This document shows, one piece after another, positions 1 to 64,000 of a DNA stretch of 64,000 bases. The position numbers and the translations under genes are program-made. The notes below the pieces were generated by a model. That model was not told the origin of the DNA and did no database searches. It saw only the letters and a list, made by a program, of their open reading frames with translations. Origin of the DNA: Craspedostauros australis. Lineage: Eukaryota; Bacillariophyta; Bacillariophyceae; Mastogloiales; Achnanthaceae. Where the stretch lies: positions 2,517,001 through 2,581,000 of the forward strand of contig JAMXDE010000009.1 in assembly GCA_026770025.1 (NCBI GenBank), given 5' to 3'. Each line of letters begins with the position of its first letter. The first letter of the stretch is position 1.

Positions 1-1094
1 CGCCATTCTCATTGCGTTCATCATTCTTGTCATGGTTGTCTCGTCAGATTGAGTCTGTCTCCTTCACGTCTGCTTTGCTCGTCTTTCGGTTGCAATTTGG
101 TTGTGCTTAAGTTTGTTGTGAGGAGAATGGGGGTGGACGGTCCAATTCGTTCTGTGTCGTTTGGTGTCGTATGGTGTTGTGTTGTGAGATGAGAATGTGT
201 GATGAACGAAAGTGAGAATGTGTGCTTCTGGAAATTCCGATGTCTTTCGATGTTCACGTCGTCAGTGTTGTTGTTGTTGTTGGTGCCAAGCCTTCAGTGA
301 CGTCCGTCCAAGAGGTTGTTGCGTTTGCTTTGCTTCTTCGGCTTTTGCGTGGAGAGGGGCGGAAGAGTCAGTTTCTGTTGCAGTTGCAATTGCAATACTG
401 TCTGATTCGTTCGAAACGTGAATCGCCAACACCACGCGACGGAACAATTGCAAGAGACAACTCAAAACGAGACAACGCGAGGAACGACATCGAAACACGC
501 ACACGACAAGAGAGACGAACCATTGTTGAATGCTGCGAGCAGTGATGAATGGATGGACGACGACAAAGTGCCAACCCTTTCTGTGTTGGCACCATTTGGC
601 ATGTTTGTTCTTCGTCAGATTTGCATAATTTCTGCCATTTGTGGAACAAAAAGCTGCCGGATGTCTGCCACGTAGTTTTTGTCAATGACGATGAAAAGTG
701 AGCGTCTGACGGTGCACAACACCATAAGTATAATTATCGCAAAAGACACGCTTCTTCTGTCAGTGAAGTCTCGACTGTCTCGATTCATTCTTCACGACAC
801 GATCACAGGGAACACCCGTGACACAAAGATGCCCATTCAAACACGACCACGAAAACCCACGATTCCAAGATCGCAAATGACCATCACAAACCAACAACAC
901 ACAAGGCACGCGTGGTGTTACCATCCGCCAAAGAGCGAAGCAATCGCACTCCTCTCATCTTCGCTGTTGCCAACCCAACGAGCACCACACATAGGTCGTA
1001 CTTGACCCACAAGTATAGGTACAGTTACGAGTGCCATACCCGATAGGGAGGCAACTGCGGAAGGCACCATCCTCGTTCGCTGCATCCAAAACCC
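1..1094. other. No gene recognised (left edge)
   Basis: Short open frames here overlap on both strands, mostly lack ATG starts and show no recognisable domain. The last 200 bases are probably the 5' untranslated region and promoter of the glycosyltransferase gene starting at 1095. Confidence 0.5.
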
Positions 1095-2396
1095 ATGGTG
1101 GTCATCAGCAGCAGCAGCAGCAGCGTTGGCAAGGCACGGAAGGGGGTCAGGTGGACATTCTCGTTGATTCTCCTGTTGGGGTTCATCGTTTCCACGGCAT
1201 TCGTCTTCTTCAACATCCAGATATCCTCCAGCGCCACCCTTCACGCGCAAGGCCTTCAAGATCTCATCAATCTTCATCAGTCAGATGCGTCATCTGATAT
1301 TGAACATGGTGATGTCACGGTGTCGTTGGCTTCGCGGAAGTCATCGATGGGCGACAGCAGCGATCGTGTGACGCAGAACGACTTCGTTCCCGATATTCAG
1401 ATCGGACAACAGTACAATGCCAAGGCATGCTGGCTTGACCCGGCATGGGCAACAGAGAACAGCGTGCCACCGCCCACAGCCGCAGCAGACAGAGACAATG
1501 TCGACGCCAACAAACCTGATTGTGTTGGAAGAAATCCGACCATCACCCACACAACGGCAGAGCAGCTCTCATGCCCCGACAACCACCCGACGTTGTCCAC
1601 CACGACACGCCGCGATACATCCAAACGCAAATTGACGATCGCCCTGCTCTACTACGCCTCGCCCGCGCCGCTCCTGCACCAACTGCGCGAAATGTACCGC
1701 ACCTACGAGAATGCACCATCGTTCGAAATCACGCTGCTCATCATCGACGACGGATCTCCGCAGCAGCTGTCGGCCGAGACGTACATCGCACGCGAACAAC
1801 GCGACGACTTTCCAATCCGTATCGCCCACATCACGAAGGACAAGAAATGGAACATCGGCGGTGCCCGCAATCTGGCATTTTATTTGACCGAGACGCGTCG
1901 CGTCCTTCTCAATGATTTGGATATCCTCATTCCTTACACCACTCTCGAGCAAGTCATGACGTGGAATACAACGGCGCACGCGGATCCCTCAACGGCCATC
2001 GCCCATCGTTTCAGCCGCAAGCGCATGGACGGCAGCATCTCCAAACACCCCGCCGTGTCGCTGCTCGATGCGTCCGCCTACTGGCAATCCGGCGGTTGCG
2101 ACGAGGATTTTGTCGGCAACTACGGTTTCACCGATGTCCACTTTTGGTATCGCTGGAAGAAACGGCATGAGATGATCGATCATGGCAAGAACGCCCTCAT
2201 TCATGAATTCGATATGGATGCGTGCGACGCCAACATTTTGGGTACCGAACTGTCGCAGCAATGTATTGACGCGCGTGCGCAATTGCCAAAGGCGGTCAAG
2301 GATGGCAAAGCCAATCACAAAAAGATGAAGGATAAGTCGGGCACAGGATGCTGGTCGAATCGGTACTTGCGATTTCCGTGGAGGGTTGTGCGATGA
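1095..2396 (+). CDS. Type II membrane glycosyltransferase, GT-A fold
   Basis: The 433-residue protein has a short Ser-rich cytoplasmic tail (a run of AGC codons), one signal-anchor helix at about residues 20-41 (WTFSLILLLGFIVSTAFVFF), a low-complexity stem to about residue 175, then a family-2-like GT-A domain. Seen: a beta-strand start KLTIALLYYASP, an IIDDGSP motif, an NIGGARNLAF nucleotide-site segment, a DxD motif in LLNDLDIL (metal and sugar-nucleotide binding) and an acceptor/catalytic acid region GGCDEDFVGNYGFTDVHF. This layout is that of Golgi glycosyltransferases. The donor and acceptor sugars cannot be read from the sequence. The start ATG has a good context (accc-ATG-g) and directly precedes the anchor. 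No intron is needed. Confidence 0.75.
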   Translation: MVVISSSSSSVGKARKGVRWTFSLILLLGFIVSTAFVFFNIQISSSATLHAQGLQDLINLHQSDASSDIEHGDVTVSLASRKSSMGDSSDRVTQNDFVPDIQIGQQYNAKACWLDPAWATENSVPPPTAAADRDNVDANKPDCVGRNPTITHTTAEQLSCPDNHPTLSTTTRRDTSKRKLTIALLYYASPAPLLHQLREMYRTYENAPSFEITLLIIDDGSPQQLSAETYIAREQRDDFPIRIAHITKDKKWNIGGARNLAFYLTETRRVLLNDLDILIPYTTLEQVMTWNTTAHADPSTAIAHRFSRKRMDGSISKHPAVSLLDASAYWQSGGCDEDFVGNYGFTDVHFWYRWKKRHEMIDHGKNALIHEFDMDACDANILGTELSQQCIDARAQLPKAVKDGKANHKKMKDKSGTGCWSNRYLRFPWRVVR

Positions 2397-3133
2397 ATGC
2401 AGCATTCTTCATGAAACGTTCGGGATATCACTGAACACGTATCGCCAAAATGCTGTTGGCATCATCTTAGCCGACCACCTCGCAGAAGCAGATTGACAAC
2501 AATGCGCTTTTCCAATGGCATCATTGGACGGATCATGAAGCATGCTGCAAACGCGTCGGACTCAACGCAGCAGCATGTCTGGAGTGCTCATCATGGAGCA
2601 AATCCCGTCGAACGAGTGATGCTGTGATCGGAGAAGCGCCCACTCCAAATCCTGCTGTCTGTCAGTGATGGAACCAGATGCGGCGCATGCAGGCATCGAG
2701 CTTCGTATTGGGGTGCGGTTGGGCATTCCTGCCAGCAAAGTGCTTTAGCTGACCCGTCAAGGTACTCGTGTTACCAGAGAAACAAGCGAAAGCTCGTTCA
2801 CTCTCTGTAGAGAGAACTTGTGAGGGAAGGAATGATGCTCTACACTTGCGTGCACAATCTACGTACATCCTCTTGAGCACGGAGAGTTCCGTGTTGGTCG
2901 ATCGAATCCGAGTGATCGCCAGAGTTGGCGAGAATTGTGTCGAGAACACACGACTCATCAAACAAGATCTTTTCACAAGCAAGAAGGACAAAAAACAATC
3001 CAATTCAGCAACGACAATCACAATCAGCACAATCACTTTCACAATCACAGCCAACAGACATCCACAATAACACTTCTAGTACTCGACTTGACTCTGAGAT
3101 ACTCTATTTGCACATCACCACACTTTGGCAACC
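2397..3133. other. Intergenic, no gene recognised
   Basis: About 740 bases between two same-strand genes. The open frames here have no recognisable content. It should hold the 3' end of the glycosyltransferase transcript and the promoter of the next gene. Confidence 0.5.
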
Positions 3134-4519
3134 ATGGCGGAAGACAAGCAGGGCACCTTGCGCCAGCGCAAGAAAGGCGCCGTTGCGGATGGCGGCAACA
3201 ACAAGAAGAAGAAGGGCAACAGCAAGAAGAAGCAGAAGCAAGCGACAGATGCTCCCAAGGGCAACAAAGACAACAAAGACAACAGAGACAACAAAGATAG
3301 TAGCAAGCAGAACAAGACCGAACAGCAGCAGCAGCCGAAGAACGAGGAAGCGCAGGATGAGACGCTGTCGAGCGTGTTCTTCTCGCATCCGCTTGTGCGG
3401 CTCGCGCCCATCTTCCTCCTTCCGTACTGTCTGTACCAAGGCGTCTATCATGTCTCGCTGAAGACGCCTGAACTCGTGTCATCGGTCACGTTCGGTCAGG
3501 TGAACCTGCGTCCCTCGCATCCTCTGCAGGATCCGCGACAGGTCCTCATTCTGGGCCCGGACATCACGGACAACCGATTGGTGGCCACGGGATTGACGAA
3601 GTACCTCGAACTCGAGATCGGCCACGAAATCTTCGACACGCAGAACTACTACAGCCGCGACGGCAGCACATCGTGGTTCCAATTCATGCGCTTCCTCGAC
3701 AGCAACAAGAACAAGCGCGCCTCACAATTGATACACAGCATGTGCCTCAACCGCACGGCAGACTTCATCCAGCACTTCCATCCGCAGCAGTACGACCACG
3801 ACGGCTGCAGCGCGCCGTCGATGCTGGGCATCCCGCTGCCGCATCAAACGCAATGGTCCAATTGCTGGGCCCTGAAATGCGCCAAGCTCATCAGCAACGA
3901 TCTGGGATGCGCGTGGGAAGAGCTGACTACCGCATCGAAGGACGTCGTGTTCGATTCGGACTTTGACGTGCAGTGCACCGTTCCGTTCGTGCGCGTCCTG
4001 CATCAGGTGCGACATCCGCTGCGATCCATCGAACAGCTGCACACGACGATTTGTCACGACGATGCCATGGCGCAATCGTTCGCGTCGTTGACGCAGTCGT
4101 GGTTTGCGATGTCCCCGGATCTGTCCTGCTTGGACACGATGGCGTGGTACGTCGTGCACTTTCATAACACCCTGCTCAATGCGCGCGAGTTGGGCATGGT
4201 ACACGCCATGTTTCAGCTCGAGCATGTTTCGCCATGTCAGATTGCCACGGAAGCTGGATTCTTGGATCCCACGGCCGTCGATGACAAGCTCGCAACGAAG
4301 GCGCAAGGCGTGTGCGAGGAACGCGGCGACGCGACGGATTCGCACAAGTTTGCCAACGCCATGCAGCAATGGCGCAAGCAGCAGCAACAAAAATCGAAGG
4401 AACCGCTGCTGGAATTGGCCACTGTTGAAGCCTTTGCCGACGCAGATTTGCAGGGTGCTCTGAAGAAGCTGATCACGGATCTTGGATACGATTCGTCGCA
4501 GGATTCGGAGTTTGTGTAG
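3134..4519 (+). CDS. Membrane-anchored sulfotransferase-like protein
   Basis: The 461-residue protein starts at the ATG in ACCATGGCG; an upstream in-frame TTG at 3125 is not a plausible start. A very basic, Lys/Asn-rich tail (residues 4-70) precedes one hydrophobic segment near residues 90-105 (LAPIFLLPYCLYQGVY). The rest resembles algal sulfotransferase-like P-loop proteins: LEIGHEIFDT followed by RDGSTSWF, and VLHQVRHPLRSIEQL, which fits the conserved RHP segment that binds the 3'-phosphate of PAPS. The usual N-terminal P-loop (GxxRSGTT) is not evident: the equivalent place reads LILGPDITDNRLVATGL. The catalytic capacity is therefore doubtful. It ends 215 bases from the end of the IPK gene, tail to tail. 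Confidence 0.55.
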   Translation: MAEDKQGTLRQRKKGAVADGGNNKKKKGNSKKKQKQATDAPKGNKDNKDNRDNKDSSKQNKTEQQQQPKNEEAQDETLSSVFFSHPLVRLAPIFLLPYCLYQGVYHVSLKTPELVSSVTFGQVNLRPSHPLQDPRQVLILGPDITDNRLVATGLTKYLELEIGHEIFDTQNYYSRDGSTSWFQFMRFLDSNKNKRASQLIHSMCLNRTADFIQHFHPQQYDHDGCSAPSMLGIPLPHQTQWSNCWALKCAKLISNDLGCAWEELTTASKDVVFDSDFDVQCTVPFVRVLHQVRHPLRSIEQLHTTICHDDAMAQSFASLTQSWFAMSPDLSCLDTMAWYVVHFHNTLLNARELGMVHAMFQLEHVSPCQIATEAGFLDPTAVDDKLATKAQGVCEERGDATDSHKFANAMQQWRKQQQQKSKEPLLELATVEAFADADLQGALKKLITDLGYDSSQDSEFV

Positions 4520-4733
4520 AACAAAGTTGAGTTGAGTTGGTGAATGGGTTGGCTTGTATCGCGCAGCGCCAATCTCTAGTATTTTATATTCGTAAGATTT
4601 ATTAAGTGCGGCACCATCAAAATCGACTTCGCTCTGCCTTTGGCATTGCCTGTCATACGTACATGCTTGTGCGGACCATGTCCAACAGGCACACGGCACT
4701 TCATGGTATAATACGTTGCTATCGCTGTCATCG

Positions 4734-5741
4734 TTACACCGTCGCTTCCGAATAAATGACCGTCCCCACATCGACATCTTGTCGCCCTCCCAACGCCTGC
4801 TGCGCACTGTGCGTCCCACACCGCACGATCGTGACATTGGTGTGAGATTCCCGCACGATGGTGCGCGCCGATTTTAGTTTCAGCTCCAACCCGCCTGTCA
4901 CGTCATGCGCATGCTGCGAACCGGATGCATCCACACCAGAATATGTGGCACCGACGTGGCGCAGCAGTTCGGCGTCGTCGTATTGATTCGGATCTTTGTC
5001 GTAGACGCCGTCCACGTCCGTGAGGAAGACAATGTTGCGCAGGCTCGTGGACTGCCAAGCGACGCTCAGCTGTTCCATCAGGGTGTCGCCCGAAACAATG
5101 ATTGGGCTGCTGTCTTGGAAGCACACATCGCCGTGCAGGATGGGGATCATTCCATTTTTCAAGTACCAAACTATCGTCGATTGCAAGTCGTTTGCTAATG
5201 ACGACGAGGAACACGGTGTGACCCCAACCGCATTCATGTTGCCACGTTGAATGAATTGGGTGACGATGTGATGATTGAGTTTGGTCACCGATCGTCGTGT
5301 ATCGGCGAAGCCATGCATCTGTTGGCGTGACGTAGATATTGTGTTGGGCGACGGTTTGGAAGACAAGCCGTACTTCTTGGCCTCAAAATGGCCAAACGAT
5401 CCGGCACCGTGAATGACGACGAAGGCTCTCCTTTTTGGACTGTTGGCATCGCAAGACGCACGCTGAGGATCGGCGGTGCATTGTCGATGGTGGGTTGGCG
5501 CAACGAAGGACTCGTCAATGAGATTGGCAATTGAATCGATGAACCATGTCACTGCGGTCGCATTGTACTGCTCGTGGATTGCCTTGTGGGTGATCGACGA
5601 TCCTCCGATCTTCACGAGCGTCACTTCCAATTCCGAATGATTCTGTTGGGCTTCGATGTGCACGAGGGAAGCAACAATGATGAGACAGTACGAGTACCAG
5701 AGGCAAGACCTTTGCCAGCGTCCATTCGGAGAAGTGGGCAT
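4734..5741 (-). CDS. IPK: Isopentenyl phosphate kinase with N-terminal signal anchor
   Basis: The 335-residue protein belongs to the amino-acid kinase superfamily. Ordered motifs match isopentenyl phosphate kinase, which phosphorylates isopentenyl phosphate to isopentenyl diphosphate: VKIGGSSIT (residues ~42-50), VIHGAGSFGHFEAKKYG with the family's substrate-sensing His, the DTRRSVTKLN helix, ILHGDV, IVSGDTLMEQL, FLTDVDGVYDKDP and the HDVTGGLELKL phosphate loop. Plant and archaeal enzymes are about 260-330 residues and normally cytosolic. Here the first 35 residues include a hydrophobic stretch (YSYCLIIVASLVHIEA) like a signal peptide or anchor, with no plastid-type Phe junction. No Met lies between residue 1 and the kinase core, so this start is forced unless an upstream exon exists. 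It is head to head with the molybdopterin synthase gene. Confidence 0.88.
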   Translation of the reverse strand: MPTSPNGRWQRSCLWYSYCLIIVASLVHIEAQQNHSELEVTLVKIGGSSITHKAIHEQYNATAVTWFIDSIANLIDESFVAPTHHRQCTADPQRASCDANSPKRRAFVVIHGAGSFGHFEAKKYGLSSKPSPNTISTSRQQMHGFADTRRSVTKLNHHIVTQFIQRGNMNAVGVTPCSSSSLANDLQSTIVWYLKNGMIPILHGDVCFQDSSPIIVSGDTLMEQLSVAWQSTSLRNIVFLTDVDGVYDKDPNQYDDAELLRHVGATYSGVDASGSQHAHDVTGGLELKLKSARTIVRESHTNVTIVRCGTHSAQQALGGRQDVDVGTVIYSEATV

Positions 5742-6142
5742 TGCTGCAACAGGGGGAGGCTGTGCTGTGAATGGTGGCAGCTCATAGTACAGATGAGAAA
5801 TGGAGATCGAAACAAAAATGGTGATATTGTCGTATTGTAATGGTGTTGATGAGAGCGATCATTGTGGTGACAACAGGGAGCATTGGATGTCGAGGAAACA
5901 CGTCAAAGATCTCACATCACATCACTCGTGACTGAAATTGATGGAAACAGGACTGCATGTCGGAGGCAATGCGGAGCAAGGCTTCGTCGCGCCGCCGCTT
6001 CTTCGCTTCGTTCCTTCCTTGATGCTTGTCCTGATACCGCCACAATTGCATCGCAGCATAATCTTGACAGGTATTATAATACTTCTTCGCCTGACCACCC
6101 AGTTGTCAAATCGCTGCTGTTATCGCCATAATCGCATCCATC
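5742..6142. promoter_or_regulatory. Shared divergent intergenic region (IPK / MoaE)
   Basis: These 400 bases separate the start codons of two head-to-head genes and must contain both promoters. I see no clear TATA box or named element. Short frames here have no recognisable content. Confidence 0.4.
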
Positions 6143-6685
6143 ATGGCCACCAGCACGGCCATCAACAGCAGCGACACCGACCGCTTCTGGATCAAAGTGA
6201 GCGAGGACCTGCCCACCGTCGAAGAATGCTGCGACTTCGTTGCGGATCCCTCCTGCGGCGCGATCTCCAGCTTCATCGGCACCACGCGCGATTCGTTCCA
6301 CAACAAGATCGTCACCAAGCTGTCGTACGAGGGATACGTGCCCATGGCCGAGAAGGAACTGCGCAAGCTGTGCCACGACACAGTCGCCAAGTACCCAAGC
6401 ATCTGCAAGATCGCCACCGTGCATGTGCTGGGCGACTGTCCCGTCGGCAAGGCCAGCGTCATCCTGGCGGCATCGAGCGCGCATCGGCGCGATGCGCTTC
6501 ACGCAGTGGAATATCTCATCGATGAACTCAAGGCGCGCGTGCCGATTTGGAAACGCGAAGTGTACGAAGGCAGCGACAGCGTGTGGAAGGAGAATGTGGA
6601 ATGGAAGGATGGGCAGCAGCGGCGCGTTATGGTGGAGGAAGGGGCCAAGGGCGGTGGCGATGATGATGATCAGAAGGGGCAGTGA
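6143..6685 (+). CDS. MOCS2B: Molybdopterin synthase large subunit (MoaE/MOCS2B)
   Basis: The 180-residue protein is the catalytic subunit that, with the thiocarboxylated small subunit (MoaD/MOCS2A), converts precursor Z (cPMP) to molybdopterin. Seen: GAISSFIGTTRDSF in place of the family's GA..xFxGxVR, LSYEGYVPMAEKEL, IATVHVLGDCPVGKASVILAA, then RRDALHAVEYLIDELK and VPIWKREVYEGSDSVWKEN, which holds the conserved Lys residues of the active site (K in DELK and IWK). The length exceeds the bacterial 150 residues because of a C-terminal tail ending DDDDQKGQ. The ATG context is CATCATGG. No targeting peptide is visible, consistent with the cytosolic location in eukaryotes. No MoaD partner is encoded nearby. 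Confidence 0.93.
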   Translation: MATSTAINSSDTDRFWIKVSEDLPTVEECCDFVADPSCGAISSFIGTTRDSFHNKIVTKLSYEGYVPMAEKELRKLCHDTVAKYPSICKIATVHVLGDCPVGKASVILAASSAHRRDALHAVEYLIDELKARVPIWKREVYEGSDSVWKENVEWKDGQQRRVMVEEGAKGGGDDDDQKGQ

Positions 6686-6807
6686 TGGCGACATGTCAGT
6701 GATTGTGAAAGTCATACACCATCGAGTGCTATTATACCATTCTATAATACTATTCTGCGCTTGTGCCGCACTCTGCAACAGAGCACAAATGATCGTACAT
6801 GTTTGCA

Positions 6808-8225
6808 CTACTGCTGGTTGCATTCTGGGTTGGCCTCATCGGAGCCATCATTCTTGCCGCCAGGCCATTGCATGTTCTGCATGTCCTTCAGCGCTTTCTG
6901 CATTTCTTGATCCATGGCCTGGCGGACATCAATCGAGTTGAGTGGGTGAGGGAGTGTTGGGACAGTTATTTTGAGTGAGGTGTGAGTCTTCGGGTAGTTA
7001 CGACGACTGATGCGTACTCTACGCAAGAACACTTGCCTGTGCCATGCATGCCTTCATCATGTACGAATATGACCTGCGCCATCGCCATCGCTGTCGCCAT
7101 GGAATGGAGCGGAAAGCCCACCAGCAACACAAGTACACGCATACAAAAGTGCAGACGCGCATAGTATCGACTCACCTCGCCGGTGTACCACAAGACGGCC
7201 TTCGGAATGAGCTGCGATCGAATCGATGTCGCCTGCTCGTAATCTTGGTTGAACGCCATTTCCAACATCTGCGCCTGTTCCTCATCCATGTCTTCCAAAC
7301 TCGGCATCTTCGGCGGCGTGAAGAAGTGGAAGAAGGAATCTACCTTCTCCTTCTTCTGCACGGTCCGAATCTGCCCGGCATTCTTGCCTTTGCCGCGTTG
7401 CTGCTTCGTCGTGATGGTATACGTGACGCATTTCTCCGGCGATTTCCATTCGATCTCACATCCCTTGACGGATTTGAGAATCGGTTCATCGGCCGACAGC
7501 AGATTGGGGACTTCGTACTGCTTCGTCAGCACCGTGTTCGTCATGTATTCGTTGGGAGCGAATGTGAATTTCAATGTGAATCCCGTGCCCTCCGCGTGGT
7601 CGTCACATTCGATATTTTGCAGTTGTTCCAAGAGTTCGATGTCGCCTTCGCCCATCGTTTCGGCCATGGGACCCATGTTGGACAGCGCGCCCAACCAAAA
7701 ATGCGGCACGCCAACCATGTCTTCGTCGTCTTCTTCGTCGTCGTCTTTGTCTGCCGCATCCATCGCGACGTCCATGTCGCCGTGTACAACTTGCTGTCGT
7801 TTGTCATACAGCGGTTGGTACAATCCTTGGTACTTCTGTTCCAACTGCGCACGTTCCTTGCGGTATTCTTCGACGATGCGCGTGCGTTCCGCCTCGAACT
7901 CTTTGAGCTTGGCAATGCGGGCCATCACGGCCGGTGGAAGATCGTCCATCGGATCACCACTCACCGCGGCGGCCGCCAATGCGGCATTGAGTTCCTCCTC
8001 TTCGTTGTCATCCATGTCATCCATGTCATCGTCATCGTCTTGCATAACCTTTTCCATTTGCGCTGCGGCGTATGCTTGAATGAATTCTTCCTTTTCGCAG
8101 AATCCTGTCATCAACGTCCCCATCGCCATCAATTTCAGCTTGAGTTCCGAGATCTTCATGGCACGAGCCTCCACGAGGAACTCCTCCACCATGGCATCCT
8201 TGTCGATCGTGGCCTCTTCAGACAT
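6808..8225 (-). CDS. NAP1: Nucleosome assembly protein (NAP1/SET family), two exons
   Basis: Read as exons 8225-7176 and 6918-6808 (minus strand), giving 386 residues. The donor is GAG|GTGAGT, the acceptor CCGCCAG|GCC, the junction is phase 0 and the intron is 257 bases. The protein has an acidic N-terminal stretch, a long dimerisation helix (LKEFEAERTRIVEEYRKER, LEQKYQGLYQPLYDKR), the NAP earmuff core GVPHFWLGALSN, then FTLKFTFAPNEYMTN and SFFHFFTPPKMP, all hallmarks of NAP1 histone H2A-H2B chaperones. The C-terminal acidic tail of yeast NAP1 is replaced by a short Met/Gln-rich tail ending NPECNQQ. Without splicing, the frame would run into unrelated residues after LWYTGE, which supports the intron. 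Confidence 0.9.
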
Positions 8226-8779
8226 GGTTGCGCGATGGTGTGTTTGGTGAATGGCTTCTTTCTATGTTTGTGGGAACAATCCATTGTGAGAGGCAAACGA
8301 TTTAGGTATCGCGATTAAAGATCGGTTTTGGGCGGCCGCCACATACACTGTGGTGGTTGTGTGTTGGTGTCGTCTGTATGTCTGTCCGTTTCGCCCATCT
8401 CCAACTCGCGGCATCGTTTCTTCGCAGCCAGCCCAAACCACACAGAGCGTTGCCTCCCCGCCGACGGGGGAGAGAGAGAGATTCTACTATACTCCAGAAT
8501 ACTAATACTCCAATCGTCCAACTCTGCGCGATGTCAGCGAAAGAAGGCATCGTCGGTACGTATGATATGTATCCTAGTATGATACTATGTATTCTATAAC
8601 ATACTATAAATTGTTATGCTCGTGCATGAGAAAAATCGAAGCCAAAGGGAATGAAACCACAGCAACCGCATGGAGATCAAACCAGATCCCTTCTTCTCTT
8701 TCTTTCGACCTGATGAACCATGGTTCAGGAAGCACGTACACAGTCCACGATGAATCCACTCCAGTCTCTAGAGAGTGCT
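8226..8779. other. Intergenic, no gene recognised
   Basis: The NAP1 promoter and the 3' end of the next minus-strand gene should lie here. A GA-rich stretch (about 8469-8482) is the only local oddity. Confidence 0.4.
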
Positions 8780-9502
8780 CTATCTCAAATTGGGATACTT
8801 TTGCTTCAACCAATCGGGATCTTCCTCTTCATCGTCATCGAAGAAACTGTCATTCTTGACGCGCAGGGCCTCCTTGCGTTTCGCTTCCTCCATTTCCTTC
8901 TTCTTCCTCGCGGCATCCTCTTCGCCGTCCTTCCCAAGGTACTTGTACGCCAACGCTTCCCAGTCATCAATCTGCTGCATATCAAATCGCTCCTTGTACG
9001 GATCCGCAAACATCATGTCGCCCAACAGCCACTTGCGGTCCTTCTCGGCCTTGCGCAGGTAGTACAGATATCGCCGCACATCCTTTTCGCGCAACGGATC
9101 GTTATCCAACGCGTCGCTTTCCTGCGAGAAGCATTCTCGCGCGTACGATTGGTAGTACTCGGTCCGCGAACGCAATTCATCCTCGCGGTTGGGCGGCGGT
9201 GCCATCGACATGGATCCACCAGGCGTCGGATTCGAGAATTCTTCCTCGCGCTTTTGGAATTCCATCTCGTCGAACTCGTTGCCCCAACGAATGACGTGCG
9301 TCGATTTCATGCAGAGGCGGTACAGTGTGCGCGTCATGTAACCGGCTTGCTGCAGAAGGATCTTGCGTTGCGCGTCTTTGTCGGACGTGGCGTTGCTCGA
9401 GAATGACAGTCCCTTGCGACTGCGAATGCAGCGACCACTTCGAACAAGGTTGGATCGTGAACATATCATGGTGACCGCTGAGGGGAAGCCTATTGGATTC
9501 AT
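8780..9502 (-). CDS. Conserved-looking hypothetical protein with LYR tripeptide, probably mitochondrial
   Basis: 240 residues. The first 35 are rich in Arg, Ser and hydrophobic residues with no acids (MICSRSNLVRSGRCIRSRK), as in mitochondrial presequences. Next comes QQAGYMTRTLYRLCMKS, with an LYR tripeptide in a helix, as in LYRM assembly factors, although the rest of the LYRM signature is not clear. The middle (LRSRTEYYQSYARECF, REKDVRRYLYYLRKAEKDR) is helical. The C-terminus has a coiled coil of Lys/Glu followed by an acidic run and EDPDWLKQKYPNLR. I do not recognise a named family. The copia element sits 230 bases upstream of this start codon, so its 5' regulatory region may be displaced. 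Confidence 0.6.
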   Translation of the reverse strand: MNPIGFPSAVTMICSRSNLVRSGRCIRSRKGLSFSSNATSDKDAQRKILLQQAGYMTRTLYRLCMKSTHVIRWGNEFDEMEFQKREEEFSNPTPGGSMSMAPPPNREDELRSRTEYYQSYARECFSQESDALDNDPLREKDVRRYLYYLRKAEKDRKWLLGDMMFADPYKERFDMQQIDDWEALAYKYLGKDGEEDAARKKKEMEEAKRKEALRVKNDSFFDDDEEEDPDWLKQKYPNLR

Positions 9503-9735
9503 GGTTCGTTATCTATTATATGTACTCGTATTGTGTGATGTATGCAGCGGTTCATGGATTCCGGACACAGTTTGCGGAGTTGCGACATGGTGGAGATTGC
9601 GGTCGTCAGGCGGATCGTTGTCCGGCACTGTTTTGTTGATGTGGTGGATCTTCGTTCATCCACGGACGCAAAGCAGACATATACTTGGATAATTTGTTCG
9701 AACCAGAAAACGTGACTCCGAAATTGTAATAGAAT

Positions 9736-10495
9736 AGCGAGAATAGAGGGCAAAAGAAGTCCGGTTGTGTCCGGCTTTGCCTTCCAGTGTCGGACTTTGG
9801 CAGGTCAAAAGGGGAAGTGAAACTGCCAACGTCAGCGCGGTTAAACGTAGTGTGACCACGAACGTAGATAAGACGATTGAGAATGTGTTTTGAGTTGGTT
9901 TGGTGGTTGTAAAGCTTGAGTTTTGTAAGATTGTTGTTTTTATGAGATTGTTTTGGTTGAAGGTTGGAGAGGAAAACGAGATGGGCTGGTCATCACACTG
10001 CTCTGCTGTTGGTTGTCGCTGTTCATGGTCTTGTACATTTGAAAAATTGCTCCACAATCCCCAGGCGATGAAACCACGATGCTTCATCGCTCTTGGCAGG
10101 TTTGAGAGCTGATTCTCCAATTGTTGGAGTGAAGGTGCGAGTGTTCCATGTCTTAGTCTTGTTCCAATTTTGCAGGATAGTCTTGCTTTTGATCCAAGAC
10201 CGGCACATCCTGCATGGAAGATGTCAGTTTCATACATATGTAATCTTGGAACACATGGCAAAGAGGCAAGTGAGAAGCATCAACTGTGCATGCAGGATGA
10301 GCCATGCACTTGTATTCTTGCAGACAGATGCCTTCACATATGTAGTCTCTTTTGGAGGTAGAGTGCCTGTCCATTTGTTGCTCAATCGTGTGTACTGGTG
10401 GTAGTACAGACAATTCGGTCACCGGTCAATGGGGACATGAAGGGAAAATACCAATTTTCAGCAATTTTTCAGTGACATCATGGTATATTGCAACT
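9736..10495 (-). repeat. 3' LTR of the copia element
   Basis: This repeat of 760 bases is identical, as far as I can read, to 18441-19200. In element orientation it begins AGTTGCAATATACC and ends CTCGCT. It contains a perfect 6-3-6 palindrome (CTCCAA-TTG-TTGGAG, 10115-10129) and a longer inverted repeat GCGATGAA...TTCATCGC (10065-10090), which could fold in the transcript end. Small frames inside are duplicated in the other LTR and are not genes. Confidence 0.95.
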
Positions 10496-10505
10496 CTCCC
10501 TCTCG
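10496..10505 (-). promoter_or_regulatory. Polypurine tract
   Basis: In element orientation CGAGAGGGAG ends exactly at the first base of the 3' LTR, the position required for priming plus-strand DNA synthesis. Confidence 0.8.
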
Positions 10506-10561
10506 ACAAGCAATGGGACCCGTATCGTGAAAACCTCTTCTTCTTCAAACCATCTCACCGT

Positions 10562-13500
10562 TTACCATCCCATGAGCAATTTGCGAAGAGACTCAAATAT
10601 CTCCCGCACTGAGCCCTTGGTAAAGATGTCGGCGATTTGTTCTGCGGATGCCACGCGCTGGATCTTGATGAAGCCCTCCTTCACCCAGTACCAGAAGAAA
10701 TGCCACTTCACAAGAAAGTACTTGGTGCGATTTGTGATGTGATGCTTCGTTGCGAGTGAGATACACGCGTTGTTGTCTTCAAACACGGTGCACTGGAGAT
10801 GCGTGAGCAACTCCTGCTTGAGTCCGGTGCGGGCGGCGACCTCCCGAATGAGCTGTTGTAGTGGAATGAGGGCTCGCATTGCCATTGATAGCGCAGCATA
10901 TTCGGCCTCAGTTGTAGAGAGAGCTATCTCGGTCTGCAGCTTGGACCGCCAGATTAGAGGACATCCTCCAAGGATAATGATGTATCCAGTACGCGACTTG
11001 ACTGATGTAGGATTATCGTCGGGCTCTCGATGATGTAGCCCAGCAAAATCAGCATCGACGTAGCATTGCAGGTCCAGCTTGCCAGATGGCCGGATGATGG
11101 TGCCTTGTGCCTTGGTTCGCGCAAGGTACCGCACGATGGTCTTAAGCGCCCTGGCGTGGGATTGTTTGGGAGCGTGGCTGAAGCGTGCTGCTTGGGACAC
11201 AGCAAACGCAATGTCTGGCCTTGTGTTGGTTGCCAAGTACAGCAGCATACCGATGATTGACCGATAGTTCCAAGATTCCTTCATCACTTCTCCATCCGGA
11301 TCACTACCGAGAGCTGCTTTGGTAGCAGGAATCCAGTTTGGGTTGCACGCTTCCATTCCAGTTGCCGCGATAATCTTATCGATCAGTCCTTGCTGAGACA
11401 TGTGGATCGATCCATCGCGGTTCTTATCCAGCTTGATTCCAAGGAACTCGTTGAACGTTCCTTCCTTGGTCAGCTCGAAGCCGCGTCTGGTCATTGACTG
11501 GATGAAATCGTCGATGTCCTTCTCGTGTGGTGCTGCAATGCCTGCGTCGTCCACATATAGTGCCAGCATCATCCCAGGGCGCAAGAACAGACAGGGGTCC
11601 TGCTCGCTGGCCTTGAACCCTTCAGCGGTTAGTGCTCGCAGCAGATGCTCATGCCAGAGGCGAGGTGCCACTGTCAAGCCATACAGGCTCTTCCGGAGTT
11701 TGAGGCATACGTTGGGTCCGTTGGTTGACCGAAAGCCCCGAGGTAGGTGGATGTAAATGTCGCGATGGATTGCAGCTTGGACGAAGGCGCTCACAAAATC
11801 AATTGATACCGTGACCCAGCCAAGGAGGATTGCGGTGATTAGGAAGACGCGGACCGACGGCCAAGCGACCACAGGAGCGAGAGTGGATTCCGTTTCGTCC
11901 ACAAGGTCGCCTCGAACGCAGAACCTGGCCTTGTGCTTCTTGATGGACCCATCTGGTCGGCGCTTGCGACGGAACACCCAGGTACCCGGTGCAATCTTGC
12001 CAACTGCTTCGGCCTTGCTGACCTCGACCCACGTACCCTTGGAGACCAAGTCTGTGACCTCTTTCTTGGCTGCCTCCATCCACTTTTCTTGATCCTCATC
12101 CTTCATGGCTTCATCAAAGGAGAGGGTATCTGGATCTGTGGGTGATGCTTTGAAGACATTGGGTTCCTCCATAAGCTCGAGGTGGCCATTGGATAGCAGG
12201 AAGGCAGCTTCAGCTCCTGGAGTGACTCTGCCATGTGGGTCGGATTCGCCGTCCTCATTCATTGTCAGAAATGCATATTCCTCTGCTCCGTTGGTATCGC
12301 AGGCGGTCATGGATGGATCTGCGAGCTGCGGGATGGAGTCGATCCACAGGCATTGCTCAATGTCATCTGGATCATGGTCGCTGGTGTCTTGTTCAGTGGA
12401 ATCGGGCATGTTGCTGTCGGGGTTGTCACTGGACCTGGAGGCATTGGATTGGGAGTTCTCTTCGCCATTGGGAGAGACTCGAGGCAGCCCTTCCGGAGGA
12501 TCTATATTGTGGCCTGAAGCTACCTGAGTCCACCAGTCTCTGAGCTCATCAAAGTCAAAGTTGGTTGAGTATGCGTCAAGTCCGTAGTGCTCAATGATGT
12601 GAAGTGCGGTGAGGAGGTTTGCGAGCTGATCGATCTCATTTTGCAAGTCCTGAGGCAGAGCGAACTCCTCTTCCTGTTGGTTGTCTCTCCTGTCTGGATC
12701 TCTCCCATCGTCTTGTACAGCCATGTGCACCATGATTCGATCTCCTCCTTCATCGATATCATCATTGTCGCTCCAGTCTTGCTGAAGCAAGCGACCATGT
12801 ACTGCGTAGATGGTTTCAGACATGTCTGCGATCTGCCAGCGAAAGTGGTTGTCCGGCGAGTCATAGAGAGCCAAAGTGGAGAGTGCAGCCCTGATCATAT
12901 CGCAGGCAGCTTCTTCAGCGGCAGTCAAGCGGGCTCTGGCATTGCTGTCCACTTGTGCGATGTGTGGATTGATACGTCCACAGGAGTCCTGTTTGAGTTT
13001 TTCAAGCTCGGACATGGAAGTTGTCATGTGGATTGCTGCTTCCTCAATGCTGCGCAGTGGTTCAGTGATTGGGCTGTTGCTTCCGTTGGCTCCTTTCAGG
13101 AGTTCAATCGCTGAGAGAATCGAGCTTGACAAGTGGGCGGCCGTCACAGCATCAATGGATGGTGAGGTCTGGTGAATTGGTTGGCAGACGAAGGCCTGAG
13201 CCATGCCACCCATCTGGCTGTATTCAAGGCGTTGTGGAGGAGCTCTCTTTCTGGGGTTGGATCGTCTTGCTTCAATCCGTGCCGATCGACGGACTGGTTG
13301 CTGCTGTCGATTTCGTCTGCGACGCTCCCTCTGTTGAGGTGCTGGGTTCGATGCAATTGGAGATGTTTCTGGCTGAGCCTTCGCTGAGCTAGCATCAGGT
13401 GTCTCCACGCTGGGTCTGTCATGGTCCATGGTGTCCTGATCGTCAGATGGGAGTGGCATGGTGTCATTGTCGTCACCCCTGTCGTCATGAGCAGCCTCCC

Positions 13501-16500
13501 TGCGCGATGGTGGGACTGAGTCTCGCAAGTTGGCCTTCTCCATATTGTTCTGGCCTTCTCTTGGTGCATCAGTTGCAGCACTTGTTGGTTGAGCTGTTGG
13601 TGGTGCAGAGGCTTCATCCGGCGCTGGCGCAGTATCTGATGGTGATGGTGGGAGCTCCGGTCCAAGTTCCACAGGAAGCGGCTCTGATGGTCGATGATCC
13701 GCATTTGCTTGCTCTGCGAGTTGGCGATTCAGATCCTGGTCATGGCTGTCCTGCTCCTCTGCTTCCTGATCCTGCTGCTCGAGGCGTTCCAAATCTTTTT
13801 CATCAAAAGGGAACTTGTACTCGGTATCTCCAAACAGATTCCTCCATTGATCCGAGTTATAGTTGGGAAGGTTGGATGGATCCGAAGGCACTGTGGCAAA
13901 CCAGTCGTCAAACACCACATGAAATTGAGGTGTGATGCTTCCAGTCTTGAGATTCAGAACCAGTGGGACGGTAGAGGAGTGCTTCTCGGAGAGGCCGACG
14001 TGCACAAAACGATCGCTCCGGGCCTTCCATTTTGGAATCTTCTTCCCATCTCCAACTCTGTGATCCAGCACATAAGTGGGACATCCCCAGACGTGTAGGT
14101 TGTGGAAATGCTTCTGTGGGAAGCGAATTCGGGCAAGGATGTCGAAGGGAGAGAGGCCGTTCGCGAGGTTTGGCAGCCGATTGAAGATGAATGCGGAATG
14201 ACGAATTGCCATTGGCCAGAGTGGCACGACGTCCAGTTCGGGCCAGTGCAGAGTGGCATGGAGCATCATGGTTCGAGCGCTTGACACCACGGTACGAATG
14301 CTTCGTTCGGCGATGCCGTTGTGGTGATGCGCTCCGCGTCCTGCATATCGATGGGATTGATGGAAGTGTCGAAGGTGGTCAGCATAGTCTGATGAGGTGA
14401 ATGCCCTTCCATTGTCGCTTTGGTATTGTTGGACAACAATGCCGAGATCTCGACACATGCTCTCGAACTTCTCCTTTGCTCTGATCATGTCTTGAGAAGA
14501 TGTAGACAGGACTGGCTCAGCGAAGATGAATCCTGAAGCATGGTCGACGAATACGATGCCAGCTCCGTACATTTCGTCATCGCTCCCTTTTCCATATCCC
14601 GAGAAGAGTCGTCCCTTTCCACCCCCTTCAAAATGATCCACAGAGACGAGTTGGCCAGGCCGAAGATTACCAAACTTGATGGCTCCCTCTCGATCACGTA
14701 CTGGTCGGTGCAGATGGCCCGGGCTTGAGCGACAGACTTGTTTCCCAAACTGGCATGCTGCGCACTTTGGAAGTGTGGCGAGGCGGGAGGCGCTTGCTTG
14801 TAGCTTGCGTGCGGCTTCGGTGTGCGCCAGGGTTCCCGAACGAAAAAGGTGCTGGATCTTCCGCATGTCATTGTGGCCCAGGCATTGGTGCCAACGCAGC
14901 AGCTCCTTCTGTGGTTCAGACAGGTTGCGGTTGGCGGAGGAAACAGTAGTGATGGTTGCATTGAGGGCATGTGGAATGCGCTCGGTCAATGACTTCATGT
15001 TGTATGCCTTGGAAGTTGGAAGCTTGTTCTTGGGATTGATCTCGATGTTGATCTCTCCCTCTCTTCCTTGGACCTTCCACCTGCCATTCACATACTGCAG
15101 CTCGCCTGGATACATTCTTTCGAATACAGAGGTGCTGATGATCTTGGCGTTGCTTCTTGGCACATAGTATGCCGGGAATTTGAGACGGCGAATGTTTCCT
15201 CTCGTGTCTTGGATGCCCCATTCCACGGTTCCCACCAAGTGGTCAGATCGTCCTCCAAACAGCCCTGTCAGTTTCTTGGCTTGGTTTCCAATTGGCCTTC
15301 TGGGTTCGGAGACGAAGTCGGACTTGTCATGTGAGATACAGACGGTGGATCCGCTGTCCCAAATGACATCACATATCATCTTGGCTGGAAGGACGTTGGC
15401 GAGCTCGTCTGAGCTGTGACGGACAGCCGAGAAACTCGTGATAGAGGATGGTCCATCGTGTGTGCACACAGAATTTGACAGAGGCGCGTCCTCAGGCTTG
15501 AAGTAGGTGCTGAGGATCTGGGCCAGTCTGCTGGTTTGTTTCTCGGTGAGTCGCTGTCGCTGAGCATGAGCATCAAATACCATCATTCGCTGACGCTGAT
15601 TGCGATGTTTCTTCTTGGATGGTCCTTGCACTTCATGTCGACGAATAGGAACGGCTCTGGTTCCGAACCTGGCACCATGGCTGATGGAATTGGCTCTTGG
15701 CCGTGGGTTGGAGAAAGCCGTGCTTCTGAATCTGTGCTTGTTCGGGTTGTTCTCAAGACCGATCACACGATGACTGCGTCGCCTCAACCCAGCTGCTCTT
15801 GCTCTGGGATGCATGTTGGTTGATGCATGCATTGCAGATACTGGAGGGTCGAAGCGAGAGCGGTGGTGGCGGAGACGAATCGGAGCACGACGATGAAAGT
15901 TGATCCAATCCTTGGGTTGGGCTCGGTCACGACGGCGATCTTTCTTTTCCCAATAGGCTTCGCAGCGGCGTTGCCAACGAGGCTTGGGAACTGGACCATC
16001 AGGGTGGCGAGGCATGTCATGGTGCTTGCGTGCCAGGTATATTGCAGTGACCATCCATGCTGCAATCGAGGCTGTCTCCCACCCATGCATGACTGCAAAG
16101 ATGAGGACCTGGATGAGCAGTGGAATGAAAAGAGGAAAGGCACCAAAGAGGAGAGCCAATGGACCAAGGTAGGCCTGGATGATTTGGAACCACCCAGATG
16201 GACTTTCTTCCGTCACCTTGTAGACGTGCCATTCGGTGGAATCGAATGTGACTGTGTTGGCAGCGGTCTCGCTCTTGTTCTTGTCCTTGTCCTTGTCCTT
16301 GAAGTCGTTTCTGTGCTCGCTGGTGCCATGGGAGGTGAGCCAACGCTTGCACTTGGCACACCACTTGAAAGTGGAGCTCCTGACAACCTTCTGGTGCGGT
16401 TCACCCTTGGAAGGGGGAACAGAACGCCAACTGGTGTTGGAAGAACCCTTCTTTGCGTTGTTGGAACCCTTCTTGCCTTTGCTGCTGTGGTTGGAGCCTT

Positions 16501-17932
16501 CACCTTTCTTCAGATTGGGGCAGTTGGCCTTGACATGACCAGGTTCTCCGCAGTTGTGGCAGATGATGGGCGTCTTTCCACCATTCTGCATCAGGGCCAG
16601 TGCCGTGCTTTCGTCGATCTCGATGCCTCCATTTTCTCCAGAGAGGAAATACCCAGCGTTGCTGTTCTTGTGATTGCGCAAGTAGGAGGCTGCATGCCAT
16701 TGTCCAGCATGAAGCTCTTGCTTGTACAGGTCGGTGGCAAGATTGCAGACATCACGCCAGTGAAGGCGATCCTTCAAGATGCGTCGGTCCTTCTCGGCCT
16801 TGGTGCAGCACCCGATTTGGATCAGCACTTCTTTGAGGTTGCCGAGTTTGCTGTGGAGACCAAAGCGGTAGCGCTCCCCGGATGTGCCAGAGCCGCCAGC
16901 AGAGAGAAACTTGGTGAGGATGTCCGCAGTGAGGGCGTGGTCATATTGGCCAGCATCTTCGAGAACTTGGGCGTCCTTGCGGGTGTCATCAGCAAACTTC
17001 TTGATGTTCTCACCGGCGTAGGTCTTGGGAGTGCGACGGCGGATGTTCTGCTTGATGCGATCATACTTGTCGAAAGTGGTGGTTCGCAAGTCCTCAATCA
17101 GCTCCATCCAAAGAATGACAAAATCCTCGCGTTGATCCGGATGGACCCGCGCCAAGATGTCGTCCTTCAGGCTTGGCTGGAGAGAGTTGAGGAGAAAGCG
17201 GCAGGCAGTGACGTTGTTGCGGCGGTCGTACTCATCAAAATGGCTTGCCATTTCGGTTGCTTCTTCCATGATGGTCTTTTGGTTGAAGCGGTACGGATGG
17301 GCAACGACGCTGGTCGTGTCTTTGGGGTCAGATGGCTCCTTGAGGTAGGAGATGGTGTCGAGCCCTCTGGCTTTGAGTTCGGACATGAAGTCGCGCTGGA
17401 AGGCTTGAAGATTGCTCTGGCGGTGGAACTTGGGTTCAAGGCCCTTCTCCATGTCGGGTTGGCTCTTGACATCGGCTCCGCTTGCAGTGGAGCGCTTCTG
17501 GAGAACGTAGAGGTAGGTGTTGGGCTCGTCAACAAGCCCAGACCAGTCAGCTTTGGGCTTTCCCCCGGTGAAGGGGAACCAGTTCTTTCCCACCTTGACG
17601 ATGTTGCCCATCACCGGCTTGGTTGGGCGATTGGCGAGTTCACGTTCCGTCTCGGCTGCGGTGCGGCCCAGTTCGAAGATTTCCTGGGAGGTGTTGACAC
17701 CAGATACCTCGGTTTGAAGGAGACGCTCGTGGGCTTCCTCCCTCTCAGTCAGATTCGCGAGTCGTTCTTGAAGGACTTGGCTCGCTTCGTTCAGTTGTTG
17801 TTGCTGGGCCAGAAGGCGGGCCTGCATCTGGCTGAGCTGTTCCAAGGTTGCTGCTTGAGTGGCAGCTACCTCGGCTTGAGTTGTGGTGGCTCCACCTTGG
17901 GTGACGGTGGCCTCCGGTTGATCATCCACCAT
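10562..17932 (-). CDS. Copia Gag-Pol polyprotein, intact
   Basis: A single frame of 2456 codons without a gag/pol shift. Gag has a Gln-rich coiled coil (residues 30-70), a CCHC knuckle CHNCGEPGHVKANC (458-471) and a second CxxC...H...H finger (WCAKCKRWLTSHGTSEH, ~524-540). A hydrophobic double span follows (~587-633), then a long Arg-rich region. Protease: VIWDSGSTVCIS (DSG at ~859). Integrase: HHCC zinc site WHQCLGH...CAACQFGK, catalytic Asp in VSVDHF (~1099), Asp in SDNGRAF (~1173) and Glu near 1209. A Pro/Asp/Ser-rich linker of several hundred residues precedes reverse transcriptase (SIDFVSAFVQ ~2040, YVDDAG ~2128) and RNase H (YVDADF ~2291, TEAEYAA ~2342, EDNNACI). The catalytic residues I checked are present. 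The frame starts about 508 bases inside the 5' LTR. Confidence 0.95.
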   Translation of the reverse strand: MVDDQPEATVTQGGATTTQAEVAATQAATLEQLSQMQARLLAQQQQLNEASQVLQERLANLTEREEAHERLLQTEVSGVNTSQEIFELGRTAAETERELANRPTKPVMGNIVKVGKNWFPFTGGKPKADWSGLVDEPNTYLYVLQKRSTASGADVKSQPDMEKGLEPKFHRQSNLQAFQRDFMSELKARGLDTISYLKEPSDPKDTTSVVAHPYRFNQKTIMEEATEMASHFDEYDRRNNVTACRFLLNSLQPSLKDDILARVHPDQREDFVILWMELIEDLRTTTFDKYDRIKQNIRRRTPKTYAGENIKKFADDTRKDAQVLEDAGQYDHALTADILTKFLSAGGSGTSGERYRFGLHSKLGNLKEVLIQIGCCTKAEKDRRILKDRLHWRDVCNLATDLYKQELHAGQWHAASYLRNHKNSNAGYFLSGENGGIEIDESTALALMQNGGKTPIICHNCGEPGHVKANCPNLKKGEGSNHSSKGKKGSNNAKKGSSNTSWRSVPPSKGEPHQKVVRSSTFKWCAKCKRWLTSHGTSEHRNDFKDKDKDKNKSETAANTVTFDSTEWHVYKVTEESPSGWFQIIQAYLGPLALLFGAFPLFIPLLIQVLIFAVMHGWETASIAAWMVTAIYLARKHHDMPRHPDGPVPKPRWQRRCEAYWEKKDRRRDRAQPKDWINFHRRAPIRLRHHRSRFDPPVSAMHASTNMHPRARAAGLRRRSHRVIGLENNPNKHRFRSTAFSNPRPRANSISHGARFGTRAVPIRRHEVQGPSKKKHRNQRQRMMVFDAHAQRQRLTEKQTSRLAQILSTYFKPEDAPLSNSVCTHDGPSSITSFSAVRHSSDELANVLPAKMICDVIWDSGSTVCISHDKSDFVSEPRRPIGNQAKKLTGLFGGRSDHLVGTVEWGIQDTRGNIRRLKFPAYYVPRSNAKIISTSVFERMYPGELQYVNGRWKVQGREGEINIEINPKNKLPTSKAYNMKSLTERIPHALNATITTVSSANRNLSEPQKELLRWHQCLGHNDMRKIQHLFRSGTLAHTEAARKLQASASRLATLPKCAACQFGKQVCRSSPGHLHRPVRDREGAIKFGNLRPGQLVSVDHFEGGGKGRLFSGYGKGSDDEMYGAGIVFVDHASGFIFAEPVLSTSSQDMIRAKEKFESMCRDLGIVVQQYQSDNGRAFTSSDYADHLRHFHQSHRYAGRGAHHHNGIAERSIRTVVSSARTMMLHATLHWPELDVVPLWPMAIRHSAFIFNRLPNLANGLSPFDILARIRFPQKHFHNLHVWGCPTYVLDHRVGDGKKIPKWKARSDRFVHVGLSEKHSSTVPLVLNLKTGSITPQFHVVFDDWFATVPSDPSNLPNYNSDQWRNLFGDTEYKFPFDEKDLERLEQQDQEAEEQDSHDQDLNRQLAEQANADHRPSEPLPVELGPELPPSPSDTAPAPDEASAPPTAQPTSAATDAPREGQNNMEKANLRDSVPPSRREAAHDDRGDDNDTMPLPSDDQDTMDHDRPSVETPDASSAKAQPETSPIASNPAPQQRERRRRNRQQQPVRRSARIEARRSNPRKRAPPQRLEYSQMGGMAQAFVCQPIHQTSPSIDAVTAAHLSSSILSAIELLKGANGSNSPITEPLRSIEEAAIHMTTSMSELEKLKQDSCGRINPHIAQVDSNARARLTAAEEAACDMIRAALSTLALYDSPDNHFRWQIADMSETIYAVHGRLLQQDWSDNDDIDEGGDRIMVHMAVQDDGRDPDRRDNQQEEEFALPQDLQNEIDQLANLLTALHIIEHYGLDAYSTNFDFDELRDWWTQVASGHNIDPPEGLPRVSPNGEENSQSNASRSSDNPDSNMPDSTEQDTSDHDPDDIEQCLWIDSIPQLADPSMTACDTNGAEEYAFLTMNEDGESDPHGRVTPGAEAAFLLSNGHLELMEEPNVFKASPTDPDTLSFDEAMKDEDQEKWMEAAKKEVTDLVSKGTWVEVSKAEAVGKIAPGTWVFRRKRRPDGSIKKHKARFCVRGDLVDETESTLAPVVAWPSVRVFLITAILLGWVTVSIDFVSAFVQAAIHRDIYIHLPRGFRSTNGPNVCLKLRKSLYGLTVAPRLWHEHLLRALTAEGFKASEQDPCLFLRPGMMLALYVDDAGIAAPHEKDIDDFIQSMTRRGFELTKEGTFNEFLGIKLDKNRDGSIHMSQQGLIDKIIAATGMEACNPNWIPATKAALGSDPDGEVMKESWNYRSIIGMLLYLATNTRPDIAFAVSQAARFSHAPKQSHARALKTIVRYLARTKAQGTIIRPSGKLDLQCYVDADFAGLHHREPDDNPTSVKSRTGYIIILGGCPLIWRSKLQTEIALSTTEAEYAALSMAMRALIPLQQLIREVAARTGLKQELLTHLQCTVFEDNNACISLATKHHITNRTKYFLVKWHFFWYWVKEGFIKIQRVASAEQIADIFTKGSVREIFESLRKLLMGW

Positions 17933-17974
17933 CCTTCAAAAGCTGCACTTGGAGAGGTTACGGATTTCCTGATG

Positions 17975-18365
17975 AGCAGCTGAGCTGCTGGTTCGCAGAT
18001 GTTCTGCTGGAGTATCGATCGATGGTCGCAACTGCGTTGCGAGTTGTGATTGCTGAGCTTCAGTCAGCAGGTGTCTGGGAGTGAGGCAACTGTGTTGCGG
18101 GCAGTCAGCTGCACTGCTGCGGGTAGATCAGTGGGTGCCTGTGGCAGGAACAACTGTGTTGCAAGCAGTCAGCTGCGCTGCTGCGGGTAGATCAGCAGAT
18201 GATTGGCTGATTATCGTTGGAGCAACTGCGTTGCTGGCGTTCGGACAGCTGGGCTGTCAGTGGGCGGCTTGACTCTTGCTTCCTGCAGTGAAGCTCACAG
18301 GGTCCAAGCCACGGATGCGGGTCGCTGTGGCAGCGACTTGGTTGGATGAGGAAGTCTGAGACTTC
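17975..18365 (-). repeat. Array of short perfect palindromes with three-base TGN loops in the copia leader
   Basis: Between the 5' LTR and the gag start I count eight perfect inverted repeats, each with a loop of exactly three bases that reads TGN on the plus strand: 17975-17989 (6-bp stem), 18026-18042 (7), 18086-18098 (5), 18151-18161 (4), 18221-18235 (6), 18244-18258 (6), 18321-18337 (7) and 18351-18365 (6). In element RNA the loops read UCA, GCA, ACA, ACA, GCA, CCA, CCA and UCA. A 45-base block is also tandemly repeated (18087-18131 and 18151-18195), and longer-loop inverted repeats occur at 18051-18069 and 18191-18211. No coding frame explains them. Confidence 0.75.
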
Positions 18366-18420
18366 GTGGGATCGGTTCTTGCGCTATTGATGAGGCTCTC
18401 TGTCGAATCTTGACTTCAGC

Positions 18421-18440
18421 GTAAGACCAGGCTCATAACC
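18421..18440 (-). promoter_or_regulatory. Primer binding site, half-tRNA(Met) type
   Basis: The element strand reads GGTTATGAGCCTGG directly after the 5' LTR. Its complement, CCAGGCTCATAACC, has the form of a tRNA anticodon arm: stem CCAGG, loop CTCATAA with anticodon CAT, then the start of the 3' stem strand. This is the arrangement of Drosophila copia, which is primed by a 5' half of tRNA-Met cut in the anticodon arm, instead of by a tRNA 3' end. Confidence 0.7.
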
Positions 18441-19200
18441 AGCGAGAATAGAGGGCAAAAGAAGTCCGGTTGTGTCCGGCTTTGCCTTCCAGTGTCGGAC
18501 TTTGGCAGGTCAAAAGGGGAAGTGAAACTGCCAACGTCAGCGCGGTTAAACGTAGTGTGACCACGAACGTAGATAAGACGATTGAGAATGTGTTTTGAGT
18601 TGGTTTGGTGGTTGTAAAGCTTGAGTTTTGTAAGATTGTTGTTTTTATGAGATTGTTTTGGTTGAAGGTTGGAGAGGAAAACGAGATGGGCTGGTCATCA
18701 CACTGCTCTGCTGTTGGTTGTCGCTGTTCATGGTCTTGTACATTTGAAAAATTGCTCCACAATCCCCAGGCGATGAAACCACGATGCTTCATCGCTCTTG
18801 GCAGGTTTGAGAGCTGATTCTCCAATTGTTGGAGTGAAGGTGCGAGTGTTCCATGTCTTAGTCTTGTTCCAATTTTGCAGGATAGTCTTGCTTTTGATCC
18901 AAGACCGGCACATCCTGCATGGAAGATGTCAGTTTCATACATATGTAATCTTGGAACACATGGCAAAGAGGCAAGTGAGAAGCATCAACTGTGCATGCAG
19001 GATGAGCCATGCACTTGTATTCTTGCAGACAGATGCCTTCACATATGTAGTCTCTTTTGGAGGTAGAGTGCCTGTCCATTTGTTGCTCAATCGTGTGTAC
19101 TGGTGGTAGTACAGACAATTCGGTCACCGGTCAATGGGGACATGAAGGGAAAATACCAATTTTCAGCAATTTTTCAGTGACATCATGGTATATTGCAACT
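18441..19200 (-). repeat. 5' LTR of the copia element
   Basis: This copy is in the transcription-start position for the minus-strand element and would carry its promoter. It is identical to 9736-10495 over 760 bases by eye, including the palindrome at 18820-18834. Confidence 0.95.
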
Positions 19201-19408
19201 AGAATGTTTACCAGAACTTTCGCAGAGGAAAATCAACGACAACAACAACAACAGCAAAAATGATGGAGATTCATCGAACTTGCATCTCTTTAAATTGTAT
19301 CAGCATGGTGCACGTGAATATTCTGAACAGAGTGGTGTGCATCGGCTGGTGTCTTCTGCCATGGGTTTGCAATGCGACCGAGGATGTCAATAGGACTGAG
19401 AGTGTGAA

Positions 19409-20302
19409 TCAATGTTGGTTGCTAATACTATGAGAGATTGCATTGATTAGGTATGGAGTTGCGGTCTGAACTCTTGCTCGTGTCTTGCCCTGCTCCAGGA
19501 GAGAAGTGGGCGCAAGGTGCTCGCTGTGCGTACGTCGGCCAGGAGAGTCACGTGCAGGAGTAGCATCAATACACTCTTGCATAACTCCCAACATGCTCTG
19601 TCTGGCTGTTTTGCCACTGTCAGGAGTGGGTTTGAGGCAGATCTCTTGCATCTTGCGATGATAGGCCGTCGGATGGTGCTTCGTGAAGTAGTCTGTGAGA
19701 TTGTCCGATCTGGGGGCCCAGTAGATGATGAATTGGACTTGTTGTATACGATTGCGTACCCAGTAGAAGCGCATGTCCATGTCCATGGCTCTGGTGCATC
19801 GTTGCTTCATTGTGCTGTTGATAATTCCTGATGCAGTCGAATTTTCCATCTTGATGGGTGTAGGCGGCTGTGTGTGGCCGAGCTCGTCGAATGTGGTGCA
19901 CAGCACGGAGGCTGCCATGCAATTCAGGTATACTGCGCCGACTTCGGCTTCTGCTGCCGAACTCATGACGTTCTGAATCTTGTTGCACACGGTGTGGATG
20001 GCTTCGTTGTTCGGGGGCGGGTTGGTCGGGGCTTTGGTGCCATCTTTGGACTTGCTGCTGAGGTACATGTGGTCACCCGCATGGCTTCTGGCCTTAGGCA
20101 AGCTCAGGTATGATGTGTCACTGTCTACATGTAGGACCATGTCACTTGCATGATACACGATGGTTGAATTCAGGTGCAATGTACAGTAGTCAAGTAGCTG
20201 TCGGAATCTGCATCCCGTGTTCTGTGTGGCATACACTTGTTGTGTGGCAATGTCACTGACTGCTGGGAGGATGGTCGGGTCCACTGTAATAGACCCAAAC
20301 AT
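19409..20302 (-). pseudogene. 3' pol remnant (RT end plus RNase H) of a second copia lineage
   Basis: This 297-codon frame resembles the last part of copia pol but of a family unlike the intact neighbour. Seen: VDPTILPAVSDIATQQ (connection after RT), MVLHVDSDTSYLSLPKARS (RNase H first Asp), SSAAEAEVGAVYLN (Glu), MENSTASGI where relatives have a D-N-S-T core (the catalytic Asp appears as Glu), RAMDMDMRFYWVRNRI and LTDYFTKHHPTAYHRKM. No gag, integrase or main RT lies upstream, so the element is 5'-truncated at about 20302. An Ala/Arg/Thr-rich tail follows. It is probably dead, given the lost domains and the altered catalytic residue. The intact element sits 209 bases downstream of it. Confidence 0.85.
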
Positions 20303-23300
20303 GATGACTGTTGTCTTGATGGCTGTAGCTAGCTGTTGGTAGAGGCTTGATTGACAAGTGGTCCAAACGTGAGTCTTTTGATCACAAGTAGTCCATTGAG
20401 AATACTGATGATGGGTGAAGAAACATGCGGATTATGAGTGATATTGCCATGATTCTTGTTCTGGGGAGGATCTCCTGTGGTTGCCCAAAGTGAGGGTCGT
20501 ACGGAGTTGCAGTTCAACTAAGAACCGACGACTTTCCTTTTAGAGTGTCCCGTGTCGTTGCTTGAGATTGCTTTTGATACACAATTGTCCGAACCCGACA
20601 ACGGCCAGATCTTTCCTTGTCCTCCCCTCTTTTCAGTCACTAACCATTCCCGGTTTACATGCTACGGTTCATCTATCCAACCAACACATGTGGGAACTAT
20701 ATGCTCCCCAGATCCTGTCAGATGGGCTTCACCTGGATTCCTTTCCACTGCCACGACATCCGCTGACTATACTGGATCTGTTGTGGGCAATCCAAGCTGC
20801 TTCAACCACAGCAATGGAATCCTGACGCAAGTCCAAGCCGCTGACTCCTGCTGCATCGCTCCAGTTGGATTTTTGTGTAATCATTGTGACACGATCCGGA
20901 AGGGAAGACCTTGCTGACTGCCAGATTCAGTGAAACTGATGGTGCAGTTAGCGAGGATGAACTGTCTGGGTGATAGTTGTAGGTGACAATGAGTAGATTA
21001 GAATGGTTGTGCTGATCTTGAGTTGTGCAATTTGTTATATTGAATAGTCTGCATTGTGAGTCGATCAGTCTGAGATGTAGGATGAAGAAACGATGTTCAA
21101 TTGGATAGTGCGGCGCTGCACTGACCATCAGAGGTTCAGTGCTGAGAACAGACAAGCCCTCTCTCTCTTTCTCCACTATCTGTCATAGTTGTTCTACATT
21201 CAAGTACAAAGTCTTGACATCTTGATTGAGGTTGTAGTTGAGAACACAGGTTGTCAAGCAACGGGAATTGTAGTTGGATTCCCTGCTTGTGTTGAAGCAG
21301 GATGGATCTCCTTGTTGTTGTTGTGTGGAGTTGTTAGCTGACATGGCTGACAATGGAATCGAGATTAGCTGTAACACAAGGGTTCAGAGGAGCATATAGT
21401 TGCTGGAGTGCATTGAATTCAGTGAATTAAGTGGGATTTGAGTCCGCAATAATTCATGAATGAGAGTGGGAGACGGCGGTAAAATGGGTATTTCTGTATT
21501 TGTAGGTGGAGGGTTTCGCGCCGTAATTGACGCGCAAAAGCAATTTCAAGGTGCGACACTGGACACACTAAGTGAAAGTAGTCTGTTCTTTAGAGGAACT
21601 TCGACTACCACCTTGATTCACATTGCCATTGGTCCTTTTTCGGGACGTTCGTGCCAGACGTTATTGATAGTCACAGTGCGTGTCATTTTGGGAAACTGCT
21701 TTGGGCTTGAGGAAGTCTCTATTGAGGGAGATTTAACGAGAAGCACGTTTCGGCGTCGTCGCATAGCGAATTATGACTCTGCACAAGAGATCGCACACAT
21801 CCACGCTCCGATCAAAAGATCCATCACCCAAAACGAAGCGTACAATCCCTGAATACCAACAAGCACCAACCAGGTGGCCAATCCTCCGCTTCACCCTGTG
21901 TTGGCAACACCCAGAGCTTCCGCATCAACGTAGTCTCCACGAGGACTCCATTATGTTGAACGTGCGGTGAGCGAATGTTGGTGTCAAATTGAAGAAGTGG
22001 AAGTCTTCTGTCTTTGGTTTGTCGCAACAGCATCGCCCTGCTGCTGATCGCAAGGACTTCCTTTTGGACGCCTTGAGGCGAACTTGAAATCCGTCTGAGT
22101 GTTGGAAGGACCCGCCCGCAAGAGAAAGAACAGAACTCTTGGGTGTCTTCTCAAACATAAAAGGCGCTGACCATGAGGCTGGCAACATTCAGACATGCCC
22201 ACAGCGAGGAAAAGAATAGGCGATTGACGACGGTCTCCTATCACCCATCGCTCATCCCCTTCATCGCTTCTCGTTCTTGTCCACTGCATTCTGGTTATTC
22301 ATGGATTCTTCATGGGGTGTGTTGTGCGGATCGCCAGGGGGGATCGCCAGGTAGGATCGCCTCTTTGTATGACAGGTATGGGCGCGGGTGCATGCTGTGC
22401 CAGCCCGCAGCGCCGATTCACCACAACGCACTGCCGGCTTTCGCACCAACCTTCCAGGTCGAAGATCTGCGCCGAGGACCGGAACCAACCATGACGTCGG
22501 CAGGTTCAGCAACGCCAGGCACTGTCCAAATCCCCAAACAAACGACGAACCTCCAAACAAATGCCAACCAACCACGGAGCAAATCGTTCACTGTTTTGGT
22601 ACCAGCAGGTATTGCCGTAACCTCGTGTGTGGACAGTTCCCCGTCCGAGGAGTGGAGACAAGCATGTTGACATGTGCGTGTGATGTAGTGTGATGCACCA
22701 GTACGGTCGACATGCTCTGCCATTGGTGGTGGTGTCGGTAGCTACAGTCTCATTCCACGCCACCGGGCTCATTGCATCTCGCGCATTCATGGCGCATCGA
22801 ACACAACACACTCGCGACATTCACAAGAATCACTTCGTTGTCTCCGAAATCGACACCAAAGTCTCACAAAACAATTCAATCATCAGATTGGAAACGCCAG
22901 CAATCAGCAATCAACTAACAACCAACAACCAACAACCAACAGGCATTGGAAGGAGACGACAAACCCCTTTGAGGCCGCAACGAAGCAAAACAACTCGAAA
23001 GGTACGTGCACATCACGAAGAAAGGAGGATGGAAGCCTGGCTAATGCAAGAGGAAGAATCGACAACGCACATGCACAGACTCGTACCTATACAACGGAGA
23101 ATGCAGTAATTTTGCAAAACCGACGTCAAGACGCACACGAACCGCGGATAGTGTCGCAGATGATGCAGCAGCACTGATGAAACGGCAGCACGCACCAGCG
23201 GTTGAGATGCAAGATACCTGCGAGTACGAGCACCATGCCTGCATTCCAGTCAATCTTCGCAGATCGTTATGCAGCGATGCTGCGGCCCTTGTCAGTGACC

Positions 23301-23829
23301 ACAATCTCGTTCAGGATGCCTCGTGTCATGCCAATGCCAAACACGCGCCGCTTCACATTCCGGTGTTCAAATCCCACACCTCGTCCAAGCCGAATTAACT
23401 CATGCTGCTCTTTGCCATAACCATGGCTCCTTCTCTCCCCTTCCCTTCGCACGCGCAACTGATGCCTCCTGTGTGCGCAATCTTGACGTGATCGAATCTT
23501 CACGATGTTGTGTCGATTGATGGATATCGTTGATCTTCATTGATTGCCGTCGTTGTCGACGCTTGTCACCACGTCTCGCGTCGTTCCACACACCAACAAT
23601 TCTGCGCACACAAACGAACACATCACTGCAACACTCACAATCGTTGCCTTTCTTCGTGGGACGAAACTCGCCGCCGAACTTACGCATGGTGCTCGCATTG
23701 CCAATCTCAACCCATACGTGATCCGTACCAACCCATTCTTGTGGCACGTACGCATACATGCACATCTACAAATGCGCCCGCCTTGCAGAACCAAACAGTC
23801 TCACGACGGCGACGAAGACAAAGGCAACC
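20303..23829. other. 3.5 kb without a recognisable gene
   Basis: All open frames are under 170 codons, overlap on both strands and show no domain. The stretch next to the pol remnant may be degraded element sequence. The final few hundred bases should hold the promoter of the secreted protein gene starting at 23830. I see no LTR pair, RNA gene or tandem array here. Confidence 0.5.
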
Positions 23830-26505
23830 ATGATCTACACCAAGGCAGCCTTCGTGGCTTTTATCGCTCTCGCCAACACAGCAATGACCCACGCTGCTCT
23901 CCGCGGCAACAGGACTCCCGTGGATCCAACCGAGGAGCTCCACAGGATGATGATGAAGACCCGCATCCTCAAGGACACCGGCACAGATACGAAGACCAAC
24001 AAGGGCAACAATAACAACCGACTGCCACCCATCGAAAACCCAGCTGGCGCAGAAACAACCGCGCCAACCGCATTGCCTACTGGGCCGCCGACAGGGTTGA
24101 TTTCGGAGATGCCCTCGATGACGCCTGTCACTCCGCCAACTGCTTCGCCGACCTCTCAACCAACTCTCCTGCCAACATCCAAGCCAACAGCGCCTCCATC
24201 CAGCTTTGATTCCACCATCGAGGTCATTTGCAAGCCGGATGGCAATACCGCCCTCACAACAGAAGAGACAAACCCCAAGACCATCATCTGCGATGCGAAC
24301 AAGCCATCCTGCCGCGAAGCCATCAGCGCCGTCAAGGAATCTCAGCAGCTGCAGAACTTCTTCGGATGTGCAGGAGACCTCGGTGAAGGAGCTGCACGCA
24401 AGCTCTTCAACCAGTACGCGTCGCATGACGTGCTTGCTGGGCAGTTGACGTTGGTCGCTGCCACCAACGCAATCCTCGTCACTGAGCGAGCGGATGCAAT
24501 GGAGGAAGCGTGTCTGGACATCGGAATGGCCCAGTCGCCTCCCGTCGCTACCCCATGCTGCCAAGGACCCTCGGGATGCACCTCAGTCACCGGATCTGCC
24601 TCCAACTCTCCTCCATTCATGACTGTTGCGGTCACTGCATGCACCGGCGACAGCGCCTGCAAGGACATGGGCCCCAATCCCCTCATCCTCGATTCCTCCT
24701 GCACTGGCGCAAGTGCATGTGAGTTAATGAATGAGAATGAGATCAATCCCTTCATCACAGGAGTCACCTTCGTCGGTGAGATGGCATGCACCACCCCTCA
24801 ATCTTGTGAGGGAGTGGGACGTCGTTCTCATGGTGATGTCACCATCCAGACAGGCGCATGTATCGGATCCGACGCGTGCAATGCAGCTGGACGCCGCGTC
24901 GTGCAGAAGGCACCATCATATCGTTTCCGAAGCCACATCGACATCGGGGCGAATGCGTGCGTTGGTAGCAATGCCTGCAAGGATGCCCATTCCACTATCA
25001 ACTATGGTACTGCTGGCAAGCGTGCAGGCAGCCTGACCATTGGTGCTGGTGGTTGCGCCGCCGATGGGTCATGCGAGAAGATGGGCTTCAATGACCGAAT
25101 GATGACGGACATCATCGTTCCTCCTGGTGGATGCGGCGATGCCAAAGGCTGCAGAGGATGCATGACGAAGACGGAGTGCAGCCCTGATGAATTCTACTTC
25201 ATCAGCGATATCGATGGGGCCTGTCCAAAGGGAGGCAACGACAGTAACATGAATCCCACTGGTGATAGAGTGGAGGAGTACTGTATTGGCAAGGACACAT
25301 TGCCCACAGACTGTCCGACTTTTTCTCCCACTCCTTTCCCAACACCTGTCACATCAGCTCCCACGTCATCCCCGACAGGTCCGACAGCAGCTCCAACACA
25401 AGCTCCCACTTCGGCCCCTACATCGGCTCCAACTTCAGCCCCTACATCGGCCCCAACTTCAGCCCCAGCATTCGCCGTCGGATGTCTCGCAACACCGGGA
25501 GATGACTCATCGACGTTTCATGCGGTCACTGGCGGCGTCTTTTGTGGTGATGCAACAGACACATGTGCGAACTTTGTCGCTGCGGTCAACGCCCTCGGTG
25601 ACAAGGGCAAGATGATCAAGAGCATCTTTGGATGCAGTCATGAAGCAACACCCAACATCGTGACACAACAGGTGGCGCAGAAACGCTTTGACACCATGAA
25701 GGATGACGCGAGCGTGACGCAGGCACTGTTGGACGCAGTGGCGTCTATGAAGCTCTACACTGGGACAGGATCTGCGATCACTTCAGCTTGCGATGGTTCG
25801 TGCTGCGTTGGTTCTAAGGCTTGCACCACCCAGCCTTCAGCTGGTGTGATGACGGTGACTGACAATTCCTGCACTTCCGAAAGAAGTTGCAACGCCGTGT
25901 ACCCTGACACCATCATACTTGACAGTTGCAGAGGATCAGAGCGACCTTGCGAGGCGCTTGCTTGGTTTAGCCCAACCCAGCCTAATGCTGATGCTGAGGT
26001 TGGATACAGGGTGATTGGACCGCAAGCTTGTCTCGGTTTCCGAGCGTGCATGGGCCTTGCACAGAACATTTTTGGCAATGTACGAGTTGAAAAGGGAGGG
26101 TGCACTGGAGAGGGGGGTGTATGCAACAGTTGTGCTCGCAGAAGCAACCAAGGGACTACCACGGCACCGGTCGTGGCGAATATCTTCATCGGAAAGAACG
26201 CATGCGTTGGGGAGATCGCTTGTGCTGATGTGCATGCTCTTTCATCCAGTGATGGCAAACTTCCAGGAAGTTTGGTCATTGAAGATGGTGCATGTGCCGA
26301 TGCGGAAGCGTGTTTTGGTCTCGGCGCCTCTGATGATGCAGTCAATGATATCATCGTCAGGGCAGGAGAATGTTCCGCAGCTGCTTCCGATTGTGAAGAT
26401 TGTGCCAAGGGAGAACTGTGTGACTTGGCTGCGGAGACGTATGTCATCGACGACGTAGCCACGGATTGCAGTGGACCATTCCAATCCGCCTGTAAAGTGG
26501 TCTAA
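23830..26505 (+). CDS. Secreted Cys-rich protein with two tandem domains and PT-rich hinges
   Basis: 891 residues from the ATG in AACCATGAT; an earlier in-frame ATG at 23758 would bury the signal peptide. Residues 1-22 form a signal peptide (AAFVAFIALANTAMTHA). A Pro/Thr hinge (~66-124) leads to domain 1 (~125-490), a second hinge of PTSA repeats (~494-546) and domain 2 (~547-891). The two domains align along their length: ICDANKPSCREAI with FCGDATDTCANFV, NFFGCAGD with SIFGCSHE, a CC pair (TPCCQGP and SCCVGS), then about seven cysteine pairs of the type ACxGxxAC (ACTGDSACKDM, ACIGSDACNAA, ACVGSNACKDA; in domain 2 ACLGFRACMGL, ACVGEIACADV, ACADAEACFGL), ending GGCGDAKGCRGCMTKTEC and GECSAAASDCEDCAKGELC. 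It lacks any catalytic signature; a cell-wall, adhesive or surface role is inference from secretion and composition. Confidence 0.8.
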   Translation: MIYTKAAFVAFIALANTAMTHAALRGNRTPVDPTEELHRMMMKTRILKDTGTDTKTNKGNNNNRLPPIENPAGAETTAPTALPTGPPTGLISEMPSMTPVTPPTASPTSQPTLLPTSKPTAPPSSFDSTIEVICKPDGNTALTTEETNPKTIICDANKPSCREAISAVKESQQLQNFFGCAGDLGEGAARKLFNQYASHDVLAGQLTLVAATNAILVTERADAMEEACLDIGMAQSPPVATPCCQGPSGCTSVTGSASNSPPFMTVAVTACTGDSACKDMGPNPLILDSSCTGASACELMNENEINPFITGVTFVGEMACTTPQSCEGVGRRSHGDVTIQTGACIGSDACNAAGRRVVQKAPSYRFRSHIDIGANACVGSNACKDAHSTINYGTAGKRAGSLTIGAGGCAADGSCEKMGFNDRMMTDIIVPPGGCGDAKGCRGCMTKTECSPDEFYFISDIDGACPKGGNDSNMNPTGDRVEEYCIGKDTLPTDCPTFSPTPFPTPVTSAPTSSPTGPTAAPTQAPTSAPTSAPTSAPTSAPTSAPAFAVGCLATPGDDSSTFHAVTGGVFCGDATDTCANFVAAVNALGDKGKMIKSIFGCSHEATPNIVTQQVAQKRFDTMKDDASVTQALLDAVASMKLYTGTGSAITSACDGSCCVGSKACTTQPSAGVMTVTDNSCTSERSCNAVYPDTIILDSCRGSERPCEALAWFSPTQPNADAEVGYRVIGPQACLGFRACMGLAQNIFGNVRVEKGGCTGEGGVCNSCARRSNQGTTTAPVVANIFIGKNACVGEIACADVHALSSSDGKLPGSLVIEDGACADAEACFGLGASDDAVNDIIVRAGECSAAASDCEDCAKGELCDLAAETYVIDDVATDCSGPFQSACKVV
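25405..25464 (+). repeat. 12-bp coding minisatellite (PTSA x5)
   Basis: Five in-frame 12-base units encode Pro-Thr-Ser-Ala in the hinge between the two Cys-rich domains. Synonymous differences between neighbouring units (TCG/TCA, CCC/CCT/CCA) show an alternating pattern, which points to duplication of 24-base pairs of units. Confidence 0.85.
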
Positions 26506-26932
26506 GGAAAGACGCAAGTCTAAAGTTAATATTAAGCCATTCAGTCTGCTGTCTACGTCTATGCTGTGTGCAGTATTGCTGGTCATGTCATCCTGATCAT
26601 GACTAATCGTCCACCTTGCTACAACCAACCACAGAACGGAACGTATTGATTGTTCTTCTTTCTTCGTGGACGCCTTTGTCTGTCGTCAAACGGCATGACA
26701 CAATTCGACCATGTTGCTTTCTGACACGCCAGTAGGTGTTGCGCAAACTGGAATCCTTCATACTACTCGGAGCCCTAGCAAGTTGGAGAATGTGCGTAGT
26801 GCTCATGTTCCCAAGTATTACATAGTACTATGGTTCGCTCAGGCTAGTACTAGAGAGTTGTATCGAAGCTCTCAGGGACCTTCCCTCCACTGCTGCTGCA
26901 GTACCAGCATGTACCATTCTAGTCTCTGCCAC
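26506..26932. other. Convergent intergenic region, no gene
   Basis: The 3' ends of two convergent genes face each other across 427 bases. Nothing else is recognisable. Confidence 0.5.
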
Positions 26933-29900
26933 CTAAAAGCCGACGCTGGTACGATGCTTGCGCTCCGACATCGTACCCCGGCGCAATGGGACGGAAGTAC
27001 GTGCGTGGCGTTCGCTCTGGCGCGTGACGGGGTCCTCCAACGACATGGATCGGGTGGGATTGTCGTTGAAGTACCGGATCTTGGTACCGGCACGCGGAGG
27101 GGGTGTGGTGGGTCGCTGGTTGGATGATTTGGACGATGTGGCGGAGGTGGAGGATGTTGTCGATTTAGAGCCGCTGGGTCGTTTCTTGGCGACGCCACTC
27201 TTGGGCAGACATGCTTGATCCAGCGTGATGGACGGATCTCGGGAGGAGACGGATTGCAACGATGGGGGTCGTCGCATAGATTCGCCGGACACGGAACGCT
27301 TGCGACGGCTGGGGTCCTTGGAGGTTGGCCGCTTGCCGGAACGCGAAATACGTCTGCTAGTCGATTTCGAAGTGGTGCCATGTATCACTTTGCGCCCGTC
27401 CGATTCCACCGATCTTGCTGAGCTGCTGACATTGCTGTCGCTCATGCTATTATCGCCTGCACATGACACGGGGGTGCCTTGGCTCTTCTTTGGGGATTTC
27501 TTCGTCTTCTGCTTTGTTTTGGTGACTGGTTTGTTGGCTTTCTTTGGTGGCTTTTCGAGCGTCCTCTTGGGAGACACTGCCAGCTTCCTGGATCGTCCAA
27601 CCCTCTGCTTCGTCTTTTCCACTTCCTTCGTCTTCCTGGATTGCTTTCTGGGTTGCTTCCGACCCTTGCTCTTCTTCTGCTGCTGATGCTGCTGCTTGTC
27701 ACAGGTTGCCTTTGTCTTTTTGAACATATTGTGGCGTCTGGCCGCAATCGCAAGTTGTTCCACCTTCTTTTCCTCCTGCTCATTGTCATCGGATGACGAA
27801 GAGCACGACACAGAGCAAGATGACGACGATGAGGATGACGATGATCCGCAAGATGAAGATGATGATGAATCCGACGATTCTTCATCAGATGAAACGGAAA
27901 CATCCAAATCCACAGAGGACACCGAACAAGACGATGATGAGGACGACGAGCACGATGATGAAGATGACGACGAGGAATCGGAGTGCCAGTGGGAGTAGGA
28001 ATTCCTTGGAATGACGTTGGACATGTTCAACACAACCTGCGGTGCTGCTGCTGGTGTGATTTTGCCGTTGCGTTTCGACGTGGCGGTGATCTTCTTCTTC
28101 GTCTTGCTCTTGTTGTTGCTTATCTTCTCGGTATTCTTCATTTTCGGTGTCGCTGATGGTGGCATCGCACGTTTGATCTTGGAGGATTGCTTGCGCAGTC
28201 CAGGTTTCGACGCGCCTATGTTGTTGGAAGACATCTTGGGACTGCGAACATCCTGGCTGGGTGGTTTGGCGATCTTGGCTGTCATCAGGCCGCTCGTGGA
28301 AGCCCGTGGAATGGCGTCGTTGCGTGTGTTGTTGTAGTCTCTGACGAGACTCTCTCCGATGCGTTCCCATTCGCTGCGATTGGATCTGGCACCTTCGATG
28401 TACTGCTCGCACGAGACGACGCCGCACAGCTTGAGCTTTTGTGCCAGCGGGATGATATAGAAATCGAAAAAGCCGATGTCGCCCTTGTACCAGCCGTCGG
28501 TGGGGTCCTTCTCGGCGCGTCCGTATTTGAAGGCAGAATACATCTCGCTGTACAGTTTGCGGTTCCATCGTTTGTAAATCGAGAAGCTTTGCATCGTGTG
28601 CGAGACATCGGCGGCCTGGATCAAGGTTTCGAGCACGAAGGTTGCCCTGCGGCTGACTGCATCAATGCACGGGGACGACGACGCTGGTGATGCCTTCGCA
28701 GAAGATGACGCCGGTGACGCAGCATCGCCATTCGCAGCAGCGTTCATGACGTCAGCAGCACGACCCTTGCGCAATGCCGCCAGCTCTTTGTCGGCAATAT
28801 CCGTGGCCATGACGGCTGTGACGACCAATCCACGGAATCTGCTGACTTCTTGCGACGTGCGGAAGATGCAATTGCGCAGATCTCTGTAGCACGGCTCCAG
28901 CAGCAGATTCCACGCCAGCTCCACCGAGTTCTGTTCCGCGACGCTCTTGTTCTGGTAGGCGTTGGCAACGTGCGTCTTCTCCTTGATGAGCTGCGCGTTG
29001 GGGACGCCGGAATGATCGACGTCATGAATAAGGGCGGCGAAGACGAGAGCGAACTGCGTCCATGGATCCGTCGTGACGAGACGAATGTCGTTGGGATCCG
29101 TGTCCTCCGGATCCGGCAGTTCCACCAAGGCAAGCAGATCATTGACGCTGTTGCAGACGTGCGAGGCATGTTCGAAGTTGTGGAAGGGGTTGTCCCTGTA
29201 CATCTTTGAGATGACGGTGATATAATCCTTGAGCTGCTGCGACACCTCTAGGTCGAGGACGACGGATTCTGGATGGCGCTGGAACTGATAGGGCTCGGTC
29301 GGCAGCTCCACCGTTTCCTGCACCTCCTGCAGCACCTGTCCCGTGCGCAGATCGAGGGAATGGAACTTGTTGCCATCCTGATGCGTCGTGTCAAGCAGCT
29401 CTTCGTCCGTTCGCAATGCCACGATGCCCTTGAGCGCACGCTCCACGATGCACACGTTCCGATTGATGAGGTAACCCACAATGTCGTCCTGAATGTCAAT
29501 GTCGCCGAATGCGGTGCGGCCCAGCAGCTTGAATCTGGCCCACTGTTCGTCAGTGGCCTGCGTGAGGGGTCCGTCATTTGCATGCGGTCCGTTCTTGTGG
29601 CCGCTGCCGTTGGGAGTGATCGAGCCTTGCATGTGCAGCGGGTTGCTGGCAGCATTTTTGCTTCCATTTGCTGCAGTGTGCTTGGCGGCGTTCGCCTCGC
29701 CCGATGCGTCCGCCTGATTGTTTTCGTCAGAGTCCGAGGCGTCGTTCATGAAGTCCAAGGATGACGTTGAAAATTCCGCGGAAAGATCGAGCGATTCTTC
29801 CACCGCCTTGGATGAGGTGGCCATGTTCTCGAGGCTCCCCGTGTCGCTGCCGCTGCCTCCGCTGGCACGTCCCTGGAGATGTCGCTGCAGGATGTTGTTG

Positions 29901-30712
29901 ACTGTGTTGCGCGTGTGGCGGCTGACAGGCGGCTCGCTGCCGATGGTGAAGTGGGTGGAATCGTCACCGAAGGAACCCATGGAGGATTCGTCATCGGTGG
30001 CGACGCTGACGCTGGCCGTGGCGTACTTGTCCAGGGCATCGAAGACGTTGCTGCGCCGTCTCTGCGACTCTTCCTGTCGTTGGCGGCTGATTCTCTTGTC
30101 CTTCGGCAGCACGTATTTTTGCTTCTGCTTGCTGCCGTTTCTATTGATGTTGGTGTTGTTGTTGTTGCTGTGGGTGTGGCTGTACGCTGGATTGTTGTCG
30201 ACGCTGCTGCTGGCATGGATGTTGGCATTGTTGATGCGGAATGAAGCTGAGGACAGGGAAGAATGGGAGGATATGGACAATGAGTGCTGGTTGTGCGATG
30301 ATGGGTGTTGCTGACGGTGAGGCCTCTGCTGTTGCTGATGGCTGTAGTACGTCGCACGCTGATGCTGATGGTTGTGATTCTGCTGATGCTGCGCCACCGC
30401 GGGTCCCTTGCTGGAGGTGGCGGTCGAGCTGCGGGTGTGAGCGCTGGCACTGGACAGCGCAACCTTCGGCGAGGTCTTCTTGCGTGGCAGCCGTTCATGA
30501 GCGGAGACGGATTGGATGACCTGGAATGCGGGCGGCAGCGCGTTGCCCTTCTTCTTCTTTGGCGTGCTGACGCCGCTGTGGATGCTTCCATCAACAGCGT
30601 ACTCCTCGTCTTCCTGGATGATGTCCGGCTGCTGCTTCTTTCTCGCGTTCTTCATGCGTTCGCGCAGCTGCCAGGCGCTCAGCCGTCGTGTGGATGCCTT
30701 TGTCTCCGTCAT
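26933..30712 (-). CDS. Class I 3',5'-cyclic nucleotide phosphodiesterase with long low-complexity tails
   Basis: 1259 residues from the ATG reading MTETKASTRRLSAW; the frame continues upstream only from a TTG. Residues 1-400 are low-complexity (Gln, His, Asn, Ser). The PDEase_I domain spans about 430-790: MYRDNPFHNFEHASHV (~500, the first metal His and the family signature), ALIHDVDHSG (~557, HD motif), the conserved helix AEQNSVELAWNLLL, and IQAADVSHT (~700, last metal Asp). GDIGFFDFYIIPLAQKL near the C-end of the domain is typical of the family. It hydrolyses cAMP and/or cGMP; specificity is not evident. The last 450 residues alternate Ser runs (~907-977), Lys/Arg-rich nuclear-signal-like stretches and many RRxS sites. 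RRLS at the N-terminus fits a PKA/PKG site and hints at feedback. No GAF, PAS or membrane segment is seen. Confidence 0.9.
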   Translation of the reverse strand: MTETKASTRRLSAWQLRERMKNARKKQQPDIIQEDEEYAVDGSIHSGVSTPKKKKGNALPPAFQVIQSVSAHERLPRKKTSPKVALSSASAHTRSSTATSSKGPAVAQHQQNHNHQHQRATYYSHQQQQRPHRQQHPSSHNQHSLSISSHSSLSSASFRINNANIHASSSVDNNPAYSHTHSNNNNTNINRNGSKQKQKYVLPKDKRISRQRQEESQRRRSNVFDALDKYATASVSVATDDESSMGSFGDDSTHFTIGSEPPVSRHTRNTVNNILQRHLQGRASGGSGSDTGSLENMATSSKAVEESLDLSAEFSTSSLDFMNDASDSDENNQADASGEANAAKHTAANGSKNAASNPLHMQGSITPNGSGHKNGPHANDGPLTQATDEQWARFKLLGRTAFGDIDIQDDIVGYLINRNVCIVERALKGIVALRTDEELLDTTHQDGNKFHSLDLRTGQVLQEVQETVELPTEPYQFQRHPESVVLDLEVSQQLKDYITVISKMYRDNPFHNFEHASHVCNSVNDLLALVELPDPEDTDPNDIRLVTTDPWTQFALVFAALIHDVDHSGVPNAQLIKEKTHVANAYQNKSVAEQNSVELAWNLLLEPCYRDLRNCIFRTSQEVSRFRGLVVTAVMATDIADKELAALRKGRAADVMNAAANGDAASPASSSAKASPASSSPCIDAVSRRATFVLETLIQAADVSHTMQSFSIYKRWNRKLYSEMYSAFKYGRAEKDPTDGWYKGDIGFFDFYIIPLAQKLKLCGVVSCEQYIEGARSNRSEWERIGESLVRDYNNTRNDAIPRASTSGLMTAKIAKPPSQDVRSPKMSSNNIGASKPGLRKQSSKIKRAMPPSATPKMKNTEKISNNKSKTKKKITATSKRNGKITPAAAPQVVLNMSNVIPRNSYSHWHSDSSSSSSSSCSSSSSSSCSVSSVDLDVSVSSDEESSDSSSSSSCGSSSSSSSSSCSVSCSSSSDDNEQEEKKVEQLAIAARRHNMFKKTKATCDKQQHQQQKKSKGRKQPRKQSRKTKEVEKTKQRVGRSRKLAVSPKRTLEKPPKKANKPVTKTKQKTKKSPKKSQGTPVSCAGDNSMSDSNVSSSARSVESDGRKVIHGTTSKSTSRRISRSGKRPTSKDPSRRKRSVSGESMRRPPSLQSVSSRDPSITLDQACLPKSGVAKKRPSGSKSTTSSTSATSSKSSNQRPTTPPPRAGTKIRYFNDNPTRSMSLEDPVTRQSERHARTSVPLRRGTMSERKHRTSVGF

Positions 30713-32618
30713 GTTGTGATGTGCTGTGTTGTGTTGTGATGTGTTGTGTTCAATGGAGTTGTATTGCAATGGAGTTGCGCGTCCCAAAAGGTCGCACAGT
30801 GGAATGTCTGGGAACTATCGGTTGTCTTGATGGATTCCGAGGTCCACGATCACCGCCGCCTTCCAAAGGTTGCGCTTCGCAGTTCTCGATCACCCAACAA
30901 TCGCTCTTCAAAGTCGTTGCAACCGTTGCACGCTTTCTGTTCTTGCTCCCGATTGTGGAAGCTGATCAGATGCTGGGCTTGTTCGTTCGACTGTCTCTGC
31001 TACGAATGCAATAGGGAACGGTGCGAGAACTCCAGGAACAGCGGAGCGCACCTCTGTGTGCTTGTGACTCCCGCTCTCCCGGTTGACCACCTGCTGGTCT
31101 CCTCCTGTGAAGGTCTGCTGTTGCCGTTGGTGTGGATGTTGGATATGTGTGGGGTTGTGGAGGACTTATTTGTGCTGCTCTAGCTGCTCTTCTTGTTTCA
31201 GTTGGGCCTTGCGCCAATCCTGCTTTCGAGGGAGTGTTGGAAGTGTCCGTGATGGAGCTGAATGGAGCTGAATGGAGCTGAATGGAGCTGAATGGAGCTG
31301 AATGGAGCTGAGTTGAATTGAATTGAGCTCAATTGAGCAGAGATGAACACGCAACAGTGTGGGGGATGATGGGCACAACAGATCGTTTGTCGTTGTTGAT
31401 CTGCAACGATGATTGTGCCTGTCCTGTTGCTCCTTGTTGTCTGTGATGGCGACCTTCGCTCTCTGCGCCATGTTGCATCACATGTTACCGCATGACGCGC
31501 ACATTCTTGTTGGGGTTGTCCGCACACGAGCAAACTTACGAGTAGTTTACGACCAACGCTTCAGCGACCTTTTTCTATTACTCTGTGTTGGTTGCTGCGT
31601 CGTTAAATTCCTTCATCCTTCGGGTTCGGTACGACAGGCACAAACAAGAGCCAGCCATGTCTTTCTCTTGTCGATCTATAGTGTCAATCGCTCTCGTGCC
31701 AGCGTCATTATGACCCGAATAACAGTTCAGATTGTCTGCAGGTCGTGAACCAAGTCCGTCATTCAAGTCTTCCTTCTCGCTCATGGTTGTGCGTTTGCGT
31801 GTTGCGCCCCTCTTCACACGAGTGGACGAACATGTCATTGCATTTGTGTTGTATCGCAATGTTGGTCGTGCAGATCGTAACAAGACCAACGATGCGATGA
31901 GGCATTCATGTTGTTCCCCTTTTCGCCATGATCGAGGTATGATCAGCTTCGCGCCAAATTATTTCCAGACGTCGATCGTCGGGCCTTTCGTCTCGTTTTC
32001 GGTTTCTGATTGACTCGCGGGAAGAAACGCCGCGGGGCCAGTGTTCCATCCACGAACGCCAACAACACACATGCCAGGCTTCAATCTTGTTGCACATTGT
32101 AAACCGAACGAAGCCACAGTATGTGTTACATTGGAGAATCACATTCGTACCAGAATTGCTCAAGGACGCGTCAACCATGGGGCGATGATCTCATCACTTC
32201 GCGACTGAACAGAGTCCCACGCGGGCGACGTAGTCGAAAGGAGCAAGAATAACACCCAAACCAGCGTCCGTTCCGATGAAGGTTGCGCATTGATCTCTGT
32301 TCCGCTCTATACCATGCGGCCACATCCACTCGTATCCAGCAGGCATCCCATCAGATACGTGTACCTATACGACTTATGCTTGGCTTCTCTTTGGCAAGCG
32401 CCAATCGAAACCTGTGAGCATCCATGGTGCCATGAATCGCGAAGCAACTTTTGTATCACCAACAATGCATCAACCCATGCATTATGATGCCATAGCTACG
32501 AATACTGCACATCGAATCTTAGCGCATCATTGAATGCTATTCACCAAAGAGCATTGATGATATCGTAGAGCAGAGTAGAGTACTCTATCTGACTGTACTC
32601 ACAGGAAGATGATTCAGC
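30713..32618. other. 1.9 kb without a recognisable gene
   Basis: This segment holds the phosphodiesterase promoter, a 10-bp tandem repeat at 31251-31310, and the 3' end of the next minus-strand gene. Open frames are short and overlapping. Confidence 0.5.
31251..31310. repeat. 10-bp tandem repeat, six units
   Basis: Six copies of (G/A)ATGGAGCTG follow each other without a gap. They are followed by degenerate AATTGAGCT-like sequence to about 31338, which suggests an older, decayed part of the array. Confidence 0.9.
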
Positions 32619-33629
32619 TCAGTCCTTGAGGATGTCCCATTCGAGATCTCTCCATTCCTTCGTGAACCAAAACCACATGGAAGGTGTGCGGAAGAACTGC
32701 TTCAACGTGAAGCGCGGTGCGCTGATGAAGGGAAACAGCTCCTCAGCGATCACGTCCTTCTGATACGGTTCGTCACGCTGCGTGCGCCAGTATTCGGACA
32801 AGAAATGGACCTGACGCAATCCCACCACCACATCCAACGGTGGCGGCAGCAAAGCCCACCAGCTGTGCAATGGTGGCTGTGCGATGTCGGTGCTGTTGCT
32901 GCTGGTCACAACAGCGTCACCACACAACTCGTTGACGCGCCGGTACAAATTGACTTGCCCCAGCAGGATCCATACCGACGCGGCCTCGATGATGGTGTCG
33001 CCCAACTCGATGCCCACGAATGACAATGGAAATCCCACCAAGATGCCGTAGACGAACGGGAACAGCGTGCCGTATCCACCGCAGCCGCTGACCTTGCCTT
33101 CCGTTTGCAATTCGTGCTGGTACAGTTCTTCCTCCACACTGAATTTGTAGTACCCGTACCAACCCAACGCGGTGGGGACGCTGCCAAGGATGGTGAACCA
33201 GACGGGGCGCGGGATGCCGGGGATTTCGGGCGGCGCCGTCAGTCGCGAGAGGATGTCCGATTCGGCCGTACCGCCGGGTCGGATGGCGACGTAGTCACGC
33301 ACTGGTGCGATGACGAGACCCTTCCAGAAGTTGTTGGTCGATTGGCAGAATTCATTGATGAAGTCGTCGTTCGTGCTGTCGTTGGCTGTGCCTGTGGCTT
33401 TGTCGCCCGTTGTTGGTATTGGCGTGGCAGCCGTCGTGATGGTCTGCGCATCTTCCTGATTGGTGGATGCCAACACCCACGGCGCTGCTTGCCGATGTGA
33501 TGCGTCGGCTTGGACGAGCAATGTTTTCTGCGAGTGCACGTGGAATGCCGCCACTCCAACTATTGCATTCGACAGCTGCAGCAAGCACAAACAGGCCGTG
33601 GCGATGGTGAATTTCGGAATCGTCGTCAT
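32619..33629 (-). CDS. Putative plastid-targeted membrane protein, unknown function
   Basis: 336 residues from the ATG reading MTTIPKFTIATACLC. The frame is open for 80 more codons upstream, but this Met starts a proper signal peptide ending VGVAA|FHVHS, a junction with Phe in +1 as required for import into the diatom plastid, followed by a Ser/Thr/Ala-rich transit-like stretch. The mature part has IAPVRDYVAIRPGG, then two or three likely membrane segments (PVWFTILGSVPTALGWYGYY, LFPFVYGILVGFPLSFVGIE, and weaker AASVWILLGQ) and a Trp/Phe-rich C-terminus (PSMWFWFTKEWRDLEWDILKD). I do not recognise the family. It is divergent from the kinase at 34245. Confidence 0.7.
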   Translation of the reverse strand: MTTIPKFTIATACLCLLQLSNAIVGVAAFHVHSQKTLLVQADASHRQAAPWVLASTNQEDAQTITTAATPIPTTGDKATGTANDSTNDDFINEFCQSTNNFWKGLVIAPVRDYVAIRPGGTAESDILSRLTAPPEIPGIPRPVWFTILGSVPTALGWYGYYKFSVEEELYQHELQTEGKVSGCGGYGTLFPFVYGILVGFPLSFVGIELGDTIIEAASVWILLGQVNLYRRVNELCGDAVVTSSNSTDIAQPPLHSWWALLPPPLDVVVGLRQVHFLSEYWRTQRDEPYQKDVIAEELFPFISAPRFTLKQFFRTPSMWFWFTKEWRDLEWDILKD

Positions 33630-34244
33630 CTTGGTCGTTGTTGGTGTAAGATTGTGTCGTGCGCTGTGTTCTGTCAAGCCGCGATGTGATGCGTTGCGAT
33701 GTGATGGTTGGATCATCCCAACGCCCAAGTGCCAACAAAGATCGAAGGGTGTCGTCGTTGCGTCATTTGTATTGATGTGAAGAATGAGCGAAGCATCAAT
33801 TCTCCCGTACCTTGGACAGACGTATATTAGGGCGACAATGGTAGACGGCCAGACTAGGAGATGCTTCAAACCAACTCAAAGTGTCACAGACGCCAAACAG
33901 GCGACATAAAAAACGAAAAAGATGAGAACATTCCTGAAAAGAGAGATGGCGCAATTCCCACAAAACGACCCTCCTGGTCATGACAACAGAGGATTGGCAT
34001 CACGCCTTTCCCATTCCTTCGAAGAAGAACGGCCGCTTTCTCTGTCATCTTCTCTGTGCGCCTCCTTGGCATCAGAACATGTCCCGACCCAAACTTGCAC
34101 TCACAATCGCACAACAAAGACAACAGCAAGAGAGAAAAAAGACATACATTGCACACCGACAACAACGATCCACAAGGTCGACAACAACAACAACAGAGTG
34201 GGAGAGAGAGAACATTGAGACGCACAGCATCAAACTTTAGCAAG
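33630..34244. promoter_or_regulatory. Divergent intergenic region
   Basis: 615 bases separate two head-to-head start codons. A purine-rich, CAACAACAA-rich stretch (34160-34240) directly precedes the kinase start, typical of a 5' untranslated region. No defined promoter element was recognised. Confidence 0.4.
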
Positions 34245-35999
34245 ATGCCGGTCATCACGAGAGCCCTTTCGGAGATCAAGGAGAAGTGAGTTTCATTAGT
34301 GTGCTGCGCCTCATGCCGGTCTTGTGAGCACCATCGTCGCTGTTGCTTTGGTACCATACAAGTAGGCTATGCTCCGTATGGCGCGTTTCGTTTCATTTCG
34401 TTTCTCATCCCGCCTGCACTGCATGTTGACCATGCTTTCTACTCTTCTTTGCCGCGCGTTGATATCAGATACAACGTCCATGAAGTATTGGGCAGCGGCA
34501 GCTTCGGGATCGTGCGACGCTGCACGAACCGAAAGACCGGTGAGGAACTGGCCGTCAAGACCATTGCCAAATCCAAGATCAACGACGTCGAAACGTTGAA
34601 ACGAGAAATCAGCATCCTCCAGGAGGTGCACCATCCCCACATCATCCGTCTCGTCGATGTTTACGAGGACTTTGAATCCATCCATCTCGTCACCGAATTG
34701 TGCACGGGAGGGGAATTGTACGATCGGTTGCTGGAGAAGTCGGAATCGGAGGAGGGTCATTTTGAGGAGAACGATGTGGCCGTCATGATCCGCGACGTGC
34801 TGGATGCCATCGCCTACTGTCATTCCATCAACGTGGTGCATCGGGATTTGAAACCGGAGAATTTTCTGCTAGCCAACGAGGATGAGGATGCGCCCATAAA
34901 GATCATCGATTTTGGGCTGAGCCGGCATGCCGATCCAACCTTCGGGGTGATGGAATCCAGGGTTGGTACGTGTTGCGTTGCGTTACGCTACCTTACGTTC
35001 ATTCTCTCTGCTTGCCTCTATGCTTGTGGTTGCCGCATGTGTGGTTGCCCCCCATTCCAAACGTGCACTCACTCAATTTCGCTCGCGCATAATACGCACG
35101 ACATCCAACGCAATTCAATGCCACTCATCAATCCATGCATCGCAGGTACACCCTATTATGTCGCGCCGGAAGTGTTGCAACGGCACTACACCAGCAAATG
35201 CGACATCTGGAGCATCGGCGTCATCGTCTACATTCTGTTGTGCGGATTCGCGCCATTCGCGGGAGACAACGATTACGAGACGATGTACCAGATTGAGAAT
35301 TACGAGCTGGAATTCCCGTCGCCGGAATGGGATGACATCTCGCATGAGGCCAAGGACTTTGTCAAATCGCTATTGCGCAAGGACCCGACCCACCGGCCGA
35401 CAGCCAAGGAGGCCATGGCGAATCCTTGGATTGCACGGTTCGTGAAGGAAGAGGCAGAGCCACTGAAAGAGGACGAGGAAGTCGTTGCAATGCCACCACT
35501 GCCAAGCCGCAAGGCGTCCGTCGGCGACATGCCGTTGCCGCTGCAATCCAAGCCACGGCCATCTGTGGGTCCTCTCGTGCCGCCGCCCAAACCGCTCACG
35601 CGCATTTCATCAACCACAATCCGTCTGGATGGTGACAAGACTACGGCCTTTCGGAAATTCCTGCAGAACATCAAGATCAAGAAGGCCATGGGGAATCTGA
35701 CGCGGGGGCTGTCATCGTTGGAGGTGAAAGCGCTGGGGTCGATCTTTCAACGTGTCGATCGGGATGGGGATGGGCGCATCGCATTGCAGGATATCGACAA
35801 GGCCGTGGAGATGGATCCCAAGTTCTCTGGGTCGATGAAAGAGAAGTTGAAGGAGCTGCGAGACAAATTGCCGATGCGACGTTGGCAGCGGTTGGATGTG
35901 TCCGCTTTGATCGATGCGGCGGCCACCTCCGCCGAGTCTGAGGAAGGAAAAGATAACAAAGAAAAAGACAGTGCAAGGCGGCAGAGTGCGGACCTATGA
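34245..35999 (+). CDS. CDPK-like Ca2+-regulated Ser/Thr kinase with one EF-hand, three exons
   Basis: Exons 34245-34285, 34469-34965 and 35146-35999 give 463 residues. Junctions: GAGAA|GTGAGT...ATATCAG|ATAC and GGTTG|GTACGT...ATCGCAG|GTAC, restoring EIKEKYNVHEVLG and ESRVGTPYYVAPE. The kinase domain is complete: GSGSFGIVRR, AVKTIAKSKI, VVHRDLKPENFLL, IIDFGLSRH, GTPYYVAPEVL. An autoinhibitory-junction-like helix (FRKFLQNIKIKKAMGNLTRGL) leads to a calmodulin-like part with one canonical EF loop, DRDGDGRIALQD, where four are usual. The second residue is Pro, so no N-myristoylation is expected. It likely responds weakly or differently to Ca2+ than plant CDPKs. Intron 2 is 180 bases and stop-free, so its retention would insert 60 residues in the activation segment. 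Confidence 0.9.
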
Positions 36000-36146
36000 T
36001 AAACAGCAACCAATACAAATGATCTCTTGTTGAATATTGTAATAGAGTACTGCTGTTACACTGCGCTGCACTGCACTCGAGCATACTGTTGGTACGAGAA
36101 TGAAAGTATCACCGTACTCCTACTCCATAGAGTTAGCTCCAACCGC

Positions 36147-37721
36147 TCACACGTCGACCATGGACTCCTCGGTGTCTTGCGAAGGATTGCCAAGACATCC
36201 ACGATATCCCTTCTTTTGCGACAGCCGCCGGAACAGGCCGCTAAGTCGCATGGTGGAGGAATTCGATCTATTCGCACTGGCCGTGATCCATTCATGATGC
36301 AAGGCCTGACGCGCCGAGGGACGTTGCGTGGCATCGACTCGCAGCAGGGATCGCGTGCATTGTTGCGATGCCGGTGTCGTGGTGCTGGCATCAAAGTCCA
36401 GCTGACCGCGCTGCACCAACTTCAACGTCTGCGATTCGGTATCGGCAAAGAAGGGCAATCGACCCGTAAGGAGGAGGAAGAGGATGACACCCGTGCTCCA
36501 TACATCGCACTTCTCGTCGTAATTGGCATGTCCGGCAAGAACCTCTGGTGCCACGTAATAGACGGTGCCGACGCTGGATTTCATGCGCTGATCCTCGGAG
36601 AAGGGTCGTGCCAGACCAAAATCAATGAGCTTGATTTGGAGCTTCGGCTTTGATTTGATGAGGATATTTTCGGGCTTGATGTCACGATGGGCAATGCCGC
36701 GATCATGACAGTAAGATAGTGCGTGCAGGACCTGCTGGATGATACGCGTCGCGAGATGTTCGGGTTGTGCCAACGATTCTGCGGAGCTATGTTGCGGGTG
36801 ATTGTTGGCATGCAGGAAGTCATACAGATCCATGCTGTTGGGGCAGTATTCGGTGATCATGTGGATGTATCTAGCATCTTCCAGGACATGATGCAGCTGC
36901 AGAATGTACTGCCACTCGTCTTCCTCCTCGTGAAGGTTGCTGCTGTTGCTACTCCTGCTGCTGCTGCGTCTGGACCAGTTGCGGATGCTTCGACTGCTGC
37001 TTTCGTTGGTTGTTTTGGAATTGCGACCAAGTTGGTCCTTGCCAAATTCGCATGAGTACGTCATGCTGAGTTGCTTGAGGCAATCGATTTCACGGCGGAT
37101 GGCCTGCATGTAGTACTGGTTGTATCTTTGTTGGACGGGCTGGCTGAGCAGCGTCTCCTCGTCCTCGTCCAAGTCAGCGCTGTAGTTCTTGAGCAGGCGC
37201 GTCTTGATGATGCTCTTGCAGGCGTAGCTTGGCTTTCGCCGTCGCAGAGAGAAGATGGACGAAACGGACGCAGAAGAGGATCGTCGAGACAGGCGCCTCT
37301 TCCGTTTGGGTGGTGCAACAGGCGTACACCTGTGCACGACGGCGAAGGATCCTTGTCCCAGCATTTCATGGAATGTGAATCTGCAAAGGCATGAAGGAAA
37401 CGTACGAGTACAGGAGGAGGAAGATGCCAATCGTCAGTCATTGTTGTGTCATTGCTGTGCCATTGCTATGTCGTTGATGTTGGATGTTGATGTTGGATGT
37501 CGATGCTGGCTGATTGTGAGGATGAATGATGAGAACGGCAGCGTCTATCTCTGCCCGCCTCCACTTGGGTCGCCGATTGGCTGGCTGGAATTCGTTGCAT
37601 CCGAACTGGTTGCGATAGTGGCTGGTACACGGATACTGACTCACCTATCGTCGAGCACATCTGTGCTGGCATCTGGGATGATGCTTTGAAACGGTTGGGA
37701 ATCATGCTTCGTGGGCTTCAT
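36147..37721 (-). CDS. CAMK-family Ser/Thr kinase, two exons
   Basis: Exons 37721-37645 and 37380-36147 (minus) give 436 residues. The donor is GATAG|GTGAGT and the acceptor TTTGCAG|ATTC; the join makes TDVLDDRFTFHEMLGQGSF. The N-terminal frame visible without splicing (MASSSSC...) is intron-derived and should not be used. Kinase motifs: GQGSFAVVHRC, ACKSIIKTRLL after an unusual basic, Ser-rich insert between strands 1 and 3 (KRKRRLSRRSSSASV), another Ser/Arg-rich insert before the hinge, IAHRDIKPENILI, LIDFGLARPF, GTVYYVAPEVLAG and CDVWSTGVILFLLLTG. No EF-hand follows; a short basic tail (RLSGLFRRLSQKKGYRG) could bind calmodulin. It is tail to tail with the CDPK-like kinase, 147 bases apart. 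Confidence 0.88.
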
Positions 37722-38970
37722 GGTTGTTGTTGCGGTTGTTGTGTGATGTGATGTAGTGTGATGTTATGGTATGTGCCAATTGAATTGAATTGGTTTGTGA
37801 GCAGAGTTGTCAGTCGATGTCTTTTTTGTTCTCACTAATTCTGCCTGAGGTGGTTGGCGCTGGAGGGAGGCGCCAGCGTTTCTCTCTCTGTCTCTCTGTG
37901 GGTGCGTGTGTGGGTGTGTGCCGTGGATGGATTGAGTTGTCAATGAGTCGTTGTTGTTGGTGATGTCGATTGAAGCACGGAGCCATAAAGTTCGTTGATG
38001 ACAGGGTTCGTGGGGCAATCGCGGTTGTTTGTGAGGTCACGTGTGCGCATTGTGTCGGGTTTGCAATCACAGCGTGTACTCTGTGCGAACAAGCGAGATG
38101 ACACAGGTGGGATTTGTGGCTGTTGGCACGGCGCGTCGATGAAGCCAAGGCATCAGGTAATGCGTCAACCAATCATCTGTGCGACGCCAACGGCCAACCT
38201 TGCAGGAAGGCAAGACAATCCAAGTCCAACCAATTGAGATCAAATCCATTTCTCCCTGGGATCAAATCAATTCAAACCAAGTCAAGCATAGCCGCATGAA
38301 AGAAGGAAACGAAGGATGGAGACGCAGAAGGCAGGAGGCAAAGATGGATCGACGGACGGAAACCAACCTCAGATGCAAAACAAGACAGAAAGCGCCATGG
38401 CCATTCGCACGTACCGAGTCTTGTCTTCCTCCTGGCTTCTGTTCAGCTTCCCTTCTGTGGCATCAGTTGTGCCGGTTGTGATTGTTGTCGTCGCTGTTTT
38501 TGTTCGTTCGTTCGTTCGAGTTTGTGTCACGTAGCGGCGACGATGATGGTGTTGGTGATGTTGACGGCGACAGTCCTGCAAACAGAGCAAGAAATCGCTG
38601 ATTGTTCCACGATGAACATTCGCGTCGTCATGCAACATGATGTGGCAAGCATGGAATTCTCCGCTGTTCGCTTCGCAAATCGTTTGTCACGAATCAATCA
38701 AGAGCTTTCAGTCACGCATGGTGCGCGTGAATCAAGAGGGATGTTGATCACGAATTTCCAGGATTGAAATGTTGAATCGACAAACGAAGACATTGGTGGA
38801 GACGTGACAGATCTTCTTCTTCTTTGTCATGGTTGCTGGTGGTGGCGATGGTGGCCACTCCATCACCATGCTTGACCATCTGGGACCATCAATAGTTGTA
38901 CAACTTCACAACTCCTCGTCCCATTGTGATCTCGCGCGCTGCACCTTATTCAAGCTCGTATCGCACCATC
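37722..38970. other. 1.25 kb without a recognisable gene
   Basis: This divergent interval carries the promoters of the CAMK gene and of the PPR-like gene. A CT/GT-rich run occurs at about 37880-37918. The open frames have no recognisable content. Confidence 0.45.
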
Positions 38971-41900
38971 ATGCCCAACCCTGCCGCGTCGGTTGTCGCT
39001 GTGGTCGGAGGCGTGGCGAAGCGCATGCGTTGGAGACCGAGTGTGGGTTGGAGCAGAACGGTGGCCCAGAGATCACGGTTGTCTTCCGCTGCATCGCTTT
39101 CGCCACCGTCGTCGTCGTCGTCGATAGCGGCAGTAGCTTCGGTTGGATGCCAGCATGAGCGATGCGGTCACGGTTCTCGCCAATGCTGTCATCCAAGCCA
39201 TCAAAGGTCTCATCGGCAGTCATGCAGGTACCCATCTTGGAGCGACAATCGCAGTAGCGTGCGACAATTCGGATCGTTCACGTCCTTCCAACCGCCGTTG
39301 CAGCAGACGCAGAACAATCCGCAACGACGCTCCAAGAAATGGCAGAACCACAAGCAGGCCAATCGTCAGAAAGGGAAGCAGCTGGACGTGCGTCGTGAGG
39401 AAGCCATCCAGCTGATCGATCAGAGGCAATCCTGGGCGCCGCAGGATTGGACCATCGTTGCCTCCATCCTGCAGGAGAACAGCGATGTCGTCATCAACGC
39501 CAAATGGCAATGGATGCTTATGGATCGCGTCCTGCAGGAACAGCCACGGCATCATCAACAGGAGGAACCGCTCGTCACGGTCAATCGCATCAACGCGATG
39601 CTGCAACGTTCTCGATCGGGACCGCCCATCCAGGAACTCGTCAGCCGCCTCATTCGCAATCAGGATTTGCACCCATTGCTCAATCTGGAATCGTACCGCT
39701 GCTTGATGGAATGCGCCATCGCGCAGCAACAGATCGACTGGTGTCCCCAAATCCTTTCGGCAGCCACACATCATCATCCCCAGTCCGTCGCGTTGTACGC
39801 AACCCTCATGGAGGCGTACATCGTCACACCTGGCATGGCGCCCAAAGCCGATCTCGTCTGGCAGCATATCGTCGCGGCCAGCGACAAGCAGTTGGACGAC
39901 GAACTGCTGTCAGAGACCGCGACCGACGAACTGCAGCATCGCTTCTTCATGGTGCCGGACGCGTCAACCTTGGTCACGCTGCTCGATGCATGGCTGCGAC
40001 ATCCCAACACTGCAGGGGCGCACAATGACGCCATCCAAACCATGCAGCAGTATATGGATTATTGCATCCTCGAAGCGCGGACCGTCACGCAAGCCTCCAC
40101 CTTCCTCAATCCATTGCTGAGCCGGTGCATGAAATATCAGCGTCCTACTCGTACCAATGGTGGTGGCAGCAACAGCAAGAATAACAGCGACAACACCGTC
40201 GATCCATCATCGTGGATGGCCTACATGATGGACGGCATCATGACGCATGTGCTCAAGTACGCCACCCATCACAACATGCACGGCATGATGCCCAACAAGA
40301 ACGCATTTTCCTACATGATACACGTCTGGTCACAAACTTGCAGATTGCGCAGCAGGGTGCCGTACAAGGCCCCCGAATATGCGGAACATTGGCTGCGTCA
40401 GATGCAAAACTACAGCACCTCCATGCCGGGCGTCGCCCTCTACGCGTCCATCATCGCGGCATGGGAGAAGTTGTACCTGCATCCTCTCGCACCTCACAGG
40501 GCCGAAGCGCTGCTGCATCAAATGATAGCGTCGTGCGAGACGGATATCAACCAGCGCATGCCCACCAGGAGTCAGCGGCGTGGCGGATCGGATCTCCTCC
40601 TCCTCTCCCTATGGTCCAAATGCGGCATGCCACACAAGGCGGATGGCATGCTGCGCGATCTCATCGAAGAGGGCCGTGTGCATCACGATCCCATCTCGCC
40701 CATCGCCTTCGCCAACGTCATGACGGCCTGGCGCAAGCATCAATCGCCGCACAGGGTCCAGGAGATTCTGGATCTGCTCATCGCGCAGCAACGGCAATAC
40801 GGGGACACGCAGAGCAACCTGTCTGACATTCCCTTCAACGTTGCATTGCAGGCATGGGGCGCCACGCAACAGTCGGAATCCATCCCCAAAATCAACGCCG
40901 TTCTGGAGCAGCTGCACCAGCATACCGAACCAACCATCACAACAGCATGGGTGGCGCTCGAGGCATACGAACAGTGCATGTCACACAACGGCGACGATGG
41001 CATCCCGTCGCATGCCTTCGATCTAATCCACCAGGCCAACCGCGCGGTCGAATCTCGCAATCGGAGTCTCAAAATCAAGGTGCTCGACAAGGCCTTTCGC
41101 ATTTGGCAACACGACGACGATCGTTGTCAGCAGATTCTGCAGATCATCGCAAATCAATTGCGTGCCATGCGGCGACCTCTGGATCGGGAGCAGACCATGT
41201 TGGCGTTGAACGCACTCCTCATCTTGTCGTCGTCCAATGAGGTCATGGCCCGTTCCATACTGGACATCATCACTCAGAATTCGGTCCTGCACTCGCTCAT
41301 TGCATGGTCCCACAGCGGATTGCCGGAACGTCAGCAGCACATGGATCGCATCTATCGAGCGGGCTTGGCAGATCCGAATCGGGAATTCCTTTCTGCTTGC
41401 TTGATAACTGGCATGCCGGTCGATGAGTCGCACGATGCCTTTGTCGTGTTGAGTGCTTACGCCGACGCCTTGGACAAGCTCGCGACCATACACACGCGGC
41501 TGGACAAGGCTATCGCCATGATGCACGAGATGGTGGAGTTTGCCGCGCGTTCCGAACCGACTCTGCAAGGTGAGGATACACACGACATCGCCGACATCTT
41601 CGTCAAGCTCATCGCAGCAGCGACCAAGCAGAAACGCGGCGACATGGTCGATGATGTCTGGGGCGCCCTGGCTCGCTTGCAGTCGCAATATGAAGGTCAG
41701 GCCAATCTCATTTCGCCGCGCATCTTGGAAGCACTTCCGGAGGATCGAGCCATGCTGAAATCCACAATCCTGCAGATGATTCTGAATCAAAAGCAGGCGA
41801 CGCGGCGACACAAGTTGGATCGCATCCAAAGCAAGCACTTCGATATCGTTCTCGATGCCCTCGTCCGCAGCGACGATGAAAAGGCAGGGAAGCTCTCCGA

Positions 41901-42633
41901 ATCCATCTTCCTGCGCATGCAACAGCACGCCGAGGATGGACACATCAACAAACCCAAATTCTCAGTCCTCGAAAAGGTCCTGCGATGCTGGAGCAAATCC
42001 CCCAACGCCGCGGAACGCGCTGAGAACATCCTGCGTTTTGCCGAGACCCTGCAGCAGGAGGACGACGACATGGGATTCCGCCCTTCCCCCGAGGGCTACG
42101 TGGCCGTCATCCATGCCTTGTCCAACTCCACGACCTTGGATGACGCACCGCAACGCATCCTGGGCATCATCGCGAAGATCCAAAGCCAGGATGGGTTCGT
42201 CGGTATCGATCAGGTCGCATTCAACCAGCGCGTGTACGTTGCCCTGTTTCGTGCCTACGCGAATCAGCCGATAAACAGAAATGGCGAAGCTGACGACGAC
42301 GCTGCTGCTGTGCTCTTTGCGGAGATTCCAGAGCGCCATCGCGACACGGAGATTCACAATGCGTTCTTGGCGACGAGCTCGAGCGTGGAGCAAGCGATGC
42401 AACGAATGCAAGATATCCCCATGCCCAACCTGGAAACATACAATGCTGTCTTGCAAGTTTGGCATCGCACGCAATCCGATAGCGAGGCGGTCGAAGACTT
42501 TGTGCGACAGTACATCCCACATCCCAACAAGGTCACTGTGGAATGGATGATGAAGATACGGCCCGATGATGACAAGTATCTGCAGTTGTGCGAAGACTAC
42601 TGTGTGGGTACGAGTATGACTGGGCGTCGATGA
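38971..42633 (+). CDS. Large PPR-like helical-repeat protein, probably organellar
   Basis: 1220 residues from the ATG in ACCATCATGCCC; the frame extends upstream only to a TTG. Residues 1-60 are Arg/Ser/Ala-rich with few acids, like a mitochondrial presequence. The remainder is helical with divergent pentatricopeptide-type repeats: SVALYATLMEAYIVTPG, KNAFSYMIHVWSQT, GVALYASIIAAWEKL, SPIAFANVMTAWRKHQ, PFNVALQAWGAT, FSVLEKVLRCWSKSP, QRVYVALFRAYANQ and LETYNAVLQVWHRT. The pattern, an aromatic-x-x-hydrophobic start and a W/Y-x-(R/K) end of the first helix, is common in diatom PPR proteins that bind organellar RNA. Residues ~60-110 (CQHERCGHGSRQCC) look less protein-like, so a small unrecognised intron or a later start is possible. 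Confidence 0.75.
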   Translation: MPNPAASVVAVVGGVAKRMRWRPSVGWSRTVAQRSRLSSAASLSPPSSSSSIAAVASVGCQHERCGHGSRQCCHPSHQRSHRQSCRYPSWSDNRSSVRQFGSFTSFQPPLQQTQNNPQRRSKKWQNHKQANRQKGKQLDVRREEAIQLIDQRQSWAPQDWTIVASILQENSDVVINAKWQWMLMDRVLQEQPRHHQQEEPLVTVNRINAMLQRSRSGPPIQELVSRLIRNQDLHPLLNLESYRCLMECAIAQQQIDWCPQILSAATHHHPQSVALYATLMEAYIVTPGMAPKADLVWQHIVAASDKQLDDELLSETATDELQHRFFMVPDASTLVTLLDAWLRHPNTAGAHNDAIQTMQQYMDYCILEARTVTQASTFLNPLLSRCMKYQRPTRTNGGGSNSKNNSDNTVDPSSWMAYMMDGIMTHVLKYATHHNMHGMMPNKNAFSYMIHVWSQTCRLRSRVPYKAPEYAEHWLRQMQNYSTSMPGVALYASIIAAWEKLYLHPLAPHRAEALLHQMIASCETDINQRMPTRSQRRGGSDLLLLSLWSKCGMPHKADGMLRDLIEEGRVHHDPISPIAFANVMTAWRKHQSPHRVQEILDLLIAQQRQYGDTQSNLSDIPFNVALQAWGATQQSESIPKINAVLEQLHQHTEPTITTAWVALEAYEQCMSHNGDDGIPSHAFDLIHQANRAVESRNRSLKIKVLDKAFRIWQHDDDRCQQILQIIANQLRAMRRPLDREQTMLALNALLILSSSNEVMARSILDIITQNSVLHSLIAWSHSGLPERQQHMDRIYRAGLADPNREFLSACLITGMPVDESHDAFVVLSAYADALDKLATIHTRLDKAIAMMHEMVEFAARSEPTLQGEDTHDIADIFVKLIAAATKQKRGDMVDDVWGALARLQSQYEGQANLISPRILEALPEDRAMLKSTILQMILNQKQATRRHKLDRIQSKHFDIVLDALVRSDDEKAGKLSESIFLRMQQHAEDGHINKPKFSVLEKVLRCWSKSPNAAERAENILRFAETLQQEDDDMGFRPSPEGYVAVIHALSNSTTLDDAPQRILGIIAKIQSQDGFVGIDQVAFNQRVYVALFRAYANQPINRNGEADDDAAAVLFAEIPERHRDTEIHNAFLATSSSVEQAMQRMQDIPMPNLETYNAVLQVWHRTQSDSEAVEDFVRQYIPHPNKVTVEWMMKIRPDDDKYLQLCEDYCVGTSMTGRR

Positions 42634-42999
42634 GGATAACTCTTCGTCGTATGTAAAACAGTTGCCGTTGCACATAGTATGGGTATAATCACAAGACCAA
42701 AGTTATGGCATGGTGTCCAGTATCTATGAGTGTTAATTTGTGTTTGGTATGGCATATTATGCGAGGAATGACAACACATACAGAGAGCATCATACCACTA
42801 CTCTCTAGAGTATTCCGTGGATTGTAATCGTCGTTGTTGTAGCTAGAGAATATGACACTCTGCAATAACAGAGCAGTGTATTGCTTGGTTGCTGTCATTG
42901 AAATGGTACTGGTAGGCCAACGGCTGTACACATTTCTCAAACTTTCACGTCGTTCGAGAAACATGCCGCTTTCCAAGTATCATATGATACCATGCCCAC
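42634..42999. other. Convergent intergenic region
   Basis: Convergent 3' ends lie on either side. It is AT-rich relative to the genes and contains nothing else recognisable. Confidence 0.5.
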
Positions 43000-45315
43000 T
43001 TACTTGGCGACCTTGTCGAGACCAGTCGTCATGACCTCGGCCAACGTCTTGAGGAAGAGCGCGGCGTCGGCACCGTAGATCTGTCGGTGATCGCAGCTCA
43101 GCGTGACCTTCATCTTGCGGACCTTCTTCATTCCCAGTATGGCCTGGTTGTCTGGGACGATGAAGTCCTGGGTTCCGCCGACGGCCAAGATGCCGCCCTG
43201 TCCGACCGGCAGCAGGGCGCCGAAATCGGTGACGCCGAACATGCCCATGTTGGAGATGGTGAAGGTTCCGGTGGTGTACTCGGCCGGCGACAGGGTGCCG
43301 CTCTTGGCCTTGCCGACGAGCTCCTTCCAGTTCTCGCCCAGTTCCACGACGGGACGTTCGTTGGCGTACATGAGGGTGGGCGTGATGAGGCCGCCGTCGA
43401 TGGCAACCGCCATGGCGATGTTGATGTCCTTCTTGTAGAGGAATCCGCCACCGTCCTGCTCGGAGTAGGAGCTGTTGATGATGGGGTGCTTCTCGATGGC
43501 CAATGCCACGGCCTTGGCGAGCAGGGCCGAGACGGTGACGCCCTGCGGTTTCAGCTTCTGATAGAGAGTCTCGAAGGCGTCCATCTCGATCTCGCGCGTC
43601 ACGCGGAAGACGGGCACGGTGAGGGTGGCGTCCATGTTCTTGCTGACGGCCTTCTGCATGCCCGTGAATGGGACAAAGCCATCGGGCAGTTCGGGTGCCG
43701 GTTCGCCGGATGCGGCGGTGGTGTGCTTGCGCTCGGCGGTCTTCTCGCCCGTGGCCATCTTGACGTCGTCGACGGTGACACGTCCGAATTCGCCGGTTCC
43801 GACGATGGAGGCCAGATCGAGCTTGGCCTTCTTAGCGGCGGCGCGGGCCATGGGAGTTGCGGCGACGACGCCGGCGGCTGGCGTCCACGATGGCTTAGCC
43901 GGTGCGGCAGCAACTGGAGCAGCAGCGGCGGCGGCCGGGGCGGCACCGGACGCAACGGCCTCGACGTCGCTGGCGGTGATGCGTCCGTTTGGACCCGTTC
44001 CGACGATGGTGGCGATATCGATGCCGAGCTCCTCGGCCTTCTTCTTGGCGAGCGGGGAGGCGACGACGCGGTCACCTGAGGCGACGACGGCCGGGGCGGC
44101 AGCTGCGACCGTTTTGGGGGCTGCAGCAGCAGCAGCTGGAACCGCAGCTGCGGCCGCCGCGGGTGGGGCACCGGACAAGGTCTCGGCGTACGCCTTGAGT
44201 GCTGCCACATCGCCTTCCTCGGCGGCGATGAGAGCCACGGGCGCTCCAACGATGCCGCTTTCGCCTTCCTCCGTGAGGATGGCAGCCAGGAAACCATCTT
44301 CGAACGCTTCGACGTCCATGTCGGCCTTGTCACTTTCCACGACCATGATGGCATCGCCGCTGGAGATTGGATCACCTTCGGCCTTCAACCAGGACACGAC
44401 CTTACCTTCCTTCATGGTGGAGGACAGCGCTGGCATGTCAATTTGGCTGAATTCGAAGTCGGGGGTATCGGCTGGCGCTGCAGCGGCGGCATCATCGCCT
44501 GCAGAATTGGACGTGGAGGAAGAAGAGATAGCAGCAGCAGTGGTGGCAACAACATCATGAGACGACAGTTTGACGACATCCTCCTTGTTGGGTACGAGGA
44601 TTCCCACAGGCGCACCGACATCTGCCATCTCTCCCTCCCCCTTGAGAATGGATGCGAGATAACCGTCTTCGAAGGCTTCTACATCCATGTCGGCCTTGTC
44701 ACTCTCCACAACCATGAGCGCTTCGCCAGCTTCGACGAAATCGCCCACCCGCTTCAACCATTCCACAACTTTGCCTTCGCTCATCGTGGAGGATAACGCA
44801 GGCATGAAGATCTCCGTGTATCCGTCATCGAGCGATGCCGTGGACGATGACTCACCTCCAGTGGCAGCAATTGCTCCCGTTCCGAACGACGCCGCAACCT
44901 CGGCGATCTCATCTTCGCTGGAAGCGATGACGGCGACGGCCTCACCGACGGGCGCCATCTCGCCGGCGTCGATGAGGATCTTGGCCAGGTATCCGTCCTC
45001 GAAGGCCTCGACGTCCATGTCGGCCTTGTCGCTCTCCACCACCATGATGGCGTCTCCGGCAGTGATCTCATCGCCTTCCGATTTGAGCCATTCGACGACC
45101 TTGCCTTCCTTCATTGTGGACGACAGAGCCGGCATCATGATGGGGCTGCCCTCGGCATTGAGTTGCATCGATGACAGCTGCGCGGCAGTGCGGATCGGCG
45201 ATGTGGACGTGGTGGCGAGGTTGAAGGCGCTGACCACATTGCTGGATCGTTGCTGTTGCTGCTGTTGGCAGTGGAATGCCAACAGCACAGTGAGGGCTGC
45301 TCCGAGTTTCACCAT
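43000..45315 (-). CDS. Plastid dihydrolipoamide acetyltransferase (pyruvate dehydrogenase E2)
   Basis: 771 residues. A signal peptide (LGAALTVLLAF) and a VVSA|FNLA junction indicate the secondary plastid. Three lipoyl domains follow, each with the same lipoyl-lysine motif ESDKADMDVEAFEDG (K97, K207, K330), joined by Ala/Pro hinges. Two peripheral-subunit-binding domains, VVASPLAKKKAEELGIDI...GTGPNGRITASDV (416-454) and ATPMARAAAKKAKLDLASI...GEFGRVTVDDV (482-521), precede the catalytic core (546-771), which ends with SCDHRQIYGADAALFLKTL, the plastid-type version of the HxxxDG active site. It transfers acetyl groups to CoA, feeding plastid fatty-acid synthesis. Three lipoyl plus two binding domains is more than the one lipoyl domain of plant plastid E2. 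It is divergent from FabZ. Confidence 0.95.
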   Translation of the reverse strand: MVKLGAALTVLLAFHCQQQQQQRSSNVVSAFNLATTSTSPIRTAAQLSSMQLNAEGSPIMMPALSSTMKEGKVVEWLKSEGDEITAGDAIMVVESDKADMDVEAFEDGYLAKILIDAGEMAPVGEAVAVIASSEDEIAEVAASFGTGAIAATGGESSSTASLDDGYTEIFMPALSSTMSEGKVVEWLKRVGDFVEAGEALMVVESDKADMDVEAFEDGYLASILKGEGEMADVGAPVGILVPNKEDVVKLSSHDVVATTAAAISSSSTSNSAGDDAAAAAPADTPDFEFSQIDMPALSSTMKEGKVVSWLKAEGDPISSGDAIMVVESDKADMDVEAFEDGFLAAILTEEGESGIVGAPVALIAAEEGDVAALKAYAETLSGAPPAAAAAAVPAAAAAAPKTVAAAAPAVVASGDRVVASPLAKKKAEELGIDIATIVGTGPNGRITASDVEAVASGAAPAAAAAAPVAAAPAKPSWTPAAGVVAATPMARAAAKKAKLDLASIVGTGEFGRVTVDDVKMATGEKTAERKHTTAASGEPAPELPDGFVPFTGMQKAVSKNMDATLTVPVFRVTREIEMDAFETLYQKLKPQGVTVSALLAKAVALAIEKHPIINSSYSEQDGGGFLYKKDINIAMAVAIDGGLITPTLMYANERPVVELGENWKELVGKAKSGTLSPAEYTTGTFTISNMGMFGVTDFGALLPVGQGGILAVGGTQDFIVPDNQAILGMKKVRKMKVTLSCDHRQIYGADAALFLKTLAEVMTTGLDKVAK

Positions 45316-46569
45316 TGTTCTGTTCTATTCTGTTGTTGATGGGTGTGCGATGTGGTGTGCTGGGATGTTGGTTGGCGTGGAGTCTCCTTGTGCGTGGATA
45401 GGATCAACTTAGGGGAGTGGAGGAGAGTAGGGTAGAGTATGGGTTTGTGTGATGTACTGGAGCAATCGGTGGATACAGATCGGCTGATGGGTTGGTCGAT
45501 CGGATTGCAGCAGAGGAGTCGTGATTCGGAATCCAATGTGGGCTGATGGATTGATGAGTGGAACGGCGGATGCTTCGGAGGTTGGCGAAGTGATTGGCCT
45601 GCTCTCGATCCTTGTGATGTCGGCGTCGATGCTGATGTTGATGCTGGTGCTGGTGCTGATGTCGATGCTGATACTGGTGCTGATGCTGGGGTAGGGTATC
45701 CTATCTACGATTGGGGATGCAACTGGGCGCCAGGGTTGTTGATGTGTAGTCGGTCGAGTAGAGCAATGCACTCGTGCGAGAGACTTGGATCGGATAGGGG
45801 TGGTTGTCGACGATGTGCTTCTCTGTTGTCGATGTTGATGGCACCGATGTTGGTGGAGATGTTGATGTTTGCTGTCTGTTGCCGATCGAGGTGTTGCTGT
45901 CTGGTTGGTTGGGTTTTGCTGTTTGGGTTCGTATCTTTTTCGGCAATCGAGTTGGTCTTTCGTGACACACGCGATCCGTAGCTCGTGCAGATACAAGTAA
46001 TCTGTCGCAGTTCTCAACGAGCAACAATTGGCATGAGCGACGTTGCCAACGTCTCAGCAACCACAACGACGACCAATCAAGGAGGCAGCCAACAACATCA
46101 AGTGCGTATCCAACCCATCAACCCGAGACAAACAGCTTCCACTCGTCCTCAATCGCACTATCCAATACCCATGCCACAACGATGCCAACACGAAGGTGTC
46201 ACGAGAGCCATCAAAGCAATTCCATTCACCCAAACGTCACTCGTGAATCAATGGTGTTGAAAGTCCTCAATCAACAAGCGTTTCGCTGACATCTCGTGAT
46301 TCAAAATGATCCTCGAGACTGAATTGTGTGACGTCTTGGCAAATCAATGCGATGCAATGCCATGCAACGCCACGCAATCCAATGCGATGTTGCTCAACGC
46401 GGCAGAATGCACAACCATCGACGCCGCAGCACCATCTCCAATCGGAAGACAACCGCAACAACTTCACGACCACCATCTTCTTCTTGCCTCGTCACATCTC
46501 CGTCTTGCGCAAGATACCATACCATCCACCCGAATAGATCACCCATCAACACTCAACAGCCCAACAACA
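45316..46569. promoter_or_regulatory. Divergent intergenic region between plastid E2 and FabZ
   Basis: 1.25 kb separate the two start codons of divergently transcribed plastid lipid genes. It includes an imperfect GATGCTGGT-type repeat (45627-45692) and a Gln/Thr-coding frame from an ATG at 46033 that I do not consider a gene. No promoter motif is named. Confidence 0.4.
45627..45692. repeat. Imperfect GATGYTG(GT) short tandem repeat
   Basis: Interspersed GATGCT, GATGTT, GGTGCT and GATACT hexamers form about eleven units. On the minus strand it would read Ser/Ile/Asp/Thr repeats, but no gene is evident. Confidence 0.7.
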
Positions 46570-47184
46570 ATGAAGATCGCAGCCCTGTTCCTGGCAACTC
46601 TCGCCACCACTGCCACGGCCTTCACGGCCACCGTGCAGCAATCCGCCACGCGCTCCACATCGTTGGCCGGCAAGAAGAAGGATGACGAGGTCGTCGTCCC
46701 GTCCGGCGCCGAAGAAATCTCGGCCTTGACCCAGAACATCAACACCGTCTTCACAACCGAGGATATCGACAACCTCCTGCCCCACCGATACCCCTTCGCT
46801 CTGGTCGACCGCGTCGTCGAGTACGAAGCCGGCAAGCGCGCTGTCGGCCTCAAGAGCGTCACGAAGAACGAGGAATTCTTCAACGGTCACTTCCCGGGCC
46901 GTCCCATCATGCCGGGCGTGCTGCAAGTGGAAGCCATGGCGCAGCTGGCCGGCATCGTGGCGTTGCAGATGGAGGGTGCCGAACCCGGTGCCGTCTTCTT
47001 CTTTGCCGGTGCCGACGGCATCAAGTGGAAGAAGCCCGTTGTGCCCGGCGATACCCTTGTCATGGAGGTCGAGATCAAGAAGTGGAACAAGAAATTCGGC
47101 TTGGCCAAGGCGACTGGAACGGGATACGTCGACGGCACCGTCGCAGTTGTTGTCAAGGAAATGACATTCGCGCTGGCAAAGTAA
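46570..47184 (+). CDS. FabZ: Plastid beta-hydroxyacyl-ACP dehydratase
   Basis: 204 residues from the ATG in CAACAATGAAG; the frame is open for 88 codons upstream, but this Met begins a signal peptide, [22 protein letters not shown], with the plastid-import Phe junction. The mature enzyme shows the FabZ hot-dog fold signature: [18 protein letters not shown] with catalytic His, [23 protein letters not shown] with catalytic Glu, LAGIVALQ, then [15 protein letters not shown]. It dehydrates beta-hydroxyacyl-ACP in type II fatty-acid synthesis. The length after removal of the presequence is the usual 150-160 residues. Confidence 0.96.
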
Positions 47185-47896
47185 AAAGGGAGACTCGCAA
47201 GTACACACTTTTACAACCACAGAGAGATAGGGAGCGATGTCGGCAACGAAGATGGAATGGGCAACGACACATGTCATTATTATTATTATGATCGTGGATG
47301 TCCCACTCCCTCCCTGTGCTCTCTTGGTTGTACGAATATTGACAAAGGCAACGACATCGACAGCGACCTGAAACTCAGAAGAACTGGCGCCTTCAGAATG
47401 TACTATGATGGACACCTCTACCATTTTTTGGCGTAACAGCAACAATCCATAACAAAGCCGATAACTGTGACTACCTTGGATCAGGACTTCAGAATGCTTT
47501 CCTACTTGGATTGTATTGCATTGCATTGCGATTTATTCTATGATAGAGTAGAGTATTGGGACTTGGTATTATTGTACATGCCGACTTGGGAAGAAGCCGA
47601 GAGGATGATTCGCTCTCGATTTGTGCATGATCGAATCACGAATACGAAACATGGATACTCTTTCCCCGTGTCGTCTGTACGTCCCACCATTCGGAAAACT
47701 CATTGGTGGCCCTTCGACGATCCCTGACATCCTTTGGATTGGTCGGTACACGTGTTTACGCGTGATGCGGCAGGGTCGGTGATTGACGCGAGGTTCAACA
47801 GCACGCAAGAACAGAATGCATACTCTGCACCATCCATCATCGTCTCACACCATTCCAATCAAACCATAATCCACCCAAGACGCAATTCCCGAAACG
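47185..47896. other. Intergenic, no gene recognised
   Basis: These 712 bases hold the FabZ 3' end and the KARI promoter. A TTATTATTATTATG run occurs near 47277. No coding signal is seen. Confidence 0.45.
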
Positions 47897-50548
<2,652 letters not shown>

Positions 50549-50982
50549 AGAATGAGTGGCGTATACGACATGAAACGAATAGACTGAAATGAACATGAGC
50601 CGAGCACACCATTGCTCCGATAAGAAATAGTATTAGTGGCATCTGGGATTTGGTGGATCAGTGTTGTATCATGTTATATGTTATATATTGTATTATGCAA
50701 TACATACGAGTATGAGTGGCGTAGTTGAGTGCCAAAGAGTATCGGTTGGCATGGGACTTGTCGATCTTGTGTCTCGCTTCCAGCGACGAGGATTCGCCTC
50801 ACAAAATCTAAGACTGCGGAAAGATCGCACAAGAGCACAGAACACGCAACAGATCATCAACACAGCACAGCACCAGAGTAGTACACTATTCTTGTGTCTC
50901 TGTGGAGAGAGAGAGAGAGAGAGTACAACAAACATACAACAAGCATACGACTAACAAGCACAACAAGCATAACACTCACACC
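50549..50982. other. Intergenic region with GA repeat
   Basis: Nine GA units occupy 50905-50922 in what is probably the 5' untranslated region of the next gene, followed by AACAAGCATAC-type short repeats to 50970. No other feature is seen. Confidence 0.5.
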
Positions 50983-52050
50983 ATGACAACAATCAACGAC
51001 GATGTGAGGGACGCGCTGGCGGAACAGCTGGTGCTGCACTACCCTGATGGACCTCCCATCACAAACAACGAGCAGCTGCGCGAATGGATGCGGCAAATTG
51101 CACGCCACCATGATACCAGCACGAATGACGGCCATACGCTACGATCCGCCATCCAACTGTGGTCCTCGCCGCAGCATCGCGATGAGATCCAGACCAAGCT
51201 CACGAGCATCTGCAACGACTCGGCCCCACAGCCGACGCAATCATTCTCGCTGTTCGATCATCCCTTCGGTCCCATCATTCGCGGCGAGGACGTGCTGAAA
51301 TCGCCACAACGCGTCGAACTGCTGCGCAAGATGCACGTCGATGATGTGGCGCCCGATTGGGAATCCACATTGCGCGCCATCGTCTTGGACGGTCTCACGC
51401 AAGATCGGGCGTACGTGGAGGTGGTGCGGTCGTGGTACGATGGCATGCGGTCGTCGTCGATGGAGCATTTGTCGTTGCAAGTGGATTTGTGCAACGTGGT
51501 GTTGGAGGCATCCATTGCGCTGTTGCGAGAGCAGTCATCGTCGACAACGATGTCGTGCGTCCTCGTGACCTGGAAGGACATCTGGATCGATCTGATGCAG
51601 CGTGATGGCATGTCGTTCTCGAAGGACACGTCGATGCGACAATTGGAATCCAAGGTCTTTGCATTTTGGATACAATCGGCACCCGCCTTGGTCGAGATGG
51701 ATCCATTCGCAGAATGGTTCGATGGCTGGTGCCAGCGGATGTCCTGCGCGCGACTCAAGCAGCTGGATCCGCAACTCGTGGCGACTGTGTGGCACCGTGC
51801 GTTGGATGCAACCCAACCATCGTTGCAGTTGCATAGCGCGGCGATCCTTGGTTCCATCTTGGTCGTGCTGCGCGTTTCTCAATTTCCGTGGTCGTCTCTG
51901 GAGGATCCTGGCGCAGAACCGGCCACGAAGATACGCCAAACCATGGAGCTGTACTCCCAACTGCTTCGCACACATGGCGACAACGAACACTGGCGTATGC
52001 TATTCGAGGATGTCATTCGCACTCTGCGTGACGGAGATTCACATTGTTGA
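50983..52050 (+). CDS. Hypothetical helical protein
   Basis: 355 residues from the ATG in ACACCATGACA; the frame upstream reaches only a GTG. It is predominantly helical with many Trp residues (LREWMRQIARHH, VEVVRSWYDGM, LVTWKDIWIDLM, FAFWIQSAPALV, FAEWFDGWCQRM). No signal peptide, membrane span or catalytic motif is visible. The segment SFSLFDHPFGPIIRGEDVLKSPQRVELLRKMHV is the most distinctive. Its helical, Trp-rich build could fit an ARM/HEAT-like scaffold, but this is a guess and I do not recognise a family. It is followed on the same strand by the FAM173-like methyltransferase gene. Confidence 0.7.
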   Translation: MTTINDDVRDALAEQLVLHYPDGPPITNNEQLREWMRQIARHHDTSTNDGHTLRSAIQLWSSPQHRDEIQTKLTSICNDSAPQPTQSFSLFDHPFGPIIRGEDVLKSPQRVELLRKMHVDDVAPDWESTLRAIVLDGLTQDRAYVEVVRSWYDGMRSSSMEHLSLQVDLCNVVLEASIALLREQSSSTTMSCVLVTWKDIWIDLMQRDGMSFSKDTSMRQLESKVFAFWIQSAPALVEMDPFAEWFDGWCQRMSCARLKQLDPQLVATVWHRALDATQPSLQLHSAAILGSILVVLRVSQFPWSSLEDPGAEPATKIRQTMELYSQLLRTHGDNEHWRMLFEDVIRTLRDGDSHC

Positions 52051-52461
52051 TACGATGTCATGATCGATCGTCGAGTTGAGATGGGTGTATTGCGAGGTAT
52101 GATAGTCTGAAGCATTTGGATCGTGTTATATAATAGAACACTCAACATGTAGTAATAGAAGAGGTCCGACAAGTAGTATCATCGTTCATCGTCCATCGTC
52201 CATCGTCCTAGTAGTACTATTATTGCAGGTACGACTAGTACCGGTATGTTTATCCTATTCTATACTCATTTCTATAGACTTGTTGATTGTTTCCGAAGAG
52301 TTCGCGTTGTCTGTTGGTTTGGCATCGATGCGAAGATCCTCACTCTTTGCTGATCCTCTCCAATCAACAGCTGGCACCAGCACAAGTATGGTACCAACAC
52401 TCTGTCGCATAGGCTACCAAACTGAAGAGTCCATCCACCGACTGCAGCATTGAAGCACACG
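52051..52461. other. Intergenic region with 7-bp repeat
   Basis: Four units of CATCGTY (52180-52207) occur in tandem. The rest is unremarkable and should hold the methyltransferase promoter. Confidence 0.5.
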
Positions 52462-53220
52462 ATGAACGACGACAAGAAGAATAACGTTCGCAACAACAGC
52501 GCCGACGATAAGATCGACATGAAGACCTTCGGCCTCCAGGATTGGAATGCGGAAGCGCCGCCCAACACCAATCTGCGCACGGCCGGCATCATCTTCGCGT
52601 CAACGGTCGGCGTGCTGTGCGGCTTGACGGCGCCGTTCGTCTTCACGCGTTCCAAACTGCCCTACATGGCGACGCCCAAGGCCAAAGTCAGGCGAGCCTT
52701 GCAGCATCTGCAACGCCAGCACTGCAAGAAGGTCTTTGTCGATCTGGGCAGCGGCGACGGCGAGGCCGTGCAGCAGGCCGCGCGGTTGGGATATCGCGCC
52801 ATCGGGCTGGAGCTCAATTTCTCGCTGTGGATGCTGTCGTCGTTGCGGCGGCAGTTCCTGTTCACGCGGCAGGAGCGGTCGCGGTCCCAGATCCTGTGGG
52901 CCAACATGTTCGATTACCATTTGCAGCGGGATTTCGCGGCCGACACCGTCATGATCTTTGGCGTGACGCCGTTGATGCGGCAGATCAGCCAGAAGTTGGA
53001 GGACGAGTGTGACAGCGGGACGCACGTGCTGTCGTATCGATTCGGAATACCCCTGTGCGGGTCGTCGGGGCAGCCGAAAGGCGACGATAAAGATGATGCA
53101 CCTTTGCTCAAGGCCAACATCATTTACGATCAGCAGGAGATGAGGATATACGAAAAACTGAGCGAGCAGCCGCTGCTTGCAGAGGAGGGCGACGAGTCTA
53201 ACACAGAACCAACAAGGTGA
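52462..53220 (+). CDS. FAM173-type protein lysine methyltransferase (ATPSCKMT/ANTKMT-like)
   Basis: 252 residues from the ATG in ACACGATGAAC; a TTG four codons earlier is not a credible start. After an Asn/Asp-rich head there is one membrane span (residues ~42-63, AGIIFASTVGVLCGLTAPFVF), then a class I SAM-binding fold: KKVFVDLGSGDGEAVQQAARLG (motif I), AIGLELNFSLWMLS, LWANMFDY, ADTVMIFGVTPLMRQISQKLE, and GTHVLSYRFGIPL. Motif order and the single N-terminal span match the FAM173 family, whose human members methylate a lysine of the ATP synthase c-subunit or of the adenine nucleotide translocase in mitochondria. Which target applies here cannot be told. Confidence 0.85.
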   Translation: MNDDKKNNVRNNSADDKIDMKTFGLQDWNAEAPPNTNLRTAGIIFASTVGVLCGLTAPFVFTRSKLPYMATPKAKVRRALQHLQRQHCKKVFVDLGSGDGEAVQQAARLGYRAIGLELNFSLWMLSSLRRQFLFTRQERSRSQILWANMFDYHLQRDFAADTVMIFGVTPLMRQISQKLEDECDSGTHVLSYRFGIPLCGSSGQPKGDDKDDAPLLKANIIYDQQEMRIYEKLSEQPLLAEEGDESNTEPTR

Positions 53221-53380
53221 GACAATGTACGAAGCCTACTGCGGCGGACTTTATCTTTTCAGTAGAGTAGTGCTCTACACGCTTGTGAATCCCTTCAACC
53301 GCTGCACTCTGCAGGAGAGTTCGTTGGAGTACCAATACTCTATTTCTGAAATGGCGCAGCTGTTGTGTGTCGGCGAGAGC

Positions 53381-54958
53381 CTACTCCTGTCTCTGTTTCT
53401 TTGTCGCTGGCTCTTCCCCTCCATCGTCGTTTTCTTCGTTGTCATTGTCGTCTTCATTTCCGTCTTCGTCGCCACCATCGTTCTCGGCGTTGTCGGTCTC
53501 TTCGTTTTGCCGTTCGTCATCCTGTGCATTGCAATGCCGATGGAAACCGATACAATTTGATCATGTTTTCATGAATGGGCGATTGCCGTGTGGGGAGGAA
53601 GAGAGAGAGAGAATGTGAGAGAAAGGCATCGGTTGAGTGAGCGTGGGTTTAAAGTGGACGTGCAGCGCAGACAGCGTTTGTCAATTGGGCAAGGAGCAAA
53701 AACATTGCTTGACTTTCGCAGAGTGTTGGGTCGCTTACATCGTCGTCGTCGTCGTCTTCTTCTCCGTCGTCTTCGATGATGTCGTCGTCTTGGTCGTCAT
53801 TGTCTTCTGGGACGAAGTCTACGGCGGCATCTGCTTCATCATATATTTCTGGACCTAACAGCGCTGCTGTTCCGAGTTCTTCGTCGCTGTCATCGTCGTC
53901 ATCATCGCCATCTTCATCCGACTTTCCTTCATCGCTGTCCCCATCGTCACCTCCTTCTTCGTCACTGTCTGCGCCGTTGTTGTCATCGTCATCGTTTTCG
54001 TCTTCGTCCCCTTCTTGGTCTTCGTCGTCGTTGTTGTCATCGTCATCATCTTCCTCCTCCTCTTCGTTGTTTTCGTTCTCATTCTCGGTCTCGCCTTGGT
54101 TGTCGTTTTCGTCCTCATCGCCACCATCCTCTTCCTCCTCCTCGGCATCATTGTCGTCATCCTCGTTGTTCTCATTCTCGGTTTCGCCGTCGTCATCGTC
54201 ATCATCGTTGCCATCGTTACCTTCCTCGTCCTCGTCCTCTTCCTTGCCGTCACCTTCATCGTTTTCATTGTCGGCTTCAGCGTCACCTTCTGCGTCCTCC
54301 TCTTCCTCATCGTCGGTGTCCCGACTGCCGAGCTCGATCTGTGAAAATGTGCGATGGATATGACAGTTCGGATGAATTGAGTGAAGCACAATTGGTAGTA
54401 CAATCGGAAGCAGGTTGTAATAGATACACACACACACACACACACAGCGAGAGAGACAGAGCATGGATGCATTCGTGAGAGGGGGAGCGTCATCAAACAA
54501 GCACTGCCTTCATAATGATCATAAAGCGAGAATCATGAGAGCTGGGGATCATCCATCCACATACGTACCACAGCATTTAGATCGGCTCCGTCTTCTTCCT
54601 CGTCGTCGTCGTCTTCCTCTTCATCGTCGCCTCCTTCATTGTTGGCGTCTTCTACGCCCTCTCCGTCTTGGGCATCCCCGTCGTTTTCGTCGGCGTTCTC
54701 CTCGTCTTCATTATCTTCATCATCGCCTTCCTCATTGTCGTCATCTCCGTCGTCGTCCTCTTCCTGCTCTTGGTCAGCAGCACCATCATCTTCATCATCA
54801 CCATCGCCTTCTTCGTTGTCTGCTTCTTGTTCCTGTCCTCCCATTTCTTCTCCCTCTTCGTCCTCGTCATTGTCGCCGGCGTCTTCCGTCTCGGGTTCTG
54901 TTTCCATCGGTTCGGCGGCAATCGCCTCGACGTCCAGTTCTGAGTCGGCATCTTCCAT
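53381..54958 (-). CDS. Hyper-acidic Asp/Glu-rich protein, three exons
   Basis: Exons 54958-54569, 54338-53739 and 53521-53381 (minus) give 376 residues, all junctions phase 0: GCTGTG|GTACGT...TTTTCACAG|ATCGAG, then GACGAT|GTAAGC...TGCACAG|GATGAC. It starts MEDADSELDVEAIAAEP. Well over half of the residues are Asp or Glu, with Asn and Gly. The only non-repetitive stretch is GTAALLGPEIYDEADAAVDFVPEDN in exon 2, and it ends PATKKQRQE, a possible nuclear signal. There is no recognised domain. Such acidic proteins include histone chaperone tails and calcium- or silica-associated matrix proteins, but no signal peptide is present, so a nuclear or cytosolic role is more likely. The plus-strand Ser-rich frames over it are shadows. 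Confidence 0.75.
54426..54446. repeat. (AC)n microsatellite in intron 1 of the acidic protein gene
   Basis: Twenty-one bases of pure AC repeat lie inside the 230-base intron. Confidence 0.9.
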
Positions 54959-57185
54959 GATGGCTTCTGTTTGTTTTGTTTTGTGTTGTGTGGTCGGGTC
55001 GCAGTTCTGGTTGTCGTGACGAGTTGTTCTCGATGCGAACTGCATCAGGCCAATCAGAAGCAAGATGGAATCAGGTGAGTCGTTGGGTTCGGATTCGTGA
55101 CGTCACATGTCAGAAGCTTGTGCGCTTGTCTGTTTGTTGGTCGTTTCAGTGCACGCGTGACACAATGACGCAAGATTCAATTTGACTCGAACAATCAAAT
55201 CGAGTCGAAATCGAATCGAGGAGGTACTGCGGGCCATGTGACACTGCGTGTGGTCGTGCTTGTTGGTGTGCTCTTGTCGTTGTTGTTGGCACAACACAAC
55301 ACAAACCAAGAAAAATTGCGCAACAAGGTGCACGACACGGGCAAAGCGGTGTTTGTTGGGCGCGACGACGGGACACGACAAAAACACAAAAATCATCTCC
55401 TGCACCAAAAGCACTGTGCTGCATGGGTGTGAGGCATCCAACCCCCCAACGATGCATGGAACATACCACCAGTACCATCGTGCCTGCAAGGCTTCAATTA
55501 ATTACGCGGTGGTGATGGTATCGGCGATTAGGGCTCTGATCGTTGGGTAGATGCGGATATTGCGGGTTGGCGCTGGCGTTTGCCATTCTCGTGGTTTCAC
55601 GTGCATGTGATGACCCAGGCGGTCCGATGGCGATGGCGGCGCGGGGTCTGTGATGATGATTGTGGATCGAACGACCAAACCGACAGCGCCATGTGATTCG
55701 TCGTCATTTGGTTGTGATGGTAGTGTATAATTTAACTTACGTGAAGGAGCGGTGTGGCGGTGGTCGTGCGTTATTGTTTGCTTGCAGGAGGTCGCCGTCG
55801 TTGTTTCTGGTGTCTTGTCGTTGTTTTTAGTGTTGGTTTCGCACGTTGTTTTATCGTGGTGTGTCGTGAAAAATACGGTGATCTGCGTGAGAATTGCATC
55901 GAACTTTTGTGATTGTTGTGGCAAACTGAAAAAGTGAATGGGATGACACCACATGTTGTGGAGGGCCATCACAACAGTTAGCGCGGTGGAACGCCAAAGT
56001 ACGAGCACAACTGAGCGTATTCGCACGAGTACACACGACAAGGATCAGAACGGAGGCCATCCAAAATCACGTGATTTGTCTGTGTGATCGGCCAAACACA
56101 AACCGAAGAAGATGCGACACACCGCAAAATACACGTATCGCCATGTATTGTGTTGCATCGCGTTGGGATGGGCGCAGTAGCGTGGGTGTCGCGTTGTGGC
56201 TGTTGGAAAAGAAGGTGTTCGTACCCGCTCGTACGGCGTTGCCGTAGGGAATGTACCAGCACTTCCTCCGCGGAGAGTTCCCAACAAAACGTCCCGTTGT
56301 TGGCCCGAACGTTCGTTGTCGTGGTGTGGTCGTTGGCACGTACCCGTACCAAGGCGATACGTGCGCGTACGCGTAGTACACACAGTGACACAGAGACGAC
56401 AAACAAAGCGCAAAAGAGAAGGAAAATGCTGTTCACAGCGAACACACGAACGCGACAGCAGCAAGAGAGACACCGCGAAACTCTCGCGAATTGAGAAAAG
56501 ACGCCGCAAATGCACTGAAAGATACGAGATGCACGCACAAAGGTTGAGCACGTCACACCACGAACACACCAAGAACACACAGCAAAAGGGAGGAACGACA
56601 GCCTCAACAACAGCAACAACAAGCACAAAAACATGCAGCCAACCAAGCCAACAGCGCGCAGATGGCCACGCTTCTCCGATTCCCTCCTCGCGTGTCGTTG
56701 TTTGGTATTTCCTCCAATTTGGCTCGCAAGCCAATAAGTACTCAGTGTCGCACTGATTTGCATGTTATGGCCCTAAAACGATAGGGAGAAAATGTTACAT
56801 GTGTATCACCGACCAACAAGACCAAAAAAGCGATCTCGAACTCCGACGAGGTCCCATACCAGTTCGGATCCGATGTCTGACAAACAAACGAGAACATCCC
56901 ACGTGGAATCTATCATCATCAGGAACGGCGAAGGACACACGCGCCAACACATCATCAGGCATCTTCTCCGCACCTCCGCAGCCAACGATCTTCGAGGCGA
57001 TTTCTTTGGCGTGTTGTTGTGTGTGATGGCGATGGTGACGATGATGGCGTCGCGGTGATGGCCGCAGCCTCAATTGATACTCGGGAAATCATTCGTCATC
57101 AAATCTCTCAGATCCACATTCACATCAGCATTCACATCCAACACTCCATAGAGTACTTGCTCCTCTCCACGTTTACTCAACCACC
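54959..57185. other. 2.2 kb without a recognisable gene
   Basis: Several frames up to 261 codons exist on the minus strand (for example over 55978-56763), but they are Cys/Val/Arg-rich, overlap others and show no domain. A sequence resembling a tiny first exon (ATGGAATCAG then GTGAGT, from 55065) occurs on the plus strand without a convincing downstream exon. The last 200 bases are probably the promoter and 5' end of the RRM-like gene. Confidence 0.45.
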
Positions 57186-57971
57186 ATGCGCGTCTCCAAC
57201 ACCATCTCTCTCATCGCGATGATGTCGATGGCATCCACTGCTTCTGCTTGGGTGGTGCCGTCCCAGAACCAGCTGCACCGACAGCAACCAGCTGCACGTT
57301 CCACCACTCGACTTCAAATGGCCATCGATTACAACGATCCGCTCGTCGCCGAGGAATTCAACAAAGTGCAACCGCTCACCTTCGAAGAAGTCGAGGAGGA
57401 ACTGCAGGAGACCGGCATCCGCGCCCCACCCACGATGAACGAGATGGAGGTCAAGCTCATGCTCGTGGAAGTGCGCATGCGCGCTCAGGGCAAGCTCGAC
57501 GGCGGTGGCGAGACCAAGAAGAAGAGACCGGCGTCATTTGACTCCAAATTCGAAGAGGCCATGTGGACCAAGCCGGCATTCGAAGAATTGTACGAGAAAC
57601 TGAAGGCCAAGGATGATCACAACTCCATGAACGTCGTGACGGAGTACATGAACGACCCCGTCACGGCCCGCAAGCGGTACTCCAAGACGTATCGTGGATT
57701 GCTGCGCAGCATCGACAGTGCACTCACAGCGGTCAACGGTCCCACCATTCAATTTACCGGATTTCCGGCCAATATGGGCGAGGCAGGTTTGAAGATGACG
57801 CTGGAGGCCGTGGGCGCCATTGCCGACATTGATTGCGAGGTCGACGACACCTTCCCTGTCCTCAAGGGAACCGTGACCTTTGAGGATACCGAATCGGCCA
57901 AGAAGGCTGTCGAGCAGTACAACGGCATGGACATGGGAATGGGCACGAACCTGGAGCTCATTTCCGTGTAA
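57186..57971 (+). CDS. Plastid-targeted protein with C-terminal RRM-like domain
   Basis: 261 residues from the ATG in CCACCATGCG. The signal peptide (ISLIAMMSMASTASA|WVVPS) has Trp at the plastid junction, which is tolerated in diatoms, followed by a Gln/Arg/Ser transit stretch. The mature part has a helical, acidic region (VQPLTFEEVEEELQETG, EMEVKLMLVEVRMR, FEEAMWTKPAFEELYEKL). The last 80 residues (TIQFTGFPANMGEAGLK, VGAIADIDCEVDD, LKGTVTFEDTESAKKAVEQYNGMD) follow the beta-alpha-beta-beta-alpha-beta pattern of an RNA recognition motif, with GTVTFED in the RNP1 place but without the RNP1 aromatic pair. It may bind plastid RNA; this is inference from fold and targeting. Confidence 0.75.
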   Translation: MRVSNTISLIAMMSMASTASAWVVPSQNQLHRQQPAARSTTRLQMAIDYNDPLVAEEFNKVQPLTFEEVEEELQETGIRAPPTMNEMEVKLMLVEVRMRAQGKLDGGGETKKKRPASFDSKFEEAMWTKPAFEELYEKLKAKDDHNSMNVVTEYMNDPVTARKRYSKTYRGLLRSIDSALTAVNGPTIQFTGFPANMGEAGLKMTLEAVGAIADIDCEVDDTFPVLKGTVTFEDTESAKKAVEQYNGMDMGMGTNLELISV

Positions 57972-57993
57972 ACGTAGAGCACGACTGCAAGTA

Positions 57994-59349
57994 CTATGCC
58001 ACTTCAAAGTCGTACGCGTAGAGTACGAATATGCACCTATCCCAAAGTAGAGAATTGTAGGCACATGGTGACACCGATAACGGCAGCAACAACAACAACA
58101 ACAACACGCTTGAGGGGATGGAATGGAAGCGAAGAATTGGTTGGTGAAATGCTTGCAGCTTCCAATCATAGCGTTGAAGTACATCTTGATTAGAAGATGT
58201 TCCGCTCCACTCTATGTACTCCACTCGAGCCAGTCCACTTTGAATCCTCTGTAGCAGGACAGCATCACTGTCGCTTGCATACGTAATCGTCAATAATCTA
58301 CAAATACCAGCGTTCTGTTTTCCAGCACTCCCGACGAGATCGATGCGTTCAACTGATCCACGTTGTATGCTTCTGATTGCACCACGTGTGCAAAAAGACC
58401 GCAACAACACGAGGCGCGCGGATCCTCCAACATCTGGATTGCCCTTCGCCGGCCGATGGTTGAGCTGCACCGTGCAGGAATGTCGCAATGGCGCCTTTTG
58501 AAACGTGCGCCCCGTGCCTTGCGGTGGGATCTTCAAGCGTTTTGGCAGCACCTCGGGATAGAAGAAGGAGTTGAGCAGGATATGCACGACGGCATTGGCG
58601 GGGTGGATTGTCGGATATCGGCGCCCAATAACCTCGTCTTTTCCATGATCCACCACTGCGCCGGGCCGCCGCACCTGCAATTGCTGCACCGTTCTGGTGA
58701 TGAGCTGCGGCCCGTTGGATCCCCAAACCTTGGCGTTGTACTTGCGAAAGTAATCCTGCAAGCACAGCTCCACGAAGATGCTGTGCGGTCGATCGAATTT
58801 GAGCACGGCGTTGTTGACGATGGTCATCTTCTTGTCTTCGTATCCTGCCACGTTGTCGGGCAGTACGTCGTGCATGGATCGCAGCAGGACGATGTCGGTG
58901 TCGATGTAAATACCGCCAAAGAGGTAGAGCGTGGCAAGTCACGTGAAATCAGAGAGATTGACGGTCCAGAACTTGGCATGGATGTGAAAGAAATCGAATT
59001 TGTCCAGGAATGTCTGCGTCTGTTCTCATCTTTGGTCCAGCATGCTCTCATCGCTAGCTTCTGTGCCGAACTCCTTGGCGAACTTGACATCTACCAGATC
59101 TCGAATGGGATCCTTGGCTTGGAATGGGACGATGTGAATATCGCACTGATGCTCATCGATGAGATCCTGGAACGGCGCCGTCGTCAAGATGGGCTTTCGG
59201 CTTTCATTGCGATCGATGGCAACATGGATGAGGACGGATACGTTGTGGACGCCGTAATGATAGAAGATGGATTCGAGGCTCTTGCGATTGTTGGCATTGC
59301 ATTGGCTTGAATGATGCCGTGACACGTTTGGTAGCACTGTCAATAGCAT
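57994..59349 (-). pseudogene. GT32-type (alpha-1,4-glycosyltransferase-like) gene broken by two in-frame TGA codons
   Basis: One reading frame carries a continuous glycosyltransferase. SLESIFYHYGVHNVSVLIHV lies near 59270. Then a TGA (59028-59026) follows SMLDQR. EQTQTFLDKFDFFHIHAKFW and VNLSDFT lead to a second TGA (58941-58939). Then come LATLYLFGGIYIDTDIVLLRS with the DxD metal motif, VAGYEDKKMTIVNNAVL, GSNGPQLITRTV and NSFFYPEV. The second TGA sits where relatives have Arg (DFTRLATLY-like), and a CGA-to-TGA change would explain it. No GT-AG intron removes either stop. Similarity fades below about 58450, so the C-terminal end is uncertain and may also be shifted. A possible N-terminal anchor exon (59615-59394, MATLISLAFTNASSW) lies upstream in another frame. 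Confidence 0.7.
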
Positions 59350-60284
59350 ATATAACCACTATGCTATCGACAAGCACTGGGATACTCGCAGTGCTAGCGC
59401 TCGATGTTGGAACGTTCCATGTGGGGCGACTCCACGCACGCAGTTGCGATCGCTGGAGGCGGCGCAGCTTTCGATTCCGTTGCGGCAATGGCGGCAATGC
59501 GGTCGTCGTCAGTCCGCATAGGTGGCGCATCGTCGGAAGGCATGCTCAGACCATTGGAATTGCTCACGAGCCAAGACGATGCGTTGGTGAAGGCCAGAGA
59601 GATCAATGTTGCCATCGCGATGCCAACAATGGCAAGGGACCGTCGCCTGCATGATCAGTCTCCGGGTCTCAAACTTTCATTTCCCTTCATTGTCATCTGT
59701 GGTGATGAGGAATGGGACAGCAAGGATTGGTTGTGTCTGACGAGTACGGCCTGCAGGATGGCAGCCGCATCAATGGCATGCTCACAGCGACAACATCCGC
59801 TCACGTCCGCTGGCATCCGCTGCCATCATTGTGTAGCAGACTCGTGGTCGTTCGCGCTGAACTGAAACTGGCACAGGATGTACGGCCGGCGTCGTATTGA
59901 TGCTTGGGTGCGCTGGATGCCTTTTCAATGGAGGTGAAGCCCAACCAATGTGAAGGATTGGGCAACAGATGGCAACACCCAAACCGCAAAGATCTTCTCC
60001 TTCCAAAAGTGTGAGGACTTGCACGTACCGTTGGTGTGTGCTGCGCAGTCATCAAGAGCCACACGTTCCTGAACAATTTCACTCGCTGTGTTGTGAGTGG
60101 TTTTGCATGACGTGGAATCTGTTCCCTGTGATGCAGAAGACGGATCGGGGAGAGACAACACGAAATAGCTCCAAATATACAATCACCGCTTCTCCCAAAA
60201 CTAAGCAAACCAGCGGCAACAAGGGGCCAAAACTCTACAACCAGCGTCATCGCGTACTGCATTTTACATTCTGTGCGGGGTCGT
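59350..60284. other. Intergenic region; possible N-terminal exon of the broken GT32 gene
   Basis: The minus-strand frame 59615-59394 begins with a hydrophobic stretch like a signal anchor and could belong to the broken glycosyltransferase, but no splice junction could be established. Otherwise nothing is recognised. Confidence 0.35.
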
Positions 60285-60856
60285 ATGCGTACTGACATGA
60301 TTCTCCTGCCATTGGTTCCGCTCATCACGGTCATCGTGGTGGCGTCGCCCATCATGATGGGCACGCTCCTCGTTTTCATGCCTGTCGCGTTGCCGTTCAT
60401 CATCATCGCGATCACCTCGATCGTCGCGTCCAGCCTCGTGATGTGTAGTCCAGCACACGGCATGGACGCGAGCATATTGGCGGCACGGTGTTCACACCCT
60501 TCGCCGATTCGTTGCTGTTGCCATCCAAGGCAGCGCAGCAACTGATCTATCAAACTGGACCGCGCCCAACACCCGTCAGCCTCGTGCGGCACGTCCTGTC
60601 GACCGATCCCAACTTCCTCTGTGTGTCGTTGGCGATAGACTTCGCAGGTTCATCGTCGTACCTGTTGCCGGTCGTCGGCAAACTGCGCGATGCGATATGC
60701 ACGCTGATCCAATTCATACCGGTGATGGCCACGTGCGACTCCGTCCACTCCAGCTTGAAGTACGTGAGTCTCGTGGAGGAGCTGATGCCGTTCACAGATA
60801 TCGTGTCAGCGGCGACAATTGGATGGACCAGGGAGCGCCACGGTGTTCATTCGTAG
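60285..60856 (+). pseudogene. Probable frameshifted polytopic membrane protein
   Basis: The first frame, from an ATG at 60285, encodes several hydrophobic segments (LLPLVPLITVIVVASPIMMG, LLVFMPVALPFIIIAITSIV) to about 60460. The second frame (open from 60449 to 60856) carries HIGGTVFTPFADSLLLP, SYLLPVVGKLRDAI, LVEELMPFTDIVSAATIGW, which reads like a conserved algal/cyanobacterial membrane-protein signature (FxEExLPxTDxIPTATIxW, from memory, family unnamed). The two parts are offset by one base, and no plausible intron of normal size joins them near 60440-60480. Either the gene carries an indel or there is a sequencing error. Confidence 0.45.
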
Positions 60857-61334
60857 GCCACCAACGGGTCGAGGATGGAGGAAATGAGGCAAGCCGCGAG
60901 ACCTGGCCATGGCCGCCGGCCGTTTGCGTTGCGACTCCATGCGGCATGCGCAGATTTGACGATGCTACCATTCTCCGACACGCAGATGCTGTGGAACTCG
61001 TACCCGGAGCGTATCACCACGGAATTAACATGAATCCTATCAAAATGGCGTGAAGCACACCTGCCATACGTACAAGCAATATTCTGCGAGCGGTCTGCAT
61101 ACGATAATACGAGCTATGCGGACGGAGGAGATTGGTAGTGCATGCATGTATGTGGAGACATTATAACATGTATCATATTATGGAGAAGATTGTTCATTCT
61201 TCAATCCTCGAGCTTCGATGGCATCCCTCATCCCATCGTCAAGGATCGTCCCACAGCCTGGTGAGAGACCACCATCTGCCTTCATTGCTGCAACAGGAGC
61301 TGGATGCACGAGTATCTATACTCATTGAGTTGTG
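60857..61334. other. Intergenic, no gene recognised
   Basis: Convergent 3' ends are expected on both sides. Nothing else is seen. Confidence 0.45.
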
Positions 61335-63911
61335 TCATTTGGGGCTCTTCGACAACTTGCTTGATTTCGGTGACTTCGTCTTGCTCTCCTTTGATGACTT
61401 TTTCGATTTGTATGATTTCGCCCCCTTTGTGCTGCGCATGTGAGATGGTTGGGAGGAAGGGAAGGACGACGGCGTGGATGACGGCGCGAATGACAGCGCG
61501 GACGACGGCATCATCGAGATACCGTTGCAGAATTCCAGTGAACCCATGAAGTACTCAAACTCACCCTCGAAGAGAGGAGGGGGATTATCACCGACAACCT
61601 CACTCGCCGTTCCCGTAAAGATAGTGAATGGGCAATTGTTGCAATCAAGCCAGTCTGGAGGGATGGGAATGATGTTGTCCGAGAAGTCATCCCCTGCGCT
61701 TGTTAGTGTATCGATGCGGATGGAGATCACGTCGTCGCTTTCGGACACAGCCAAAGGTTGGTCGAATGCAATCACATCTGTGAATTCATCATCACCTCTG
61801 GCCTCGATCGTTCCCGATGCAAGTTCTGTCCAATTCCCGGGTGCATCCCACGTACTTGGGCGATAGAAGATTGTGAAAGTTTGGTTCCCCGTCGATGGCA
61901 GGACAAGTCTCATGCCTGTGATGTCGACACTATCCAGAATCTGAATGTCGTGTCTCACTGAAGCGGCCGTGTCGCCAAAGAATGATCTTGGCAGACCTGC
62001 TGTTTTTGCGTCGCGGCAGGTGTCTGTTGGTGCCTGTGTGGGGCCTGCGGATGGTTGGATTGATGGCAGTGTCGTTGTAGTGGGGGAAGCAGATCCAGTT
62101 GGCATCTCGGTGATCAGCTCCGGACAGAATTTGAGGACGCCGTAAAAGACGGGGAACCCATCGATGAAATTGGGCGGGTTGTTTCCAACTTCGAGGCTAC
62201 CTTGTCCGGTGAATACCTCGAATGGGCAGTCTGGGCACTCGAAGAAGCTCTCCGGGATCACAATCGGAGATGATGAGCCCAAAGTCCTCAACCTGTCGGC
62301 CATATCAATGCGGAAGGATACAATGTCATCATCCGCAGACACCACCACGGGCTGGTCAAATACGAGGGAGGGGGAGAAGCCAGACGAATCCTTTCCCCCG
62401 TTGTTTCCTGATGCAATCTGAGTCCAGTTGCCATCGGCATCCCAGGTGCTTGGGCGGAAGAAGATCGTGTATGGCATGTTGGTGAGTTCAGCAGCCACGG
62501 AGACCTTGATGGCGGTGAATTCGATGCTATCCAGTATGCGAACATCGAATCTGAATGACTCAGTGCGCTCATCTAAGCGAGATTCGCTGGGCGCTGTGAA
62601 CTCCCACGCTTCGCAAGTTTCGGTTGGAACATTCGATGGGAGTGATGACATTGATGGTGCCGCAGAACCGGATGGTGCCGCGGTTGGTGATCGACTGAGA
62701 TCGACTTTCACGCTCACTGTCGCACACATGGGCGTGGCCGAGCCATCATCGATGTTGGATACCGAAATAACGATCCCATCCAACACAGACGACTGGGCAT
62801 CAATTCTGTACGATGGTTGTGTCATGTCCAGGATGGCCTCCAGATGAGAGAATCGCCTCTGGGTGGTGCTGTGGTCTTGTGCCCTTGTCACGAGGACCTG
62901 ATCCCTGCCTAGTGGAGAATCGGCGTTGAAGCCGATGGCTCTGTTGAAGGCGATGTAGTAGTTCAATTCACTCTCAGGATCGTCAATTCGGATGATGACG
63001 TCGAAGCTGGTGTCAGCGGGGTCATAATCGACCACTCCGCAGAGTCTTCCTTCAAAGTCGATGTTTTGACCTCCGGTGAGCAATGTGGTCTGATCGGAGT
63101 ACCACCCCATCACCCAGCTCTTGGCACCTATGTGTGGTGGAGGGGCAGGCGCATGAGTAATGATATTGAAGAGGTAGGTTCGTAGCATGAACATGAGTGT
63201 GTGAAATGATTTGGCGCGGACGTAAAGAACGAAACGATGGAGAAGGTAACGATTGGTGAGGCAGTGTACGTAGAGTGCCGCATTGTATCGCATCACATCG
63301 CGTGCGATGAGGTGAGAAGGCTCCTCCTGGAACGGAATCATCTGGGACCTTGCTCTCTACAAGACAACGGCTGCATAGCACTTACCGTTGTACCCCACCT
63401 TATCGGCCAGAGTTTCATTACCAAATTGATTGTATATTGCCCTGCCCATCGTGCCGCTGCGAAATAATAGTCGATGTTGGGGTTGGAATCCATTGGCCGA
63501 AAACGGCAACAACGAGGAAGAGAATTCACGAAGACGGGGTTAGACGGGCTTCGAACGAGAAACAGGGTCCCTGTCATGTGATGAGGACCAGAACATGACA
63601 CATGTGTCCAGTGTGCTCTCTCCGAAGTTCGATTGTGTCCGTTCTTGTGTCCGATCGTCCATCCGCCTACAACGATTGATGCAGAATGTCACAGATCGTC
63701 TCCAACCTCTCTCTCTCTCTCTCTCTCTGTTGGCACATTGGCTGCGCTTACCTGCGATCTCCGTACTCTTCCCCGTTCCAATTGGAATGACCAAGCCCGA
63801 AGTTGTGACCGAGTTCGTGGACGATGATGGAAGGGTTGGTTGCCCAGTGCGTGCCTGGATAGTTTCTGACACCGTTGTACATGCTGATCTTTTCGTCGAA
63901 ATAAGCATACG
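61335..63911 (-). CDS. Secreted M11 (gametolysin-type) zinc metalloprotease, 3' part, with pentalysine C-terminus
   Basis: Three exons are visible: 63911-63752, 63456-63386 and 63127-61335; the 5' exons lie beyond the right edge. Joins: GATCGCAG|GTAAGC...TTTCGCAG|CGGC and TACAACG|GTAAGT...CACATAG|GTGCC. Exon 1 here encodes AYAYFDEKISMYNGVRN and the zinc site HELGHNFGLGHSNWNGEEYGD (HExxHxxGxxH). Exon 2 gives RSGTMGRAIYNQFGN, and exon 3 opens with KSWVMGWYSD, the family's post-zinc segment. After the catalytic part come a beta-rich region, then two tandem domains that share STWDA.GNWT, FDQP, CPF..FTG and NPP (about residues 255-430 and 445-620 of the exon 3 frame), split by Pro/Ser/Thr linkers. 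The tail is Ser/Lys-rich and ends KSPKSSKLSKSPK. It likely acts outside the cell or in the wall. Confidence 0.88.
63707..63728. repeat. (CT)11 microsatellite in an M11 intron
   Basis: A pure CT run lies in the 295-base intron 63751-63457, close to the donor. On the transcribed (minus) strand it is a GA run. Confidence 0.9.
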
Positions 63912-64000
63912 CTGTGAATCAGTGGTGTGTCGGTTGCATCGGTGCGCGTTGGTAATCGGGAGAGTTTGATTCGCACGGAAGAAAGATGGTATTGCACGGT

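Follow-up and report, generated by a model that had tools for sequence, protein, structure and literature searches.

Between its primer-binding site and its gag-pol start codon, a copia retrotransposon of the window (the whole stretch of DNA that was analysed, 64,000 nt) carries an array of short perfect hairpins whose number exceeds the maxima reached by shuffled sequence. A hairpin excess recurs in the leaders of four other copia families of the same genome, and stems vary less than loops when families are pooled. A neighbouring element of these sister leaders covaries, and in the family of the window's element, which we label F1, no ATG follows the primer site within the leader. A structure at the level of RNA is well supported for the arrays as a class and for the sister element, and F1 by itself shows no compensatory pairs. 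We give about even chances to the reading that it is selected, most likely for multivalent recognition by Gag, through which the genomic RNA would be picked out, compacted or brought into dimers.

The element, its leader and its primer site

The element consists of the following features.
9736-19200, minus strand: copia element with LTRs, open reading frame and leader
18441-19200, minus strand: 5′ LTR, 760 bp
9736-10495, minus strand: 3′ LTR, 760 bp, identical to the 5′ LTR
10562-17932, minus strand: intact gag-pol open reading frame, 2456 aa (7371 bases)
17933-18440, minus strand: leader, 508 nt from the primer-binding site to the gag-pol ATG, bearing the hairpin array
18427-18440, minus strand: primer-binding site GGTTATGAGCCTGG, complementary to tRNA-Met nucleotides 26-39 (anticodon arm)

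The sequence-only reading had placed the array in the leader of a copia retrotransposon, and the domain order, the paired LTRs and the primer site all agree with this. In the gag-pol product, RVT_2 was matched at aa 1968-2204 (E 5e-36) and the CCHC knuckle at aa 457-473 exceeded its cut-off; rve (aa 1091-1197) and gag_pre-integrs (aa 994-1065) fell short of their curated cut-offs, by a slight to a clear margin, yet stand in copia order. RVT_2, an integrase upstream of reverse transcriptase (RT), two LTRs, a target-site duplication (AGAAT on each outer flank) and a primer site at the LTR edge place the element in Ty1/copia (Pseudoviridae). Since the LTRs are identical, the flank is duplicated and the frame is open, the insertion appears to be recent and looks intact. 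In element sense the LTRs (9736-10495 and 18441-19200) have the ends AG...CT, which differ from the usual TG...CA. An antisense open frame of 718 aa (15827-17983, plus strand) overlaps gag and extends into the leader; it is probably a by-product of composition.

With the leader as query, a search through the full genome (74.8 Mb in 90 contigs) returned 21 matches of 97-100% identity, 17 of them spanning all 508 bases. The F1 set comprised 20 gag loci (L009-L028), of which 19 yielded a leader and one (L020) had no locatable primer site. RT had 2356 relatives at E ≤ 0.001 among 7995 candidates scored, and for Gag no relative was found in the protein collection at E ≤ 0.001 among 7997 candidates scored.

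The first 14 bases of the F1 leader are complementary, at 14 of 14 positions, to nucleotides 26-39 of a tRNA-Met gene in the genome. This gene was located by a gapped pattern no rarer than its control (3 vs 4 matches), and its identity rests on ARAGORN. Because the site pairs with nucleotides 26-39, an internal segment of the tRNA and not its 3′ end would act as primer, so that F1 would use half-tRNA priming of the Hemivirus type. The core of the site had 22 matches in the genome; two of these fall beyond the 21 leader hits, and neither lies in a tRNA gene. Sister leaders start with TGGTAGCTGCGA, the complement of the 3′ end of the same tRNA-Met after CCA addition, and AACTGGTAGCTGCGA had 165 genome matches (reversed control, 0). 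One tRNA-Met is matched by two primer strategies in a single genome, through its anticodon-arm segment in F1 (18427-18440) and through its 3′ end in the sisters (L029-L038, L069-L072 and L077).

The hairpin array of F1

Eight perfect triloop palindromes reported from sequence alone were all recovered in place, with stems of 5-7 bp (six of them 6-7 bp), and 8 of 8 loops read TGN on the plus strand, which is NCA in the element RNA. At stems of at least 4 bp the leader holds 15 triloop palindromes, 12 of them with NCA loops; two of the 12 overlap, which leaves 11 separate hairpins. These are given below together with two further features of the array. Mean pair probabilities were computed on the leader alone unless flanks are stated.
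18351-18365, minus strand: hairpin GAAGTC-UCA-GACUUC, mean pair probability 0.99
18321-18337, minus strand: hairpin GUCGCUG-CCA-CAGCGAC, mean pair probability 0.98
18244-18258, minus strand: hairpin GACAGC-CCA-GCUGUC, mean pair probability 0.99
18221-18235, minus strand: hairpin AGCAAC-GCA-GUUGCU, pair probability 0.53 alone and 0.22 with flanks
18170-18180, minus strand: 4-bp hairpin CAGC-GCA-GCUG, 0.00, not formed in the predicted leader fold
18151-18161, minus strand: 4-bp hairpin CAAC-ACA-GUUG, 0.01, not formed in the predicted leader fold
18138-18148, minus strand: 4-bp hairpin CCUG-CCA-CAGG, mean pair probability 0.89
18086-18098, minus strand: hairpin GCAAC-ACA-GUUGC, mean pair probability 0.74
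18026-18042, minus strand: hairpin UCGCAAC-GCA-GUUGCGA, mean pair probability 0.94
17995-18007, minus strand: hairpin GCAGA-ACA-UCUGC, mean pair probability 0.90
17975-17989, minus strand: hairpin AGCAGC-UCA-GCUGCU, mean pair probability 0.89
18051-18178, no strand: 64-base tandem duplication over part of the array
18014-18023, no strand: 10-base self-complementary ATCGATCGAT, putative palindrome for dimerisation in F1

The claimed excess held when the 508-base leader was shuffled 2000 times with its dinucleotide content preserved. Six triloops with stems of at least 6 bp compare with a shuffled mean of 0.18 and a maximum of 3, and with the loop restricted to TGN the same six compare with a mean of 0.02 and a maximum of 1. 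At stems of at least 5 bp, the observed eight stand against a mean of 0.64 (maximum 5) for any triloop and of 0.08 (maximum 2) for TGN loops. Elsewhere in the window (63.5 kb), triloop palindromes whose stems reach 6 bp number 18; none of the 18 has a TGN loop on the plus strand, and two have a GCA loop on that strand. Within F1, triloops of this stem length number six in the leader, one in the 5′ LTR and none in the gag-pol frame (7371 bases).

Part of the array did grow by duplication, as had been proposed. A direct repeat of 64 bases (18051-18114 and 18115-18178) is 70% identical, and the 45-base tandem block first noticed, matching at 41 of 45 positions, lies within this repeat and runs past it. 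The stems had been described as differing in sequence. This stands for about five distinct types but not for all 11 separate hairpins, which include paralogues and are not all independent: the CAACNCAGTTG core occurs four times, CAGCNCAGCTG three times, CTGCCACAG twice, and GAAGTC and GCAGA once each. As copied palindromic cores stay palindromic, only differing outer pairs and the separate types provide independent evidence. The outer pair beside CTGCCACAG is G-C in one paralogue and C-G in the other; beside CAGCNCAGCTG it is A-T in one, G-C in another and unpaired in the third. Since the stems fall into about five types, copying of cores may account for part of the hairpin count.

A known RNA family as the identity of the array was rejected, as no Rfam 15 score reached its cut-off. 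Window positions 17700-19250 gave no match above the gathering score (the single hit at E ≤ 1 scored 19.9 bits where 44.2 are required), nor did five sister loci (two matches, 21.9 against 110 bits and 19.5 against 100 bits).

Folding of the leader, which the sequence-only reading had suggested as a check, predicted a mean pair probability of at least 0.74 for 8 of the 12 NCA hairpins and of 0.53 for one more. The remaining three, at 0.08 or below, are predicted not to form, and one of them overlaps a better hairpin. The leader is more stable than its shuffles (z -2.6), none of 100 reaching its stability; the opposite strand, as palindromes would lead one to expect, is nearly as unusual (z -2.2; 2 of 100). 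When the leader is folded by itself, the minimum-energy structure pairs 12 of the 14 bases of the primer site. ATCGATCGAT is the sole loopless 10-base palindrome in the F1 leader and might serve in dimerisation.

Past the primer site, the F1 leader contains 0 ATG where 6.4 are expected (0 of 1000 shuffles as low); its one ATG sits in the primer site and opens a frame of six codons. Pooled over five leaders, 3 ATG were found against 15.75 expected (0 of 1000 shuffles as low). Taken singly, the sister leaders were matched by 33 (L030), 152 (L069), 177 (L029) and 631 (L071) of 1000 shuffles, so that individual depletion is slight or absent in L029, L069 and L071. Because no ATG follows the primer site, the F1 leader is most likely scanned by ribosomes and a block to translation start by the hairpins is less likely in F1; under scanning, small local hairpins fit better than one large barrier.

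Sister families, variation and a distant relative

Gag matches at 30-36% identity led to four other families in the genome, labelled F2 (L029), F3 (L030-L038), F4 (L071, L072) and the group L069/L070/L077. They have one to nine members each and are part of the genome's set. Their leaders are 279-444 nt long as read, the L077 piece extending 10 nt beyond its ATG. We counted hairpins with stems of at least 5 bp and loops of 3-6 bases and compared them with shuffled means: 5 vs 0.75 (L029), 5 vs 0.71 (L030), 4 vs 0.72 (L034), 7 vs 1.26 (L069), 7 vs 1.36 (L070), 6 vs 1.01 (L071), 6 vs 0.93 (L072) and, in the F1 leader, 8 vs 2.02. In these seven sisters and F1, the observed count was matched by 0 to 4 of 1000 shuffles. 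When stems of at least 4 bp were allowed, counts were still rare in F1, L069, L070, L071 and L072 (0 to 5 of 1000 shuffles), and F2 and F3 had no clear enrichment, the count being reached by 35 (L029), 111 (L030) and 274 (L034) of 1000 shuffles.

The excess goes with the leaders. With one leader taken per family, the five leaders hold 15.0-17.9 hairpins per kb each and 16.3 per kb when pooled (31 in 1906 nt), against 4.3 per kb in the 600 bases upstream of each leader on the LTR side (13 in 3000) and against 3.8 per kb in coding stretches of unequal length, 185 to 7371 nt (46 hairpins in 11987 nt). Two short coding pieces lie above the mean, that of L069 with three hairpins in 185 nt (16.2 per kb) and that of L071 with three in 431 nt.

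The uniform NCA loop of the first description applies to all F1 stems of at least 5 bp and does not extend to the sister families, whose loops are mixed and three to six bases long; CAA, CCAA, TAAA, CAAAC and AAAA are frequent, and TTC, TCT, CCGG and TGGTT also occur. Among 23 hairpins of four sister leaders, the loop bases are 43% A, 34% C, 12% G and 10% T, and the same leaders overall have 30% A, 34% C, 21% G and 15% T; the A+C share of 77% in loops vs 64% in leaders is a descriptive comparison of raw shares.

For the variation count in F1 we used 18 rows (the window copy and 17 others), leaving out L028, which is broken after leader position 446, and L009, which is the window copy itself. 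Pooled over the four multi-copy families, 11 of 296 stem sites were variable vs 12 of 99 loop sites (Fisher p = 0.005), and the contrast of stems with linkers (82 of 1178) was weak (p = 0.044). A laxer set with stems of at least 4 bp gave 16 of 368 for stems, 14 of 135 for loops (p = 0.018) and 75 of 1070 for linkers (p = 0.08). In F1 alone (18 rows) the stem contrast was not clear, with 5 of 96 stem, 2 of 24 loop and 26 of 388 linker sites variable (28 of 412 elsewhere); both loop changes fall at the N of NCA and are too few to weigh.

Compensatory changes among related copies, which the sequence-only reading had suggested as a check, did not appear: F1 copies, whose matched leader sequences share 97-100% identity, show no two-sided change, and at stems of at least 4 bp no two-sided compensation was found within any of the four families. 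The F1 changes in such stems keep the pair as G-U in four cases and break it in three; over the four families, five retain pairing as G-U and eleven break it. A strand test based on G-U pairs was uninformative (F1: 4 kept, 3 broken). The closing pair of the hairpin at 18244-18258 is C-G in the window copy and U-G in 17 of 20 aligned F1 rows, a tally that keeps both L028 and L009. Evidence from between the families is stronger, and there the idea that shape and not stem sequence is retained is borne out: a hairpin 27-31 nt upstream of GTGCACAC is perfectly paired, with unrelated stems, in four representative leaders of the sister families.

GTGCACAC is invariant in the sister leaders (L029-L038, L069-L072, L077), lies inside a stem 75-111 nt before the ATG and is absent from the F1 leader. 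Together with its inner stem it had 146 genome matches (reversed control, 0). Its alignment covered 8 of the 15 motif-bearing loci in 6 distinct, related rows; 7 of the 9 F3 copies, identical there, were left out. Among these 6 rows, two-sided changes affect 4 of 10 pairs, and pairing holds in 90% of cells. The covariation score and the paired-cell share were each reached by 0 of 500 shuffles, the two-sided pair count by 10 of 500 and the number of pair types by 340 of 500. This covariation supports the view that RNA form matters. Modelled as a bulge in the covarying stem, GTGCACAC is a candidate dimerisation signal of the sister leaders.

A single relative with a leader, L078, was recovered from contigs of other genomes, where an alignment served as query; the first scan of genome contigs and two scans of viral contigs gave no further relatives. 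Its RT is 53% identical to that of F1 and its Gag 26% over 404 aligned columns, and it carries the internal-tRNA primer-site core of F1. The contig is labelled as belonging to a Desulfobacterales MAG and is probably a mis-binned eukaryotic element. L078:1-7036 both begins and ends inside RT, and for this reason it looks like a circle or one-LTR form. The 113-nt leader of L078, from primer site to ATG, contains no hairpin with a stem of at least 5 bp; the 400 bases before the ATG contain four, all upstream of the primer site, and 28 of 300 shuffles have as many. A leader without the array hints that the array is not a fixed trait of the wider group, a weak negative because 113 nt at 16 per kb would hold only about two hairpins.

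Possible roles and known systems

In the reading that we favour, genomic RNA would carry short perfect hairpins strung together as modules, with stems that selection maintains. Loops would be family-specific, NCA in F1 and mixed, often A-containing, in the sisters. The element's own Gag, through its CCHC knuckle, would read many hairpins at once, and this recognition would let the genomic RNA be selected, compacted or dimerised for packaging; the leader would meanwhile remain scannable by ribosomes. We infer Gag as the reader, packaging as the purpose and loop identity as a specificity code. A tentative possibility is that the co-resident copia families bear a multivalent hairpin barcode, each Gag reading its own loop type (NCA about a dozen times in F1), which would avert cross-packaging.

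It is doubtful that the array arose by mutation without function. On this view, short and imperfect inverted repeats would be turned into perfect hairpins by template switching while the element is reverse transcribed or replicated, tandem duplication would multiply them, and they would persist only where coding constraint is absent. The shared cores of paralogous F1 hairpins, the partly tandem-duplicated array and the lack of any two-sided compensatory pair within families are in keeping with such an origin, but the 600 bases on the LTR side hold 4.3 hairpins per kb vs 16.3 in the five leaders, 8 of 8 F1 loops at stems of at least 5 bp are NCA, and stems are less variable than loops when pooled. 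We likewise consider it unlikely that the hairpins serve translation and primer access with no protein reader, holding the long leader in local folds that spare the primer site and scanning. The hairpins are local with small loops, and the lack of ATGs after the F1 primer site (0 vs 6.4) implies that scanning matters there; however, this reading would not account for the NCA loop being fixed in one family while the rest have different loops, the leader is stabler than its shuffles (z -2.6), and the minimum-energy fold computed for the leader by itself engages 12 of 14 primer-site bases in pairs. Much less probable is recognition of the dyads by a host factor or by a process acting on DNA (a cruciform, evasion of small RNAs, a methylation target). 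The symmetry of perfect inverted repeats holds for DNA as well, the opposite strand reaches z -2.2 and the G-U strand test (4 kept, 3 broken in F1) does not discriminate, but in the five leaders compared the excess goes with the interval from primer site to gag start, and the neighbouring element of the sister leaders covaries. Chance or composition, favoured only in that some paralogues inflate the count, is refuted by the shuffles with stems of at least 5 bp and has next to no probability, as observed values exceed the maxima of 2000 shuffles and 7 of 7 sister leaders tested are enriched at that stem length.

If Gag recognition of the array is true, repeated, simple and family-specific hairpins would open packaging specificity to test by loop swaps between the families of one host, the F1 leader would supply a naturally occurring example of multivalent RNA recognition, and the array would offer a search signature for the leaders of other elements. 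The array draws its fair interest from this prospect of testing how specific packaging is among copia families that share a genome.

Drosophila copia uses a 39-nt tRNA fragment as primer, and the F1 primer site is like that of this Hemivirus-type element in lying on an internal part of tRNA-Met that ends at nucleotide 39. A short tRNA segment as primer separates Hemivirus from Pseudovirus in the ICTV account (PMC8515867). The literature searched by title and start of abstract, with most subscription journals outside its scope, contained no description of a hairpin array in a copia leader. Selection of genomic RNA for packaging by LTR retrotransposons, Ty1 included, is described as much less known than in retroviruses in the portion of PMC8396678 on which we draw. 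In Ty1, palindromes for dimerisation and boxes for tRNA binding lie in the 5′ region, which is also proposed to hold a packaging signal (PMC8396678). Ty1 likewise involves the 5′ region of a copia genomic RNA, but uses a long-range pseudoknot and two PAL palindromes; its description, within that portion, mentions no array of short perfect one-loop hairpins such as F1 has between primer site and ATG (PMC8396678).

Closer in form are the gammaretroviral SL-C and SL-D, tandem GACG tetraloop hairpins tied to packaging and dimer stability (PMC5874298, PMC516450). Like the F1 array they are short leader hairpins with a common loop, but there are two GACG tetraloops vs eleven separate NCA triloops. 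The HTLV-1 dimer-linkage region has a CAG tri-loop hairpin in the leader (PMC516450), single and with another loop, and is only loosely like F1. In the HIV-1 DIS, GUGCAC, a common palindrome (PMC5874298), equals the first six bases of the sister leaders' GTGCACAC; the sister motif, however, is modelled as a bulge in a stem and not as an apical loop, and F1 lacks it. Structured leaders of LTR elements are already known, and the F1 hairpin array is a variant on them; by analogy, its parallels with gammaretroviruses and Ty1 would be a likeness of work, not of descent.
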